The notes under the pieces were generated by a model that had not been told where the DNA came from, searched no databases, and saw only the letters and a program-made list of their open reading frames with translations. This document shows, piece after piece, positions 1 through 64,000 of a stretch of 64,000 bases of DNA; positions within the stretch are counted from its first letter, which is position 1, and each line of letters starts with the position of its first letter. The DNA lies in NCBI GenBank assembly GCA_001465115.1, contig CP013614.1, positions 1,550,001-1,614,000 of the forward strand, written 5' to 3'. The translations under genes were made by a program, and so were the position numbers. Source of the stretch: Enterococcus silesiacus (GTDB lineage Bacteria > Bacillota > Bacilli > Lactobacillales > Enterococcaceae).

Positions 1-33
1 GATTTGTTCTGCTTTATAACCCCAATTTGTTTT

Positions 34-1482
<1,449 letters not shown>

Positions 1483-1597
1483 CTAGTATTCCTCCTTATT
1501 TTAAAAATTAATAGGGCTCGTTTAGCTCCTCGAAAAAAAGATAACATAAAAACTAAACGGGCTCATTAAGCATTATCTAAAATTTAAAATCCTTTAA

Positions 1598-3487
1598 TTA
1601 GCGAACAATGGCCAAGAAATCTTCTCCATGTAAAACATCTGTTTGATCCATATCTAATACATCCAAATAATCACCACTATTTGTCACAACAACTGGCGTT
1701 ACCACTGGATGTCCTGCTGCTTTGATTTTTTCAATATCAAATTTAACTAATAAATCGCCCTGTTTGACTTTATCCCCTTGTTTGACTAATATCTCAAATC
1801 CGTCACCATCCATCTCGACCGTATCCATACCAATGTGCATTAAAACTTCAGCACCATCTTCTGTTGTAATACCGACCGCATGACCTGTTGGAAAGAGCGT
1901 TGTGATTTCTCCATTCGCTGGAGCATAAAGTTCACCTAAGATTGGTTCGATCGCAATCCCTTTACCCAATGCACCTGATGAAAATACTTGATCTTCAACT
2001 TTATCTAAAGGAACGATTGTACCTGTTATTGGGCTTGTTAAAACAATTTTATCATTTTTATTGCCATTTTGTGCTTCTGAGCTATCACTTTGACCTTTTA
2101 CAGGTGTTTCGCTGCCTGCTTCTGGTTTATCTTCAAATTTCAAAATAAAGGTTAATACAAAAGCAATGACAAAAGCAATGATTGTTCCGATTACCGCTGC
2201 AATCAAACCAGAAGTATCTTTTGTATCTTGAGGAATAAATCCTGGTAAACTCAACAAACTGATCAAACCAAATACATAGTTTTGAACATGGCTGAAACCG
2301 ATAAATGCACCACCGACAGCGCCACCAATACATGCTGCAATAAATGGTTTTTTAAGTGGTAAAGTAACACCATAAACAGTTGGTTCTGTAATCCCAAAGA
2401 TCGAAGTGATCGTTGAAGATAAAGCTAACCCTTTTAATTTTACATTTTTTGTCATAAAGAAGACTGCTAAAGCTGCTCCACCTTGTGCTAATACAGCTGG
2501 TAAAAGCATTGGTGCCATTGTATCTACGCCGCCGCCTGCTGCTGAAAGGTTTAATAACATGATTGGAACAAAGCCCCAATGCATACCGAACATCACGAAC
2601 ACTTGCCATAAACCACCCATAACTGCACCGGCAATAATTGGGCTGAAACCATAAATTCCATCATAGCCTTTTCCAAGTAAATCACCTAAAATTGTACCGA
2701 TTGGACCAATTGCAATAAAAGTAACTGGTGCCATTACAAGAAATACTGCCAAAGGAACACAAATGATTTGTAAGAAAGAAGGAATTACTTTCTTAAAGAA
2801 ACGTTCAACATAACTTTGAACAAAAACAGCTAAGATAATCGGGATAACGGATGATGTATACGCACTTGCCCCAATAATCACTGGAATACCTGCAAAACTC
2901 AACGGTTGTCCAGCCAAAGCAGTAATGCTAGGATGCACGAGCGCCATTGCTAAACAGACTGCTAAAAACTGATTCGTTTTGAACTTCTTCGCAGCAGTAA
3001 AGGCTAGAAGAATCGGTAGGAATGTGAAAATCCCGTCAGCTATTGCAAAAAGAACAACATAAACACCTGATTCTACAGTCAACCAGTTTAATGTAACCGC
3101 TAGTGTTAAGAAGCCTTTTAAGACCCCAGCTCCAGCCATCGCACCTAAGAATGGCGTGAATATAGAAGAAATAATGTCAATCAGTTGATTAAAAATATTG
3201 CCTTTAGGTCCTTCATCTTTTGCTGAATCATCGTCGCCTAAACCACTGTGCGCCATCAATTCTTTATACACATCACTTACGTGGCTGCCGATTACGACTT
3301 GATATTGGCCACCACTTCTAACAACTTGAATCACATCTGGATCTTGATTTAATTTTTCAGTCGCCGCTTTTTCCTCATCTTTTAATTTAAAACGCAGACG
3401 AGTAGCGCAGTGGACAACGCTATTAACATTTTCTTCTCCGCCGACAAGCGTTAAGACGCGCTCAGCAATTTCTTGATTTTTACTCAT
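1598..3487 (-). CDS. bglP: PTS beta-glucoside transporter subunit EIIBCA
   Basis: Imports and phosphorylates beta-glucosides at the membrane. Domain order is B-C-A in 629 residues. The EIIB phospho-Cys is C27 in NSVVHCATRLRFKL. The EIIC membrane domain covers roughly residues 105-455, and EIIA follows a short linker with phospho-His H551 in VLMHIGMDTVEMDG. All three phosphotransfer residues are present, so the protein should be active. It lies between the BglG-type antiterminator and the GH1 enzyme. Its leader (3522-3629) carries a RAT hairpin and terminator, so expression should depend on the antiterminator as well as on the upstream promoter. Confidence 0.95.
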   Translation of the reverse strand: MSKNQEIAERVLTLVGGEENVNSVVHCATRLRFKLKDEEKAATEKLNQDPDVIQVVRSGGQYQVVIGSHVSDVYKELMAHSGLGDDDSAKDEGPKGNIFNQLIDIISSIFTPFLGAMAGAGVLKGFLTLAVTLNWLTVESGVYVVLFAIADGIFTFLPILLAFTAAKKFKTNQFLAVCLAMALVHPSITALAGQPLSFAGIPVIIGASAYTSSVIPIILAVFVQSYVERFFKKVIPSFLQIICVPLAVFLVMAPVTFIAIGPIGTILGDLLGKGYDGIYGFSPIIAGAVMGGLWQVFVMFGMHWGFVPIMLLNLSAAGGGVDTMAPMLLPAVLAQGGAALAVFFMTKNVKLKGLALSSTITSIFGITEPTVYGVTLPLKKPFIAACIGGAVGGAFIGFSHVQNYVFGLISLLSLPGFIPQDTKDTSGLIAAVIGTIIAFVIAFVLTFILKFEDKPEAGSETPVKGQSDSSEAQNGNKNDKIVLTSPITGTIVPLDKVEDQVFSSGALGKGIAIEPILGELYAPANGEITTLFPTGHAVGITTEDGAEVLMHIGMDTVEMDGDGFEILVKQGDKVKQGDLLVKFDIEKIKAAGHPVVTPVVVTNSGDYLDVLDMDQTDVLHGEDFLAIVR

Positions 3488-3521
3488 TTTATATCCCCTT
3501 TTCCTTAATTTTTTATATAAA

Positions 3522-3629
3522 AAAACCTAAACTGAAAAAACAATGATCTACTATACTTAAAAAAACCTAAATATAGATGGATCGGTTGTTTTTTCAATCT
3601 AGGTTTTGCCTGCTAAACAGTAACAATCC
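3522..3629 (-). promoter_or_regulatory. RAT antiterminator and terminator before bglP
   Basis: On the minus strand 3629-3601 reads as a BglG/LicT ribonucleic antiterminator: GGATTGTTACTG, a short loop, then GCAGGCAAAACCT. The terminator 5' arm overlaps its end (3586-3607). Two possible 3' arms follow, one around 3561-3575 and one at 3522-3543. The second pairs over 22 nt with two mismatches. Each is followed by a run of T. Binding of the antiterminator to the RAT would block both. Confidence 0.85.
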
Positions 3630-3668
3630 GCTTCGATTGAAATTTGAATTTTTTAATACAAATAAATG

Positions 3669-4511
3669 CTAAATTTTTTTCTCTCCAGCTACTCGCTGAA
3701 TATGAATAGTCAAATAAATTTGTTCCGCTTTATCAATTGGTTTTTGATATTTTTTGACTAGATAATCATTAATTCTTTGCACTGATTGAAATGCTTTTGG
3801 ATACTTGCTTTGAATCAACTCATAAAGAAAGTCATCTTCTTCGTCATGTGCTTCATTTTGTAGATAACGTTGGGCAAAATACTGTAAGTGCGTCACGATT
3901 CTTTGATAGTTCAATGAATCTTCATCAAATGGTTTACCGAAATAACGACTAATAATTGTTAAGATATCTCGGACCATTTCAGTAGCTGACATAGTCACTT
4001 CCATATTGCCATTTGCCTGCTCACTATTTACGATGTGAAAGGCAATAAATCCTGCTTCACTTTCTGAAAAATCAATGTTCAGTTTTTCCTTGATCAATGC
4101 TACACCTTTTCTAGCAATAGCAAATTCTTTAGGATAAAACTTTTTTGTTTCAAACATTAATGGATTCGGCATCTCAAGGCCCTCTTTGGCTCTCATGATG
4201 GCGTAATGCACGTGATCTGTCAACGTTAAATAGATATTGGATGAAAGCTCAATTCCTAAATCCTCTTCAGCCATATCCACGATTTTTTTAACAATCTCTA
4301 CTTCTTCTAACGGAATATCTGCAAACAACTGTTGGAACTGTCCTGAGGTGATAGAATCTTTCAGAACAAACTCTTTTTCAATAAATGTTGGATCGATTAC
4401 ATCGCCGATTTTTTTTTGAAATGCTAGTCCTCGGCCCATACAGACGATTTCTTCACCTGATTCATTTTTTGTCATGACGACATTGTTGTTTAAAATTTTT
4501 TCAATATACAT
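3669..4511 (-). CDS. licT: BglG/LicT family transcriptional antiterminator
   Basis: RNA-binding antiterminator of the operon, controlled by PTS phosphorylation. An N-terminal CAT RNA-binding domain (MYIEKILNNNVV, about 1-60) is followed by two PRD domains with conserved His (for example TDHVHYAI and AFHIVNSE). The start is placed at 4511, where an AGG ribosome site lies before ATG-TAT-ATT-GAA; an upstream in-frame ATG at 4559 would lengthen the protein by 16 residues lying inside the terminator stem. The resulting 280 residues match the family. Its own leader has a RAT, so it autoregulates. Confidence 0.93.
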   Translation of the reverse strand: MYIEKILNNNVVMTKNESGEEIVCMGRGLAFQKKIGDVIDPTFIEKEFVLKDSITSGQFQQLFADIPLEEVEIVKKIVDMAEEDLGIELSSNIYLTLTDHVHYAIMRAKEGLEMPNPLMFETKKFYPKEFAIARKGVALIKEKLNIDFSESEAGFIAFHIVNSEQANGNMEVTMSATEMVRDILTIISRYFGKPFDEDSLNYQRIVTHLQYFAQRYLQNEAHDEEDDFLYELIQSKYPKAFQSVQRINDYLVKKYQKPIDKAEQIYLTIHIQRVAGEKKI

Positions 4512-4540
4512 GATGAACCTCACTTTTACAAATACAAATG

Positions 4541-4613
4541 AAAAAAACCTAGAATCCACCCAAACAAACTACTATGGAAGATTCAGGTTTTGCCTGCCGA
4601 ACAGTAACAATCC
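4541..4613 (-). promoter_or_regulatory. RAT antiterminator and terminator before licT
   Basis: Minus-strand 4613-4585 gives the RAT pattern GGATTGTTACTG, TTCG loop, GCAGGCAAAACCT. It overlaps a terminator whose arms are 4576-4591 and 4541-4557, ending in seven T. The arrangement is the classic bgl/lic attenuation switch. Confidence 0.9.
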
Positions 4614-4626
4614 TCATTACATGGAT

Positions 4627-4655
4627 ATCATAACATCTTTCTATTTCATTTGCAA
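4627..4655 (-). promoter_or_regulatory. SigA-type promoter of the bgl operon
   Basis: TTGCAA (4655-4650) and TATGAT (4632-4627) are separated by exactly 17 bp on the minus strand. Transcription would start a few bases before the RAT. Confidence 0.75.
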
Positions 4656-4789
4656 CCCTTTTCAAAGAACAAATGAAAAGGTTGTTTTTAGACAACTATT
4701 AAGAAATGTAAAAGCCCGATTGCAAACCTTCTATAAAAGAGTTACAATCTATCCCGTAGTTTAAAAAATATTTTCAAAGGATGAGGTAC

Positions 4790-5083
4790 ATGTTTGAATC
4801 AATCTCCACTCCTGATTTTGAAACACTTTACAGTAAAAATGACCTTAACGTCATCGATATTCGTGAAACTGAAAGTTTTTTACAAGGACACTTAGCACAT
4901 TCTATGTCACTACCTGCAACTGTTTTACCAAATATGTTAAAACAGCTAAATAAAGAGAAAACCTACCATATCATTAGTTACAGTGGCCGCCGTTCTGAAG
5001 TTATTGCATCATTTATGGCTTCCAAAGGCTTTCATGCTGTACACGTGATCGGCGGCATGCAACAACTCTCTAAAGCTTCTTAA
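4790..5083 (+). CDS. rhodanese-like protein lacking the catalytic cysteine
   Basis: A single small rhodanese domain (97 residues) of the kind that normally carries persulfide sulfur. The fold markers are present: NVIDIRE near residue 20, GHLAHSMSLP near 33, and an active-site loop with GRRS. The loop reads S63-Y-S-G-R-R-S, so the usual Cys (C-x-x-G-x-R-S) is Ser. The domain is therefore probably not a sulfurtransferase, unless S63 is a sequencing error. The start was chosen at 4790; an ATG at 4781 sits directly against the AAAGG ribosome site and is too close. It is a stand-alone gene on the plus strand. Confidence 0.8.
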   Translation: MFESISTPDFETLYSKNDLNVIDIRETESFLQGHLAHSMSLPATVLPNMLKQLNKEKTYHIISYSGRRSEVIASFMASKGFHAVHVIGGMQQLSKAS

Positions 5084-5102
5084 TAAGAAAAGAGTTTGGG
5101 TC

Positions 5103-5268
5103 AGAAGTGTTTAACTCCGAGAAATAAGAGGAAATTCACGAAAATGGCTCTCCAAATTTTTGTGAATTTCCTCTTATTTCCGAAGGGGTTACTTCTGCTC
5201 CCACCGTTTATTCAGATTCCTTGAGGCTAGAATGTAACTCGTAGAGTTATGTCCCGGGCTCTTTTTTA
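5103..5268 (+). terminator. large double hairpin downstream of the rhodanese gene
   Basis: A very long imperfect stem pairs 5103-5144 with 5157-5196, including about 20 uninterrupted pairs around AAATAAGAGGAAATTCAC. It is followed by a smaller TAACTC/GAGTTA hairpin and a CTCTTTTTT tail ending at 5268. The T tail supports a terminator role; the size of the first stem is unusual. Confidence 0.6.
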
Positions 5269-5337
5269 TATAATTTAAGTAAAAACTTGATTTTCTTACT
5301 TTTTATTAGTAAAATAGTTTTTGTTTATAAATAATGA

Positions 5338-5985
<648 letters not shown>

Positions 5986-5991
5986 TAATAT

Positions 5992-6032
5992 AAAAAGCTG
6001 AAACAGACAGACTTGTCTACTTCAGCTTTTTT
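5992..6032 (+). terminator. intrinsic terminator of azoA
   Basis: AAAAAGCTGAA and TTCAGCTTTTTT flank a short internal hairpin, starting 6 bp after the stop codon. Confidence 0.85.
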
Positions 6033-6065
6033 CTTTGAATAAAAAATAGCACTTTAGCCTTACTT

Positions 6066-7232
6066 TTACTCTAATTTATTTAATTCTTCTTCTTCATGGT
6101 ACAAGCTTGAGACATCTTTGTACCATTCAAAGACATGAGTAATTATGACCTTAGCTGCCGCGTATACTGGTATACCTAAAATTACACCTACTACACCAAA
6201 GAGCTTTCCAGAAGTCAACAGCACGACTAATATCGTTACTGGGTGGATATCTAGTTGACTACCTAGAACAAGCGGTGAAATCACACGACCTTCAATCGTC
6301 TGCTCAATCACAAAAACAACTAACACTTTAGCTAATAAAACCGGACCGCCTACGATTCCTAAAAAGATCGCCGGAACCATTGCCAAAAATGAGCCTAGAT
6401 AAGGAATCAAATTAAGAAAACCAGCAGTGATACCTAAAGTGATCGCATAATCTAGTCCAATAAATGAAAACCCTAGAATAAACATCACAGCAACCGCAAA
6501 AGCCACAGTCAACTGACCACGAATATAAGAAGAAACTTGTGAATTAACTTCTCCTAACACTTTCAATGTCGGTTGACGCATTTTATTAGGCAAAAACTTC
6601 ATCAGGTACGGAGCTAATTGTTTGCCATCCTTTAGTAGATAAAATAATATAAACGGCATCGTGATGATTGCTACTACAATTGTTGCGACCGCTCCCACAA
6701 AGCTTCCTAGCCCTTGGACCGTAAACGTCGAAATATTACGAATAATATCACCTAATGAGCTGATTAGCTTATCACCCATATCTTCCAGTTGACTACGAAA
6801 CTGTGCAAAGAGGGGATCACTTAAAATTTCCTGCATCTTTTTATCGATCGTATCAATATATTGCGGGAAGTGATTGCCAAAACTAACTGTCTGCTCTTGG
6901 ATTTTAGGAACGATTACAACAAGTCCCCAAATCATCAAAGCAATCACAATAATAAATAATCCAATGATGCTCCAAAGGCGCGGGATTCGTTTCTTTTCCA
7001 AATAATCGACAACTGGATTCATTAAATAATATAAAATTCCTGCCATAATCAATGGTAGGCCTACAACACCGATAAATTGCCAAACCGGTTTAAATAAATA
7101 GGAGACCTTCGTGAAAACGAGTAAAATCAATAAAATCAGTAATACAATCAATAATGAAGTGACGATTTGATTGTTTAAAAACCAGCGCCAAAACCACGAA
7201 AAGCGCTTTTCTTTTTCTTTCTCTTGTCCCAT
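6066..7232 (-). CDS. AI-2E family transporter (PF01594 type membrane protein)
   Basis: Polytopic membrane protein of 388 residues with about eight hydrophobic segments and a charged loop (about 105-165) between the third and fourth. The C-terminal half has the family-typical GFLNLIPYLGSFLA and PLVLGSQLDIHPV blocks. Members have been linked to autoinducer-2 export, Na+/H+ antiport or other efflux, so no substrate is claimed. It starts 4 bp after the upstream gene's stop codon, so the two are co-transcribed. Confidence 0.88.
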   Translation of the reverse strand: MGQEKEKEKRFSWFWRWFLNNQIVTSLLIVLLILLILLVFTKVSYLFKPVWQFIGVVGLPLIMAGILYYLMNPVVDYLEKKRIPRLWSIIGLFIIVIALMIWGLVVIVPKIQEQTVSFGNHFPQYIDTIDKKMQEILSDPLFAQFRSQLEDMGDKLISSLGDIIRNISTFTVQGLGSFVGAVATIVVAIITMPFILFYLLKDGKQLAPYLMKFLPNKMRQPTLKVLGEVNSQVSSYIRGQLTVAFAVAVMFILGFSFIGLDYAITLGITAGFLNLIPYLGSFLAMVPAIFLGIVGGPVLLAKVLVVFVIEQTIEGRVISPLVLGSQLDIHPVTILVVLLTSGKLFGVVGVILGIPVYAAAKVIITHVFEWYKDVSSLYHEEEELNKLE

Positions 7233-7236
7233 TCAC

Positions 7237-7599
7237 TCACACTCCATGTGATACATACTCAATTATTGTTCCAACCTTGATTGCTGGAAGAACTTGAGGC
7301 GTTAGATACAACGCATTCACAATTGCATCCTCCTCAGGAATGTCATCAAAAACCAAAGTCACATGGGCAATGCTGTTTAAATTTTTATTCGCAAATGGCC
7401 CCACATAATCTATGATATATTCTTGCTCATCAATCTTTAACAGATTGCCTTCTTTCATCGCTAAGGGTTGTATTTGTTGAAATTTTTGAATCACTGAGTA
7501 TTCTTTTAACCCCTCTGTGGCACTTTCACCAAAAAGTATGATCATCGGCTCTTTTTCATCTAATGCGTGAACACCAATTTCAGTAACTACAGCTTTCAT
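7237..7599 (-). CDS. PTS glucitol/sorbitol IIA-like protein without the phospho-His
   Basis: The 120 residues match the IIA-Gut family in length and in the blocks EEYS/KEYSVI and IAHVTLVFDD. In the E. coli protein, as I remember it, the phosphorylated His lies in a FIHCH stretch just after EEYC. Here the same place reads VIQKF, with Q38 instead. The only His residues (11, 88 or so, near the C terminus) lie elsewhere. No IIB/IIC genes are nearby; the partner is an AI-2E type permease 4 bp downstream. It probably acts as a non-phosphorylated accessory protein. The start at 7599 has an AGAGGGAG ribosome site about 10 bp upstream. Confidence 0.75.
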   Translation of the reverse strand: MKAVVTEIGVHALDEKEPMIILFGESATEGLKEYSVIQKFQQIQPLAMKEGNLLKIDEQEYIIDYVGPFANKNLNSIAHVTLVFDDIPEEDAIVNALYLTPQVLPAIKVGTIIEYVSHGV

Positions 7600-7687
7600 A
7601 TACTTATCGCTCCCTCTTCCATTAATCAATCTTTATTATAACATATAACTTTTTTTCTTATTCGATAATTCGAACTTTGCAAGCTAC

Positions 7688-7730
7688 AAAAAAAAGATGA
7701 ACAAGAATTCAAACATTCTGTTCACTTTTT
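7688..7730 (-). terminator. intrinsic terminator of the 3D-domain gene
   Basis: On the minus strand, AAAAAGTGAACAGAAT pairs with ATTCTTGTTCATCTTTTTTT, ending in a long T run about 40 bp after the stop. Confidence 0.75.
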
Positions 7731-7769
7731 GATATGTTATAGAGAAACTCTTTGCAACGTGTTCTCTGC

Positions 7770-8420
7770 TTATGATAAAATCGTCACAGAAACTTGTCTC
7801 CTACCCCAATTGATACACTGAGATACATCTGAAAAATGCACATCGATAATATTGCCTTTGATTGCACCACCTGTGTCACTAGCAATCGCTTCACCGTAAC
7901 CTTCGACATACAATCTCGTGCCTAAAGGAATTACCGTAGGATCAACTGCAATTGCCATTGGGTCAACCTGAAGATTTTGTCCGGTAGCCGTTAAGTTACC
8001 TCCACCGATAAAGCCTTCATTACAAGAGTATGCGGTCGCTTCCATTATCAGCTTTTGGCCGCTTGGATTCGTATTTTCACGTTGTTCTTTTTCCAATTGC
8101 GCTTGCTTTTGTTCAGCTTCTGCTTTTTGTTTTGCCGCTTTTTCTTTTCGTTCAGCTTCACTTTTAGCTTTTGCAGCTTTTTCTTTTTCTATTTTTTCTT
8201 TATTGAGTATGTCCGTTTTAACTAATTGAAATGCTTTGCCTTCTGACAAGGAATGGATCATTGAACTAGACAATGTCTTGGCTGTACGCTCCGATACGAT
8301 TGTGTAATTAGATAAACGCTCTATCTCGTTGTTTTGATTTTCAGATGCGTATACTGGAATAACTGATCCAGTAATAAAGCAACTAATAATAAATAAAATT
8401 GGCAACCATTTTTTCTTCAT
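7770..8420 (-). CDS. secreted 3D-domain protein (YuiC/SPS-like cell wall enzyme)
   Basis: Exported cell-wall protein of 216 residues. A signal peptide (1-25, KKKW then a hydrophobic run ending VYA) is followed by a Lys/Glu/Ala-rich coiled-coil (about 70-115). The C-terminal 3D domain has the Asp signature: ATAYS, AVDPTVIPLGT, ASDTGGAIKGNIIDVHF. The three aspartates of this fold are shared with MltA-type lytic transglycosylases, so peptidoglycan cleavage or remodelling is likely. An AGGGAGGA ribosome site supports the start. It is a single-gene unit. Confidence 0.88.
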   Translation of the reverse strand: MKKKWLPILFIISCFITGSVIPVYASENQNNEIERLSNYTIVSERTAKTLSSSMIHSLSEGKAFQLVKTDILNKEKIEKEKAAKAKSEAERKEKAAKQKAEAEQKQAQLEKEQRENTNPSGQKLIMEATAYSCNEGFIGGGNLTATGQNLQVDPMAIAVDPTVIPLGTRLYVEGYGEAIASDTGGAIKGNIIDVHFSDVSQCINWGRRQVSVTILS

Positions 8421-8779
8421 TAAATAGTTTCCTCCCTAAAATTCGTACGAGAGCAATCATATCATGTGTAGAATTTTTGATGGTTACTATTTAATTAAAG
8501 CTAAGTTACAGTGTTAGAGAAAGCGTTTTAGAAATTGTCACATTGGAAATATTTTCATAAAAGACTTGGCATGCCTCTTTATGATCCTTGGTGTACCAGA
8601 CTTTCCACATTTTCATTAGAAAATACATAAAATCTATACTGATGAATTTTTGTTTTCTTTTACAAGTTCTAACATAGATAATAACTTGAAAAAGGCGATA
8701 AAACCTCAAATATTACGACATTTTTACAAAAAAAACGAAACCTAAATTAATAATGATTGTTATTTAATATTCAAAAAAA
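8421..8779. other. intergenic region upstream of the 3D-domain gene
   Basis: About 360 bp of AT-rich sequence. A 67-codon TTG-initiated reading frame on the minus strand (8506-8709) has no family resemblance and was not accepted. The region probably contains the promoter and 5' leader of the 3D-domain gene. No strong hairpin or operator was recognised. Confidence 0.4.
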
Positions 8780-8814
8780 GATTGGAACAAGACTCAGCGA
8801 GTCATATTCCAATC
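8780..8814 (-). terminator. terminator of the murA operon
   Basis: GATTGGAA/TTCCAATC outer arms and GACTC/GAGTC inner arms, followed on the minus strand by seven T. It belongs to the GGGACATAACTC-like hairpin family seen at several operon ends in this window. Confidence 0.8.
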
Positions 8815-8934
8815 ATATAGAGTTCGAATAAAGAATTGGAAGCAAATTATTGCACTTTAATCTTCTCACATTTTACCAATCAAATGCCTAGTTATCAAAG
8901 CGCTCATTTATTTTCCAACATCAGGTTTTAAAAT

Positions 8935-9111
8935 CTACTTAAAAAAGTCTAGAATATGAGTCCAAATTTCTTCTTTGAACACATCTTTTGGATTTCCTCC
9001 ACCGATTACTCCATAACCGATCATCGTTCCGGCAATAAATAAAATAATCACTAAAGCTATCACTACTAAAACTTTCAACAAAGTCACTATAATATAGCGT
9101 GTCGAACTCAT
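8935..9111 (-). CDS. small EpsB-family membrane peptide (often labelled RNA polymerase subunit beta)
   Basis: A 58-codon gene: MSSTRYIIVTLLKVL, a single hydrophobic segment, then GYGVIGGGNPKDVF and an acidic/aromatic tail. Small proteins of this type follow murA in many Firmicutes and are labelled DNA-directed RNA polymerase subunit beta because of a short match, although one membrane segment makes a polymerase role doubtful. It starts 15 bp after the murA stop with AAGGGGA upstream, so it is translated from the murA transcript. The operon terminator follows at 8780. Confidence 0.8.
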   Translation of the reverse strand: MSSTRYIIVTLLKVLVVIALVIILFIAGTMIGYGVIGGGNPKDVFKEEIWTHILDFFK

Positions 9112-9125
9112 ATCTATTTCCCCTT

Positions 9126-10427
9126 TTAATTAACAGTAGACAATTTCTTTTCTGCAGCTTTTTCGTCATCGTTTACTCGTTCCACTTTTGCTCCTAATTT
9201 TTGAAGTTTTTCATGGAATTTATAGTAGCCACGATCTAAATATTCTAAGTGTGATACACGCGTAATACCGTTAGCACGTAATCCTACTAAAATCAACGCA
9301 GCAGCAGCACGTAAATCAGTTGCTTCTACAGCAGCCCCTTGCAATGGTTGACCACCATTAATAATAGCAATATTACCGTCCATTTTCACATCAGCATTCA
9401 TGCGTTGCATTTCTTCCAAATGTTGGAAACGATTTTCAAAGACTGTCTCAGTTACAATACTTGAACCGTCTGCTACCATTTGTATCGCAGTCATTTGTGC
9501 TTGCATATCTGTTGGGAAACCAGGATGCGGCATTGTTTTAACATCTGTTGGTTTGATTACTTTAGGACCAATGACGCGTAAACTGCCTCTTTCTTCACGA
9601 ATAACAGCGCCCATTTCAGTTAATTTAGAAATAAGTGGACGATTGTGTTCTGGGATTGCTTCTTCGATCAAAACATCTCCCTCAGTCATCGCAGCTGCAA
9701 CCATGAATGTTCCTGCTTCAATGCGATCTTGAACAATTGAATGTTCAACAGCATGAAGTTTTTTCACACCTTCGATACGCATCATTTCAGTACCGGCACC
9801 GACGATTTTAGCGCCCATTTTATTAAGGACATTCGCTAAATCAACGATTTCAGGTTCTCTAGCAACGTTTTCAATGACAGTTGTGCCTGTTGCTTTAACA
9901 GCGGCCATCATGATATTTTGAGTAGCACCTACGCTTGGGAAATCCAGATAGATCGTATTGCCAATCAATTCATCCGCAATCGCTTCGATATAGCCATTTT
10001 TCTGAATGATTTTAGCACCTAGCGCTTGGAAGCCTTTCAAGTGTAAATCAATTGGACGTTTACCAATTGCACACCCACCAGGCATCGCAACTTTGGCATG
10101 ACCATTACGAGCCAATAACGGGCCCATAACAACGATCGAAGCTCTCATTTGACTAACATACTCATAATTTGCTTCAATGCCTAAAGGCTGAGTCGCATCT
10201 ATTGTAACTTTGTTTTCGTCTTGATTAAAATCAACATCAACATTCAAGTGTTTGATTACTTGATTCATTGTAAACACATCAGAAAGAATCGGTACATTAT
10301 TTAATGTCGTTACTCCTTCTTCTGCTAAAAGGGTCGCTGCTAAAATTGGCAATACTGCATTTTTAGCCCCTTCGATTTTCACAGTTCCTTTTAATTGGTT
10401 ACCACCATGAACAATAATCTGTTCCAT
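9126..10427 (-). CDS. murA: UDP-N-acetylglucosamine 1-carboxyvinyltransferase
   Basis: Catalyses the first committed step of peptidoglycan synthesis, transfer of enolpyruvate from PEP to UDP-GlcNAc in the cytoplasm. The 433 residues and the N-terminal [20 protein letters not shown] are typical. The fosfomycin-reactive Cys is C119 in [17 protein letters not shown], so it should be fosfomycin-sensitive by this criterion. A GGGGGGAA ribosome site lies before the ATG. It lies between a DUF1146 gene and the EpsB-like gene; the order DUF1146-murA after atpC is common in this group. Confidence 0.97.
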
Positions 10428-10533
10428 TTTGTTCCCCCCAAAAAAGTTAGAATTGGATGCTTTGATCCAAAATCTTTTCTATTATACCACTATTTATCAA
10501 CAATTAGTACCTTTTCTTTTTATTCGTCGTTCC

Positions 10534-10770
10534 TTATGGAAAAATTACAATAAATAAGTTGCGGCATAATGCAAGAAACTCTAAGAAAAATGAGCTTACA
10601 GTATAGCCAATGACAATTGAAAATAAAACGATCAGCAAACGTACTTGAGAGGTTTGATGCGCTTTAAAAAACTGTTCAATTCTGATAGATTGCATCGCCC
10701 AGAAACTAACATAGATAAACATCATATGGCAGATAATCCGAATCACTGCATCAATACCAAAAAATTGCAT
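10534..10770 (-). CDS. DUF1146 family small membrane protein (YwzB-like)
   Basis: A 78-residue protein with two predicted membrane helices (about 10-30 and 43-75). It resembles the DUF1146 / YwzB family found between the atp operon and murA in Bacillus and relatives. The function is unknown. The ATG is preceded by TTAAGGAG, which in turn follows directly after the last of three structured repeat units (10787-11151). It is the first gene of the murA transcript. Confidence 0.8.
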   Translation of the reverse strand: MQFFGIDAVIRIICHMMFIYVSFWAMQSIRIEQFFKAHQTSQVRLLIVLFSIVIGYTVSSFFLEFLALCRNLFIVIFP

Positions 10771-10786
10771 AGGTTTCTCCTTAATT

Positions 10787-11151
10787 TAAAAGCGTATTTG
10801 GCTCAGTCAGGCTCGACTGAAAAATAGGAAAAATTGACTGTGGCGTCCTTTGTCACATTCAATTTTTATCTTTTTTCCGAGAGACTAGCCAGAGAAGCTA
10901 GATAACATTTAAAAGCGTATTTGGCTCGTTCAGGCTCGACTGAAAAATAGGGAAAATTGACTGTGGCGTCCTTTGTCACATTCAATTTTTATCTTTTTTC
11001 CGAGAGACTAGCCAGAGAAGCTAGATAACATTAAAAGCGTATTTGGCTCAGTCAGCTTCGACTGAAAAATAGGAAAATAGGACTGAGGTGCTTTTTGCCT
11101 CATTCATATTTTATCTTTTTTCGAATAAACATAGCTACTTTACTAAGTAAT
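10787..11151 (-). repeat. three tandem structured repeat units upstream of DUF1146-murA
   Basis: Units at about 10787-10906, 10911-11029 and 11033-11151 on the minus strand. Each starts TTATCTAGC, contains a long hairpin with a conserved internal loop (AAAGATAAA on one side, TTCCTATTT on the other), and ends GCTTTTAA. The first two are nearly identical. The third has a changed apical stem (GAGG/CCTC instead of TGTG/CACA), which keeps pairing. The array ends 9 bp before the ribosome site of the DUF1146 gene. Transcription probably enters from about 11170 (TGCTAAACT, an extended -10). Confidence 0.8.
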
Positions 11152-11237
11152 ATAAAACCAGTTTAGCACAAATAAGCGGAAACAAAACATAAAGATTCTT
11201 AAGTTTTCTAAAAAAATATATGTATATATCATTTTTT

Positions 11238-11282
11238 CAAAAAAAGTGAACTGAGACAGCTACTAGTCTCAGTCACTTCAAT
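11238..11282 (-). terminator. intrinsic terminator of the atp operon
   Basis: AAGTGACTGAGACT pairs with the GTCTCAGTTCACTT arm, followed by seven T on the minus strand, 5 bp after the atpC stop. Confidence 0.9.
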
Positions 11283-11286
11283 TTTT

Positions 11287-11706
11287 TTACGTATGTTTTG
11301 ATACATTGATCCGATTGATCGCTCGATGAAGGGCAACTGTTGCACGGCGCAATTCGTCCGTATTTGCATTTTCTTTCGCTTTTTCAATCATTCGTTCAGC
11401 TCGTTGTTTGGCACGTTCTGCGCGACTAACATCAATGTCTCGTTCTCGTTCTGCACTATCTGCAATGATCGAAACAATGTTATCACGGACTTCCATAATA
11501 CCACCATTAACAGCGATCCAATCCACGTGTTTATCTGAATCTGTTCTTTTTACGCGAACCTCATCGATCGCTAAGGGAACGATGATTGGTGCATGTTTCG
11601 GTAAAATACCGATTTCACCATCCGTTGTTTTTGCAACGACGATCATTGCGCGATGGTCATAGACCAAACCATTTGGAGTCACCACATTGACAGTTAAACA
11701 ATCCAT
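11287..11706 (-). CDS. atpC: F1 ATP synthase epsilon subunit
   Basis: Regulatory subunit of the central stalk of F1. The 139 residues give an N-terminal beta sandwich ([34 protein letters not shown], split over about 4-40) and a C-terminal helical hairpin rich in Arg/Glu. It is the last gene of the atp operon, 17 bp after atpD, and the operon terminator begins 5 bp after its stop. Confidence 0.96.
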
Positions 11707-11723
11707 TTCTGTGTCTCCTCCTT

Positions 11724-13193
<1,470 letters not shown>

Positions 13194-13273
13194 CTAACGA
13201 GGTCGTGATAAAACCTGTCTTCTCTATTACATTAGTAAGAATATCGTGCTAAGTAAGCCCAACATTCTGATTG

Positions 13274-14194
13274 TTATTCTAGTGCTGCTGCACCAGCTAC
13301 GATTTCTGTGATTTCTTGTGTAATGGCTCCTTGACGAGCACGATTATAAGAAATCGTCAGATCACTAATAATATTTTGCGCATTATCAGTGGCAGTCTTC
13401 ATCGCGGTCATCCCAGCAGCATGTTCCGCTGTTTTTGCATCAATTATTGCGCCATAGATCAAGCTTTCAGCATATTGAGGCAGTAAATTATCTAAAATCG
13501 CTTCTTCTGAAGGTTCTAAAATATATTCCTGCTCATAGGTTGTTGCTTCGTCCGGATCTAAATCAGAAATCGGCAGCATTTTTTCTACACGAAATTGACT
13601 TGTCAATGAATTAATGTGGTGATTATAGCAAACATACAACTCATCAAATACTTCATTTTCATACATTGTAGTCGCTGTTGAAACGATTTTTCTAACCTCA
13701 TCAAAACTAGGTTGATCACTTAGACCACGAAGTTCGTATGCAACGTTTATTCCACGAGCCTTGAAAAAATCTGCACCAGTTCCACCAATTGCAATCAAGA
13801 CGTATTCATCTTGAGATTTATGGTCATCTGTCATCATTTTCATCGTTTGCTTCAAAATTGAACTGTTATATCCGCCCACCAATCCTTTATCAGAGGTAAT
13901 GACGATATAACTTGTTTTTTTCACCGGACGCGATGTCAGCATTACATGATAATTGCCTGTTTCTGATGCCTCTTCACTATCATAAGAATCTAATTCTTCT
14001 AGATCACTTAATTGAGCTGCAACAAGATGTGTAACGATAGAACGGATTTTTGACGCATATTCTTGAAAACCTCTAGAAGCCGCTTCTGATTTTGTCAGTT
14101 TAGCACCTGAAACCATTTGCATGGCGTTAGTAATTTGGCTTGTTTTTTTCGTTGAAGCAATGCGTTGTTTGATTTCATTTAATGAAGCACCCAA
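13274..14194 (-). CDS. atpG: F1 ATP synthase gamma subunit
   Basis: Rotor shaft of F1. N-terminal [19 protein letters not shown] and C-terminal [12 protein letters not shown]...[16 protein letters not shown] form the coiled coil that passes through the alpha/beta ring. The 306 residues are slightly longer than in many species because of an acidic insert near residue 70 ([15 protein letters not shown]), a feature common in lactic acid bacteria. It lies 15 bp after atpA. Confidence 0.96.
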
Positions 14195-14209
14195 TTCTTG
14201 TCACCTCTC

Positions 14210-15766
<1,557 letters not shown>

Positions 15767-15794
15767 TCAATTCACCTCTTTATTGTGCTGAACG

Positions 15795-16337
15795 TTATTT
15801 TAATAACAATTCTTGGATTCGTTCTAATTGCTTGTGGATACTGCCGTCAATCACTTTGTAGTTGGCTTCTATTATCACGCCGCCAACAATTTCAGGATCG
15901 ATCAAATTAATTAGATTCGCTTGCTCATAGCCTAACAATTTTGCTGCTTTTTCTTCCATCAATCGGTGTTGTTCTTTGGTCAATGGAACGGCAGTCAACG
16001 CTGTTCCTAAAAGTAAGCTTCTATGTTCATCGTAACGTTTTTCATATTCATCGATCATCAATAATAAATCATTCATGCGTGAATAGTTATAAACGACATT
16101 TAGGAAATTCTCAAGGGTTCCTTCAAATCCGTTAACCAATTGTTTCATGATTTCGTCTTTTTCATAAGGTTCAAGACGGACATCACTTAAGATATCGCCT
16201 AAATCTGGTACTTCATTAAAAATTTCTCTGAGTTTTAATAAGTCTTGATAAATGCTATCGGCTTCTTCATTTTCAATCGCCAACTCAAACAAAGCTTTAC
16301 CGTAGCGTTTACCTACCGTGTACTTATCTAACTTCAT
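15795..16337 (-). CDS. atpH: F1 ATP synthase delta subunit
   Basis: Peripheral-stalk subunit joining F1 to subunit b. The 180 residues start [16 protein letters not shown], the family's N-terminal helical bundle signature. The C-terminal [20 protein letters not shown] is the conserved b-binding region. It overlaps the end of atpF by 14 bp, so the two are translationally coupled. Confidence 0.96.
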
Positions 16338-16851
16338 TTGAATTACCTAAGCCTTCAATGTAAGAATTGATCAATGAATCGTGTGCATCTGGCGTCAATT
16401 CTTTGTTTAAGATTTTTTCTGCAATTTGTAAAGACAAGCTCGCTACTTCGTCTTTAACAGATGCCAATGCTTCTTCATGCTCTTGAGAAATATCAAGACG
16501 TGCTTTTTCTCGTAAACGTGACACTTCATCATTGGTTTCTGCTAAGATTTTTTGGCGATTTTGGTCTCCATTCTCTTTCGCATGTTTGATGATTTCTGCT
16601 GCTTCGGATTTAGAAGAAAGTAGTTTTTGTTGACGTTCTTCTTGCAACTTAGCAGCTGCGATTCGAGATTGTTCTGCAGAATCTAAATCGTTGGCAATTT
16701 TATCTTCACGTTTTTTTAACATATCAGTGATTGCTTCCCAAGCGAATTTCTTGATTAGAAGCATCAAAATTAGAAAAGCGCCACTTACGACAATCATCGT
16801 GCCAATTGTTGTACTTGGGCCGGCTTCACCGATTACTAAATGATCTAGCAT
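16324..16851 (-). CDS. atpF: F0 ATP synthase b subunit
   Basis: Peripheral stalk. One N-terminal membrane helix (about 15-37) is followed by a long charged coiled coil ([20 protein letters not shown] and onward) reaching to the C terminus. The length of 175 is normal. It starts after an unusual 507-bp gap from atpE that holds three tandem repeats, and an AAAGGAAG ribosome site precedes the ATG. Confidence 0.96.
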
Positions 16852-16899
16852 GAAGTTTCAACTTCCTTTCTCTGCAATTCTCTGTGGTGATGTTGTTAA

Positions 16900-17277
16900 A
16901 TGTTTTTCGTTTGTATGATTTGTTCACCTTATTTTTGGTGGAGCATGATGGTTTTTTTATAAGGTAGCTTTTCTCATTACGTTCGCTAAGTATTGCTCAT
17001 CATCTGTTCTGTCAGATTTTTGATAGCTACAAACTTAACTTGATGTGTTTTGCGGTCTACTTTATTTTGGAGAAGCTTGATGGTTCTTTTAATAGGTTAC
17101 TTCTCTCACTATGTTCGCCAAGTACTGCTCATCATCAGCTCTGCCTTTGGGCTAGAACTTTGAAGTATACTTGATATGTTTGGCGGTCTACTTTATTCTG
17201 GTGAAGCTTGGTGTTTCTTTTAATAGGTTACTTCTCTCTCTTCGTTCGCCAAGTACTGCTCATCATCAGCTCTGCCG
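16900..17277 (-). repeat. three tandem imperfect repeats of about 132 bp between atpE and atpF
   Basis: The motif GTTCGC(C/T)AAGTA(C/T)TGCTC followed by ATCATC begins at 16981, 17113 and 17244 on the plus strand, giving periods of 132 and 131 bp. Around it CTTTATT(T/C)TGG.GAAGCTTG, TTTTAATAGGTTACTTCTCTC and CTCTGCC also repeat; the unit nearest atpF is the most diverged. No reading frame is conserved. A GC-richer stretch (17278-17345) separates the array from atpE. Confidence 0.85.
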
Positions 17278-17358
17278 ACGGCAGTCGCTGTGATTCGCAG
17301 CAAAGAAAGCAGCAACGCGTGGCGTTTTAAAAACTCAGCGTCCTGCCTTCTAAAGAGA

Positions 17359-17571
17359 TTATTTAAGCACTAATAACAATGCAATAACTACACCTAGAAT
17401 TGGAACCGCTTCGATCAAGGCTACCCCGATAAACATTGTAGTTCTAAGTTGTCCAGCCATTTCTGGTTGACGTGTCATTGATTCGATTGTTTTTGAGATA
17501 ACTTTTCCGTTACCGTATGCTGCTCCGATTGCTGCTCCGAAAACTGCGATTGCTGCTGCGATATAATTCAT
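17359..17571 (-). CDS. atpE: F0 ATP synthase c subunit
   Basis: Proton-translocating ring subunit of 70 residues: two membrane helices joined by the polar loop SMTRQPEM. The essential acidic residue is Glu in [11 protein letters not shown] (about E54). An AGGAGG ribosome site precedes the ATG, and the gene is 42 bp after atpB. The gap on its 3' side is unusually long and repetitive. Confidence 0.97.
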
Positions 17572-17613
17572 TATTGTTTTCCTCCTAAGAAATAGTTGTT
17601 TTTAATTTATTGT

Positions 17614-18330
17614 TTATTCTTCGACTTCAACTTTATGAGCCATGTAAACCATTGATAATGTGACAAAGATAAATGCTTGAATTCCACCGATAAATAATGA
17701 AAAGGCTAACCAGATCATTTCTAACGGTATTGCTAGTGGAATCGTCCAAAGTCCTACACTTGATACAAGTCCTGCAATCAGTCCAAGTAATACTTCACCA
17801 GCAAAAATGTTTCCGTATAAACGTAGCGCCAACGTAAGCAAGTTCGTAAATTCTTCCATCAACTTGATCGGCATTAGAAACGATACTGGACTTAAAAAGC
17901 TGTTTTTAAAATATCCTTTTAAGCCAAAACGACTAACACTGAAGAAATGTGTTAAAGCAATCATGATCAAGGCTAATGTCAAGGTAACCATCGGATCGGC
18001 TGTTGGGCTCTTCCAATACGTATAATCTCCGATTGCCACTTTGGTTACTAATCCAATAATATTAGCAACTAAAACGAACATGAACATCGTGAATGCTAGC
18101 AGGTGAAAATTTGTTACTTCTTTACTCGGCATATTGTCGGTAATGATACTTCGAACAAAATCAATGAGATACTCAATGACATTTTGTTTGCCTTTAGGTT
18201 TCATTTGTATATTCCTTGTGCAGTAATATACTATCCCAAAGACAATGACACATGTTAACAGAACCATTAAACAAATCGTTCCGTCAAACCAAATTGGCCC
18301 AATCTTGAAGAGTAGTGTCTTCTCTTCCAA
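17614..18330 (-). CDS. atpB: F0 ATP synthase a subunit
   Basis: Membrane stator that forms the proton half-channels. The essential Arg lies in LALRLYGNIFAGEVLLG. The 238 residues contain about five or six membrane helices. The start codon appears to be TTG, because GAGGTG lies 7 bp before TTG-GAA-GAG and no suitable ATG is nearby. It is the first gene of the operon; no atpI was found before it, as in other enterococci. Confidence 0.95.
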   Translation of the reverse strand: MEEKTLLFKIGPIWFDGTICLMVLLTCVIVFGIVYYCTRNIQMKPKGKQNVIEYLIDFVRSIITDNMPSKEVTNFHLLAFTMFMFVLVANIIGLVTKVAIGDYTYWKSPTADPMVTLTLALIMIALTHFFSVSRFGLKGYFKNSFLSPVSFLMPIKLMEEFTNLLTLALRLYGNIFAGEVLLGLIAGLVSSVGLWTIPLAIPLEMIWLAFSLFIGGIQAFIFVTLSMVYMAHKVEVEE

Positions 18331-18398
18331 ATTTTTTCACCTCTTTTCCAACAAACTTGCGAGAAGCTTAAAAAGGCTTCTATTTCTTAACCACACGT

Positions 18399-18427
18399 AT
18401 CATACCACCAACGATGAATAATTTCAA
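18399..18427 (-). promoter_or_regulatory. SigA-type promoter of the atp operon
   Basis: TTGAAA (18427-18422) and TATGAT (18404-18399) with a 17-bp spacer on the minus strand, about 70 bp before the atpB start. The remaining 230 bp up to smpB are AT-rich and show nothing else definite. Confidence 0.75.
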
Positions 18428-18671
18428 AAGAATTTCATGAAAATTGGACACTTCTTTTAATATGACAAAATAGTAAAAGAATAAAGTCTCACTGGTAATT
18501 GGTCGTACAATAGTTGGTTACTGAAAAAACGATGAAAACTCATCAGTTTCCTTACACTCTACCAAATTTTTCACATAAGATAAAGCAAAGAAAACAAATA
18601 TGCGAAAAAGAATAAAATAACCACATAATCAATTTCTTTTCATTCAAAAAATTGACAATTCTCTTGATAAA

Positions 18672-19136
18672 CTACCTTAAATTATTTTTTAACGTTCGGT
18701 CTATTTCACGATTGATTTCTTTGCGTTTCAAATCTTCCCGTTTATCGTATTGTTTTTTCCCTTTAGCTAGACCGATTAACACTTTGGCATAGCCATTACG
18801 GATATATACTTTTAACGGAATAATCGTGATTCCAGTATTTTTGGTCTCAGCAATCAGTTTGGCGATTTGTTTTTTGTGCAGTAATAATTTTCTTGTTCGT
18901 AAAGGATCATGATTAAAAATATTGCCCTGCTCATAGGGACTGATATGCACATTGAGCAGGTAAGCTTCGCCATTTCTGATTCTGGCAAAGCCATCTTTTA
19001 AGTTGATTCGTCCATTGCGGATCGACTTTATTTCAGTTCCTTGTAAAACAATTCCAGCTTCCATTGTATCAACAACAGTATAGTCATGCCGCGCTTTACG
19101 ATTTTGGGCAATCAGTTTTCCTTCCCCTTTTGGCAT
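18672..19136 (-). CDS. smpB: SsrA-binding protein
   Basis: Binds tmRNA and brings it to stalled ribosomes. The 154 residues begin [19 protein letters not shown], the usual start; the ATG two codons upstream is directly against the GGAGGA ribosome site and is too close. The core [19 protein letters not shown] and the basic C-terminal tail are conserved. It lies 17 bp after rnr, a common pairing because RNase R degrades the targets of trans-translation. The tmRNA gene itself was not found in the window. Confidence 0.96.
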
Positions 19137-19153
19137 ACCCATTCCTCCGTTTT

Positions 19154-21502
19154 CTATTTTTTCTTCGGTTTCTTCGCTTTTTTCTTTTTGACTACTTCTT
19201 TATAAAATGGTTTTTTACCTTTTTTCTTGTTTTTCTTTTGTGTAAAAGGTTTCTTATCGGTATCTTTACGGTCAGAAGTTCGTTTTCGACGCCCATCTTG
19301 ACGTTTCTTTTGTTTTGGCGCTTCAATTCTTTCGACTTCTTCAGCTTCAAGAAATTCAAAATCGATTTCTCTGGTTTCTGGATCGGCTTTGTCTACTCTA
19401 ACTTTGACTTTTTGACCAATTTTCAAGGTCATTCCTGTTCGTTCGCCAACAAGCGCCATATGATTTTCAATAAAATGGAAATAATCTTGTTTCAAGTTAT
19501 TGACGTGGATCAAGCCTTCAATTGTATTTGGTAATTCTACAAACAGGCCGAATCGAGTAACCGAACTAATAACGCCATCGTATTCCTCACCTATTTTATC
19601 AGCCATAAATTCTGCTTTCTTCATCGAATCGACTTCACGTTCTGTCTCAACTGCACGACGTTCCATTCTTGAGCTATGATCAGCAATATCTGGCAAATCC
19701 TGTTCCCATTTTTCTTTTAATTTTTCAGAGACATTTCCTTCATAACTGCGGATCAATCGATGAACGATCAAATCTGGATAACGACGGATCGGTGAGGTAA
19801 AGTGGGTATAGTATTCTGCAGCCAAACCATAGTGACCATAGTTATCCTCTGAGTAACGCGCTTGTTGCATACTACGCAGCAACATTGTATTGATTACAGC
19901 CTCTTCTGGCTTATCAACCACTTGCTCTAAAACCTTTTGTAAGTCTTTTGGTGTAATGTCGGCTTTAGTCCCTTTGACTAAAATGCCCAATACGGCAGCA
20001 AAATCAAAGAAACGTTGCATTTTTTCTTCTTTGGGTTGCTCGTGAATTCGGTAAATAAATGGTAATTTCAAGTCATTGAAATGCTTCGCTACGGTTTCAT
20101 TTGCTGCTAGCATAAATGATTCGATCAAACGTTCCCCCACCCCACGTGTACGCAGTAAAATGTCATGTGGATGACCATTTGCGTCAACTAACACTTTTGC
20201 TTCACGGTCCTCAAACGAAATCGCACCACGATTTTCCCTCATGTGTTCAAGAATATGGTGAAGTTCCCCCATTTCTTTAAACATAGGAAGTAATTTTTTG
20301 TAACGTGTCATCGTTTCTGGTTTTTCTTCTTCTAAAATTTCATTAACTGCGGTATAGGTCATCCGCTCAGTTGTTTGAATCACGCTTTGGAAAATATCAT
20401 GTTTCACGACATGACCTTCAGGCGTTATCTCCATTTCACAACTCATTGTGAGTCTTGGCACGTTAGGGTTTAATGAACAAATACCGTTCGATAATCGCTG
20501 TGGAATCATTGGTACAACACGGTCTGTTAAGTAAACACTAGTACCGCGTTCGTATGCTTCTTGATCTAACTCACTACTTTCTGTCACGTAATAAGAAACA
20601 TCTGCGATATGAACGCCTAAGAAATAGTGGCCATTGTCTAACTTACGGACAGTCACTGCGTCATCTAAGTCCTTAGCGTCTTCACCATCGATCGTTACGA
20701 TCAATTGATCACGTAAGTCTCTACGGCCTTTGATATCCATCTCTGAGATTGCATCAGGCACCTTGTCGGCTTCGGCGATCACTTCATCTGGAAAACTTGT
20801 TGGAATCCCATGAGCCACGACAATCGACAAGATATCCATGCCAGGATCATTTTTATGGCCAACCACTTTTTTGACGATCCCTTCCAAACTCTTTGGATAT
20901 TCTTTTTCAGGGTAGTGAGTCACTTCTACGATCACGATACTACCGTCAACGGGTTTGATTCCTTGAGCGGCAATATTAAACGTTAAACCTGTCATTTTTT
21001 TATCTTTTGGCACCGCATATCCGTATAGATCTGTTTCACTCACTTCTTTTTCATCATAGGCGATAAATTCACCAACGACTTGCGTGATTGCACGCGTTTT
21101 GATTGCTGCGACTTTCCCTTCAGCACCGCGATCTGAAAAAGCATCTGCCGGCTGAACGATGTCAATGACAACAATATCGCCATCCATTGCAAAATTTACA
21201 GCTTCTTTTGGAATATAGACATCGGCTTCTTCTGGATCGATTGTCACAAAGCCAAAGCCTCGTTCATTTGCACGAAAAGTCCCTTCAATGTCACCACTTT
21301 TTTGTGGTAAACGGATTTTTCCTTTTTTAGTGAATTCTACTGATTTTTCCCGTTCCATCGTCGCAACGGTTTGAACAAGTAATTTAAAATCTGAGCTTTT
21401 TTGCAGTTGTAAGCCTTCTGCAATTTCTTCCATAGAAAAACTCTTTTTCGTATGATTTTCTAGGAAAAATAGGATTTTCTCCTTGATTGTTTGTTTTGTC
21501 AT
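19154..21502 (-). CDS. rnr: ribonuclease R
   Basis: 3'-5' exoribonuclease able to degrade structured RNA. In order: N-terminal winged helix (about 1-70), cold-shock/OB domains (about 75-230), RNB catalytic domain with [12 protein letters not shown] carrying the metal-binding aspartates (near 270), S1 domain (about 625-710), and a very Lys-rich tail (about 715-782). The length of 782 is typical. It overlaps the carboxylesterase stop by 4 bp (ATGA), and smpB follows, so secG or est upstream may supply the promoter. Confidence 0.96.
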
Positions 21503-22263
21503 TCTTTCTCCTCACTCCAAGACAGTGTATTTAAAAATGCTAACACATCTTGTTCTAATTGTTTATGATCTGGTCCAATCGTCAGAACATGTCCGCTATT
21601 TGGATACCAGTTTAATGTAAATCGTGTCTGGGTTAGTGCTTGAGCGGTCTGATAAACGCCCATAGGATCGATCATTTCATCTTTGCCAGCCTGTCCCATA
21701 AAGACGGGAACTTCGATTTGATCAAGTTTTGCGGCTATTTGTTCAGAATAAGATTCAATGTCTTTTAATTGACTATAAGATGCTTCTTTGATTTTCCCCA
21801 TACGCTGCGTTCGTTCTTCACTTGGCACACCAGCCGTTTTCAAGACTTTATCTGCATACAAGACAAAATTTTCAGGTACGTTGTTTTTTACTGGAAAAAC
21901 GGGTGAACAGAAAAAACCACCACCGATAATTCCTTCTAATTGACTTGTTAATGCGCCCATCGTAAAAATACCACCCATTGATAAACCAAAGACGGCTATC
22001 TCTTGATACCCTTTTCCCTTTAAAAACTGTACAGCATCAATTGTGTCTTGCCACCAGTCACTAGTCGATTTCCCCAAAATATCTTCTGGTGCAACCGTTG
22101 CATGTCCAGAAAAATTAGGTGAATACACCGTATAATTTTCTTTTTCTAAATAACGACTCAACATACGAACATCGTTACTACTGCCTGAATACGCGTGCAA
22201 GAGTAATACTGCACGGGAACCATTTTGCGTAAATAATGGTTTAGGTAGACTTATTGTTTTCAC
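21499..22263 (-). CDS. alpha/beta-hydrolase, carboxylesterase (Est/YvaK-like)
   Basis: Cytoplasmic carboxylesterase of 254 residues. The nucleophile is S95 in GLSMGG, the acid is in GKDEMIDP and the His in NSGHVLTIG, giving a full triad; [11 protein letters not shown] supplies the oxyanion region. It starts with GTG behind GAGGTGA. The order secG-est-rnr-smpB is conserved in Bacilli, so co-expression is likely. The natural substrate is unknown. Confidence 0.92.
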
Positions 22264-22407
22264 TATCTAATTCACCTCATCCTCATTTTAGCACATTATC
22301 TATTGAAAGCCTTATGAAAAGAAAGTTGTTTCAAGAACTTTTCACAGATAGTAGTCAATTTTTTTAAAAGAAAAAAGCCTCTCCGTAAACGAGAGACTTC
22401 AAAGAGC

Positions 22408-22644
22408 TTACTTTGATGATAATAATACTAAAATAAATAATAGTAACATCCAAACAGCACCAATAATTGCTGTTGCACGTTGCATAACAGCTTCAAATCC
22501 GCGTGCTTTTTGTTTACCGAAAAGTTTATCTGCGCCACCTGTAAATGCACTTGCTGCACTGTTTTGTTTACTTGGCTGCATCATAACGGCAATAACCATC
22601 ACTACTGAAAGGATGATCACAAGTGTTAAAATAAAATTATACAT
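22408..22644 (-). CDS. secG: Sec translocon subunit SecG
   Basis: Small membrane partner of SecYE: 78 residues with two helices (about 3-23 and 54-76) joined by a Gly/Ser/Ala-rich loop containing SAASAFTGGADKLFGKQKARG. The gene order with est, rnr and smpB agrees with other Firmicutes. A short hairpin with T run lies at about 22365-22400 between it and est, so part of the transcripts may stop there. Confidence 0.94.
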   Translation of the reverse strand: MYNFILTLVIILSVVMVIAVMMQPSKQNSAASAFTGGADKLFGKQKARGFEAVMQRATAIIGAVWMLLLFILVLLSSK

Positions 22645-22752
22645 AGTCTAATTCTCCCTTATTCACAAAATACATCTATTATACTTTAGCATATTTTTTG
22701 TACAAATACCAGTTGTATTTGCAAAACGAGAATGTTTCAACTAAATTATACG

Positions 22753-22795
22753 AAAAAATGACCTGTGTTTCCTCATTCAAGCACAGGTCATTTTC
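22753..22795 (-). terminator. intrinsic terminator after the GNAT gene
   Basis: ATGACCTGTG pairs with CACAGGTCAT, followed on the minus strand by six T. Confidence 0.85.
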
Positions 22796-22796
22796 A

Positions 22797-23072
22797 TCAC
22801 GTTCTTAATACATCACTATATTCAGATTTTGTATCAAATTCTTTTTTGGCAAAGGGGCATAGTGGAATTATCTTTTTCCCTTCACGACGGGCTTTTTCTA
22901 CACCGTTATAGACTAGTTTTTCTGCTAATTTTTGCCCTCTGTAGGTCGGATCAACAAATGTATGATCGATAATCATCATGTGATCTCCTGCGTTGGACCA
23001 AGTCATTTCACCAATTTCTTGGTCGTCATCGTTTAATAACACAAAACGATTTTTTTCTTCTTTGATTTCCAT
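22797..23072 (-). CDS. small GNAT-fold N-acetyltransferase (YjdJ-like)
   Basis: A 91-residue protein of the short Gcn5-related group. The acetyl-CoA-binding loop is YRGQKLAEKLV (about residues 45-55), followed by KARREGKKIIPLCPFAKKEF, typical of this subfamily. It begins 2 bp after the stop of an Fe-S cluster protein, the same pairing as E. coli yjdI-yjdJ. The substrate is unknown. Confidence 0.88.
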   Translation of the reverse strand: MEIKEEKNRFVLLNDDDQEIGEMTWSNAGDHMMIIDHTFVDPTYRGQKLAEKLVYNGVEKARREGKKIIPLCPFAKKEFDTKSEYSDVLRT

Positions 23073-23074
23073 CC

Positions 23075-23347
23075 TTATTTTCCATCCTTTCGAATGTATT
23101 TTAGTGCTCCGCTAGGGCACGTATTAATTACTTGAATGTCCTCTTCAATACTACCATTATCAGCAATGATCCACGGGCGGCGTCCTACTTCAAATACGTT
23201 TGGATTCCCTCGAACACAATTGCCAATATGCACACATACATCTTTGTTATAGTAAATATCCAGATCCTCACCTAAGTATTTACGATACCCTTGCTCTGTC
23301 AGCATTTCTTCTGTGACACTTTGGTTATTTACTTTGCTGCCATCCAT
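23075..23347 (-). CDS. divergent 4Fe-4S mono-cluster protein (YjdI-like)
   Basis: A 90-residue iron-sulfur protein. The conserved pattern is C-x5-C in CVHIGNC and a third site in TCPSGALKYI, with RPWI between, as in the Fer4_19 family. It probably acts as a small electron carrier. The start is at 23347, with GAGGAGG six bases upstream; the longer TTG frame begins inside that ribosome site. Its GNAT partner follows at once. Confidence 0.87.
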   Translation of the reverse strand: MDGSKVNNQSVTEEMLTEQGYRKYLGEDLDIYYNKDVCVHIGNCVRGNPNVFEVGRRPWIIADNGSIEEDIQVINTCPSGALKYIRKDGK

Positions 23348-23475
23348 ATTTTTCCTCCTCAAACTATAAAATTACAGTCATTTTTTTATTCTTTAGTCAA
23401 GTTGATTTTAACAATTAAAAATGGACGTTGCAACTATCTTTACTCTTGCACATCGGTCGTATAGAAAGAGTCGTT

Positions 23476-25266
23476 TTAATCATTTTTAGCTCGTAACGAA
23501 GAAAGAATAGAGACAGTATCCACCACTTCTTGTAAAATCGCACCTAATAAGGCTGGAATAATCCCTGTGCTAGCGATCAACATCAAGATCGTACAAATCA
23601 GAATACCGATCAACACAGATTGTTTAGCGATTTTCATTGTGTCTTTAGAAATAGCCACTGCCGTACTAACTTTTTCTAAGTCATCTTTTAAGATCACAGC
23701 ATCAGCCGTCTCACTTGCTGCAGTAGCTCCGCGAGCCCCCATTGCGATTCCCACATCTGCAATTGCCAAAGAAGGTGCATCGTTTACTCCATCCCCGACC
23801 ATTATCACAGGACGATCAGCATTAACTATTTTCTTTAATACATTAATTTTGTCTTGAGGTAAGCACTCTGCATAGACTTCCGTGATGCCGACTTCTTTTG
23901 CGATATCATCGGCAACTTTTTGATGATCTCCAGTCAACATCAATAAGTGATTTACATGCAATGTTTGCAATTGATCCATTGTTTTCTTTGCTTCTGGACG
24001 AATGCTATCATTAAAAGTGATATAGCCTAGAAATTGTTCATCTTCGGAAACATATACAGCAGTTTGGTCCACTGTATCTTCAATTTTTTTTGGTGACACA
24101 AATGCTGGTTTCCCGACACGAACTACTTTTCCTTCAATCGTTGCTTTTACGCCGGATCCTGTTATTTCTTCTAATTCTGACACATTTTTCAAGCTTTGTG
24201 CTGATGAAAAATGAGCTACCAGAGAACGTGCCAATATATGGCTAGATTCTTGTTCAGCACTTGCCGCTAAAAGTTCTAACTGATCGGCTGAAAAACCATT
24301 AGCAGGAACAATCTTATCCACTGATAATTCTCCTTTAGTGATGGTTCCAGTCTTGTCAAAGGCAATTGATTTAGCACTCGCCATTTTTTCTAAAGTAGTT
24401 CCTGTCTTTACAACGATTCCATTTCGACTTGAACGGCTCATACCAGCAACTAAAGCAATCGGTGCCGCCAATATCAACGGACATGGGGAAGCTACAACTA
24501 AAACCTCAGCAAACCGGGTTGGGTCCTTTGAAATAAACCAAGCAACACCTGCAATGACATAAGCTGTAATTGTAAATGGCACCGCGTATCGATCAGCCAT
24601 CCGAACAAAACGGGCAGGCTGTGCTTCTGATTCTTTCACAAGCTTAACGATTGTTTGATACTGACTATTTGCCGCCGTTTTTTCAGCCCTCATCGTTAAC
24701 GAATTGTCACCATTGATCGAACCAGACATGACTAAATCGTCTACATTTTTATTGACAGGACGAGATTCACCAGTCAAAGATGATTCGTCAACAGTTGATG
24801 TACCACTAACGACACGACCATCGACTGGGATTATTTCTCCCGGTTTGACAACTAGCTGATCGCTAACAATAACTTTTTCCACCGCAATGTCGATCAGATT
24901 TCCCTCAACTAGCTGATGGGCTTTTTGCGGTGAATTATCAAGTAGTGATTTTAATTCTTTATTGGCTTTTTTAGCTGCATAATCTTCAAGCGAATCGCCA
25001 CCAGTCAACATAATCAAAATCATTAAACTCGCCCAGTATTCCCCGACAGCCAAGGTTGCAACGATTGCTGTGATTGCTAAAATATCAACACCGTATCTAC
25101 CTGATTTCAATGTTTTCACCATTTCTACCAACATCGACAACGCCATAACCGAACCAGTGATAATGATGATCCCGTAGGCAACAGCCGATTGATTAAAAAT
25201 AAATTCAAATAATAATGCTAAAATTCCTGTTATGACAGTAATCACCAATTTGATTAAATGCTTCAT
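23476..25266 (-). CDS. P1B-type metal-exporting ATPase with SPC motif (PfeT/FrvA-like)
   Basis: Metal-efflux ATPase of 596 residues without an N-terminal metal-binding domain. Transmembrane motif S260-P-C replaces the CPC of copper/cadmium pumps and marks the P1B-4 group. The phosphorylated Asp is D304 in [11 protein letters not shown], with TGES near 165 and [11 protein letters not shown] near 495. P1B-4 members such as Bacillus PfeT and Listeria FrvA export Fe(II). A Fur-like box lies 85 bp upstream of the start (25351-25369), which agrees with iron control. Cobalt or zinc cannot be excluded. Confidence 0.85.
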
Positions 25267-25350
25267 TTATACTCACTCCTTTTAAACACAGTGATCTCTT
25301 TCTTAAGACTACTCCTCGTGGAAGAAATAACAAAGCCAAAGCCCCTAAAT

Positions 25351-25369
25351 GAAAATGATTGTCATTCTT
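25351..25369 (-). promoter_or_regulatory. Fur/PerR-like operator upstream of the SPC ATPase
   Basis: GAAAATGATTGTCATTCTT matches 14 of 19 positions of the Fur consensus as I recall it, with an AATGA/TCATT dyad. It lies 82-103 bp before the ATPase start codon. PerR boxes are similar, so either regulator could bind. Confidence 0.6.
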
Positions 25370-25386
25370 TATACACAAAATAAGAC

Positions 25387-25425
25387 GAGGCTGGGACATA
25401 ACTCTACGAGTCACATTCCAGCCTC
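25387..25425 (-). terminator. terminator after the CtpE-like ATPase
   Basis: GAGGCTGG...CCAGCCTC arms with inner GACTC/GAGTT pairing. It is another member of the GGGACATAACTC hairpin family, here 39 bp after the stop codon. Confidence 0.7.
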
Positions 25426-25463
25426 AAGGAATCAAGATACTTTTGTCTAATAACTGTAATCAT

Positions 25464-27932
25464 TTAAATCACGCGCTTCTTCTTTTTGACTGTTCTATTT
25501 TCTTGTCTTTTTTCAACTTCATAGACTGCTCTTGTCATAAAGAGTGAGATATAGTTAAAGATAGAGCGACTACCTAGAATCAATGGTAGATAAAAGAAAA
25601 CATTTCGGGTAAACAATGACGTTAGCATAAAGAACTCACCGAAAAATAGGAAACAAACTAGAAAAGCGACTAGTAAAAGACCAATCATGATCTGTTTTTT
25701 TAAATCCAACGGTCGAGCTGCTCGAAGTAACACTTGAAATCCGACACAGCCTGTAAGTAACACGCACATTGTAGAGACTTCTTGATGCGATAGATCAAAC
25801 CAAATACCAGCAATTTGCAGCACTAAAATATTAAACACAACCGTTAAAGCACCAGGAACTGAAATTTTCAATATATTGGTTAAAAAATGACCCTTGATTC
25901 GTTGATAATTAGGCTCTAGCGCCAAAATAAAGGAAGGTATTCCGACTGTTAAGGTATTGATTGGTGTTAACTGCAACGGGGCAAAGGGATAGGGTAAGAA
26001 TAAAAAGATAAAGCTTACAGCCAAAATAGCTGAATAGATTGTTTTTACCATATACATTGAAGCAACACGCTCAATATTATTGATGACTCTACGCCCCTCA
26101 TTTAATACTTGAATCATTGAACTGAAATCAGAATTCAGCAAAACAACATCCGACACCGCACGGGCAGCATCACTGCCACTGGCCATGGCTACACTGACAT
26201 CCGCTTCTCTCAAGGAAAGAATATCGTTGACACCGTCACCCGTCATACAAGTCGTATGACCATTTTGTTTCAGTGCTTGGATCAACTCTCTTTTTTGGTA
26301 GGGAGTTACTCGGCCAAAAACAGTCGTATTTTCTACTAATTCATTAAAGTTTGCTGAATCAGAAATAGTGCTCATATCAACAAAATTTTCAGCACCATCT
26401 ATGCCGGCTTGTTTGGCGATTTGAGACACAGTTATGGGATTATCACCAGAAATAACTTTTAGGGTTACATCTTGTTTGGAAAAATAAGAAAAGGTATCCA
26501 CTGCATTTTCTCGAATCGTATCGGCAATAATGAAAATCCCAACCGTTTCTTTTTTTGAGGGTAATTCAGGACTTTTTAATTCTTCTGGAAAATGAACTAA
26601 AATCAGGACACGGTCTCCTTGCTCATTGTATGGCGCCAACTTTTCTTGTAAGTCTTCTGGAACTTTAGAATATATAAATTCAGGCGCCCCCATGACAAAT
26701 GAGCCTTTTTCTTCAAACGTCACCCCACTCCACTTTCGATCAGAAGAAAAAGGAATCACTTCTTTGACTTTCCAAGTAGATTGGGACAATGGAAACCTTG
26801 TTCTAAGAACTTTTGCTGTCGCATTTTGATCAGACAAGCCTAGCATCATTTCACCCATCGCACGTTCAACTTCACTTGCTGGAAAACCAGCTTGTGGAAT
26901 CAATTCTTTAAAAGTTAAAGTGCCGTCAGTGATCGTTCCAGTTTTATCTAAGCAAATCGTATCGACTCGAGCAAGCGTTTCAATACAAGACAGGCGTTGG
27001 ATCAATGTTTTTTTTCTAGCTAGGTTTGCTGCACCAACGGCAAATGCCACACTAGTCAATAACATTAGTCCTTCTGGAATCATACTAATCAAGGCACCAG
27101 AAACACCTAAAACTGTTTTAGGAAACGACTGTGTCGATTGGTATTGTGACCAAAACAATAGTAAACCAATTGGGACAATCGCAAACGTTAGTCCTTTTAT
27201 TAACAGATTCAGAGAATTCATTAATTCAGAGGTTGATTGCTTTTCTGTTTTTGCTTCTTTTGACAGCTTAGAAACAAAATTATCTTCTCCAACAGCAGAG
27301 ATTTTAACAAAGCCTAAGCCTGATGTGATAAAACTACCGCTCATGATTTTATCACCATTTTGCTTTGTGATTTTATCAGATTCTCCCGTTAGTAAAGACT
27401 CGTCAACCTCCATCCCATCAGCTTGCAGTACAATTCCATCAGATGGCACTTGATTGCCCAAGGTCAAGACTAAGACATCCCCTAAAACGATCTCATCTTG
27501 AAAAATCTTTACTAACCGCCCTTCTCGCAGTGCAGTAACTTCTGTTTTATTGACAATTGATAATTTATCGATCGTTTTTTTAGCATGTATTTCTTGAATC
27601 ACACCAATTGCTGTATTAATGATGATGATCCAAAAAAATAGTGCATTCTTCGGATATCCTACAGCAAAAACTGCAACTGCCAGAAATAAATTGATAAAAT
27701 TGAACAAAGTTAGTGAGTTATCTAGAATAATCTGTTTTGTTGTTCTAGACAAATCTTCTACTTCTTTGTTGTATTTTCCTTCTGCGTAAAGCTGTTCTAC
27801 CTCTCTATCAGATAAGCCAGTGATATTAGCTGGTATCCTAATATCATTATTATTTATCGTTTGTGCTTTTTCTTCAGATGAAAGAAACTCCTCATTATCG
27901 ATATCTCTTTTTTTCCTGAATAATTTTTTCAT
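25464..27932 (-). CDS. P-type cation-transporting ATPase, CtpE-like
   Basis: Large P-type ATPase of 822 residues. It contains the actuator motif TGES, the M4 motif PEGLMLL, phosphorylation site DKTGTITDGTL, and GDGVNDILSLREADVSVAM. It lacks heavy-metal domains. The PEGL motif and the overall layout fit the CtpE-type calcium exporters, but ion choice is inferred. The start was moved to the ATG at 27932, because the GTG at 27944 is part of the AAGGTGA ribosome site. The promoter region has a direct repeat of TCTACAATAA, possibly an operator. Confidence 0.85.
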   Translation of the reverse strand: MKKLFRKKRDIDNEEFLSSEEKAQTINNNDIRIPANITGLSDREVEQLYAEGKYNKEVEDLSRTTKQIILDNSLTLFNFINLFLAVAVFAVGYPKNALFFWIIIINTAIGVIQEIHAKKTIDKLSIVNKTEVTALREGRLVKIFQDEIVLGDVLVLTLGNQVPSDGIVLQADGMEVDESLLTGESDKITKQNGDKIMSGSFITSGLGFVKISAVGEDNFVSKLSKEAKTEKQSTSELMNSLNLLIKGLTFAIVPIGLLLFWSQYQSTQSFPKTVLGVSGALISMIPEGLMLLTSVAFAVGAANLARKKTLIQRLSCIETLARVDTICLDKTGTITDGTLTFKELIPQAGFPASEVERAMGEMMLGLSDQNATAKVLRTRFPLSQSTWKVKEVIPFSSDRKWSGVTFEEKGSFVMGAPEFIYSKVPEDLQEKLAPYNEQGDRVLILVHFPEELKSPELPSKKETVGIFIIADTIRENAVDTFSYFSKQDVTLKVISGDNPITVSQIAKQAGIDGAENFVDMSTISDSANFNELVENTTVFGRVTPYQKRELIQALKQNGHTTCMTGDGVNDILSLREADVSVAMASGSDAARAVSDVVLLNSDFSSMIQVLNEGRRVINNIERVASMYMVKTIYSAILAVSFIFLFLPYPFAPLQLTPINTLTVGIPSFILALEPNYQRIKGHFLTNILKISVPGALTVVFNILVLQIAGIWFDLSHQEVSTMCVLLTGCVGFQVLLRAARPLDLKKQIMIGLLLVAFLVCFLFFGEFFMLTSLFTRNVFFYLPLILGSRSIFNYISLFMTRAVYEVEKRQENRTVKKKKRVI

Positions 27933-28071
27933 ATTTTCATTCACCTTTTTCTTGCTATAGTTACGTTTATTGTAGAGTAATTCACCGATTATTGTAGATT
28001 ACTAGTTTAAGTTTACACTTTTTTTAACCATTTGAACAAAATGAAGGTATTTTAAATTGAAAATAGGTATA

Positions 28072-28097
28072 AAAAAAAGGCCATTTTTCTAGCCATT
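28072..28097 (-). terminator. weak terminator beyond the CRISPR array
   Basis: On the minus strand GGCTA, a GAAAAA loop and TGGCC are followed by eight T. It would end transcripts of the array, which read from the high-coordinate side. Confidence 0.5.
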
Positions 28098-28117
28098 CTT
28101 TTTGTTCATTTCGATTT

Positions 28118-29111
28118 ATTTAAGTCTAGTTACTTTAGATTGGAGCGAGAACTTTGTATTGATTCACATTTACCTGTTACTACGATATTTTGATCGTGTC
28201 TCACTCTAGATTAGAGTGAGACCGTTTATATTCACGTCCAAAGCTTCAGCGATCAAATTTCAATCCACTCACTCTAGATTAGAGTGAGACGGAGCAACGA
28301 CATCAAATCAAAAAGTAACACTTGTTATTTCAATCCACTCACTCTAGATTAGAGTGAGACGCTGCTAATCGATTAAACGATGGGCAGAAAAAAATTTCAA
28401 TCCACTCACTCTAGATTAGAGTGAGACTGACACAAACAAAGACACTAAAACACACCTATTATTTCAATCCACTCACTCTAGATTAGAGTGAGACAAAAAG
28501 GATACTTGATTGCATTTGGTAGAGAGAAATTTCAATCCACTCACTCTAGATTAGAGTGAGACAAGTAGAGTTGGCTCCAATGGTCGAGTGGGTACAATTT
28601 CAATCCACTCACTCTAGATTAGAGTGAAACCTGAACAAATGTTAGAGGATATAGAGCGGATTAAGATTTCAATCCACTCACTCTAGATTAGAGTGAGACA
28701 ATTTATGTTCAAGTAAAAACACAAGGTGATTATATTTCAATCCACTCACTCTAGATTAGAGTGAGACGTCATGGCAATGCTAAAACACCAAAGTATTTTA
28801 CTGCTATTTCAATCCACTCACTCTAGATTAGAGTGAGACGAGGAGGAATAAAAATGAGTAAACCATATACAACAATTTCAATCCACTCACTCTAGATTAG
28901 AGTGAGACGCGGAATTTATCAACTTAAAAAGAAAGATCTATATTTCAATCCACTCACTCTAGATTAGAGTGAGACTCACAAGAAGTTTGCGGAAAAACGG
29001 ACAGAAAAAATTTCAATCCACTCACTCTAGATTAGAGTGAGACTCGAATGTTAAACCAGTTGAGAGTGCGATTTCTGATTTCAATCCACTCACTCTAGAT
29101 TAGAGTGAGAC
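28118..29111 (-). CRISPR. type I-C-like CRISPR array, 14 repeats plus one decayed repeat
   Basis: Thirteen full 34-bp repeats run from 28257 to 29111, with one half-diverged copy at 28189-28222 and a decayed copy at 28118-28151 (25 of 34 positions match). On the minus strand the repeat starts GTCTCACTCT and ends GTGGATTGAAAT, the type I-C pattern, with a 9-bp stem and a 3-nt loop. Repeat 28597-28630 carries one G-to-A change. The 13 spacers are 33-38 bp: 34, 36, 33, 33, 34, 34, 35, 34, 38, 35, 33, 34 and 34 from left to right. The decayed repeats mark the low-coordinate side as the old end, so the leader is to the right. No cas gene lies in the window. Confidence 0.95.
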
Positions 29112-29280
29112 CGTGAAAAAACAAAAATAACAGTCAAAAACTTACTATATCTACTATTTCTTCACGTAAATCTATACAACCATTAAAATAAAATGAGAAA
29201 AACAGCTTAATTATGCTCTTTTTCGCTCTTTTTTTGGTGCGGATCTCCCAGTGTTTTTATGGGCACTTAGGGTCCGCACC
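29112..29280 (-). promoter_or_regulatory. putative CRISPR leader with conserved-looking hairpin
   Basis: About 120 bp of AT-rich sequence precede the first repeat in transcription order. Beyond it lies an inverted repeat, GGTGCGGA at 29236-29243 and TCCGCACC at 29273-29280, with inner CTCCCAGTG/CACTTAGGG. It lacks a T run on either strand, so it is not a terminator of nadE. From memory, hairpins with such ends lie between cas2 and the array in type I-C loci. Confidence 0.6.
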
Positions 29281-29314
29281 AAACGATCCCTTACCTTTTT
29301 GAACTTTTAAAGGC

Positions 29315-30142
29315 TTACTTCCAGAAGTCATCAAAAATGGAAATCGGCATATGGCGTTTATGTTGGGTCTTTTTATACCAACCTTCAATCGTTTCCTTTG
29401 CTGGTTCAGATACTTTTTTCCCTTCAACATAGTCATCGATATCATCATAGGTCACACCAAGCGCAACTTCATCTGCCAACAATGGTTTATCATCTTCTAA
29501 ATCAGCAGTTGGGATCTTTGTATACAATTCAGCAGGTGAGCCCAATTCTTTCAATAAGGCTTTTCCTTGACGCTTATTTAAGCGATATAACGGTAAAATA
29601 TCAGCACCACCGTCTCCATATTTTGTATAAAAACCAGTAATATTTTCAGCAGCGTGATCCGTTCCAATCACAGCGCCTGCTTTTGCTCCAGCAATCGCAT
29701 ATTGAACGATCATCCGTTGCCGTGCCTTCATATTGCCTTTATTGAAATTATTAATCGAAACACCAGACTCCTCAAGTGAAAGAACACCTGCATCGATAGC
29801 AGGTTTGATATTAACTCGTAAAGAAACATCCGGCTGAATAAAATCTAGGGCTTTTTTAGCATCCGCTTCATCCACCTGTTCACCGTAAGGCAAACGCACA
29901 GCAATAAACTGATACTCATCATCTTTCGTTTCCTGACGCATTTCCTCCATTGTTAGCTGAGCCAGTCGTCCAGCTAAAGTGGAATCCTGACCGCCACTAA
30001 TACCAAGTACAAAGGTTTTTAAAAATGGATATTTATATAAGTAATTTTTCATAAAATCAACACTTTTTCGAATTTCTTCTTGCGGATCGATTTGTGGTTT
30101 GACACCTAATTCTTCAATAATTGCCTGTTGCAGTGACTCCAT
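29315..30142 (-). CDS. nadE: NH3-dependent NAD synthetase
   Basis: Converts nicotinate adenine dinucleotide to NAD+ with ammonia and ATP. The 275 residues are the ammonia-dependent form without a glutaminase domain. The PP-loop is [17 protein letters not shown] (about 45-60), and [20 protein letters not shown] is the second conserved block. It follows pncB on the same strand, giving a nicotinate salvage pair. The 540-bp gap between them is filled with four structured repeat units that end 6 bp before the ribosome site. Confidence 0.96.
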
Positions 30143-30161
30143 ATAAAATCCCTCCTAATTT

Positions 30162-30680
30162 AAAAGCGGAACAAATCGGTTAATCCTGTAGAAAATTAGG
30201 AAATTGGTACTGAAACGTTCTTTGTTTCATTGCCAATTTATCTATTTTCCTAAGGATTGATTTGTGTAGCTAGATAATTTAAAAGCATAGCAGGCTCGGT
30301 CGGCTCTGACTGAAAAATAGGAAATTATGACTGAGGTGCTTTTTACCTCATTCATAATTTATCTTTTTTCCGAGAGACTAGCCCATGCAGCTAGATAACA
30401 TTAAAAGCATAGCAGACTCGTTTAACTCCGACTGGAAAATAGGAAAAATCGATTGTGGTGCTTTTTACCACAAACTATTTTTATCTTTTTCCCAAGGAAT
30501 TAGCCCGCGTAGCTAGATAACATACGGTAAAAACGTTCCGCTTCGCTTCACTGTGTTTCAAAACAAAAGCGGAACAAACCGGTTAATCCTGTAGAAAATT
30601 AGGAAATTGGTACTGAAACGATCTTTGTTTCATTGCCAATTTATCTATTTCCATAAGAATTGATTTGTTTAGTTAGGTAT
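30162..30680 (-). repeat. four tandem structured repeat units between pncB and nadE
   Basis: Units at about 30162-30278, 30281-30399, 30403-30521 and 30565-30680, read on the minus strand. They share TTATCTAGC at the start, the AGATAAA/TTTCCTA internal loop and GCTTTTAA at the end. Apical stems differ but always pair: TGAAAC/GTTTCA in the outer two, GAGG/CCTC in the second and TTGTGGT/ACCACAA in the third. Outer stems change too, for example ACAAATC with GATTTGT in the unit next to nadE. The array touches the pncB stop on one side and the nadE ribosome site on the other. Confidence 0.8.
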
Positions 30681-30682
30681 AT

Positions 30683-32155
30683 CTATTTGCCTTCACTTAA
30701 TGCTTTGACATCCACACGAACTTTTTCAAGTAAACGCATTTTATGATTCCAACACTCAGTTGATAGATCGACTGGGTATTTTTGCGGATTAAGATCACGT
30801 TTATACTCTTCCCAAAGTGAATCAAGATTTTCTTTTGCGTAGCTTTTGATTTCTTTTAAAGTTGGCATTTCATACACTCGTTTTCCTTCAACAAAAATAT
30901 CTTGTAACACCGCTCTAGCTTCAAAATCTCTGACTGTTTTATTGATAAATGTATGCACTGGATGGAACATATAAATCTCCTCTTGTTTGCGAGGATCTTC
31001 ATCCCACAGTGTCACATAATCACCTTCAGATTTCTTATCTGATTTACGTGTGATGCGCCATACTTGTTTTTTCCCAGGTGTTGTAACTTTTTCGGCATTG
31101 CTAGAAAGTTTGATGGTATCTTTCATCTGACCATCTTTATCTTCGATCGAAACTAATTTAAACACAGCCCCTAAAGCCGGTTGATCATAGGCCGTGATCA
31201 ATTTCGTTCCAACACCCCAAACGTCGATTTTAGCTTTTTGCATTTTTAAACTTAAAATCGTATTTTCGTCTAGGTCATTTGAGGCGTAGATTTTAGCTTC
31301 GGTGTATCCCGCTTCGTCTAATTGTTCACGCACTCGTTTTGAAATATACGCCATATCGCCACTATCAAGACGTACACCGAGGAAATTGATTTTATCGCCC
31401 ATTTCCTTCGCTACCCGGATTGCTCCTGGTACTCCAGATTTCAAGGTGTCATAGGTATCAACTAAAAAGACACAATCCTTATGCGTTTGTGCATATGCTG
31501 TAAAAGCATCATAATCATTTCCATATGACTGTACTAATGAATGTGCATGCGTTCCGCTAACTGGAATACCGAAAACTTTACCAGCTCGAACATTACTTGT
31601 CGCATCAGCTCCGCCAATGTATGCTGCCCGAGTGCCCCAAACAGCCGCATCCAATTCTTGGGCACGACGAGTTCCAAATTCCATCAAAGGATCATCTCCA
31701 ATGACAGATTTGATTCGTGCCGCTTTTGTTGCAATTAGGGTTTGGAAATTGACCATATTCAACAGAGCCGTTTCGATCAGCTGACATTGCGCTAAAGGAC
31801 CTTCTACCTGGATCAACGGTTCATTATTAAAAACTAAGTCCCCTTCTAAAGCAGAACGAACAGTACATTTAAATTCAAACTCTTTTAAGTAAGTCAAAAA
31901 ATCCTCTGGGTAGTTTTCTACTTCTCTCAGATAGGCAATATCCGTATCTGTAAATGTTAAATTCTCTAAATAATCGACCAACCGCTCTAAACCAGCAAAA
32001 ATAGCATAGCCATGATTAAAAGGCATCTCTCGAAAATAACATTCAAAAACAGAATGTAAATCGGCCCTTCCTAATTTCCAATACGTCTGCATCATGTTGA
32101 TTTGGTATAAATCCGTATGTAATGTTAAACTATCATCCTTGTATACTTTTTTCAT
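30683..32155 (-). CDS. pncB: nicotinate phosphoribosyltransferase
   Basis: Makes nicotinate mononucleotide from nicotinate and PRPP. At 490 residues it is the long Gram-positive form. MEFGTRRAQELDAAVWGTRAA and the GTHAHSLVQSYG block with the active-site His are present; GVRLDSGDMAY is the phosphoribosyl-binding part. It should supply the substrate for the adenylyltransferase acting before NadE. nadE is downstream on the same strand after a long, repeat-filled spacer. Confidence 0.95.
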   Translation of the reverse strand: MKKVYKDDSLTLHTDLYQINMMQTYWKLGRADLHSVFECYFREMPFNHGYAIFAGLERLVDYLENLTFTDTDIAYLREVENYPEDFLTYLKEFEFKCTVRSALEGDLVFNNEPLIQVEGPLAQCQLIETALLNMVNFQTLIATKAARIKSVIGDDPLMEFGTRRAQELDAAVWGTRAAYIGGADATSNVRAGKVFGIPVSGTHAHSLVQSYGNDYDAFTAYAQTHKDCVFLVDTYDTLKSGVPGAIRVAKEMGDKINFLGVRLDSGDMAYISKRVREQLDEAGYTEAKIYASNDLDENTILSLKMQKAKIDVWGVGTKLITAYDQPALGAVFKLVSIEDKDGQMKDTIKLSSNAEKVTTPGKKQVWRITRKSDKKSEGDYVTLWDEDPRKQEEIYMFHPVHTFINKTVRDFEARAVLQDIFVEGKRVYEMPTLKEIKSYAKENLDSLWEEYKRDLNPQKYPVDLSTECWNHKMRLLEKVRVDVKALSEGK

Positions 32156-32236
32156 CTCAATATGCCATCCTTTGTCTTTTCTAGAATTTTAATTTTTATT
32201 ATAACAAATAACTATTTTTTTAACTAAAAACTGGTT

Positions 32237-32647
32237 TTAAGATGCTTTTTTCTTGAAAATAAAAAATTTACTGAAAAAGTAATTCAATACAACTACTGCA
32301 ACTTGTGTTACCATTTTTGCCCAAAAATCGGAGATATGCATCACTTCTATCATTAAAACCATCAATGCCATGTCAACGACAAATGATAGTACTCGGTACC
32401 AGTAAAACAGCAACATCTCTCTAATAAAAGAGCCCATATCTTCATGATTGCTGGCAAATACAAAATATTTATTAGTAAAGAATGCAAACAATACTGATAA
32501 AAACCAACCGATTGCATTACTTATTTTATAGTCGATTCCTAATACATCCTTACAAACAAAGAAAATCACTATATTAACAATCGTTGTTGCCACACCAAAA
32601 ACTAAATAAGAAATCACTTCTTTATATTTATGAAATAATTCTTTCAA
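32237..32647 (-). CDS. GtrA family membrane protein
   Basis: A 136-residue protein with four membrane helices. It matches the GtrA pattern: YLVFGVATTIVNIVIFF at the N terminus, SNAIGWFLSVLFAFFTNKYFVF in the second helix, and a basic C-terminal KFFIFKKK. GtrA proteins help flip lipid-linked sugars for glycosylation of polysaccharides or teichoic acids. No glycosyltransferase lies next to it, so the pathway is unknown. It is a single gene between pncB and a small conserved gene. Confidence 0.87.
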   Translation of the reverse strand: MKELFHKYKEVISYLVFGVATTIVNIVIFFVCKDVLGIDYKISNAIGWFLSVLFAFFTNKYFVFASNHEDMGSFIREMLLFYWYRVLSFVVDMALMVLMIEVMHISDFWAKMVTQVAVVVLNYFFSKFFIFKKKAS

Positions 32648-32821
32648 CGTCCACGCTTCCCTTCGTTCCTTTTCCTATTTTATCAAATATAAGATAGAAA
32701 TCATACTGATTTTCTAGTTTCTCGTCATTGATTATTGAATCTCTTCCATGAGTTCCTAACAAAGCCGCTTATTATCGCTCAATCACTTGATTGTACTATC
32801 CTATTTTAAAAACTAAAAACC

Positions 32822-32854
32822 CTTGAAAAATTGATGATTCAACTTTTCCAAGGA
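32822..32854 (-). terminator. terminator after the 118-residue gene
   Basis: CCTTGGAAAAGTTGA and TCAATTTTTCAAGG pair, followed on the minus strand by GTTTTTAGTTTTT, 13 bp after the stop. Confidence 0.7.
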
Positions 32855-32866
32855 TTTTAATTATTT

Positions 32867-33223
32867 TTAAGACGGATCAACAGTCTTTTGAATCACAATA
32901 ATATCTTTTCTAGGAGCGCTAAAAGAATAGCCTTTTTGCTGCATTTCGTTTTTTACACCGATATTGACAGTTACTTCTTCTCGCGTCGTATTTAAAAGTT
33001 TTTTGATCACATAATCAACTTCTTTTTTGGTAATCTTCTTTTTAGTATTGATCATGATGATGTCGATTTTATCAAATGCATCAGCATAGACAATTTGAGT
33101 ACGGTCTAGTGCATATAATTTAAAAAATTTAATCGCTTTTGTACCAAAAACGAACTTCGTAATATTTGGATAAAAATATTCTAAGTCTAAATTCCTGTTG
33201 ATTGGTGTTTCGATTAATTTCAT
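32867..33223 (-). CDS. small conserved protein, possibly DUF1827
   Basis: A 118-residue soluble protein beginning MKLIETPINRNLDLEYF. A central strand-rich part (TQIVYADAFDKIDIIMINTKKKITKKEVDYVIKKLL, about 42-78) resembles what I remember of the DUF1827 family of lactic acid bacteria. No catalytic motif is visible. It has its own terminator and is divergent from the MerR-type gene at 33396. The family label is tentative. Confidence 0.6.
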   Translation of the reverse strand: MKLIETPINRNLDLEYFYPNITKFVFGTKAIKFFKLYALDRTQIVYADAFDKIDIIMINTKKKITKKEVDYVIKKLLNTTREEVTVNIGVKNEMQQKGYSFSAPRKDIIVIQKTVDPS

Positions 33224-33340
33224 TCTACCAGCTCCTTGTTTATTTAACTTTGCTCCTAATAGCTTTACATAAAAATTTTACTCTTTCATAGACACTTTGT
33301 AAATCAAAAAATAAAATTTATGTTATCCTATAAAAAAAGT

Positions 33341-33371
33341 CTTGACCTTAACGTTAAGTAAAGGTTTATGC
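33341..33371 (+). promoter_or_regulatory. MerR-type promoter and operator
   Basis: TTGACC (33341-33346) and TATGCT (33366-33371) are 19 bp apart, the overlong spacing typical of MerR-controlled promoters. The spacer contains a CTTAACGTTAAG palindrome. It lies 25 bp before the MerR family gene, which fits autoregulation. Confidence 0.7.
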
Positions 33372-33395
33372 TAGTTTCATACAGGAGGAAAACAG

Positions 33396-34151
33396 ATGGA
33401 ATACACAATCAAAAAAATTGCTGAATTATCTGGCATCAGCACTCGAACATTGCGTTATTATGACGAAATCGATCTTTTAAAACCTGCGCGTATCAATACT
33501 TCTGGTTATCGCATTTATGGAACAAAGGAAATTGACAAGCTGCAGCAGATTCTTTTTTACCGTTCATTAGATTTGAAGCTAGAAGCGATCCAAAAACTAC
33601 TAAATACACCAAACTATGATCCAAAACACGTGTTACAGGATCATTATCGTCAATTATTGGACAAACGTCAGCAGATCGATCATCTGATCCTCACTGTAGA
33701 AAAAACATTACGTTATCAAAAAGGAGAAATCACTATGACTGACAAAGAAAAATTTGTAGGACTAAAACAAAAAAAACTACAAGAAAATGAACAACAATAT
33801 GGCAAAGAAATACGTGAAAAATATGGGGAGAAAATGGTGGAGGCATCTAATCAAAAGTGGCTGGATCTAAGTGAAGAAGACTATAGCAGAATGGAAGCCG
33901 CTGAAAAAGAAATACTTGAAGCATTAAAAATCGTGATGAACACCAAAGAATACCAATCGAAAGAAGCAGAAACCGTCTTTTTTAAGCATAAGGAATGGCT
34001 ACAATACACTTCTCCCACCTATTCAGTTGAAATGCACAAAGGTCTGGGACAAATGTATGTTGGCGATGAACGATTTGCAGCTTACTATGATAAACGAGCA
34101 GGAAAATCTGCTGCTCAAACATTAAATCAAATTATTCAACATTTTGCATAA
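33396..34151 (+). CDS. MerR family regulator with TipAS ligand-binding domain
   Basis: A 251-residue regulator. The N-terminal MerR winged helix (YTIKKIAELSGISTRTLRYY, about 3-22, then GYRIYG) is followed by a coiled coil and a C-terminal TipAS-like domain (about 120-250) known in TipA to trap thiopeptide antibiotics. An internal ATG at residue 113 (AACAAGGAG-type site, ATG ACT GAC) could give the short TipAS form alone, as in Streptomyces. The promoter with 19-bp spacing fits. Ligand and regulon are unknown; no efflux gene is adjacent. Confidence 0.88.
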   Translation: MEYTIKKIAELSGISTRTLRYYDEIDLLKPARINTSGYRIYGTKEIDKLQQILFYRSLDLKLEAIQKLLNTPNYDPKHVLQDHYRQLLDKRQQIDHLILTVEKTLRYQKGEITMTDKEKFVGLKQKKLQENEQQYGKEIREKYGEKMVEASNQKWLDLSEEDYSRMEAAEKEILEALKIVMNTKEYQSKEAETVFFKHKEWLQYTSPTYSVEMHKGLGQMYVGDERFAAYYDKRAGKSAAQTLNQIIQHFA

Positions 34152-34180
34152 TAGACAAGCGATTACGAGCTTAGTATGAT

Positions 34181-34229
34181 TTAAGGTGTCTGAGAGGTAA
34201 CTTTTCCAGTTACCTCTCAGACACCTTAA
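34181..34229. repeat. perfect 22-bp inverted repeat
   Basis: Arms 34181-34202 and 34208-34229 pair without mismatch around a 5-nt loop. There is no T run directly after it on the plus strand. It lies 30 bp after the MerR gene, so it may act as a weak terminator between convergent genes. Confidence 0.85.
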
Positions 34230-34299
34230 AATCTAAATAGTGATAAAAAAAGTAGCTATTGATTGCTTGTAAACTATCCTCAATACTTTTTTTTGCTTT

Positions 34300-34935
34300 C
34301 TACAATGTCCCTAAATAGGCCAGACCAAATAAAATCAGTAGAAAAATCGTTAAAGCCGCCGATTTAAGTCTTCGTTTTCTCTGTTTTGCAATAAAATTAG
34401 CATTTTTTAAACGCTCTTGCTTATAGCTATCAGAGTGTTTGATTTGCGTAATATCATAATAAAAAAATTGCAGAGGCTGTTCCAGCATCGTCTCATCTAA
34501 TCCATCTGTATAGCCAACCAACAATGTATATTGTCTGATTTTTGATGGGAAATTTCTACTATTCTTCTTTTTTAACTTCACAAATAACTCTTGATCGCCT
34601 AAAAAATAATAAGATTGATCATCTTCCTGAATTTCGATCGACTCCATTTTCTGAAATTCATCTGGCAGTTGCGTCTTGATCCGCTGAAAATAGGCGTCAA
34701 AAACTTCTGCACGTATATAGCGAAATAAATAGACAACTACGCCTGCCTCAATCAAAAACAATGTCACTAATAACCATCTAATAAGTGCTTCAGATAAACC
34801 GACCCCAACAGCCGTTACCAACATGACGGCAAGCAGAAAGAATAAATATTTTTGGTAATGTTTCATGTATAACTGCCTGATTCCCGATTGATAATACTCT
34901 AAATCATGTTCAACATTCTTTTTTATTTCGTTCAT
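34300..34935 (-). CDS. membrane protein of unknown function
   Basis: A 211-residue protein, not recognised. Two closely spaced membrane helices (about 33-53 and 57-77) are followed by a soluble domain of about 110 residues and a final helix (about 190-208) after a basic stretch, KQRKRRLK. The layout resembles YcxB-like membrane proteins but no signature was found. The start at 34935 has GGGGAG four bases upstream; an ATG 11 codons earlier lacks a good ribosome site. Confidence 0.65.
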   Translation of the reverse strand: MNEIKKNVEHDLEYYQSGIRQLYMKHYQKYLFFLLAVMLVTAVGVGLSEALIRWLLVTLFLIEAGVVVYLFRYIRAEVFDAYFQRIKTQLPDEFQKMESIEIQEDDQSYYFLGDQELFVKLKKKNSRNFPSKIRQYTLLVGYTDGLDETMLEQPLQFFYYDITQIKHSDSYKQERLKNANFIAKQRKRRLKSAALTIFLLILFGLAYLGTL

Positions 34936-35039
34936 TGTTACTCCCCTAACTTTAAAAATCCATTCCATAATTACCTTGTTTCAAAAAATGTTCACTGCTT
35001 TTATTTTAGCTTAGACAGTTCTCACTGACAACTTGTGTT

Positions 35040-35894
35040 TTAGCCTTTGATGATTTCTTCAAAAATAAATTTCCCGACACCGCCATCTAAACACTCACCA
35101 ATAATCAGCTGACACTGCTCTTTCACGATTTCCTTGGCATTTCCGACTGCTACTGGAACATCAACAACTTCTAACATGGCTAAATCATTTTCGCCATCAC
35201 CGATACCGTAGCTACGTGCATCTGGAAAACTTTTCATGAATTCTTTGATAGCATTCCCTTTGCTGCTCTTTGGGTCAACGATTTCTAAGCATTGGATAAA
35301 TGAAGAAAAGACATCTGCCGACTCACTTGCCAATAAGTCACGCAAGGTTTCATGTTCTTCATCGCTTGCTTCCATCAATTCGATTTTCATCACTTTTAAT
35401 TCTGGGTGTTCAGTTAAATAAGCAAATGGATCGTCTACATGCTGACATTGCTCTTTGAAAAAAGCTTCTTTGAAATCCATGATCTGCTTGCCTGTCTCAC
35501 CCATCGGTTCAAGTTTTTTCCTTAAGGCTAAAATATTCGCTTCATAATTTTCAACTGGCTTTAAAATGATTCCTTCATTTGTATGAATATGATAAAAAAT
35601 ATTTCGTGCTTCTAAAATTGCAATAACTCTTTCACACTCAGTCATGGATACACAATGATTATACTGAACCGGTTCACCGACCAGCTTATAGCCACCACCG
35701 TTACTAAAAATAACATCACATTCACTGTCTAATTCATCCATCAATTCGGTCAATTGCGCATAGCCACGACCACTGATAAACACAAAATGGTCCCCTTGCT
35801 TTTGTAACGCATAAATCGCATCATAGTTGACCTGTGGCACTTCACCTGCCAGATCTTGAAACGTTCCATCTATATCACAAAAAACAATATTCAT
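35040..35894 (-). CDS. Cof-type HAD-IIB phosphatase
   Basis: A 284-residue haloacid-dehalogenase family phosphatase. Motif I is FCDIDGTFQD with the nucleophile Asp at position 6 or so, motif II is FISGRGY, the Lys motif is DPKSSKGNAIKEF, and motif IV is GIGDGENDLAMLE. A type IIB cap lies between motifs II and III. Such enzymes dephosphorylate sugar phosphates or flavin intermediates. The gene stands alone. Confidence 0.92.
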   Translation of the reverse strand: MNIVFCDIDGTFQDLAGEVPQVNYDAIYALQKQGDHFVFISGRGYAQLTELMDELDSECDVIFSNGGGYKLVGEPVQYNHCVSMTECERVIAILEARNIFYHIHTNEGIILKPVENYEANILALRKKLEPMGETGKQIMDFKEAFFKEQCQHVDDPFAYLTEHPELKVMKIELMEASDEEHETLRDLLASESADVFSSFIQCLEIVDPKSSKGNAIKEFMKSFPDARSYGIGDGENDLAMLEVVDVPVAVGNAKEIVKEQCQLIIGECLDGGVGKFIFEEIIKG

Positions 35895-36303
35895 TCGTTT
35901 AAACTCCTTTTTCTTATCTGCCTATACGCTTGAAGAGGTCGATAGGCTTTTTATTTCAACTATTTGAGTATAGCATAAAATTTCTGTGATATTCTCTTAA
36001 ATTTAAATACAATTTTTTGAGTAAAAATTTAAAAAAAATGACTGAGACATGACTCTTTGAGTCACATCACAGTCACATGGAATCCGGATAAACGGTGGAG
36101 ATCACAAGCAACTACTACGTTACACTTCGATCACATCAAATTCTAAGTGCTAAAGCACTAAGAGTTGAAGGCTTCAGAAATAAGCTGAAATTGATTTCAC
36201 TCGTATCGTTTTTAAGAGCTAAAGTTCTAAGAATAGAAAATATTCTGAAGTAAGCTTCTGCCCTCCCTTTTTCTACTAATTATTTACTTTAAGTAGTCTT
36301 AAC
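35895..36303. other. intergenic region after the WxL operon
   Basis: About 410 bp. It holds a terminator at 36039-36075 and, between that and the operon end, a run of smaller inverted repeats (for example AGTGCTTTAGCACT at about 36151-36164). No gene was recognised. Confidence 0.5.
36039..36075 (-). terminator. terminator of the WxL operon
   Basis: TGACTG/CAGTCA outer arms and TGACTC/GAGTCA inner arms, followed on the minus strand by eight T. It is a member of the recurring GACTC/GAGTC hairpin family. Confidence 0.75.
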
Positions 36304-36894
36304 TTAATAAGCTTTTATATCATTGACAGGCAATAACCGCATCATAATTATCCCAATAATATTTCGTTCAGCCACCAATCCATAATGGCGACTGTCTGTT
36401 GCATATGGCCGATTATCTCCTAAAACTAGATAATAGCCTTTTGGAATACGGCTTAGCCCACTAACACCACCACTAGAAAAATCTTCTGTAAAGGATTTAC
36501 CACTATACTGACTTTCATTGATTCCATTTATAATAAATTTTTCGTCGATAGGTGTGCCATCAATAATTAATACATCATCTTTATATTGAACAAGTTCATC
36601 AGAAAGCCCAATCACTCGTCGTACTTGCTGCTTATTTCCGATTTTAAGAACAACTATGTCAAAGCGTTTAATCGCTTTTGTTTTCTTAGCTACCACAATA
36701 TCTTTATCTCGTAAAGTAGGCATCATCCCATAACCGTCAATTTTTATCCCTTTAAAATAGAAACTACTGGCTATCATCAATAAAAATAGAACTATTCCAC
36801 AAGCAACCAATAGGTCTTTTAAATAAGGAAAAACAACCTCTTTTTTCTTTATTTTGACTCTTTTCTTGTTTTTTTGAAGCTTCTTTTTAACCAT
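36304..36894 (-). CDS. signal peptidase I homologue lacking the catalytic Ser and Lys (SipA-like)
   Basis: A 196-residue type I signal peptidase fold: Lys-rich N terminus, one membrane helix (about 27-47), then the external domain. Box B reads IDGYGMMPTL, with G56 where the serine nucleophile belongs (usual G-x-S-M-x-P-T). Box D reads VRRVIGL, with R92 where the general-base Lys belongs. Box E, GDNRPYATDSRHYG, is intact, so the fold is kept. In streptococcal pilus islands an inactive SPase, SipA, is needed for pilus assembly, and a similar chaperone role for this surface cluster is inferred. It is the last gene of the operon. Confidence 0.88.
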   Translation of the reverse strand: MVKKKLQKNKKRVKIKKKEVVFPYLKDLLVACGIVLFLLMIASSFYFKGIKIDGYGMMPTLRDKDIVVAKKTKAIKRFDIVVLKIGNKQQVRRVIGLSDELVQYKDDVLIIDGTPIDEKFIINGINESQYSGKSFTEDFSSGGVSGLSRIPKGYYLVLGDNRPYATDSRHYGLVAERNIIGIIMMRLLPVNDIKAY

Positions 36895-36905
36895 ATGTTT
36901 CCTGC

Positions 36906-37574
36906 TTACTTTTCTTTGCTTAGTGCAGATTCATCGACTTTATAATAAGTAAAGGCAGCTTTTTCGTAATCTTTTATCTTTTGGATGTCCTCTAAAAAGT
37001 TATCTACTAACTGTGCATTCCCATAAAAATTATATGTTTGAGTACTTGCATTCATTCCCAACTGTTTCACTGCATTGTAGTAGCGATTTAAGATTATTTG
37101 ACCTTCTTCCGTGTTGATTCCACTTGCCTTTTTAATCCCCTGAGTCGTCATCGATGTAGCTAAATAACGAATATTTTGTCGAACTTTTTCTTCATCGTCC
37201 TCTTTATTTTTTGCAATTTCTAACTCTTTTGCAAAATCTTCTAACAGATAATAAGATTTGACTACTGTATCTGAGTCATCGGATGATAAATTCATTGACT
37301 GATAGTAGGAAAGATATCCCATACCGCCAACTAATAAACCAGCTAAAATAACGGAAGCAATCATTGAAGTAAGTTGCTTCTTTTTTACTTTTTTTAATTG
37401 TACTTTTTGCTTAGCAATTCGTTTATTTTTCTTCTTATTTTTTAGCCTTTTCTTTGGCAACCGAGACAATTTAGTTCGGGTTCTTATATATTGAATCAAA
37501 CAATAAACAGCAAGAAGAAATAAGACAATTGCTACGGCTACGCCACCGATAAATAGCCGATCTAGAATAGTCAT
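36906..37574 (-). CDS. WxL-cluster membrane protein with extracellular helical domain
   Basis: A 222-residue protein without a family I can name. A first membrane helix (about 8-28) leads to a very basic cytoplasmic loop (RLPKKRLKNKKKNKR, about 38-66) and a second helix (about 70-90). A helical, mainly acidic domain of about 130 residues would be outside the cell. It lies 11 bp from both neighbours, the DUF916 protein and the inactive signal peptidase, so it is probably a dedicated assembly partner. Confidence 0.7.
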   Translation of the reverse strand: MTILDRLFIGGVAVAIVLFLLAVYCLIQYIRTRTKLSRLPKKRLKNKKKNKRIAKQKVQLKKVKKKQLTSMIASVILAGLLVGGMGYLSYYQSMNLSSDDSDTVVKSYYLLEDFAKELEIAKNKEDDEEKVRQNIRYLATSMTTQGIKKASGINTEEGQIILNRYYNAVKQLGMNASTQTYNFYGNAQLVDNFLEDIQKIKDYEKAAFTYYKVDESALSKEK

Positions 37575-37585
37575 TTTTTCAGCCC

Positions 37586-38722
37586 CTAACTATCTTGTTT
37601 CTTTTTTTTAGGTTTATTAGACGCTTGTGTTTTACTACTCTTTTTTTTAGAAGTTTTATTCGGACGTTTACGATTATTGCGTTTACGTATAAACACAAGT
37701 CCTCCAAAGACGATCATAATAACTAGTAATATCCCACCAACAATTAATCCAATTGTTTGCCAATCGATTCCTTTTTCCTGAACCAAACCGACATCTCGTT
37801 CGTTAAATCTGTCTGCATCTTTTTGCTTGATTTCAAACTCTTGATCCCATGACCACTTCTTATCACCAGATATCATCAAGATTTTGGCTTTGTATTTCCC
37901 TGCTTTCATTTTTTCACCATTCATGCTTATAGGAAAATTGATGAATGAATTTGGTGCCATTCGCATAGCAGTCTGCTTCCGTTCGTATATAACGGCATCG
38001 TTATCTTTTTCTGTTATTTGCACCTCTGCTGTAATATCATTTAAATAAGCAGCTTCTATATTTGAAACATTCACAAAAATAGCATTTCGGGCGTTATCTT
38101 GATCCGCTTTCACACTATTCAGTTCCAATTTAGGTTCTATAACTTTGTCTGTTTCCTGTAACAAAATTCCAACGATATAAGCATATTGATTAATGATTTG
38201 AGAACCAGCTTTTTTATCTTTTTCGCCTTGGTCCGCACGCATAAGTTGAACACCACCGGCTAAGGTACCATCAAAAGCTATTGCTGGCATTTTAATGGTT
38301 AAATCAAGGTCTTTTGTTTCTCCTGGACCTAGCTCTACAGTTTTTGGTGCTGTCACAATGTCTTTAAAATCTATTTTTAAAGAAGAATCATTTTCAATGA
38401 TAGAGTCCCCGTATTCAATCACACCATTTTGATTGGTTTTAGCGCCATTTAAACGAACATTTACCGTAAGCTTTTCTGAGCCTGGATTTGTCAATGCTAT
38501 TTTGATTACTTGCTGATCATTTGGATTCATTTTCAATTTATAATAGCCTAGATTCTCTTCCATTTGATTTTCTGGATAAGAAACTTTATATGTAAATCCA
38601 GTTGCACCACCTGGGTCGTTATTTGCATTTACATTTTGAACATCAGCAGTCATTGATATAACTAATAGTCCAAGTAGACTGAATAAAGTCAGCAATATTT
38701 TTTTCTTCATCACTTTTTTCAT
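37586..38722 (-). CDS. WxL-interacting protein with DUF916 and DUF3324 domains
   Basis: Membrane-anchored partner of WxL proteins, 378 residues. A signal peptide (1-33) is followed by DUF916 (about 40-165, TYKVSYPENQ start), DUF3324 (about 175-300), a membrane helix (about 325-347) and a basic tail, RKRNNRKRPNKTSKKK. In enterococcal WxL loci these proteins bind peptidoglycan and hold WxL proteins at the surface. Its ribosome site is weak, and a hairpin at 38791-38817 lies in front, so expression is probably lower than for the upstream WxL gene. Confidence 0.9.
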   Translation of the reverse strand: MKKVMKKKILLTLFSLLGLLVISMTADVQNVNANNDPGGATGFTYKVSYPENQMEENLGYYKLKMNPNDQQVIKIALTNPGSEKLTVNVRLNGAKTNQNGVIEYGDSIIENDSSLKIDFKDIVTAPKTVELGPGETKDLDLTIKMPAIAFDGTLAGGVQLMRADQGEKDKKAGSQIINQYAYIVGILLQETDKVIEPKLELNSVKADQDNARNAIFVNVSNIEAAYLNDITAEVQITEKDNDAVIYERKQTAMRMAPNSFINFPISMNGEKMKAGKYKAKILMISGDKKWSWDQEFEIKQKDADRFNERDVGLVQEKGIDWQTIGLIVGGILLVIMIVFGGLVFIRKRNNRKRPNKTSKKKSSKTQASNKPKKKKQDS

Positions 38723-38790
38723 AATTCACCTCATATATATAATTACTACTCTTATTCAGTATGTATACACTAAAAAAACATGGAAAAAGC

Positions 38791-38817
38791 AAGCTGATGA
38801 GAAAACGTCATCAGCTT
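38791..38817 (-). terminator. intra-operon hairpin between WxL and DUF916 genes
   Basis: Ten-base arms AAGCTGATGA and TCATCAGCTT with a 7-nt loop, followed on the minus strand by GCTTTTTCC. It is probably a partial terminator that makes the upstream WxL gene more abundant than the downstream genes. Confidence 0.65.
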
Positions 38818-38834
38818 ACCTCAGAATTAATTAC

Positions 38835-39635
38835 TTACGCTGCTGCAACAATTTTCCAAGTTACTTTAGCTGTATATGTGTCAAGAACCATATTTGATGC
38901 AGTTGTTGTAGGAACTGTTAATTGCACAGAACTTGCATCTGTTCCAGGTGCGCCAGCTGGAGCTCCTGTGCCAGGTTTGTAATCAGCACTTTGACCAAAT
39001 TCTAATACATATGTCCCTTTACCTTCTTTGTTGGCCTTATCAGCAGTTACAACTGTTTTAGCTCCGCCTTGGTATGCCAATTCAAATCCGTTTAAAACAT
39101 TAGATGGTACAGTGTTTTTGTTGGCACCTTCTGGTACAGCCATCCCATTAGAATAAGTAATCGTTGAGTTTGCAAGAGTTGTTGCATTTGTAGCTGATCC
39201 TGTAAATTGTTGTGTTAATTCTGCTGTTACTGTATATCCAACTGTTGCTCCACCACGAACATCAGTCCAACCAACGATTGCTCCACGTGTGCCAGTTCCT
39301 GCTGGTGTTGCATTTGATAAATCAATAGCTGCAGCATATTTTTTGATTTCTTTAGTATCTGTACTAATCTTTCCAAAGCTCAAGTTTGAAACTTGGTCGA
39401 TTATTAAGGCACCAGCATCCGGGTTTGTTGGTATTTCTGGATGTTCAGGTAATTTTTCATCTGGTTTTTCTGGATCGGGTGTTTTATCTTTACCATTAGT
39501 ACCACCTTCATCAACAGTTACTGTGCCTGTTGAATCTAGTTCTCCTGGAGCTGCAAATGCTTGTGCCGCTCCTCCTGTTGATGCTACTAAAACTCCTGCT
39601 ACTACTGCTGCTGTACATAAACTTCTTAATTTCAT
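38835..39635 (-). CDS. WxL-domain surface protein with altered first motif
   Basis: Secreted 266-residue protein. A signal peptide (1-28, ending AFA) is followed by a Pro/Glu/Asp linker (about 45-72) and one WxL domain to the C terminus. The second motif is VTWKIVAAA. At the first motif the aligned DxRG...GWTL of its neighbour reads TDVRGGATVGYTVTAEL, so Trp is replaced by Tyr. WxL domains bind peptidoglycan non-covalently. It is shorter than the 829-residue protein and probably the major component; a GGAAG ribosome site and the hairpin downstream agree with that. Confidence 0.88.
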   Translation of the reverse strand: MKLRSLCTAAVVAGVLVASTGGAAQAFAAPGELDSTGTVTVDEGGTNGKDKTPDPEKPDEKLPEHPEIPTNPDAGALIIDQVSNLSFGKISTDTKEIKKYAAAIDLSNATPAGTGTRGAIVGWTDVRGGATVGYTVTAELTQQFTGSATNATTLANSTITYSNGMAVPEGANKNTVPSNVLNGFELAYQGGAKTVVTADKANKEGKGTYVLEFGQSADYKPGTGAPAGAPGTDASSVQLTVPTTTASNMVLDTYTAKVTWKIVAAA

Positions 39636-39672
39636 TTGTATTAACTTCCTCTCTTTTTTGAGTTAAAATTTA

Positions 39673-40485
39673 TTAAGGCAACTTGGCTAATATCCAAGTT
39701 ATCTCCGTTTCGTATTGTACCGGATAAATCTTTGTTGATTCAGGTATCGTTAGGCTAACTGCAGAATTGGTATATGCTGGTTTTTTATAAACCTCATCAA
39801 TCACTGCTTTACCATCACTATCTTTGAGTGGTTTTAATGTTGCTGATTGCTGGTTACTATTCGCTTCTGATGCTCCAAAAGCAATTGTCCAGACTCCTCT
39901 ACCCGTGCCAGGTGACGCCGTTGCAACCTCATATGCAGTATTTATTGCATTTAATCCAATGGTTTCTCTTGTCACAGTTGGTGCTTGACTGTCACCACTG
40001 GAGTTTGCCCAGCCTTTGTCCAAAGAAAGATAAGCGCCAACTAATGTTTGTTCTTCTTGTTTTTGAATCACAGGATTGTGAAATTGTGTATTCTGCTTAA
40101 CTTGAAGCGTCCAACCAGTTGATGAACCACGCTGATCTGTAATTTGAATATAGCTTCCTCTAGGCTCTGTCTCATCGAAAAATTGTTGTGCCAACGCTTC
40201 GTATGTTCGCTCGTTTTTTTTGATTATTGCCTTGTTAAAGTTCAAGGCAGAAACATAATCAATTCTTAGCGGTCCCGTTGTATTGGGGCTTTCACCAGGA
40301 TCTACTGTTGTTCCAGGATTTTCTGGATCAATTGGTTTTGTATGATCACTTCCTGTAACAGTGACACTCCCAGAACCGTCTAAAGTATCTGCTGTTGCAA
40401 AACTTACTTCTTGTTTAAAACTGACTGAAATAAGACAAACTACAGTTACCATCGTTAGCTGAAAAGGAATCTTCAATCTCATCAT
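39673..40485 (-). CDS. WxL-domain surface protein
   Basis: Secreted 270-residue protein with a signal peptide (about 1-30) and a C-terminal WxL domain. Both motifs are clear: GWTLQVKQ after TDQRGSST, and ITWILAKLP at the very end. The linker PIDPENPGTTVDPGESPN is typical. It overlaps the LPXTG gene by 4 bp (ATGA) with a GGAGGAG ribosome site inside that gene's end, so the two are coupled. Confidence 0.9.
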   Translation of the reverse strand: MMRLKIPFQLTMVTVVCLISVSFKQEVSFATADTLDGSGSVTVTGSDHTKPIDPENPGTTVDPGESPNTTGPLRIDYVSALNFNKAIIKKNERTYEALAQQFFDETEPRGSYIQITDQRGSSTGWTLQVKQNTQFHNPVIQKQEEQTLVGAYLSLDKGWANSSGDSQAPTVTRETIGLNAINTAYEVATASPGTGRGVWTIAFGASEANSNQQSATLKPLKDSDGKAVIDEVYKKPAYTNSAVSLTIPESTKIYPVQYETEITWILAKLP

Positions 40486-40835
40486 TCCTGCTCCTCCTTT
40501 TTATGATTTCGCATAAATAAAAGGAAAGCACTTAGTAATAATATTGCTCCACCAATCCATCCGTATCGCTTGACTAGCTCTCCTGTACTAGGTAATCTCC
40601 CTTTAGGTTTTTCTGTAACCAAATTAGAAGAATCTGAAGTACTTGGTTCTGTGGAGGAGCTTGCTTCTATCGATGAGCTACTTTCTTCATAAAACGTGAT
40701 TTTACCGCCTCTGATTACTTGTCCACCACCGCCTTGTGAAGCTTCAACTTGATTAGAATTTAAAACGATCAATCCAACCAAACCTAGCCACGCAACTATA
40801 AGGAGGGATAAAATAAAACTCTTTTTCTTTTTCAT
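40482..40835 (-). CDS. small LPXTG cell-wall-anchored protein of the WxL cluster
   Basis: A 117-residue sortase substrate. A signal peptide (about 1-33) is followed by a Ser/Glu/Thr-rich spacer of about 35 residues, then LPSTG, a hydrophobic helix and the charged tail NHKKEEQE. Short LPXTG proteins are a constant part of WxL loci. The start is at 40835, with AGAGGGAG upstream; the longer frame lies inside the previous gene's end. No sortase gene lies in the window, so the housekeeping sortase must act on it. Confidence 0.9.
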   Translation of the reverse strand: MKKKKSFILSLLIVAWLGLVGLIVLNSNQVEASQGGGGQVIRGGKITFYEESSSSIEASSSTEPSTSDSSNLVTEKPKGRLPSTGELVKRYGWIGGAILLLSAFLLFMRNHKKEEQE

Positions 40836-40851
40836 ATTCTTTCTCCCTCTC

Positions 40852-43341
40852 TTATGGTTGTCCAGCCATGATTTTCCAAGTAATAACCCCAATATATTCA
40901 CCAGTGTATACTGTATCGGAAGAATTTATTTGGAGCTTGATTCCGTCAGTACCTTGAGTTGTTCCCCATTTATCACTGACTATAAATTTCCCATCTTTCC
41001 CTTCAATATTGGTATAGACCACTTGAGCATTTGAATCAAGGATCGATTCTTTTCCTTTGTCCACATAACGTAGTGCATTGACTAATTCTTGTCCCTTATC
41101 ATTTTTCATAGGATCAGCTAATTCAGCAGTTAAATACCACCCTTGTATAGGATTAGCACGAGTATCTGAAATAACTAACTTCTCTTTGAATGTAGGATTC
41201 TCTACCCGTTGGTCTTTAGCATCATACGTTAAGTTACCAAAGTTTAACGTTTTTGGAACAGAATCTAACGCAAGATTCCCTTGAAATTTATAGGTGACCG
41301 TTCCTGCACTATAAGGTGTCTTATTTTCTGGAAAAGGATTATCCCAAGCCAGCTTTGTATATCCCTTTGAAACTAGATCAGATATAATCCCTTGAACAAT
41401 GGTATTTTCCGACAAATCAATGCTGTCAGTTGTATTTCCATCTAAAACTACTGGTGTATGAATCTCATTGCCACCTTCGCCCATAAATTGAATGGTTAGT
41501 GAGGTACTTACATCTTTGATCGTAATGGTTACAACCTTTTCAGTAGTAACTCCTTTAGCAGTTGTTAAAATTAATGTGACCTTTTGTTCACCTAAAATCG
41601 ATGAATTTGGCTGTACACCATTTTTATAGGTAACATAAATAGGTTCATCAATCTTATTTTTCGTATCAACTCTTAAGTTTTCCAAATAAGCTGTTTGCTC
41701 GTCTACTTTAGAAAAATCAGTCCCTTTTGAGAATGTAATATTCTCTATAGGATCACCATCTGGAACCCCTTCATATAACACTTTAGATATTGTTTGGTTA
41801 TCAATAACCTTTGCTTCTAAAGTATCTTTAAATTTCTCTTGGCCAGAAGGTTCTTTATAAACATAAGACATTTTAGTTTTGACACCAGCTTGTTCAAAAC
41901 TCATGAACCCATTGTCATCTGGTAAATTGGCATCATTAATATAATTATATGCGTCCGGATCAAATTTAAAGGTACTATTTGGTTTGGCGACTATTTTAAT
42001 ATCAAATACATGCGCATTGAATACTTTGGAGTTAGGATTTAAAGGATCTAGGTCTGCAGTTGGATCTTTTGCTGATATAATGACTTTAGAATCTGATTCA
42101 GGGCTTTTTGTAATATTAAATATGCTGGTATACTCTTCGGTGGTTCCATATTCAAAAATTTTCACTGAATCAAAATCAATAGAATAGTAACTAGGTACTT
42201 CTGTTTCTAGTGTAAAACTACTATCTCTATTTAATTTTGTGTTATCAGCAATATTTTGCAGAATAGAGTAACTCAGCTCTCTATATTTTGGATCAGTATG
42301 CGTCACACTATTACGTTGACCAAATACGATAGGTCTAGCAGGTGCAATTCTAGCTATTGATTCTGTCATATAAAGGATTCCCATGTTACCTGTATTGGTA
42401 TCTGGGTTTGTTGGTGGTGTATTAGAAGCATTTCCATATCGTCGTTCCATCTTCATCGTATAACTGTCCTTTTCGAAAAGATGTGTGAGACGACCACTTT
42501 TTTTATTCACTTTATTATTTCCACCATACATTTCTATATATCCTGGAATTGGCGTATCTAATTTGTATCCAATATCCATTTTAGAATCAGCTTCCGCACC
42601 ACCTGCTAATCCATACATTTTACTGAAATCATTGGCAAACGGAATACTTGTAGCTTTTAAATTGTTGATATTATTAAAGTTCCAAGCTCCTGAAAGAACA
42701 AACCGTTGCTTTGACTCGCTATCATAAAATTCATAATGATAATCAACGGTATCACCAATATGATATTTATCACTGGTCTCGGCCAGGGTAGACGAAGTAC
42801 TTCCAACCATTAAATAAAGATCATTCCACGTATTCATTTGTGAAACTGGCTTATTATCTTGCGAATATTTATCCAATGGATCAACTGCAATAAAGTTAAA
42901 ATTAGGATACACACCTGGTTTACCTTCAACTTCTCTAAAAGCCATATTATCAATCACCAATTTCAAATCGACGCTTCGGCCATTGTAGATACCAGCATTT
43001 CTAATCCAAACGCCTCGTTCAGGATATTTATCTTGATCGATTGGATTAAATTGATATCCGTTAGAATTAGATCCTCGAATATTTTTAGCAATATTTGACT
43101 CACCAAAACCTTGGTACTCTACTTTATCAGTCAATTTGAACATAAAACCATATTCACCAGGAATTTCTACTGAAGCTCCCATTGAATCATCTTCCATGTT
43201 GATATTTTCAGCTTGTGATAAATCTTTATAACCAACTGGTGTAACCGCTGATATAGGTTCTGGATTTTTTATAAAAAAGTACACCGAACAAGCTAATACA
43301 ACTAATATTGAAACAACTAAATACTTCTTAACTTTCCACAT
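40852..43341 (-). CDS. large WxL-domain surface protein, probable adhesin
   Basis: An 829-residue secreted protein. A membrane/signal helix (about 6-24) is followed by an N-terminal domain of about 280 residues resembling lectin-like domains of such proteins, further Ig-like beta domains (about 420-690), and a C-terminal WxL domain with GWYLTAEL and VITWKIMAGQP. It probably provides the ligand-binding part of the surface complex; the ligand is unknown. The following LPXTG gene starts 17 bp after its stop. Confidence 0.87.
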   Translation of the reverse strand: MWKVKKYLVVSILVVLACSVYFFIKNPEPISAVTPVGYKDLSQAENINMEDDSMGASVEIPGEYGFMFKLTDKVEYQGFGESNIAKNIRGSNSNGYQFNPIDQDKYPERGVWIRNAGIYNGRSVDLKLVIDNMAFREVEGKPGVYPNFNFIAVDPLDKYSQDNKPVSQMNTWNDLYLMVGSTSSTLAETSDKYHIGDTVDYHYEFYDSESKQRFVLSGAWNFNNINNLKATSIPFANDFSKMYGLAGGAEADSKMDIGYKLDTPIPGYIEMYGGNNKVNKKSGRLTHLFEKDSYTMKMERRYGNASNTPPTNPDTNTGNMGILYMTESIARIAPARPIVFGQRNSVTHTDPKYRELSYSILQNIADNTKLNRDSSFTLETEVPSYYSIDFDSVKIFEYGTTEEYTSIFNITKSPESDSKVIISAKDPTADLDPLNPNSKVFNAHVFDIKIVAKPNSTFKFDPDAYNYINDANLPDDNGFMSFEQAGVKTKMSYVYKEPSGQEKFKDTLEAKVIDNQTISKVLYEGVPDGDPIENITFSKGTDFSKVDEQTAYLENLRVDTKNKIDEPIYVTYKNGVQPNSSILGEQKVTLILTTAKGVTTEKVVTITIKDVSTSLTIQFMGEGGNEIHTPVVLDGNTTDSIDLSENTIVQGIISDLVSKGYTKLAWDNPFPENKTPYSAGTVTYKFQGNLALDSVPKTLNFGNLTYDAKDQRVENPTFKEKLVISDTRANPIQGWYLTAELADPMKNDKGQELVNALRYVDKGKESILDSNAQVVYTNIEGKDGKFIVSDKWGTTQGTDGIKLQINSSDTVYTGEYIGVITWKIMAGQP

Positions 43342-43514
43342 AATCGTTCCTCCTTTCTCTATTATTTTTTTCTTTTTCTAGTTTAAATACTGAGAAAACA
43401 GACTTGTAAAAATGGCCGTACAAAAGCCCAATTTCCTTTATGTTAATGCTGATGTACTGACCACTTTACTTATTTTGATTTTAAATACTTAGAATAGGAC
43501 TTGCTACTCTCAGC

Positions 43515-44849
43515 TTAAATTCCGCCAGATGCTAAAGAAATTTTTCCGTAGTTTTCCATTTTAAATTGTTGTGATAAATCACCAGTTACAGATAATGTCT
43601 TGCTGTTGCAAATTTTACCGAAATTAACGGCAAAGTTACCACCATCAAATTCACTTACTGGATTTTCAGTGTATTCTCCACCAATTTGATTCCATGTAGA
43701 GATTGTTCCAATGTCAGTACCGTTGATTGTTGTATTTGTAGAATAGAATAATTTACTATTCGCTTTCTTATTTGCAATTTCAACGTTTTCAGGAGCATTT
43801 AAATTGATAACAGCGCCTTTATATTCACTTTCAATGACAGCTTTGGTACTGTTACCAGTTACTACTAATTCAGCGCCTTCTGAAACATTTACTTCTGATC
43901 CATAATATTGAAGTTTCATTGTCGCGTAGTTACCTCCACCACGACCATTAAACTTCACGTGGCTATCACTTGCTAAATTCAATGTAGGTTTTTTGTTTAT
44001 ATAATCAGCACGTGGAATAAATTGGAAAGCAACGCCAGCTGCATCAACATCAAAAGTAGCACCAGCGCCTACATCAACTTTTTGAACTTTGTCATAAAAT
44101 ACTGGGTAATAGTGATTAACTGTACTTTGTGGCCCAATTTTTACATTTACTTTTGCACGGTCGCCAATGATCGCTTCTCCAGTTGCTTTGCCTTTGATCA
44201 AAGCGCCATTGAAGTAGAATGCTGAGAATTGACCGTGGTCTTTATTCGCAGCAATTCCGTTATAAGTTGAACCAGCTTTAAATTCTAAATCATGCACCCA
44301 AGCATTTTCAGCACGAGTTGTGATATTGTTTGTTCCATCAAAAGTTAATTTACCTTCACTTAAATGGACAAAGCGCGCACCAGTGTACGTGACATTTTTC
44401 GCTAAAACATCCCAACCATAACTTGAAGGACCGTTACCAGCACCACCAGTGAAGAAACGCCCGTCACTGTCAGCTCCAACGATATTAGCATTGGTAATTG
44501 TTACCAAGTTTGTGCCTGCTTTGTTTTGTTTACCATAGATAGAGTTATGTGCTGAGTTGATCACTACACCTTTATCTGCATTCCCATTGATTGTTACATC
44601 ACGGTTAGGAATATCGGTAATATTTTTTTTGAACTGGATACTTTGATTTACATTGATCAAAGTGATTGCTGGATTTTTCAATGCTGCATCAAATTCTTCA
44701 ATCGTTGATACTTCAGCTGTTTCTTCTGCTGCATAAGCAATGACTGAATCTCCTGTAAAAGGCGTAGGCACAGATAATACTACTGCTCCTAGTGCTACTG
44801 TTGCTGCTAATGTCAGCAAACTTCTTTTTAATACTTGTGTTTTTTTCAA
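43515..44849 (-). CDS. secreted beta-helix (pectate-lyase-like) protein of the WxL cluster
   Basis: A 444-residue protein with a signal peptide (1-41, ending AYA) and many short repeating beta-strand turns (VTINGNADKGVVINS, KLTFDGTNNITT, VNVKIGPQST and others). This is the pectate-lyase-like adhesive domain common in WxL loci. No catalytic motif is visible, so an adhesive or structural role is more likely than lyase activity. It has no WxL domain or LPXTG. The start is TTG with AGGAGG upstream. It is first of the structural genes and has a 360-bp leader with a short reading frame (44946-44996). Confidence 0.82.
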   Translation of the reverse strand: MKKTQVLKRSLLTLAATVALGAVVLSVPTPFTGDSVIAYAAEETAEVSTIEEFDAALKNPAITLINVNQSIQFKKNITDIPNRDVTINGNADKGVVINSAHNSIYGKQNKAGTNLVTITNANIVGADSDGRFFTGGAGNGPSSYGWDVLAKNVTYTGARFVHLSEGKLTFDGTNNITTRAENAWVHDLEFKAGSTYNGIAANKDHGQFSAFYFNGALIKGKATGEAIIGDRAKVNVKIGPQSTVNHYYPVFYDKVQKVDVGAGATFDVDAAGVAFQFIPRADYINKKPTLNLASDSHVKFNGRGGGNYATMKLQYYGSEVNVSEGAELVVTGNSTKAVIESEYKGAVINLNAPENVEIANKKANSKLFYSTNTTINGTDIGTISTWNQIGGEYTENPVSEFDGGNFAVNFGKICNSKTLSVTGDLSQQFKMENYGKISLASGGI

Positions 44850-44945
44850 TTCTTTTTCCTCCTAAAATGTGTGTTGTTGTCGAAACTTCGTGAGCTCCTC
44901 CTCCTTTCCAGAAAAACGAGCAACTACTTGTTCCACTCGGTATTT

Positions 44946-44996
44946 CTAACCAGTTTCGCACATTGCTTGTTCGACTGGAATCAATTGTTTAAGCAT
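44946..44996 (-). CDS. possible 16-residue leader peptide
   Basis: ATG with a strong TAGGAGGA site 6 bp upstream opens a 16-codon frame, MLKQLIPVEQAMCETG, ending in TAG. It lies about 100 bp before the beta-helix gene start in the otherwise non-coding 360-bp leader. The ribosome site is as good as those of the structural genes. Whether it is translated, or acts as an attenuator, cannot be seen. The rest of the leader shows no other clear structure. Confidence 0.4.
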   Translation of the reverse strand: MLKQLIPVEQAMCETG

Positions 44997-45210
44997 TTCT
45001 GTTCCTCCTAGTTCGTTAAATTCAAGTGGTTTTTATGTTCACTGAGTCTTTCCATTGCCTTCAAAGTGCTCCTCTTTTCAAGTAGCGCCAAATTACAAGG
45101 AATACGAATAAGCGGTGGAATTGGTCGCTATGCTTTTGTTCCCTGCTTCTTTCGATCAGCCGATTCTCAGTCTTTTTCTTTTATTCATTTAGCTCTAACA
45201 TTGTTCTACT

Positions 45211-45930
45211 TTAAATATTTAACATGTAACCTTTGGAGCGGACCGTTTTAATGTATTTCGGTTTTTCGATATCTACTTCAAGTTTTTGTCTTAAATGGAA
45301 AATCAAATTGGACACTCGGTATTTTCGATCATGATAGGTATCGTTCCAAACACTTTGATAAATTTCTTCATATGTCATTGTTTTGCGTGCATGTTTATGT
45401 AAATATTCAATTGTAAGAAATTCTAATTTTGTTAAATTGACTTCCTTTCCATTTTCTAAACAAACACTCAAATTCTGTGGGATCAATTTAAATTCAACCA
45501 TTTTGCTTCTTGATGTTTCTTTGAGAATCCCATATTGTTCTCGATTCCGAAAACGTCTCATTAGATTTCTCATCATCAATATCGATTGATCGGTTTCGTT
45601 TGCTTGGTCGATAATACCGTCTGCACCTAATTGTAGATAAACAATCCGGTTTGTTCGATTCACGTGTTCTGATGAAGCTAAAATCCAAAGCGGTACAGTT
45701 GCCTGTTTGCGTATATTCATGATCAGCTCACAAATCCAATTAAGCTCATTTAAGCCAGAATTTTCAATGACTAACGTATCTATTTGATGCAATACTTCGC
45801 TATCATGTTCAAACAGTTGATCAGCATGCTTTTTTTCAATAATTTGAATGTGAGATTGAAGTGGTGTAAATAATTCTTTATAGCCTTCGCTTACTCGATC
45901 TTCAAACGAAATATAGCCTATTGTATACAT
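45211..45930 (-). CDS. OmpR-family regulator with atypical receiver domain
   Basis: A 239-residue transcription regulator just upstream of the WxL genes. The C-terminal winged helix is typical (LTKLEFLTIEYLHKHARKTMTYEEIYQSVW, and RVSNLIFHLRQKLE, ending YIKTVRSKGYML). The N-terminal domain (about 1-120) has receiver fold markers, but the phospho-acceptor Asp is replaced by E56 (TLVIEN) and the usual Lys of TKP is missing (IIDQAN). No histidine kinase gene is adjacent, so it probably works without phosphorylation. The start at 45930 follows GGGGGGAGG; the upstream in-frame ATG is inside that site. Confidence 0.85.
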   Translation of the reverse strand: MYTIGYISFEDRVSEGYKELFTPLQSHIQIIEKKHADQLFEHDSEVLHQIDTLVIENSGLNELNWICELIMNIRKQATVPLWILASSEHVNRTNRIVYLQLGADGIIDQANETDQSILMMRNLMRRFRNREQYGILKETSRSKMVEFKLIPQNLSVCLENGKEVNLTKLEFLTIEYLHKHARKTMTYEEIYQSVWNDTYHDRKYRVSNLIFHLRQKLEVDIEKPKYIKTVRSKGYMLNI

Positions 45931-46043
45931 TATTAAAACCTCCCCCCTTATCATCATATTGTCATACGTCTGGTTATTTTTTCCTTTAATTACAGCCTCT
46001 AGTTCTTCCGAAGTCTTTAGAGTTTAGAAAATCATGATTTCCG

Positions 46044-46049
46044 ATTATA
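46044..46049 (-). promoter_or_regulatory. candidate -10 element of the WxL regulator
   Basis: TATAAT on the minus strand, 115 bp before the regulator start and 67 bp outside the left inverted repeat. No good -35 is seen 17 bp away (TATATG), so it may need an activator or upstream sequence. Confidence 0.4.
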
Positions 46050-46115
46050 ATAGGTATGTTTCTATCCATATATGGCTTAAACAGACAACGACAGTACAAA
46101 AATAGTTATTTCAAT

Positions 46116-46145
46116 TTTTTCTTGAATGTAGCAGTTACAAGAAAA
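46116..46145 (+). repeat. left 30-bp inverted repeat of the integrase module
   Basis: TTTTTCTTGAATGTAG then CAGTTACAAGAAAA; the exact reverse complement is at 47791-47820. The core is two 9-bp arms (TTCTTGAAT and TTACAAGAA) around a 7-bp asymmetric spacer, the form of a tyrosine-recombinase crossover site. Confidence 0.9.
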
Positions 46146-46260
46146 AGACGTTTTTTCGTTATTATCCTTGAAACTTATTCTATAGTTGACCATTTTATGA
46201 CGGCTTAAAGTACAGACCAATCAAAAAAATTGACTCTTGTGCTGTTTAACCTAAATAAAG

Positions 46261-46305
46261 AAAAGGTCGGAGACACAACGCAACTGGTTATGTCTCCGAC
46301 CTTTT
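46261..46305 (-). terminator. bidirectional terminator after the integrase gene
   Basis: AAAAGGTCGGAGACA pairs with TGTCTCCGACCTTTT. T runs are present on both strands. In the present orientation it separates the integrase transcript from the WxL regulator. Confidence 0.85.
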
Positions 46306-46352
46306 CTATACAAGTAAATAATAATTTTGATCCTTGCTACTAGCTGTTTTAA

Positions 46353-47480
46353 TTATTTGGGCAATACGTGCTGCAAGCCAAGTTGATCATCAAGGACTGA
46401 AACAGCTGCTTTTCTATTTTCCCATAGTGAATCGGTATAAGTATCTAAGGTCAATTTTATCGATGCATGTCCTAGTAACTTACTTAAGGTTGCGATATCA
46501 ATACCTCGTTCTACACATCGGGTAGCAAATGTATGACGCAAAACATGAAAATGGATCGGTCTGATCTTTGCTTGCTCAATACTTTTTCTAAATCGATAAC
46601 TGATTACACGCGGCTCAGCATAACTATTTTTACACGAAATGACGTATTCAGAAGTAGCGATTTTCTGCTTGCTCAATAGATAATTTTTCAAATTTTTCGC
46701 CAAAGGAATAGCTCGTTTGGAACTTTTTGTTTTAGGTTCTGCCATAATGATCTCTGTTTTCTTACTTCTGGCTGTGCTAGAAATTCTGTACACGGTTCTT
46801 CTTACCGAAATAACATCCTTTTCAAAATCGATGTCTGACCATTTCAGGCCACTGATTTCACCAATTCTCAAACCTGTATACAAAGCTAAAATCACTGCTG
46901 AACAGTCCTTTTCGTTCAATGCTACTTGTTCGATTTTCCCTTGCTCTTTCATGCTCAATGCTGATATTTCATTGAGCGTATTAGGTGATAATGACAGGTT
47001 ATTACACGGGTTTGAAAGAATGTAATTTTCCATGCAGGCTTTGTTCATTGCACTTTTCAATACAGTTACTATTGAATGAACTGTTGAAGGAGACAACGCC
47101 AAGCTAGTTAAATAATTGACAAATTCTTCAACTTCTCGGCTTTTTAATTGTGTTAATTTTTTTTTTCCCAAAAATGGAACAATGTATTTATCGATACGCA
47201 AACGATAACTTGAATAAGTAGAAAGTTTGATTTTTTTTCGCATCAATACATCTAACCAATGGTTTAACCAATTTTGAACCGTCCCTTCATATAAATTGAC
47301 GCTATTATGGATAAAGGAATATTCTACTTTCAATTTAGCAAGCTTCTCTTTAACATAGGCATAACGTTTTCCATAAATATAGCCATAAATAATTTTGCCA
47401 TGTTCATTTCTCGCTTTCACATATCGTCCTTCCCAACGACCATCTTTCCTTTTATATATATTTTCACCTTTTCTACTCAA
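46353..47480 (-). CDS. tyrosine-type site-specific integrase
   Basis: A 375-residue recombinase of the Tn916/phage integrase type. The N-terminal AP2-like arm-binding domain (about 6-45, YKRKDGRWEGRYVKA) is followed by a SAM-like core-binding domain (about 65-155) and the catalytic domain. Catalytic residues are all present: R205 (TGLRIGE), K252, H312 and R315 (HVLRHTF), H338 (LLGHAS) and Y348 (TLDTYTD). It starts with TTG behind AAAGGGTG. There is no excisionase or any phage gene nearby; the gene is alone between 30-bp inverted repeats. Confidence 0.93.
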   Translation of the reverse strand: MSRKGENIYKRKDGRWEGRYVKARNEHGKIIYGYIYGKRYAYVKEKLAKLKVEYSFIHNSVNLYEGTVQNWLNHWLDVLMRKKIKLSTYSSYRLRIDKYIVPFLGKKKLTQLKSREVEEFVNYLTSLALSPSTVHSIVTVLKSAMNKACMENYILSNPCNNLSLSPNTLNEISALSMKEQGKIEQVALNEKDCSAVILALYTGLRIGEISGLKWSDIDFEKDVISVRRTVYRISSTARSKKTEIIMAEPKTKSSKRAIPLAKNLKNYLLSKQKIATSEYVISCKNSYAEPRVISYRFRKSIEQAKIRPIHFHVLRHTFATRCVERGIDIATLSKLLGHASIKLTLDTYTDSLWENRKAAVSVLDDQLGLQHVLPK

Positions 47481-47790
47481 AACATGACACCCTTTCCCAA
47501 AAAAATTGACGGCTTATTTGACGGCTAAAAAATATAAATCTGCTTCTTCCGACTTATTGATAACAACACTGACTCGATCAAACATAAACTTAATGAGATA
47601 TTTTATAATAAGAGCGATCTATTCTTCATTTATCACTGTAATCATTTTCCATTTTTCTCATTTTTTTATAAAAATTAATAAAAATATGATAAAAAAATGA
47701 ACTTTTAGTTATAGACTCTTGCTTATTTTTGATATAGAATGAATTAGTAGTTGAAATGAATGAGCGATTGTACACGCCTGCTTTTCAAGG
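47481..47790. other. integrase 5' region inside the inverted repeats
   Basis: A 310-bp AT-rich stretch. It contains the direct repeat TTGACGGCT at 47506-47514 and 47518-47526 and several A/T-rich -10-like hexamers on both strands, none with a convincing -35. No gene was recognised. If the segment inverts, this stretch comes to lie upstream of the WxL regulator. Confidence 0.5.
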
Positions 47791-47820
47791 TTTTCTTGTA
47801 ACTGCTACATTCAAGAAAAA
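47791..47820 (-). repeat. right 30-bp inverted repeat of the integrase module
   Basis: Exact reverse complement of 46116-46145. It lies 311 bp upstream of the integrase start codon and 307 bp before the TraX-like gene. Confidence 0.9.
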
Positions 47821-47927
47821 TCATTTATCACTTTAATATAATTTCATTATAACAATATATCTTATATTTTTCACTGTTACATTTAGAATTTTCTTATTAT
47901 TTTTTCGTTTTATATCAAAAAAAACAT

Positions 47928-47965
47928 ACTACTGATAAAAACTGTCTAGCGTTTTTATCAGTAGT
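47928..47965. terminator. hairpin between the integrase module and the TraX-like gene
   Basis: Perfect 15-bp arms ACTACTGATAAAAAC and GTTTTTATCAGTAGT with an 8-nt loop, followed by TTTACTTTTC on the plus strand and a T-rich run on the minus strand. It would insulate the TraX-like gene from anything reading out of the right end. Confidence 0.75.
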
Positions 47966-48126
47966 TTTACTTTTCTCCTTAGAACTAACATTGAACTACT
48001 CTTCGCTTATTTTATTTCGTTACGCTGTAAAAAAAATCAGACAAGTTTTTCGATTTTTTGATTATACCGTCAATGATCTATGCTAAAATAGTGTCTTAAA
48101 CTAAACTATTCAGAGGAGTACTTGTA

Positions 48127-48870
48127 TTGAAAACAAAACCATTTTTTTCAGGAAGTCAATTGAAATGGCTGGCAATCTTTGCGATGCTACTGGATCATAT
48201 AGCAAAAATCATTTCATTTCAGCCAGCTACAACGGCATTAGTCCCTTATCTTACTGAAGCGCCCCCTTTGTTTCCCTTTACCCAAGTTATTTTTCCTATG
48301 TTTACGATGATTGGCAGACTAGCTTTTCCCATCTTTTGTTTTTTACTTGTCGAAGGGGTTATCCATACAGCAAATACAAAAAAATACTTGTTGCGTTTGT
48401 TCTTATTTGCTTTGATTGCTGAAATTCCCTATGACTTAGCTTTTTCGCACCAATTCATTGATTTAAAAAATCAAAACGTTTTTTTCACCTTGTTCATCGG
48501 CTTAATCGTTATTATTGGGTTGAAAAAAATACAGGTTCAATCATTAAAGAGTGGGATTCTTGCTGTAATAATAATTGGAAGTGGGATTTTTTTTGCAGAA
48601 TGGTTGCAGACAGATTACGGTGGTTGGATCGGTGTTTTGTTGATTGTGTCTTTCTATCTTTTTAGAGATGAACATTTAATAAAATGCATTGCGGGCGCGT
48701 TGATTCTTCTGCAAAACAGCTTGTTTGGACTTATCGCTTTTGTACCGATTTATTTTTATAATGGTCAACGTGGAAAACAATGGAAGTACTTTTTTTATTG
48801 GTTTTATCCAGTTCATTTACTTGTGTTGTATGGTATTCAAGAGTATTTGATTATGCCTTATTTAAATTAA
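48127..48870 (+). CDS. TraX family membrane protein
   Basis: A 247-residue protein with about eight membrane helices. It begins with the family block LKWLAIFAMLLDHI and has RLAFPIFCFLLVEG near residue 65. TraX acetylates F-pilin in E. coli; chromosomal Gram-positive homologues belong to the acyltransferase-3-like group and their substrate is unknown. It starts with TTG behind AGAGGAG. An extended -10 (TGCTAAAAT at about 48079) gives it its own promoter, downstream of the insulating hairpin. Confidence 0.88.
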   Translation: MKTKPFFSGSQLKWLAIFAMLLDHIAKIISFQPATTALVPYLTEAPPLFPFTQVIFPMFTMIGRLAFPIFCFLLVEGVIHTANTKKYLLRLFLFALIAEIPYDLAFSHQFIDLKNQNVFFTLFIGLIVIIGLKKIQVQSLKSGILAVIIIGSGIFFAEWLQTDYGGWIGVLLIVSFYLFRDEHLIKCIAGALILLQNSLFGLIAFVPIYFYNGQRGKQWKYFFYWFYPVHLLVLYGIQEYLIMPYLN

Positions 48871-49159
48871 AAAGATTTCCTTGCAACTTTTTTCTTATCG
48901 CGACGTTTGTGTTTTACGCTATAATTATTCTACATTTTAATCGTTGTAATTTTTAAGCTATTGAATTTTTATAGAGAGCTATTTTTCCTGAATAATTGAT
49001 AACTCTTTCAATAAAGACAGTCCAATAGTAAAACCAATTATAACGGAGTCACCATTGTTAAATTGCACTCATGCCAACGAATATTCTGTCTAAATCATTC
49101 TTCATACATTTTTCTAACTGCTCTAGGGCACACTATTTTCTGTAAATCACTAACGATGC
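48871..49159. other. intergenic region after the TraX-like gene
   Basis: About 290 bp of AT-rich sequence without an acceptable gene, hairpin or repeat. An in-frame extension of the next gene begins here but lacks a ribosome site. Confidence 0.4.
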
Positions 49160-49195
49160 TTGACAGCAAGATAATAATCACTTATATTATAAGTG
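49160..49195 (+). promoter_or_regulatory. promoter with overlapping palindromic operator, MarR type
   Basis: TTGACA (49160-49165) and TATATT (49183-49188) are 17 bp apart. The palindrome CACTTATATTATAAGTG (49179-49195) covers the -10. The second gene of the unit encodes a MarR regulator, so autoregulation is likely. Confidence 0.75.
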
Positions 49196-49224
49196 TACTT
49201 ATTAAAAAGAAAGAAGGATTCGAT

Positions 49225-49644
49225 ATGAAATTTAGCTTTGAATTAAACACTGACACACCAATGGAAAAAATTTGGCCTTTTTATGAAGATATTAATAAAT
49301 GGTTTTCATGGGAAGACGATTTGGAAGATATTTCTTTAAATGGGGAATTCACACAAAATACTACAGGCAGCATGACATTGTCCGGTCAGCCTTCTATGGA
49401 GTTTACATTAGTTTCTGTTGTTCCAGGTAAAAGTTTTACTGATAAAACTTCTATTCCAGATATTGGAGATATTTATTTCATACACGAGCTTAACAAGAAC
49501 GAGCAACAAACTTTCATTAAGCATTCTGTAGAATTTATTCCTTTCAATAGAAAGACTACTGTTAAAGATTTAGAATTCATTTCGCAAATATTTGCTGACG
49601 TCCCTAGTTCAGTCTTTTCATTAATTGAGGCTGCAAATGGATAA
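49225..49644 (+). CDS. SRPBCC (START/polyketide-cyclase-like) family protein
   Basis: A 139-residue small-molecule-binding protein starting MKFSFELNTDTPMEKIWPFYEDINKWFSWEDDLEDIS, split here as a helix-grip fold with the usual W-x-x-W-E region. Members bind hydrophobic ligands or modify them; the ligand is unknown. The start at 49225 has AGAAGGA 8 bp upstream, while a longer frame from 49063 has none and would run through the promoter. It overlaps the MarR gene by 8 bp, so it is probably a target and perhaps a ligand partner of that regulator. Confidence 0.8.
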   Translation: MKFSFELNTDTPMEKIWPFYEDINKWFSWEDDLEDISLNGEFTQNTTGSMTLSGQPSMEFTLVSVVPGKSFTDKTSIPDIGDIYFIHELNKNEQQTFIKHSVEFIPFNRKTTVKDLEFISQIFADVPSSVFSLIEAANG

Positions 49645-50095
49645 ATTTGTTTCAAATTTTAAGGAAAATGATGCTGCTTCTATCGGATTATCCTTTATAA
49701 AAGCCTATAATCTATGGCATAAAGCTATTAAAGAAAAACTAAAAACTTTAAATTTAACCCACCCACAATTTGTTGTTTTAGCTTCTTTGGGCTATCTGAG
49801 TCAAAATAGTGAAGAGGTAAATCAGGTTGCTATTTCCAAGCAATCAGATATAGACGTAATGACCGTATCAACCATTATCAAAAATTTAGAAAAAGTCAAC
49901 CTAGTGCTACGTCAACATTCAAAAAAGGACACTAGAGCCAAAGTTGTCAAATTAACTGAAACTGGGCAAGAATTACTAAACAAAGCTTTACCATTAGTAG
50001 AAGAAATCGATACTAATTTTTTTGGTGTATTGAGATCTGAAACAGAAATATTTAACTCACTTCTTTTTACATTAATAGAAGAAAATCTAGATTGA
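49637..50095 (+). CDS. MarR family transcriptional regulator
   Basis: A 152-residue winged-helix regulator. The wing and recognition helix region reads VAISKQSDIDVMTVSTIIKNLEKVNLV, followed by the SKKDTRAKVVKLTETG wing. The start is the ATG at 49637, with GAGG six bases upstream inside the SRPBCC gene. It probably binds the CACTTATA/TATAAGTG palindrome at 49179-49195 and represses its own two-gene unit. Confidence 0.88.
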   Translation: MDKFVSNFKENDAASIGLSFIKAYNLWHKAIKEKLKTLNLTHPQFVVLASLGYLSQNSEEVNQVAISKQSDIDVMTVSTIIKNLEKVNLVLRQHSKKDTRAKVVKLTETGQELLNKALPLVEEIDTNFFGVLRSETEIFNSLLFTLIEENLD

Positions 50096-50172
50096 AGATA
50101 ATTAGATAAACGCAAGATGATCGAAGTATAACGTAATCATTGCTTCTGATCACACCCTTTATCAAGATTCCA

Positions 50173-50219
50173 TGTGAATGGGATATGACTCAAAGAGTTA
50201 TGTCTCACTCACTTTTTTA
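50173..50219 (+). terminator. terminator of the SRPBCC-MarR unit
   Basis: ATGACTC/GAGTTAT inner arms and GTGA/TCAC outer arms, then six T. Same hairpin family as at 25387 and 36039. Confidence 0.7.
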
Positions 50220-50330
50220 TTTTATTGCAGAAGAAGCAGATGATACGTTTATTCGTATGAGAATACCTACCGATGACCTACGTTCTACCTTGCTTATATA
50301 AAATTTACTTAGCTATTTTTATCATAATGT

Positions 50331-50363
50331 AAAAAAAAAAGAACCTTGAAATATCAAGGTTCT
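50331..50363 (-). terminator. intrinsic terminator of groESL
   Basis: GAACCTTG and CAAGGTTC arms followed by ten T on the minus strand, 10 bp after the groEL stop. Confidence 0.9.
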
Positions 50364-50373
50364 CAATCACTTC

Positions 50374-52014
<1,641 letters not shown>

Positions 52015-52059
52015 TCAAAATTTTTATTTTTCTATATTAAATGTTGTTTGCCTAAACAA

Positions 52060-52344
52060 TTATTCGACGATCGCAATAATGTCTTTCCCAGATACGATCA
52101 AGTAATCGTTGCCTTCATATTTGACTTCAGTACCTGAATATTTTTCAAACATTACTGTATCGCCTTCTTTTACATCGGCAGGAACTTTTGTACCGTTATC
52201 TAAAACTCGGCCTTCACCGACTGCGATGACTTTTCCTGTTTGCGGTTTTTCTTGAGCTGCTGATGCTAACACAATGCCGCCTACTGTTTTTTCTTCTTCT
52301 TTCGCGACTTCAATAATGACGCGATCGCTTAATGGTTTTAACAC
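52060..52344 (-). CDS. groES: co-chaperonin GroES (10 kDa)
   Basis: Lid of the GroEL chamber, 94 residues. The start is GTG at 52344 (GTG-TTA-AAA-CCA-TTA, giving [11 protein letters not shown]). The ATG five codons upstream lies in the ATGGAGGGA ribosome site itself. The mobile loop is [21 protein letters not shown], here longer than 20 only if quoted whole, so positions about 17-37. A perfect CIRCE lies 33 bp upstream of the start. Confidence 0.97.
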
Positions 52345-52376
52345 AATAAATCCCTCCATAAAAAATATTTATCATT

Positions 52377-52444
52377 TTAGCACTCTTGGTTATCGAGTGC
52401 TAACTCACACTATTTATAATACTCATTTCACCTTCATAATGCAA
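52377..52444 (-). promoter_or_regulatory. groESL promoter with CIRCE operator
   Basis: CIRCE at 52377-52403 has perfect TTAGCACTC and GAGTGCTAA arms around 9 bp, the HrcA operator. TTGCAT (52444-52439) and TATTAT (52421-52416) are 17 bp apart, so the operator overlaps the transcription start. No CtsR direct repeat was noticed. Confidence 0.92.
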
Positions 52445-52579
52445 GCTTTTTGACTATTTTTTTAAAATAATTTCTCTCTTCGATTTTATAAAAGGAGTTG
52501 CTTTTTTATGGATATCACTAGATTCCCTCGTTCTCATCCATTTCATGGTAAAATGTAATCAGAAAGAGAGGCGATTAAA

Positions 52580-52762
52580 ATGAAACAACGAATCACGGGA
52601 GCTTTGATGGCAACGGGACTATATTTGCTGATTGCCAATGCTGGCAACTTCTTTTTTGGTGTAAATAGACGCTTTGATTGGACAACCACTTTATGGGAGG
52701 CTGCTTTTTTCTTCCTATTCATCTTTCTGTTACTAGGCTATCGCAACAATCACAAAAAATAA
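52580..52762 (+). CDS. small two-helix membrane protein of unknown function
   Basis: Sixty residues with two hydrophobic segments (about 7-26 and 38-54) and a basic end, RNNHKK. A GAGAGGCG ribosome site lies before the ATG. I do not recognise a family. It is 77 bp upstream of a CPBP-type membrane protease on the same strand. Confidence 0.6.
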   Translation: MKQRITGALMATGLYLLIANAGNFFFGVNRRFDWTTTLWEAAFFFLFIFLLLGYRNNHKK

Positions 52763-52839
52763 TTTATTTAAACAGACTAGCCCAAAGCTATGGTATACTT
52801 TTTTTATTCTATTAAACATGAAAGGAGTCTTTAGTTTCT

Positions 52840-53520
52840 ATGCCAAACAATTTTTCTATAAAAAAAATCAGTCTAGTAACAATCCTTTTATACGGACTCG
52901 TATTTTTTTCTCCATTTTTATTCAAACCATTTTCACCGGCTATTATTATTGCTGGAACGACCTTCACGTATATTCTTGGTGCTGGATTGATGATCTGGCT
53001 TTACATCAAAAATAGAGGTTCTGCTATTACAGTAGTTGAAAAAGAGGCCAAATTGACCTCTCTCGTTTTTACCTTATTACTTGGCATCAGTGGTATTTTT
53101 ATCGCGATGATCATTCAAGCCATTGTTTTTAGCATTGAAACTGCCATTACAGGTGTTGAACCCAGCTCACAAAATACACAAAATATTATTGCTGTTATTT
53201 TAGCTAATCCCTTATTTATTTTAGCTACAACGATCGGCGGACCGATCATGGAAGAATTTGTTTTTCGTCGGTCTTTGATTGGCTTAACTGAAACGTACAC
53301 TGGCTTTTGGATTTCAGCTATTATTAGTTCGTCCTTGTTTTCAGTTATCCATCAAGATGGGCATTTCTTTGTTTACTTTTTCATGGGTTTCTTTTTTGCA
53401 TTACTGTATAAAATGACAGGCCGGATCTGGACTTCTATTATTGCCCACTGCGGCATGAATACTATGGTCGTGATTGCGCAACTCGTACTTCATTATGCAA
53501 ATATTGAATTGCCTAAATAA
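52840..53520 (+). CDS. CPBP family intramembrane metalloprotease
   Basis: A 226-residue membrane protein of the CAAX-prenyl-protease/bacteriocin-processing (Abi) family. Motif 1 is EEFVFRRSLIG (about 147-157), motif 2 FSVIHQDGHFFVYFFMGFFFALLY near 180-200, and motif 3 TSIIAHCGMN near 205. The Glu pair, the Arg and the three His needed for metal binding are present. Family members handle bacteriocin immunity or peptide processing; the substrate is unknown. An AAAGGAG ribosome site supports the start. Confidence 0.9.
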   Translation: MPNNFSIKKISLVTILLYGLVFFSPFLFKPFSPAIIIAGTTFTYILGAGLMIWLYIKNRGSAITVVEKEAKLTSLVFTLLLGISGIFIAMIIQAIVFSIETAITGVEPSSQNTQNIIAVILANPLFILATTIGGPIMEEFVFRRSLIGLTETYTGFWISAIISSSLFSVIHQDGHFFVYFFMGFFFALLYKMTGRIWTSIIAHCGMNTMVVIAQLVLHYANIELPK

Positions 53521-53547
53521 TTAGTCCTCAAGAAAATAAAAAATAAG

Positions 53548-53595
53548 CCCTTGTGAGTGCATGTTTCCTAACATCTGCACTCACAAGGGTTTTTA
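53548..53595. terminator. shared terminator of the CPBP gene and rex
   Basis: CCCTTGTGAGTGCA and TGCACTCACAAGGG pair perfectly over 14 bp. T-rich flanks are present on both strands, between convergent genes. Confidence 0.9.
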
Positions 53596-54261
53596 TTATT
53601 CTTTTTCGTCTTCGATTTCTGCTTCAGCTAACTCGCTGTCGTGGTGTAGGAAATAAATCAATGTTTGCAATTCATTCGTCAAATCCACATTTTGAATTAG
53701 AACATCTGTCGGTGCCACTAAGCGCGCAGCGGTAAAGTTTAAAATCCCCTTCACACCAGCATCAGCTAACTGACTGACAACTTCTTGCGCTTTTCTTGCT
53801 GGTAAGGTTAGAATCGCTACTTCAATTTGCTGTACTCGAATTTGTTCCATCATATCCGTCATTGGATACACAGGAATTCCATCAACAATTCTGCCCACGA
53901 TGTCATCATTGACATCGAACGCACAACTGACACGAATACTGTTGCTTTGATGAAATTTATATTTCAGTAAGGCACTTCCTAAGTTACCTACACCAATCAA
54001 TGCTACATTGGTTAGTTCATCATCATTCAATGTTTTTGCAAAGAAATTCATCAGATTCTCTACATCGTAGCCATAACCGCGCTTACCTAATTCGCCAAAA
54101 TAAGAAAAATCTCGTCGAATCGTTGCGCTATCTACTTGTACTGCTTCACTTAGTTCAGTAGATGAAACTTTATTTTTGCCTGCATCATGCAGAATTCTCA
54201 AATAACGATAATATAGGGGAAGGCGTCTTGCCGTTGCTTTTGGAATAATTTGGTCTTTCAC
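53596..54261 (-). CDS. rex: redox-sensing transcriptional repressor Rex
   Basis: NADH/NAD+-responsive repressor of fermentation genes, 221 residues. The N-terminal winged helix (about 1-80, [21 protein letters not shown]) is followed by a Rossmann domain with GVGNLG at about 90-95 and a C-terminal swap helix. The acidic tail [10 protein letters not shown] is short. No Rex box was recognised in its own 220-bp upstream region, so autoregulation is not evident. It is a single gene. Confidence 0.96.
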
Positions 54262-54478
54262 AATCGTACCTCCAATACTCTAAATATAGACAAATATCCA
54301 CTTAATCATAATAGCAGTTGTTCCAGACAAAAAGCAATCTTACAGCTCAAAAAACTCCTTTTTTTCAATTTTTCTTAAAGCTTCTTACTATTTTTATTGA
54401 CTCACTATGTAGTAAGTGTGCTATTTTAAGTCATTTTATGCTACACTAAAACCATTGAAATAGAAATGAGGATGCCCC

Positions 54479-56422
54479 ATGATTTTACTCCAAGCAAACC
54501 AAATTGCCCGATATTTCGGTGCAGACACTTTGTTTGAAAACATACAAATGGAGATCAGCACAAATAGTCGGATCGCGTTAGTCGGCCGTAATGGTGCTGG
54601 TAAATCTACCCTACTAAAAATAATCGCTGGTATCGATGCACCAGATGCTGGTACGATTGCAAAAAATAAAACAGCTAGTCTAGGATACTTAGCCCAAGAT
54701 ACTGGTCTTGATTCTGATAAAACCGTTTGGGATGAAATGCTTGAAGCCTTTGTCGATGTAATCACAATAGAAAAACGAATGCGTGAACTAGAATTGATTA
54801 TTAGTGAACTGCTGCCTGATGCTGCAAATTATGAATCCGTTATGAAAGAATATGATCGGCTGCAACACGATTTTTCAGAAAAAAATGGTTACGGCTATGA
54901 AAATGAAATTCGTTCTGTCTTGCATGGTTTTGGATTTAGGGAAGAATTCTATTCAAAGCAGATCAGTACCTTATCAGGTGGTCAAAAAACGCGTTTAGCT
55001 TTAGCTCGTATGTTACTACAAAAACCAGATATTTTGATTCTCGATGAACCGACGAACCATTTGGATATCGACACTCTTTCTTGGTTAGAAAATTATCTAC
55101 CGAGTTATTCCGGGGCACTTTTGATTGTCTCTCATGACCGATATTTCCTAGATAAAGTTGTTACAGAAGTCTATGAAATCAGCCGTCATAAAATGCGTTA
55201 TTATAAAGGAAACTACTCAAAATATTTAGAATTAAAAGCTGAGCAGTTGACTAGCGAATGGAAAGCGTACGAAAAACAGCAAACTGAAATCAATAAACTT
55301 GAAGATTTTGTTGCCCGTAATTTAGTCAGAGCGTCAACCACAAAACGTGCGCAAAGTCGTAGAAAAACCTTAGAAAAAATCGAACGCTTAGATCGACCTC
55401 AAGGAGACGAAAAATCAGCTAATTTCCTATTCGCTATCGAAAAAACTTCTGGAAATGTTGTTTTACAAGTGGAAGATGCTGCAATTGGATACGATGATCG
55501 GATTTTATCTGAACCAGTTTCCCTTGATATTCGTAGACAAGAAGCTATTGCGCTTGTCGGACCAAACGGAATTGGCAAATCCACATTGTTAAAATCAATT
55601 ATTGGAAGCATTCCCTTCATTAAAGGGACAGCTAATCTTGGCACCAACGTTCAGATCGGTTATTATGACCAAGAACAAGCGAACCTTCATGGAACCAAAA
55701 CCGTTTTAGCTGAGCTTTGGGACGAGCATCCAACGACTCCTGAAAAAGATATACGAAATGTTTTAGGCAGTTTTTTATTTAGCGGAAATGATGTAGAAAA
55801 AACTATTCCACTTTTAAGTGGCGGTGAAAAAGCTCGAGTTGCTTTGGCAAAATTATCCATGGATAAAGAAAATTTCTTGATCTTAGATGAACCGACAAAC
55901 CATTTAGACATTGATAACAAAGAAGTCTTAGAAAATGCTCTGATCGATTATGACGGGACACTATTATTTGTTTCTCATGACCGTTACTTCATTAATCGAA
56001 TCGCAACGAAAGTCATTGAACTTTCCGAAACCGGCAGTAAATTGTACTTGGGCGATTACGATTACTACCTAGAAAAGAAAAAAGAAGAGGAAGAATTAGC
56101 CGCATTATTGGCTGAAGAGTCCACTGCTAAACAAACAGAAACCACAAAGCCTAAAAATGATTTTTATCAAAATAAAGAACAACAAAAAATCCTGCGTACT
56201 TTAAATCGAAAAATTACACAGATCGAAGAGAACTTGGCGAACTTAGATACAACGATTGCTCAATTAGAACAATCAATGACCGATCCAGCTCTTGTTGATG
56301 ATCATGTGAAGCTAATGTCATTAAATGAAGAGCTAGAATCACAAAAAACGCAGCAAGAACAATTACTATCCGACTGGGAAAACCTTAGTTTAGAACTTGA
56401 AGAATTAGAAGAAAATAATTGA
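54479..56422 (+). CDS. ABC-F family ATPase (YdiF-like)
   Basis: Cytoplasmic ABC-F protein acting on ribosomes, 647 residues, no membrane domain. There are two nucleotide-binding domains: Walker A GRNGAGKST and LSGGQKTRLALARML in the first, GPNGIGKST and LSGGEKARVALAKL in the second, joined by the interdomain linker (about 245-320, FVARNLVRASTTKRAQSRRK). A C-terminal coiled coil covers about 565-647. The housekeeping YdiF/Uup type is more likely than an antibiotic-resistance ABC-F. Its ribosome site (GAGGATG) is modest. busR follows directly. Confidence 0.93.
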   Translation: MILLQANQIARYFGADTLFENIQMEISTNSRIALVGRNGAGKSTLLKIIAGIDAPDAGTIAKNKTASLGYLAQDTGLDSDKTVWDEMLEAFVDVITIEKRMRELELIISELLPDAANYESVMKEYDRLQHDFSEKNGYGYENEIRSVLHGFGFREEFYSKQISTLSGGQKTRLALARMLLQKPDILILDEPTNHLDIDTLSWLENYLPSYSGALLIVSHDRYFLDKVVTEVYEISRHKMRYYKGNYSKYLELKAEQLTSEWKAYEKQQTEINKLEDFVARNLVRASTTKRAQSRRKTLEKIERLDRPQGDEKSANFLFAIEKTSGNVVLQVEDAAIGYDDRILSEPVSLDIRRQEAIALVGPNGIGKSTLLKSIIGSIPFIKGTANLGTNVQIGYYDQEQANLHGTKTVLAELWDEHPTTPEKDIRNVLGSFLFSGNDVEKTIPLLSGGEKARVALAKLSMDKENFLILDEPTNHLDIDNKEVLENALIDYDGTLLFVSHDRYFINRIATKVIELSETGSKLYLGDYDYYLEKKKEEEELAALLAEESTAKQTETTKPKNDFYQNKEQQKILRTLNRKITQIEENLANLDTTIAQLEQSMTDPALVDDHVKLMSLNEELESQKTQQEQLLSDWENLSLELEELEENN

Positions 56423-56439
56423 CGAAAGGCAGGTTTCAT

Positions 56440-57075
56440 ATGACTTCAAAACGTATGAATGTAACGAAACCTAAGTATCAGCAAATCGCTGTAGATGTAG
56501 CCGCTAAAATTGCTGATCAAACATTTACCGTTGGTGATAAAATCCATGCACGTTCTACTTTGGCTAACAAATACAGTGTCTCTCCTGAAACAGCCCGTAA
56601 GGCAATCAGTGTATTAGTTGATTTAGAAATCGTCCAAGCAAAACATGGCAGCGGTTTTTATGTTCATTCAATGGAAAAAGCCAAACTCTTCGTCGATCAA
56701 TACCAAGATGTTCAATCAATTCATGATTTAAAAGACGATCTAATCGGCAGTGTTAAAAAACAAAAAGAGGAATTAAGCCACTTTTCAGAAATACTGGATA
56801 AGCTTGTTGATCAGACTAAGCGTTTTGATTCGTTCAATCCGCTAAATCCAGTGACTTTCACACTGACTGCTGACGCAACGCATCTTGAAATGACGATCAG
56901 TGAATTGAATCTATGGCAAAGTACTTCTGCTACTTTGATTGCGATCAAGCATGGTGATGAACTCCTTGTATCTCCTGGTCCATATGCAAAACTTACTGCA
57001 GGTGATACGATTTATTTTGTTGGTCATGAATCAACATTGCAACGGGTTCAGAATTTTTTCTACCCGAATGCATAA
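56440..57075 (+). CDS. busR: c-di-AMP-responsive repressor BusR (GntR HTH + RCK_C)
   Basis: A 211-residue repressor of glycine-betaine uptake. An N-terminal GntR winged helix (about 8-75, PKYQQIAVDVAAKIADQTF and SPETARKAISVLV) is followed by a coiled coil and a C-terminal RCK_C domain (about 130-205, the c-di-AMP site in known BusR proteins). The start is the ATG at 56440 behind AAAGGCAGG; a TTG frame begins in the preceding stop. busAA-busAB lie downstream, with a BusR-like bipartite site at 57212-57249. Confidence 0.9.
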   Translation: MTSKRMNVTKPKYQQIAVDVAAKIADQTFTVGDKIHARSTLANKYSVSPETARKAISVLVDLEIVQAKHGSGFYVHSMEKAKLFVDQYQDVQSIHDLKDDLIGSVKKQKEELSHFSEILDKLVDQTKRFDSFNPLNPVTFTLTADATHLEMTISELNLWQSTSATLIAIKHGDELLVSPGPYAKLTAGDTIYFVGHESTLQRVQNFFYPNA

Positions 57076-57111
57076 TATAAAGAAGAATCGAACAAATTAA
57101 AGTTTTGTACC

Positions 57112-57153
57112 GACCCCAAAAAGTTAGACCAAAAATCTAATTTTTTGGGGTCA
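57112..57153 (+). terminator. terminator of busR
   Basis: GACCCCAAAAAGTTAGA pairs with TCTAATTTTTTGGGGTC, with a T-rich stretch later. The arm sequence resembles ends of IS3-family elements, as I recall them, but no element is present. Confidence 0.7.
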
Positions 57154-57206
57154 TTACATTTGACTGTTCTTTTTTTTTTGATTTCCTTATCTTATATGCC
57201 GCTAAG

Positions 57207-57249
57207 TTGACAAAGTGACTACACGATGTTAACCTAGAATGGTCACTTT
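57207..57249 (+). promoter_or_regulatory. busA promoter with bipartite BusR operator
   Basis: AAAGTGAC (57212-57219) and GTCACTTT (57242-57249) are exact inverted half-sites 22 bp apart. They overlap TTGACA (57207-57212) and an extended -10-like TGTTAACCT (ending 57235) at 17-bp spacing. BusR is known to read such widely separated half-sites as a tetramer; the 22-bp spacing is as I remember it. Confidence 0.75.
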
Positions 57250-57298
57250 TTTTACAGAAAAGAAAATGATTTACATTACATGTAAATCATTTTGTAGC

Positions 57299-57540
57299 TT
57301 ATCTAGCTTCACGGGCTAGTCTCTCGGGAAAAAGATAAAAAATAAATGAGACAAAATATGTCTCAGTCATTTTTTCCTATTTTCCTGTCAAGGCTAAACG
57401 AGCTCGTTCAGCTTTTATTGTTATCTAGCTTCGCAGGCTAACTCCGACAGAAAAAAGATAAAATCCGATTGTGGCGAAAAGCACCACCCTCTGATTTCCC
57501 TATTTTTCTGTCGGAGTTGGACGAACCTGCTCAGCTTTTA
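57299..57540 (+). repeat. two tandem structured repeat units upstream of busAA
   Basis: Units at about 57299-57417 and 57421-57540, of the same family as at 10787 and 30162, here on the plus strand and so again in the sense orientation of the next gene. Both start TTATCTAGCTTC, contain the AAAGATAAA/TTCCTATTT-type internal loop and end AGCTTTTA. In the second unit GCAGG with CCTGC and AACTCCGACAGAAAAA with its complement form a nearly complete outer stem. The array ends directly before the AAGGAGGA site of busAA. Confidence 0.8.
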
Positions 57541-57560
57541 AAATAAGGAGGAATTTTGTT

Positions 57561-58751
57561 TTGCCCAAAGTACAAGTCTCACATTTAACAAAAATATTCG
57601 GTAAAAAATCAAAACAAGCACTGGATATGATCAAAGAAAACAAAGATAAAACTGAAATCTTGAAAAAGACCGGTGCCACAGTTGGCGTTTATGATGTCAA
57701 TTTTGAAGTAGAAGAAGGCGAAATTTTCGTGATCATGGGTCTTTCTGGTAGTGGTAAGTCTACCTTAATCCGTTTATTGAATCGTTTGATCGAACCGACT
57801 TCTGGAAATATTTTTATTGATAATCAAGACATCTCAAAATTGGATAAAGAAGGCCTTAGAGAAGTTCGTCGTAATAAGATGAGCATGGTTTTCCAAAATT
57901 TTGGTCTCTTCCCTCACCGCACGATTTTAGAAAATACAGAATATGGTTTAGAAGTTCGTGGTGTCCCAAAAGAAGAACGGACTGCAAAAGCTGAGCAAGC
58001 GTTAGAAAACTCTAGTTTATTAGCTTTTAAAGATCAGTTTCCTAATCAGCTATCTGGCGGGATGCAACAACGTGTCGGTTTAGCTAGAGCTTTAGCTAAC
58101 GATCCAGAAATTTTATTGATGGACGAAGCCTTTTCCGCCCTTGATCCGTTGATTCGTCGGGAAATGCAAGATGAGTTAGTTGATTTACAAGAAAACGTGA
58201 AAAAGACAATCATCTTTATTACCCACGATTTAAATGAAGCTTTACGCATCGGTGATCGAATCGCTTTAATGAAAGATGGTCAGATCATGCAAATCGGTAC
58301 TGGTGAAGAAATCTTAACGAACCCAGCTAACGATTATGTACGTACCTTCGTTGAAGATGTCGATCGTTCGAAAGTCTTGACTGCTCAAAATATCATGGTT
58401 CCGGCACTAACGACCAATATTGAAATTGACGGTCCAACCGTTGCTCTAACACGGATGCGCCAAGAAGAAGTTAGTATGCTTTTAGCTGTTGATAAAAAAC
58501 GTCAACTAAAAGGTGTTGTCCGAGCTGAACGCGCTCTAGAAGCACGTAAAGCAGGTAAACCATTAACTGACTATGTGGATACAGATATTACTTCTATCGA
58601 CAAAGATATGCTTGTCAACGATATTTTCCCAATCATCTATGATTCACCTACGCCAGTTGCTGTAACTGACAATAATAAATTGCTTGGTGTTGTCATTCGT
58701 GGTAGCGTTCTTGAAGCATTAGCAGAAACAGAGGTGAATATCAATGAATAA
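57561..58751 (+). CDS. busAA: glycine betaine ABC transporter ATP-binding protein with CBS domains
   Basis: ATPase of the OpuA/BusA osmolyte importer, 396 residues. Walker A is GLSGSGKST at about 60-68, followed by [16 protein letters not shown] and [15 protein letters not shown]-terminal tandem CBS module (about 265-396) is the ionic-strength and c-di-AMP sensor in OpuA. The start is TTG behind AAGGAGGA. It overlaps busAB by 8 bp. Transcription should begin near 57240 under BusR control, giving a 5' leader of about 320 nt with two structured repeats. Confidence 0.95.
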
Positions 58752-60459
58752 TTATCAATTGCCAGTAGCAGATTGGGTTGAAACAATTACAGAATGGATG
58801 ACGAATACTTTTTCCGGCGTTTTCAGTTTCTTCCAATCAACAGGTCAAAGCTTAATGGACGGAATCACTTCTCTATTAGTTGCAATTCCTCCTGTACTAT
58901 TTATTATCATTTTAACTGCCATTGCATTCTTTATTTCAAATAAGAAAATTGGTTTAAGTTTGTTTACACTGATTGGGTTACTTTTCATTTATAATCAAAA
59001 TCTATGGACAGATTTAATGAGTACTGTGACTTTAGTTTTACTTTCTAGTGTTGTTTCGATCGTTATCGGTGTGCCACTTGGAATTTTAATGGCCAAAAGT
59101 AATAAAGCACAAAGTATTATTACGCCTATTTTAGATTTCATGCAAACCATGCCTGGATTTGTTTATTTAATTCCGGCCGTTGCGTTTTTCGGAATTGGTA
59201 TGGTTCCTGGGGTATTTGCCTCAGTGATCTTTGCATTGCCACCAACTGTTCGTTTTACAAATCTTGGAATTCGTCAAGTACCGAAAGAACTGGTTGAAGC
59301 ATCTGATTCATTTGGTAGTACGGGTTGGCAAAAACTATTCAAACTTGAGTTACCATTAGCTAAAAGTACCATTATGGCCGGTGTCAATCAAACAACCATG
59401 CTGGCACTTTCTATGGTGGTGATCGCATCAATGATCGGTGCACCTGGACTTGGCCGTGGCGTTCTTTCGGCCTTACAACGTGCCCAAGTCGGTAATGGCT
59501 TTGTTAATGGGGTTGCGTTAGTTATACTAGCGATCATCATTGATCGTTTTACTCAAAATTTAAATAAGAAAAAAACAACTCCAGCTAAATCAAAATTCTC
59601 TAAAAAACAGAAAATTGGTGGAACTGTTGTTGCTGTTGTAGCTATTGTTGCTTTGATGGCTGGCTCTACTCTTTTCTCATCTGCTAAAAACGAAGAAAAA
59701 AACATTTCGCTTTCTTATGTAGAATGGGATACAGAAGTTGCCTCAACGCATGTCATCGGTGAAGTGCTAAAAGATGTTGGGTACAATGTCTCACTAACAC
59801 CATTGGATAATGCAATTATGTGGGAATCACTCTCAAAAGGAGAAACCGATGCAATGGTTGCCGCTTGGCTTCCTGGAACTCACGGTGAGCAATACAAACA
59901 ATATAAAGATAAAGTGGATGATTTAGGTGAAAACTTAAAAGGTGCTAAACTTGGTATCGTCGTTCCACAATATATGGATGTCAATTCAATTGATGAGTTA
60001 AAAGATCAAGCTGGTAAAAAAATCACTGGGATCGAACCTGGTGCAGGCGTTGTTGCGGCGGCTGAAAAAACGCAAAAAGCTTACAACAACTTATCTGATT
60101 GGTCTGTTGAAACCTCATCTTCTGGTGCAATGACCGTTGCACTTGGACAAGCGATTAAAAACAAAGAAGAGATCGTGATCACTGGTTGGTCTCCTCATTG
60201 GATGTTTGCTAAATATGATCTTAAATATTTAGAAGATCCAAAAGGCACCATGGGCAATGAAGAAGCCATTCATACAATGGCTCGAAAAGGATTAGAAAAA
60301 GAAAATCCTGAAGCTTATAACATCTTAAACAATTTCCATTGGACAAAAGAAGATATGGAATCTGTGATGTTAGAAATCAACAACGGAACAGATCCAACAC
60401 AAGCAGCAAGAGACTGGATCGACAGTCATTCAAAAGAAGTTGCTGAGTGGAAAAAATAA
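58744..60459 (+). CDS. busAB: glycine betaine ABC transporter permease-substrate-binding fusion
   Basis: A 571-residue fusion typical of OpuABC/BusAB. Membrane permease (about 1-275) with the EAA-type loop [23 protein letters not shown], a further helix (about 290-312), and an external substrate-binding domain (about 320-571) carrying Trp-rich betaine cage positions such as AAWLPGTHG and TGWSPHWMF. Together with BusAA it imports glycine betaine under osmotic stress. A strong terminator follows at 60461. Confidence 0.95.
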
Positions 60460-60460
60460 T

Positions 60461-60499
60461 AAAAAGAGCTGCCCATAATTTTTGTGGTCAGCTCTTTTT
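60461..60499 (+). terminator. intrinsic terminator of busA
   Basis: AAAAAGAGCTG and CAGCTCTTTTT arms with an inner CCA/TGG pair, directly after the busAB stop. Confidence 0.92.
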
Positions 60500-60639
60500 C
60501 ATGTCTAGCCTCTTCCTTTTCTTTACTTATTTAAAATCCCTGTACCCTCTCAGTGCATCATTCAGTAAAACGAATTAATTTATAAACTTCTTTATTTTCA
60601 ATAGGTCAAAAGCTATAATTTAAATTAGGAGGTGATAAA

Positions 60640-61227
60640 ATGGTGTTAAGATTCACACAAACTTTAACGCAAGAAAACTGGTTAAATTTCAATAAAATTT
60701 ACATGAAAGAAAAAAATAAACGTAGACGCTATCTTCTTTTAAGCATTTCCATTATAAGTTTCTGTATGTTCTTCTATTCAATCTATCGAATTTGGACTTT
60801 CTTCCAAAAAGATTCATTCTCTTTTTTAAGTATTAGCTTTACTCAAATAATTCATTATTGTCCAATTGACTTTTATAGCGCACTTCTTTTTTTCATTGTA
60901 GGTATAGAATTATGGCTTATATACTACAAAGAAATTGATTTCAGAATAAAAAAAATGTTAAAAAACTCTTCAAATCGTTCTTTTTTTGTCGAAAAAGAAT
61001 TTATTATAACGAATGAGAAGATCGAAGTAACCACCCAACTATCAACTTCTACTTATGAGTGGCCCATATTTATAAATTGTATTGAAACAAACAATGACCT
61101 TGCTTTGTTTTTAAATTCATCTTCTATTTTATTGATTTCAAAAAAAGAACTCAGTCAGGAACAACTCTTTCAATTAAAACAACTAATCACTGAGAAAATG
61201 GCTGATTCATATGAATTTTTGACTTAG
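60640..61227 (+). CDS. YcxB-like membrane protein
   Basis: A 195-residue protein with two membrane helices (about 30-52 and 80-102) and a C-terminal soluble domain. That domain has the YcxB pattern: EFIITNEKIEVTT, then EWPIFINCIETNNDLALFL and ILLISKKELSQEQLFQLKQLI. The function of the family is unknown. A TTAGGAGG site precedes the start. It is a single gene, with a CCACCGC/GCGGTGG hairpin at 61265-61285 after it. Confidence 0.78.
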   Translation: MVLRFTQTLTQENWLNFNKIYMKEKNKRRRYLLLSISIISFCMFFYSIYRIWTFFQKDSFSFLSISFTQIIHYCPIDFYSALLFFIVGIELWLIYYKEIDFRIKKMLKNSSNRSFFVEKEFIITNEKIEVTTQLSTSTYEWPIFINCIETNNDLALFLNSSSILLISKKELSQEQLFQLKQLITEKMADSYEFLT

Positions 61228-61264
61228 TTTATTTAGGAGTTGTCAGTAACACTCAAAAAAATAA

Positions 61265-61285
61265 CCACCGCTGGGTAGGCGGTGG
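61265..61285 (+). terminator. hairpin after the YcxB-like gene
   Basis: Seven-base GC-rich arms CCACCGC and GCGGTGG. The T run follows only after 8 bp, so termination may be inefficient. Confidence 0.5.
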
Positions 61286-61450
61286 CAAGGAGTTCTTTTT
61301 TACTTGAGGAGTAAAAATGAAAAAGTGTTTTGTTTGGGTTTGTTATTGGGTATGAGTTAATAATAACGGGAAGATTTGAAGAAACTATGCCTAAATCATT
61401 TAGGTTTTCTATAGAATAGTTAAGAAAAAGTAAATAGACCTTAAATAAAA

Positions 61451-61498
61451 AAGTCAATGATATTGTTGAGCGATTAAGCTCGACAGTATCATTGACTT
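61451..61498 (-). terminator. terminator of the autolysin gene
   Basis: AAGTCAATGATA pairs with TATCATTGACTT, with an inner GAGC/GCTC hairpin, followed on the minus strand by six T. Confidence 0.88.
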
Positions 61499-61505
61499 AC
61501 TTTTA

Positions 61506-62816
61506 TTACTTAGGTGTCACATATGCTAAGATATTCGCTGTATCTTTATCAATCACTCTAAATGAAACCATACCTAAGCCCGCTACATTCATTTCTGAAA
61601 TTAGAATAGATCCATCATCATAAACATGTTCAACAAACGCTACATGTCCATAGGTTCCATCCGCTCCAGCAACTGTTGGTTGGAAGCTGACAGCAGTTCC
61701 TGCTTTTGGTTTACTTGTTACTTCATAACCATTAGCTTTTCCTGTTGCCCCCCAGTCCATTCCATTGCCCATTGTTGTTTCAACAGAACCATCTAATTGA
61801 ACAATACGGTTATAGACATATTGCGTACAATTTCCTGCAGCATAGGCTTCTGAACCAGAATATGTTTCCCCAGAATAGTCTTTGAAATCACTATCTGGAT
61901 GACTATCAGAAACGATGATACCACTTGTTGATGTAGATGGTTTTTCTTTATCGTATTCAGTCAAGTCATATTCTTCGATAAATGCATTCAGTTTTTGATC
62001 ATAGCTAGTATCTGTTGCATAGACACCAGTTAACGCTTTTGTCGCTTCACGATAGCTAACGGCATTGGCTTTCCAAGTACCTGAATAAATCGTTTTATTT
62101 GAATCGATGCCTTCTTTCATCAACTTAGCATAATCTTCAAATGATTCTTTGTAACCAGGATATTTTTTAAACGCAGCATCAATTGTGTACCAATTGCCTG
62201 AACCGTCATCTTCTTGTGTAGAAAAGATAACTTTCTCGCCTTTGTATTCACCTTTGATACCAAATAGATTATGATACGGTTGTTGGCTTAAATCGCTATT
62301 GCCAGAACCTGTCTCCAAAATTGCTTGAGCAATCATAACAGAAGCATATAGATCATTTTTTTGACCAACGGCACGCGCTTTTTCTCCGATTCGGCGAATA
62401 AATGTTTCCGTGGGCTCATTTTTTACGATCTTAATTGCTTGATCCAATTGTGCTTCAGTAGGCGCGTGATCAGCTGTTGGCTGAACAGGTTGTTCTTCTG
62501 GTGCTGTTTCAATTGGAGTACTTGGTTGTGGCGCTACTGGGACTTCCTCATGGCTACTTGCAGGAGGTTGCACTTCCTCTGAAGATTCCGTACTCTCATT
62601 AGTTGTTGTTTCAGTAGTACTAGTTTCTTCTTCTGAAGTAGATGAATCAGTCGTCGTTGGCTCTTCTGTAGACGAACTTTCTGTTGTTTCAGCCGGAGCT
62701 TCTTCCACAGTTCCTGAATCTGACTGGGTTAATTCATCCGCATGACTAATTACTGGTACTAAATTAACACTGAGTAGTACACAAATCATCTGGAGTGATA
62801 AAATTTTTCTTTTCAT
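61506..62816 (-). CDS. secreted bifunctional autolysin, GH73 glucosaminidase plus CHAP
   Basis: A 436-residue peptidoglycan hydrolase. A signal peptide (1-26) is followed by a Ser/Thr/Glu/Pro-rich linker (about 30-118). The GH73 domain (about 130-285) has its catalytic Glu in AQAILETGSG (E168). The C-terminal CHAP domain (about 315-436) has C330 in AGNCTQYVYNR and H391 in YGHVAFVEHV. It should cut both glycan strands and peptide bonds. The start at 62816 has GAGAGGAA 9 bp upstream; an out-of-frame ATG lies 4 bp earlier. The 5' region of about 250 bp is structured. Confidence 0.93.
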   Translation of the reverse strand: MKRKILSLQMICVLLSVNLVPVISHADELTQSDSGTVEEAPAETTESSSTEEPTTTDSSTSEEETSTTETTTNESTESSEEVQPPASSHEEVPVAPQPSTPIETAPEEQPVQPTADHAPTEAQLDQAIKIVKNEPTETFIRRIGEKARAVGQKNDLYASVMIAQAILETGSGNSDLSQQPYHNLFGIKGEYKGEKVIFSTQEDDGSGNWYTIDAAFKKYPGYKESFEDYAKLMKEGIDSNKTIYSGTWKANAVSYREATKALTGVYATDTSYDQKLNAFIEEYDLTEYDKEKPSTSTSGIIVSDSHPDSDFKDYSGETYSGSEAYAAGNCTQYVYNRIVQLDGSVETTMGNGMDWGATGKANGYEVTSKPKAGTAVSFQPTVAGADGTYGHVAFVEHVYDDGSILISEMNVAGLGMVSFRVIDKDTANILAYVTPK

Positions 62817-62869
62817 TCATTTTAATTCCTCTCACATGTATTAAAGATTCCAATACTTTATTTCTAGAA

Positions 62870-63080
62870 TCTATCACTCATTTTTTAGGCCGGTTGTCTG
62901 TTGTTTTTAAGCGGTAAGGCAACCCTATAATAATTTTTAAACCCCTGACTTTTGCTTTCATTAAATCCAATCAGTAAAGCATCCTGAGTGTAGGAATATC
63001 ATGCATTCCTGATCAGCTCCGTGCTTTCTTGAGGTTCCTCCATATGTCCACCTGCCTCATATCTCTAAAAATCACATTTA
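62870..63080 (-). other. structured 5' leader of the autolysin gene
   Basis: On the minus strand several hairpins are visible: GAGG...CCTC near 63058-63028, AAAGCA...TGCTTT around 63025-62977, AGGAAT/ATTCCT near 63006-62991, and GGTTG/CAACC at about 62925-62895. A 14-codon frame (62999-63043, MEEPQESTELIRNA) with AGGTGG upstream lies in it. No known riboswitch class was recognised. The rest of the gap up to 63527 is AT-rich and holds only the terminator at 63269. Confidence 0.45.
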
Positions 63081-63268
63081 ACCTTCTATAAGTTGAACTT
63101 ATTTTACCATAAGTAGCAGCTAAAATCTTGTACTTGACTCAAAAAAACTTGAATTTTCCTCAAAAATTCATTATTTAGACACAGATTTGACTATTTATAG
63201 CAATTATCCGTATTTTTTTAAGCAAAACGCTTATTCATGCCGAAAAGTTAGTCAATAAATTAAAAATT

Positions 63269-63308
63269 GGTCTGAGACATCATAACTCGCAACGTTATGC
63301 CTCAGACC
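63269..63308 (-). terminator. terminator of the truncated membrane-protein gene
   Basis: GGTCTGAG and CTCAGACC outer arms with ATAAC/GTTAT inside, then a TTTTTAATTT tail on the minus strand. It is a further member of the recurring hairpin family. Confidence 0.7.
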
Positions 63309-63527
63309 TCTAAAATTTTAATAAACGGTAGAAAAATTTTTTTTCAAACCTTATTGCCTTATTCTAAAACAAACACAACTTCACGGTTCCACGCTAACTA
63401 TTCTCCTTATACATAGTATTATTTCAAATTGAATACTTGTGGTTTATTTCATGTTAGAATACATCAAATAAATAAGCTAGCAAACTTCAGACATCATACT
63501 AATGTTGAAAAATTTGTGAATCAACTT

Positions 63528-64000
63528 CTAAGAGAATTTCCAATTTTTCATGCGCAGATAGGAAATAATATCCAGAACTAACTTTGAAATGAGTAAAAAT
63601 AAGAATAGTAAGCTTGCATTTAAAATAAACGAATCAAAAATATAATTGTCAGATGACAGCAACAGCATCACATTTTTAGGATTGGAAAAATTTATTGGAA
63701 AAAGAAATAATAATTTGTTTACCAATCCATTTCTGATTAGCTCTTTCAATAGAGAAGGAAGAAAATAGATTGCTAATGACAGAGCGAAAGCTGCCATTGG
63801 TGTTTTGGATAGTGCTGATGCGAAAAAACTCAAACTTGCTATAAATAATATACCAATTATTTGTAATCCAAGAATAAAGAAATAGACTTGCCAATGTGTC
63901 CAAGCTAACGGAAAATCCCCTAAATCGAAGCTGAAATTGGTCTGTATATTGGAGCTGCCACCTGACAGATCAAATAAGAAAGAAAGAACACCAAAATTAA
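63528..64000 (-). CDS. ABC-2-type transporter permease, C-terminal part (cut by window edge)
   Basis: The reading frame stays open from the stop at 63528 to the window edge, giving at least 156 residues. It has several hydrophobic segments (VYFFILGLQIIGILFIASL, MAAFALSLAIYFLPSLL and a C-terminal SLLFLFLLISKLVL), separated by an outside loop near LLSSDNYIFDSF. The layout resembles permeases of the ABC-2 export family with a last helix at the C terminus, but only the end is visible. The start of the gene is outside the window; internal TTG codons are not likely starts. Confidence 0.6.
   Translation of the reverse strand, partial: NFGVLSFLFDLSGGSSNIQTNFSFDLGDFPLAWTHWQVYFFILGLQIIGILFIASLSFFASALSKTPMAAFALSLAIYFLPSLLKELIRNGLVNKLLFLFPINFSNPKNVMLLLSSDNYIFDSFILNASLLFLFLLISKLVLDIISYLRMKNWKFS

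Follow-up and report, generated by a model that had tools for sequence, protein, structure and literature searches.

A probable invertible promoter cassette encoding its own tyrosine recombinase beside a WxL surface cluster of Enterococcus silesiacus

A lone integrase gene between inverted repeats

The window analysed here, a stretch of 64,000 nucleotides of Enterococcus silesiacus contig CP013614.1, contains a segment of 1,705 bp that begins and ends with two 30-nt inverted repeats, IRdn and IRup, separated by 1645 nt (Table 1). A preliminary description of this DNA had proposed that the repeats are exact reverse complements around an asymmetric 7-bp centre, GTAGCAG/CTGCTAC, and that a tyrosine integrase with a complete catalytic set is the only gene between them. 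A repeat search found the same 30-nt pair again, the centre reads as described, and the list of open reading frames gives the integrase as the sole substantial gene inside the repeats, with one overlapping frame of 102 aa nested within the integrase frame on the opposite strand; the segment therefore holds no obvious excisionase gene. The 29-mer core of the repeat, allowing up to three mismatches, occurs at these two places only, both in the window (chance expectation 0.00) and in the whole genome of 3,928,141 bases, rather than at many unrelated places, a distribution that the preliminary description had named as contrary to its proposal. An Rfam search around the locus returned no match.

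The encoded enzyme has the R-K-H-R-H-Y set and the fold of the tyrosine recombinases. R205, K250, R315, H338 and Y348 are invariant in an alignment of 35 members, in which H312 is conserved at 90% or more, and the protein is assigned to PF00589 (Phage_integrase), with no resolvase domain listed. Membership in the Hin/DNA invertase family was considered and rejected, since the enzyme belongs to PF00589 and has no serine recombinase catalytic domain. In the predicted structure, three strands and a helix (E8-10, E16-24, E30-37 and H40-55) make up the N-terminus, which on this model is a fold of the arm-binding type. A Pfam scan matched no arm-binding domain in the protein; passages of PMC8138268 report the same missing match for some members of the Int_Tn916 subgroup, describe a beta-stranded insertion in the catalytic domain (between strands 2 and 3) as a feature of that subgroup, and treat the presence of an arm-binding domain as strongly predictive of phage or ICE mobility. 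The best structural match is Tn1549 Int, and the closest relatives of solved structure are integrases of ICEs and phages (Tn1549, lambda); the comparison with lambda Int spans residues 1-364 (rmsd 14.5), although the structure comparison barely tests residues outside 61-368, only some of its rows reaching the N-terminal domain. Integrases in a phage collection were matched only at less than 60% identity.

On the IRdn side lies the probable target, a winged-helix regulator in which a domain search found Trans_reg_C only and no receiver domain. It opens a cluster encoding a pectate-lyase-like adhesive protein, large and small WxL proteins and a WxL-interacting protein. Its likely start, read from the sequence, is the ATG at 45930 behind the ribosome-binding site GGGGGGAGG; measured from there the repeat is 185 bp away, in agreement with the 186 bp given previously, and from the start of the longest frame, at 45957, it is 158 bp away.

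Table 1. Features of the invertible segment and its surroundings (window coordinates)
Feature	Position	Strand	Details
WxL surface cluster downstream of the regulator	37586..44849	-	PF20585, PF13731, PF11797, PF06030
Winged-helix regulator, probable target	45211..45930	-	Trans_reg_C; first gene of the WxL cluster; co-oriented with the integrase in most relatives
IRdn, putative crossover site on the regulator side	46116..46145	+	perfect inverted repeat; matched centres and palindromic arms across loci; unique in the genome
IRdn 7-bp centre	46128-46134		GTAGCAG
Putative second arm-type pair, just inside IRdn	46186..46204	-	GCCGTCA 46198-46204 and degenerate GGTCAA 46186-46191
Integrase terminator inside the segment, now facing IRdn and the regulator	46259..46307	-	-35 kcal/mol, z -10
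Tyrosine recombinase, 375 aa	46353..47480	-	N-terminal beta-beta-beta-alpha domain, core-binding domain, catalytic domain
Two direct copies of the putative arm-type motif GCCGTCAA	47506-47513 and 47518-47525	-	spaced with a period of 12 bp, immediately ahead of the integrase start
P_out, outward promoter-like site in the segment	47712..47740	+	-35 TAGACT 47712-47717, 17-bp spacer, -10 TAGAAT 47735-47740
IRup, putative crossover site upstream of the integrase	47791..47820	-	exact reverse complement of IRdn; unique in the genome
IRup 7-bp centre	47802-47808		CTGCTAC
Terminator-like hairpin outside IRup, now in the path of P_out	47919..47974	+	stem 47928-47965; -18.5 kcal/mol, z -5.6

The integrase family, its crossover centres and its orientation

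Related integrases (E 1e-60 or better) number 6-13 per genome in all 22 genomes of the genus examined, 194 in total, and in the wider taxonomic family 37 of 105 genomes carry them. A phylum-wide draw, in which four candidates per genome were scored and which therefore gives a lower bound, places a member at E 1e-55 in at least 8 of 398 genomes, that of the window included. From these integrases we collected 204 distinct loci, a set that is not exhaustive and from which 19 duplicates and 11 hits that were short or lay at an edge had been dropped. At 163 of the loci an inverted repeat scoring at least 17 lies close around the integrase, a few of these repeats being weak. The other 41 had no detected repeat, but the search stopped at the predicted regulator start, so that L279 and L091, which do have nearby repeats, are counted here as repeat-less; a wide search for distant partner repeats at the 41 loci gave L201 (an A/T-only match) and L113 (2.3 kb away). 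Of eight distant loci, whose flanks do not extend far enough for targets to be named, seven carry repeats of 22-36 nt on either side of the integrase (L291 does not). CCGTCA or GCCGTC occurs near the integrase in L288, L289, L290, L292 and L293, not in L294 or L295.

WxL or WxL-interacting genes lie on the same strand within 9 kb at 52 of the 71 repeat-flanked loci that have at least 8 kb of downstream sequence. Other arrangements include an accessory Sec operon as target in E. raffinosus and an E. gilvus cassette in which a WxL gene is the direct target, with no regulator between. Close orthologues keep the same neighbours on both sides of the segment. Varied integration places or mobility genes, as expected of a mobile element, were not found, the segment containing only an integrase; we rejected that reading, given the conserved neighbours and end sites that are inverted, not direct.

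Inside the segment, GCCGTCA repeats hold fixed places across the repeat-flanked loci and are putative arm-type sites. CCGTCA stands before the integrase gene at 156 of the 163 loci and just inside IRdn at 151, compared with 8 of 163 outside IRdn and none outside IRup. Among the 41 repeat-less loci, 26 are also without arms; within the repeat-less clades of 18, 5 and 3 loci, arms are absent in 24 of 26.

The centres of the repeats were compared at 121 of the 128 repeat-bearing loci then available, seven having been set aside because their palindromes were weak or fitted best with 8 bp. At all 121 loci the two copies agree at every one of the seven central positions, and yet from locus to locus these positions belong to the more variable ones (entropy 1.2-1.9 bits), whereas arm positions -9 and -7 match within a locus in only 101 and 100 of 121 cases. 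As a control against selection bias, the centre was masked and sites were selected on arm identity combined with palindromy: identical centres were then found at 106 of 106 loci at a score of at least 33, at 119 of 121 at a score of 32 and at 124 of 129 at a score of 30, against 8 of 183, 11 of 332 and 11 of 722 mismatched pairs (the upstream site of one locus with the downstream site of another) at the same scores. A masked search by arm identity alone is uninformative, as 16 of 20 matches, the level that 151 of 167 loci reached, arise by chance. The centres are moreover private, differing in 220 of 221 within-genome pairs. Each locus thus offers two inverted sites with identical asymmetric centres, and such matching is the signature of a strand exchange dependent on homology of the crossover regions. 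These private core sites appear to coincide with a common arm motif and with the lambda/Tn916-type N-terminal fold predicted by the model.

Orientation is strongly uneven. A regulator lies within 700 bp at 132 repeat-flanked loci; it is downstream in the direction of the integrase at 129 of these, two are flipped, and at the remaining one (L098) the regulator is upstream on the same strand. A further flipped locus, L194, was left out of the 132 as a duplicate. The 129 co-oriented loci are spread over 39 of 67 integrase groups (65% identity), and the bias therefore does not reflect the history of a single clade. Free flipping would be expected to divide the loci more evenly, and a split of 129 to 2 means that flipping is rare, biased or counter-selected in culture; equal, free phase variation is not supported.

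The most direct view of inversion comes from the G005 assembly, in which both orientations of one locus are present. Bases 1-40,000 of its contig 1 recur in the last 40 kb with 99.9% identity; the match begins at base 1 itself and extends to about 120 bases from the contig end, which resembles an untrimmed circular overlap, so that one assembly, and probably one culture, contains both states; a true 40-kb terminal duplication, the alternative, would still show inversion between near-identical copies. Between the two copies (L193 and L194) a 1,560-bp segment is reversed with both breakpoints resolved. The arms differ slightly, and in L194 the inner repeat halves are swapped and the outer halves kept, the exchange being confined to 14 bp (TATAACTTCTACTT), read from the sites, that contain the centre CTTCTAC.

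Two further loci are flipped relative to their orthologues: L183 (G017) against L178 and L217, and L251 (G003) against L112, L250 and L115. In both, the two flanks align in reverse and the segment aligns forward, the forward block running from repeat to repeat (nearly so against L250 and L115), and the regulator-side flank abuts the repeat in the comparisons with L112, L178 and L217. Past the far repeat, 0.8-1.5 kb fails to align, and the second breakpoint is therefore placed by the end of the alignment of the segment itself. A weaker case sets L092, from a Streptococcaceae MAG, against L093, from Lactococcus chungangensis with a broken integrase frame; one flank aligns in reverse, and the alignment does not fix the breakpoints. 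The other 18 duplicate pairs have no reversed flank, and the E. raffinosus plasmid loci that align together (L241, L244 and L245; L242 and L243) occur in one orientation only.

The preliminary description had held that the segment inverts itself and thereby changes what lies upstream of the regulator, and it would have yielded to a single orientation in all relatives. Both orientations exist among relatives, and for the family the claim is supported by the flipped loci, the half-site exchange and the matched centres; on the other side, no flipped copy was found of the window's own locus, all 12 members of its group, the window included, being co-oriented.

These observations also bear on a reading in which the segment is a fixed relic or a minimal mobile element with transposon-like end repeats and undergoes no present inversion. 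Such an origin would suit an enzyme whose closest solved relatives are integrases of ICEs and phages, as well as the dominance of one orientation, and a pair of E. raffinosus loci, 78% identical in the segment with left and right flanks at 98% and 91%, could mean that cassettes are replaced. It does not account for the two orientations with exchanged half-sites in G005, for the flips between species at L183 and L251, for centres that match within loci and differ between them, or for the retention by orthologues of the same neighbours and of the arms, promoter pattern and terminators inside. Although this counter-evidence comes from relatives and none of it from the window's own locus, we regard a relic as highly improbable.

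An outward promoter pattern and the proposed switch

Where the preliminary description had expected inversion to bring the AT-rich region upstream of the integrase to face the regulator, the comparison narrows that region to a conserved outward promoter pattern near IRup. The pattern T[TA]GA[CT]N, a spacer of 16-18 bp and TANNNT was scanned in the first 130 bp inside IRup, and occurs outward at 142 of 163 loci compared with 16 of 163 on the opposite, inward strand; dinucleotide shuffles gave a mean of 15.5 and a maximum of 19 (20 rounds), and three 130-bp control regions gave 6, 11 and 2 of 163. All but two of the 142 outward patterns sit 20-85 bp from the repeat, and 133 of those 140 have a 17-bp spacer. 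The distant loci have the outward pattern in 3 of the 7 that are repeat-flanked. An earlier weight-matrix scan of 121 loci had given mean best scores of 17.4 outward, 14.8 inward and 15.2 in shuffles, with z above 2 in 42% of loci. The pattern was fixed after that scan and on overlapping loci, so that the fair test lies in the 43 loci unseen when it was set, 31 of which have it outward and 5 inward. TAGACT with a 17-bp spacer is present in all 12 members of the window's integrase group; by the weight matrix the window's P_out alone scores no better than shuffles (z -0.1) and is weak by consensus.

In the window P_out is directed outward through IRup, with the regulator behind it. The usual orientation, which the window shares, turns the pattern away from the target and is thus the predicted OFF state; inversion would aim the promoter at the target, and judged by the pattern the segment promoter is one that would face the target in one orientation only.

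The hairpin of a terminator facing the regulator, proposed in the preliminary description, was confirmed, and a terminator occurs at the corresponding place in 62 of 163 loci compared with 11-16 in shuffles. Terminator-like hairpins within 400 bp outside IRup were found at 67 of 163 loci (16-26 in shuffles, 19 in a control on the target side). Terminator evidence of either kind covers a minority of the loci.

The 1,705-bp segment is very probably an invertible promoter cassette with the gene for its recombinase on board; the sequences directly show its anatomy and conservation, the matched centres and the flipped loci among relatives. We infer that this integrase is the enzyme: its core-binding and catalytic domains would contact the two 30-bp repeats, its N-terminal domain would hold the internal GCCGTCA repeats, and strands would be exchanged at the 7-bp centres, flipping the segment. 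In the OFF state P_out, if active, would fire through IRup, away from the regulator and into the terminator-like hairpin, with the integrase terminator facing the regulator; in the flipped, ON state it would read through the repeat into the regulator, which would turn on the WxL operon. The rate of flipping and its regulation would have to leave OFF strongly favoured.

An inverting segment might act in another way, by moving the integrase terminator or antisense transcription, or by modulating a separate promoter of the regulator. A TATTATA box lies upstream of the regulator and outside the segment in 11 of the 12 members of the window's group; a second promoter may thus serve the regulator, and OFF may not mean silent; the integrase terminator, too, faces the regulator in the present state. 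Against this stands the position of the promoter pattern, outward beside IRup at 142 of 163 loci and in the 130 bp beyond IRdn toward the target at only 11 of 163, and we consider it unlikely that the effect is anything other than delivery of a promoter.

The cassette reading itself has a more specific version, with which its probability overlaps: a regulated directional switch, flipped ON by a signal and returned to OFF through a directionality factor or the arm sites, as opposed to a switch that varies phase at random. The strong bias to OFF would be expected of such a switch, and the N-terminal fold and fixed arm motifs are features that, in passages of PMC8138268, guide direction in lambda Int. 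Yet the segment has no obvious excisionase gene, both states coexist in the G005 assembly, and the same bias would result from selection in laboratory culture; we put this version forward only tentatively, as a possibility somewhat short of even.

Relation to known inversion systems

Among the matches listed, a literature search found no such switch in enterococci or at WxL genes; subscription papers and bioRxiv were mostly outside its scope, and the result is no proof of absence. We think it reasonably likely that these loci form a widespread, unrecognised class of switch in the Bacillota, in which lambda/Tn916-type integrases have lost their mobility and been turned into self-encoded promoter-inversion cassettes, each insulated from the others by its private 7-bp centre and nearly all sharing one arm motif, the arm architecture holding the segment strongly OFF and several orthogonal, heritable switches per enterococcal genome acting over WxL and other surface operons. 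If so, enterococci would control many surface-adhesion clusters by heritable DNA flips with most isolates OFF, and laboratory cultures would miss these surface proteins. Such cassettes would also depart from the rule by which an integrase with an arm-binding domain indicates a mobile element, and would provide a natural set of mutually insulated recombinase/site pairs. Since flipped and unflipped relatives occur in nature, directional control of inversion is open to direct test.

The closest enzymes are those of the Int_Tn916 subgroup (Tn916, Tn1549, phages), which share the three-strand and helix N-terminal domain, the SAM-like core-binding domain and the catalytic domain; the difference is that here the enzyme stands by itself in an invertible segment that stays in place, flanked by conserved chromosomal neighbours. 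In the fimS switch, one of the promoter inversions worked by simple tyrosine recombinases, the genes for FimB and FimE lie outside the 314-bp element and the recombinases are not known to have an arm-binding domain, whereas here the recombinase is inside the segment and looks heterobivalent. What the two have in common is promoter inversion by a tyrosine recombinase upstream of surface genes, with the ON/OFF logic described in passages of PMC9993118.

The RecV switches of Clostridioides difficile and the Mpi system of Bacteroides, as outlined in excerpts from their literature, likewise place surface traits under several invertible promoters per genome. RecV is a master recombinase that serves many sites. 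The same is stated of Mpi in part of PMC5903667. In contrast to both, each repeat pair described here encloses an integrase gene of its own and has a private 7-bp centre (220 of 221 within-genome pairs differ).

The nearest parallel in design is the Hin/H segment of Salmonella, also an invertible segment with its own recombinase gene and an outward promoter for a flanking operon; excerpts of PMC5903667 name Hin as the example of a recombinase within its segment, and part of PMC9368917 describes the invertible fljBA promoter. Hin is a serine recombinase that works with Fis/HU and an enhancer, whereas the enzyme here is a tyrosine recombinase whose predicted N-terminal fold is of the arm-binding type and whose segment contains arm motifs; genomes of this genus have 6-13 copies of such integrases, most of them beside surface-protein clusters (WxL genes at 52 of 71 loci). 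By analogy, the cassette works like the Salmonella Hin segment with an enzyme from another superfamily, an ICE-type integrase, and, if this reading is true, it would be the Gram-positive tyrosine-recombinase counterpart of the H segment.

Opposite orientations of a single cassette

The two ends of contig C1 in genome G005 have about 40 kb in common, and within this end repeat the two copies of the integrase cassette (L193 and L194) are oppositely oriented. Judging from this case, flipped switches can be sought cheaply in the overlaps of assemblies.

Surroundings of the cassette in the window

The gap between the inverted repeat and the winged-helix regulator contains an imperfect dyad, read by eye, that is common to members of the window's group (12 loci, including the window), together with a TATTATA box found in 11 of the 12. 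From its sequence, this gap may possibly hold an activator-dependent promoter of the regulator, located outside the segment. A TraX-family gene adjoins the cassette in 11 of the 12 members; in the remaining one, L045, the flank is short.

Positions of the loci and features discussed
Feature	Position	Description
L193	G005:C1:15900-23100	cassette copy
L194	G005:C1:3818000-3825200	cassette copy
Repeat-to-regulator gap	window 45931-46115	
TraX-family membrane protein	window 48127-48870	divergent from cassette; PF05857
L047	10001-11124	E. crotali
L087	8416-11101	Enterococcus sp. HY326
L074	5415-6880	Lactobacillales MAG
L126	G000:C1:3019367-3020455	integrase of clade without detected repeats
L241 integrase	8001-9062	E. 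raffinosus plasmid pCX012922; repeat-flanked, same kind as window's

Variant cassettes and integrases without detected repeats

The E. crotali orthologue of the window integrase (L047) is broken into two reading frames, while both of its 30-bp repeats are perfect and have the same sequence as those in the window; as read from the sequence, this locus is possibly a locked switch. At L087, two tandem integrases of the family precede one regulator. The L074 integrase is flanked by 37-nt perfect repeats, shows a strong outward promoter pattern (a predicted promoter beside the integrase-upstream repeat), and lies upstream of genes with prepilin-like N-termini, as judged by eye; it may be a pilus or competence switch.

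Three further clades belong to the same integrase family: L126 with 17 relatives (including L079, L186, and L080), L123 with four relatives, and L162 with two. Throughout these clades the integrase frame is full-length, and many members lie at the end of a WxL cluster, on its downstream side. No inverted repeats were detected around the integrase in any of the three, and arm motifs (GCCGTCA-type repeats) are nearly absent. These integrases possibly act in trans or have acquired a new role.

Plasmid-borne cassettes of E. raffinosus

Between L241 and L244, located on plasmids of two E. raffinosus strains, the integrase segment is 78% identical, whereas the left and right flanks are 98% and 91% identical, respectively. 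That the segment is less alike than its flanks suggests that the cassette has been replaced between strains. The L241 integrase precedes a gene for a helix-turn-helix protein and an accessory secretion operon (SecA2/SecY2/Asp), and the switch therefore extends beyond WxL genes.
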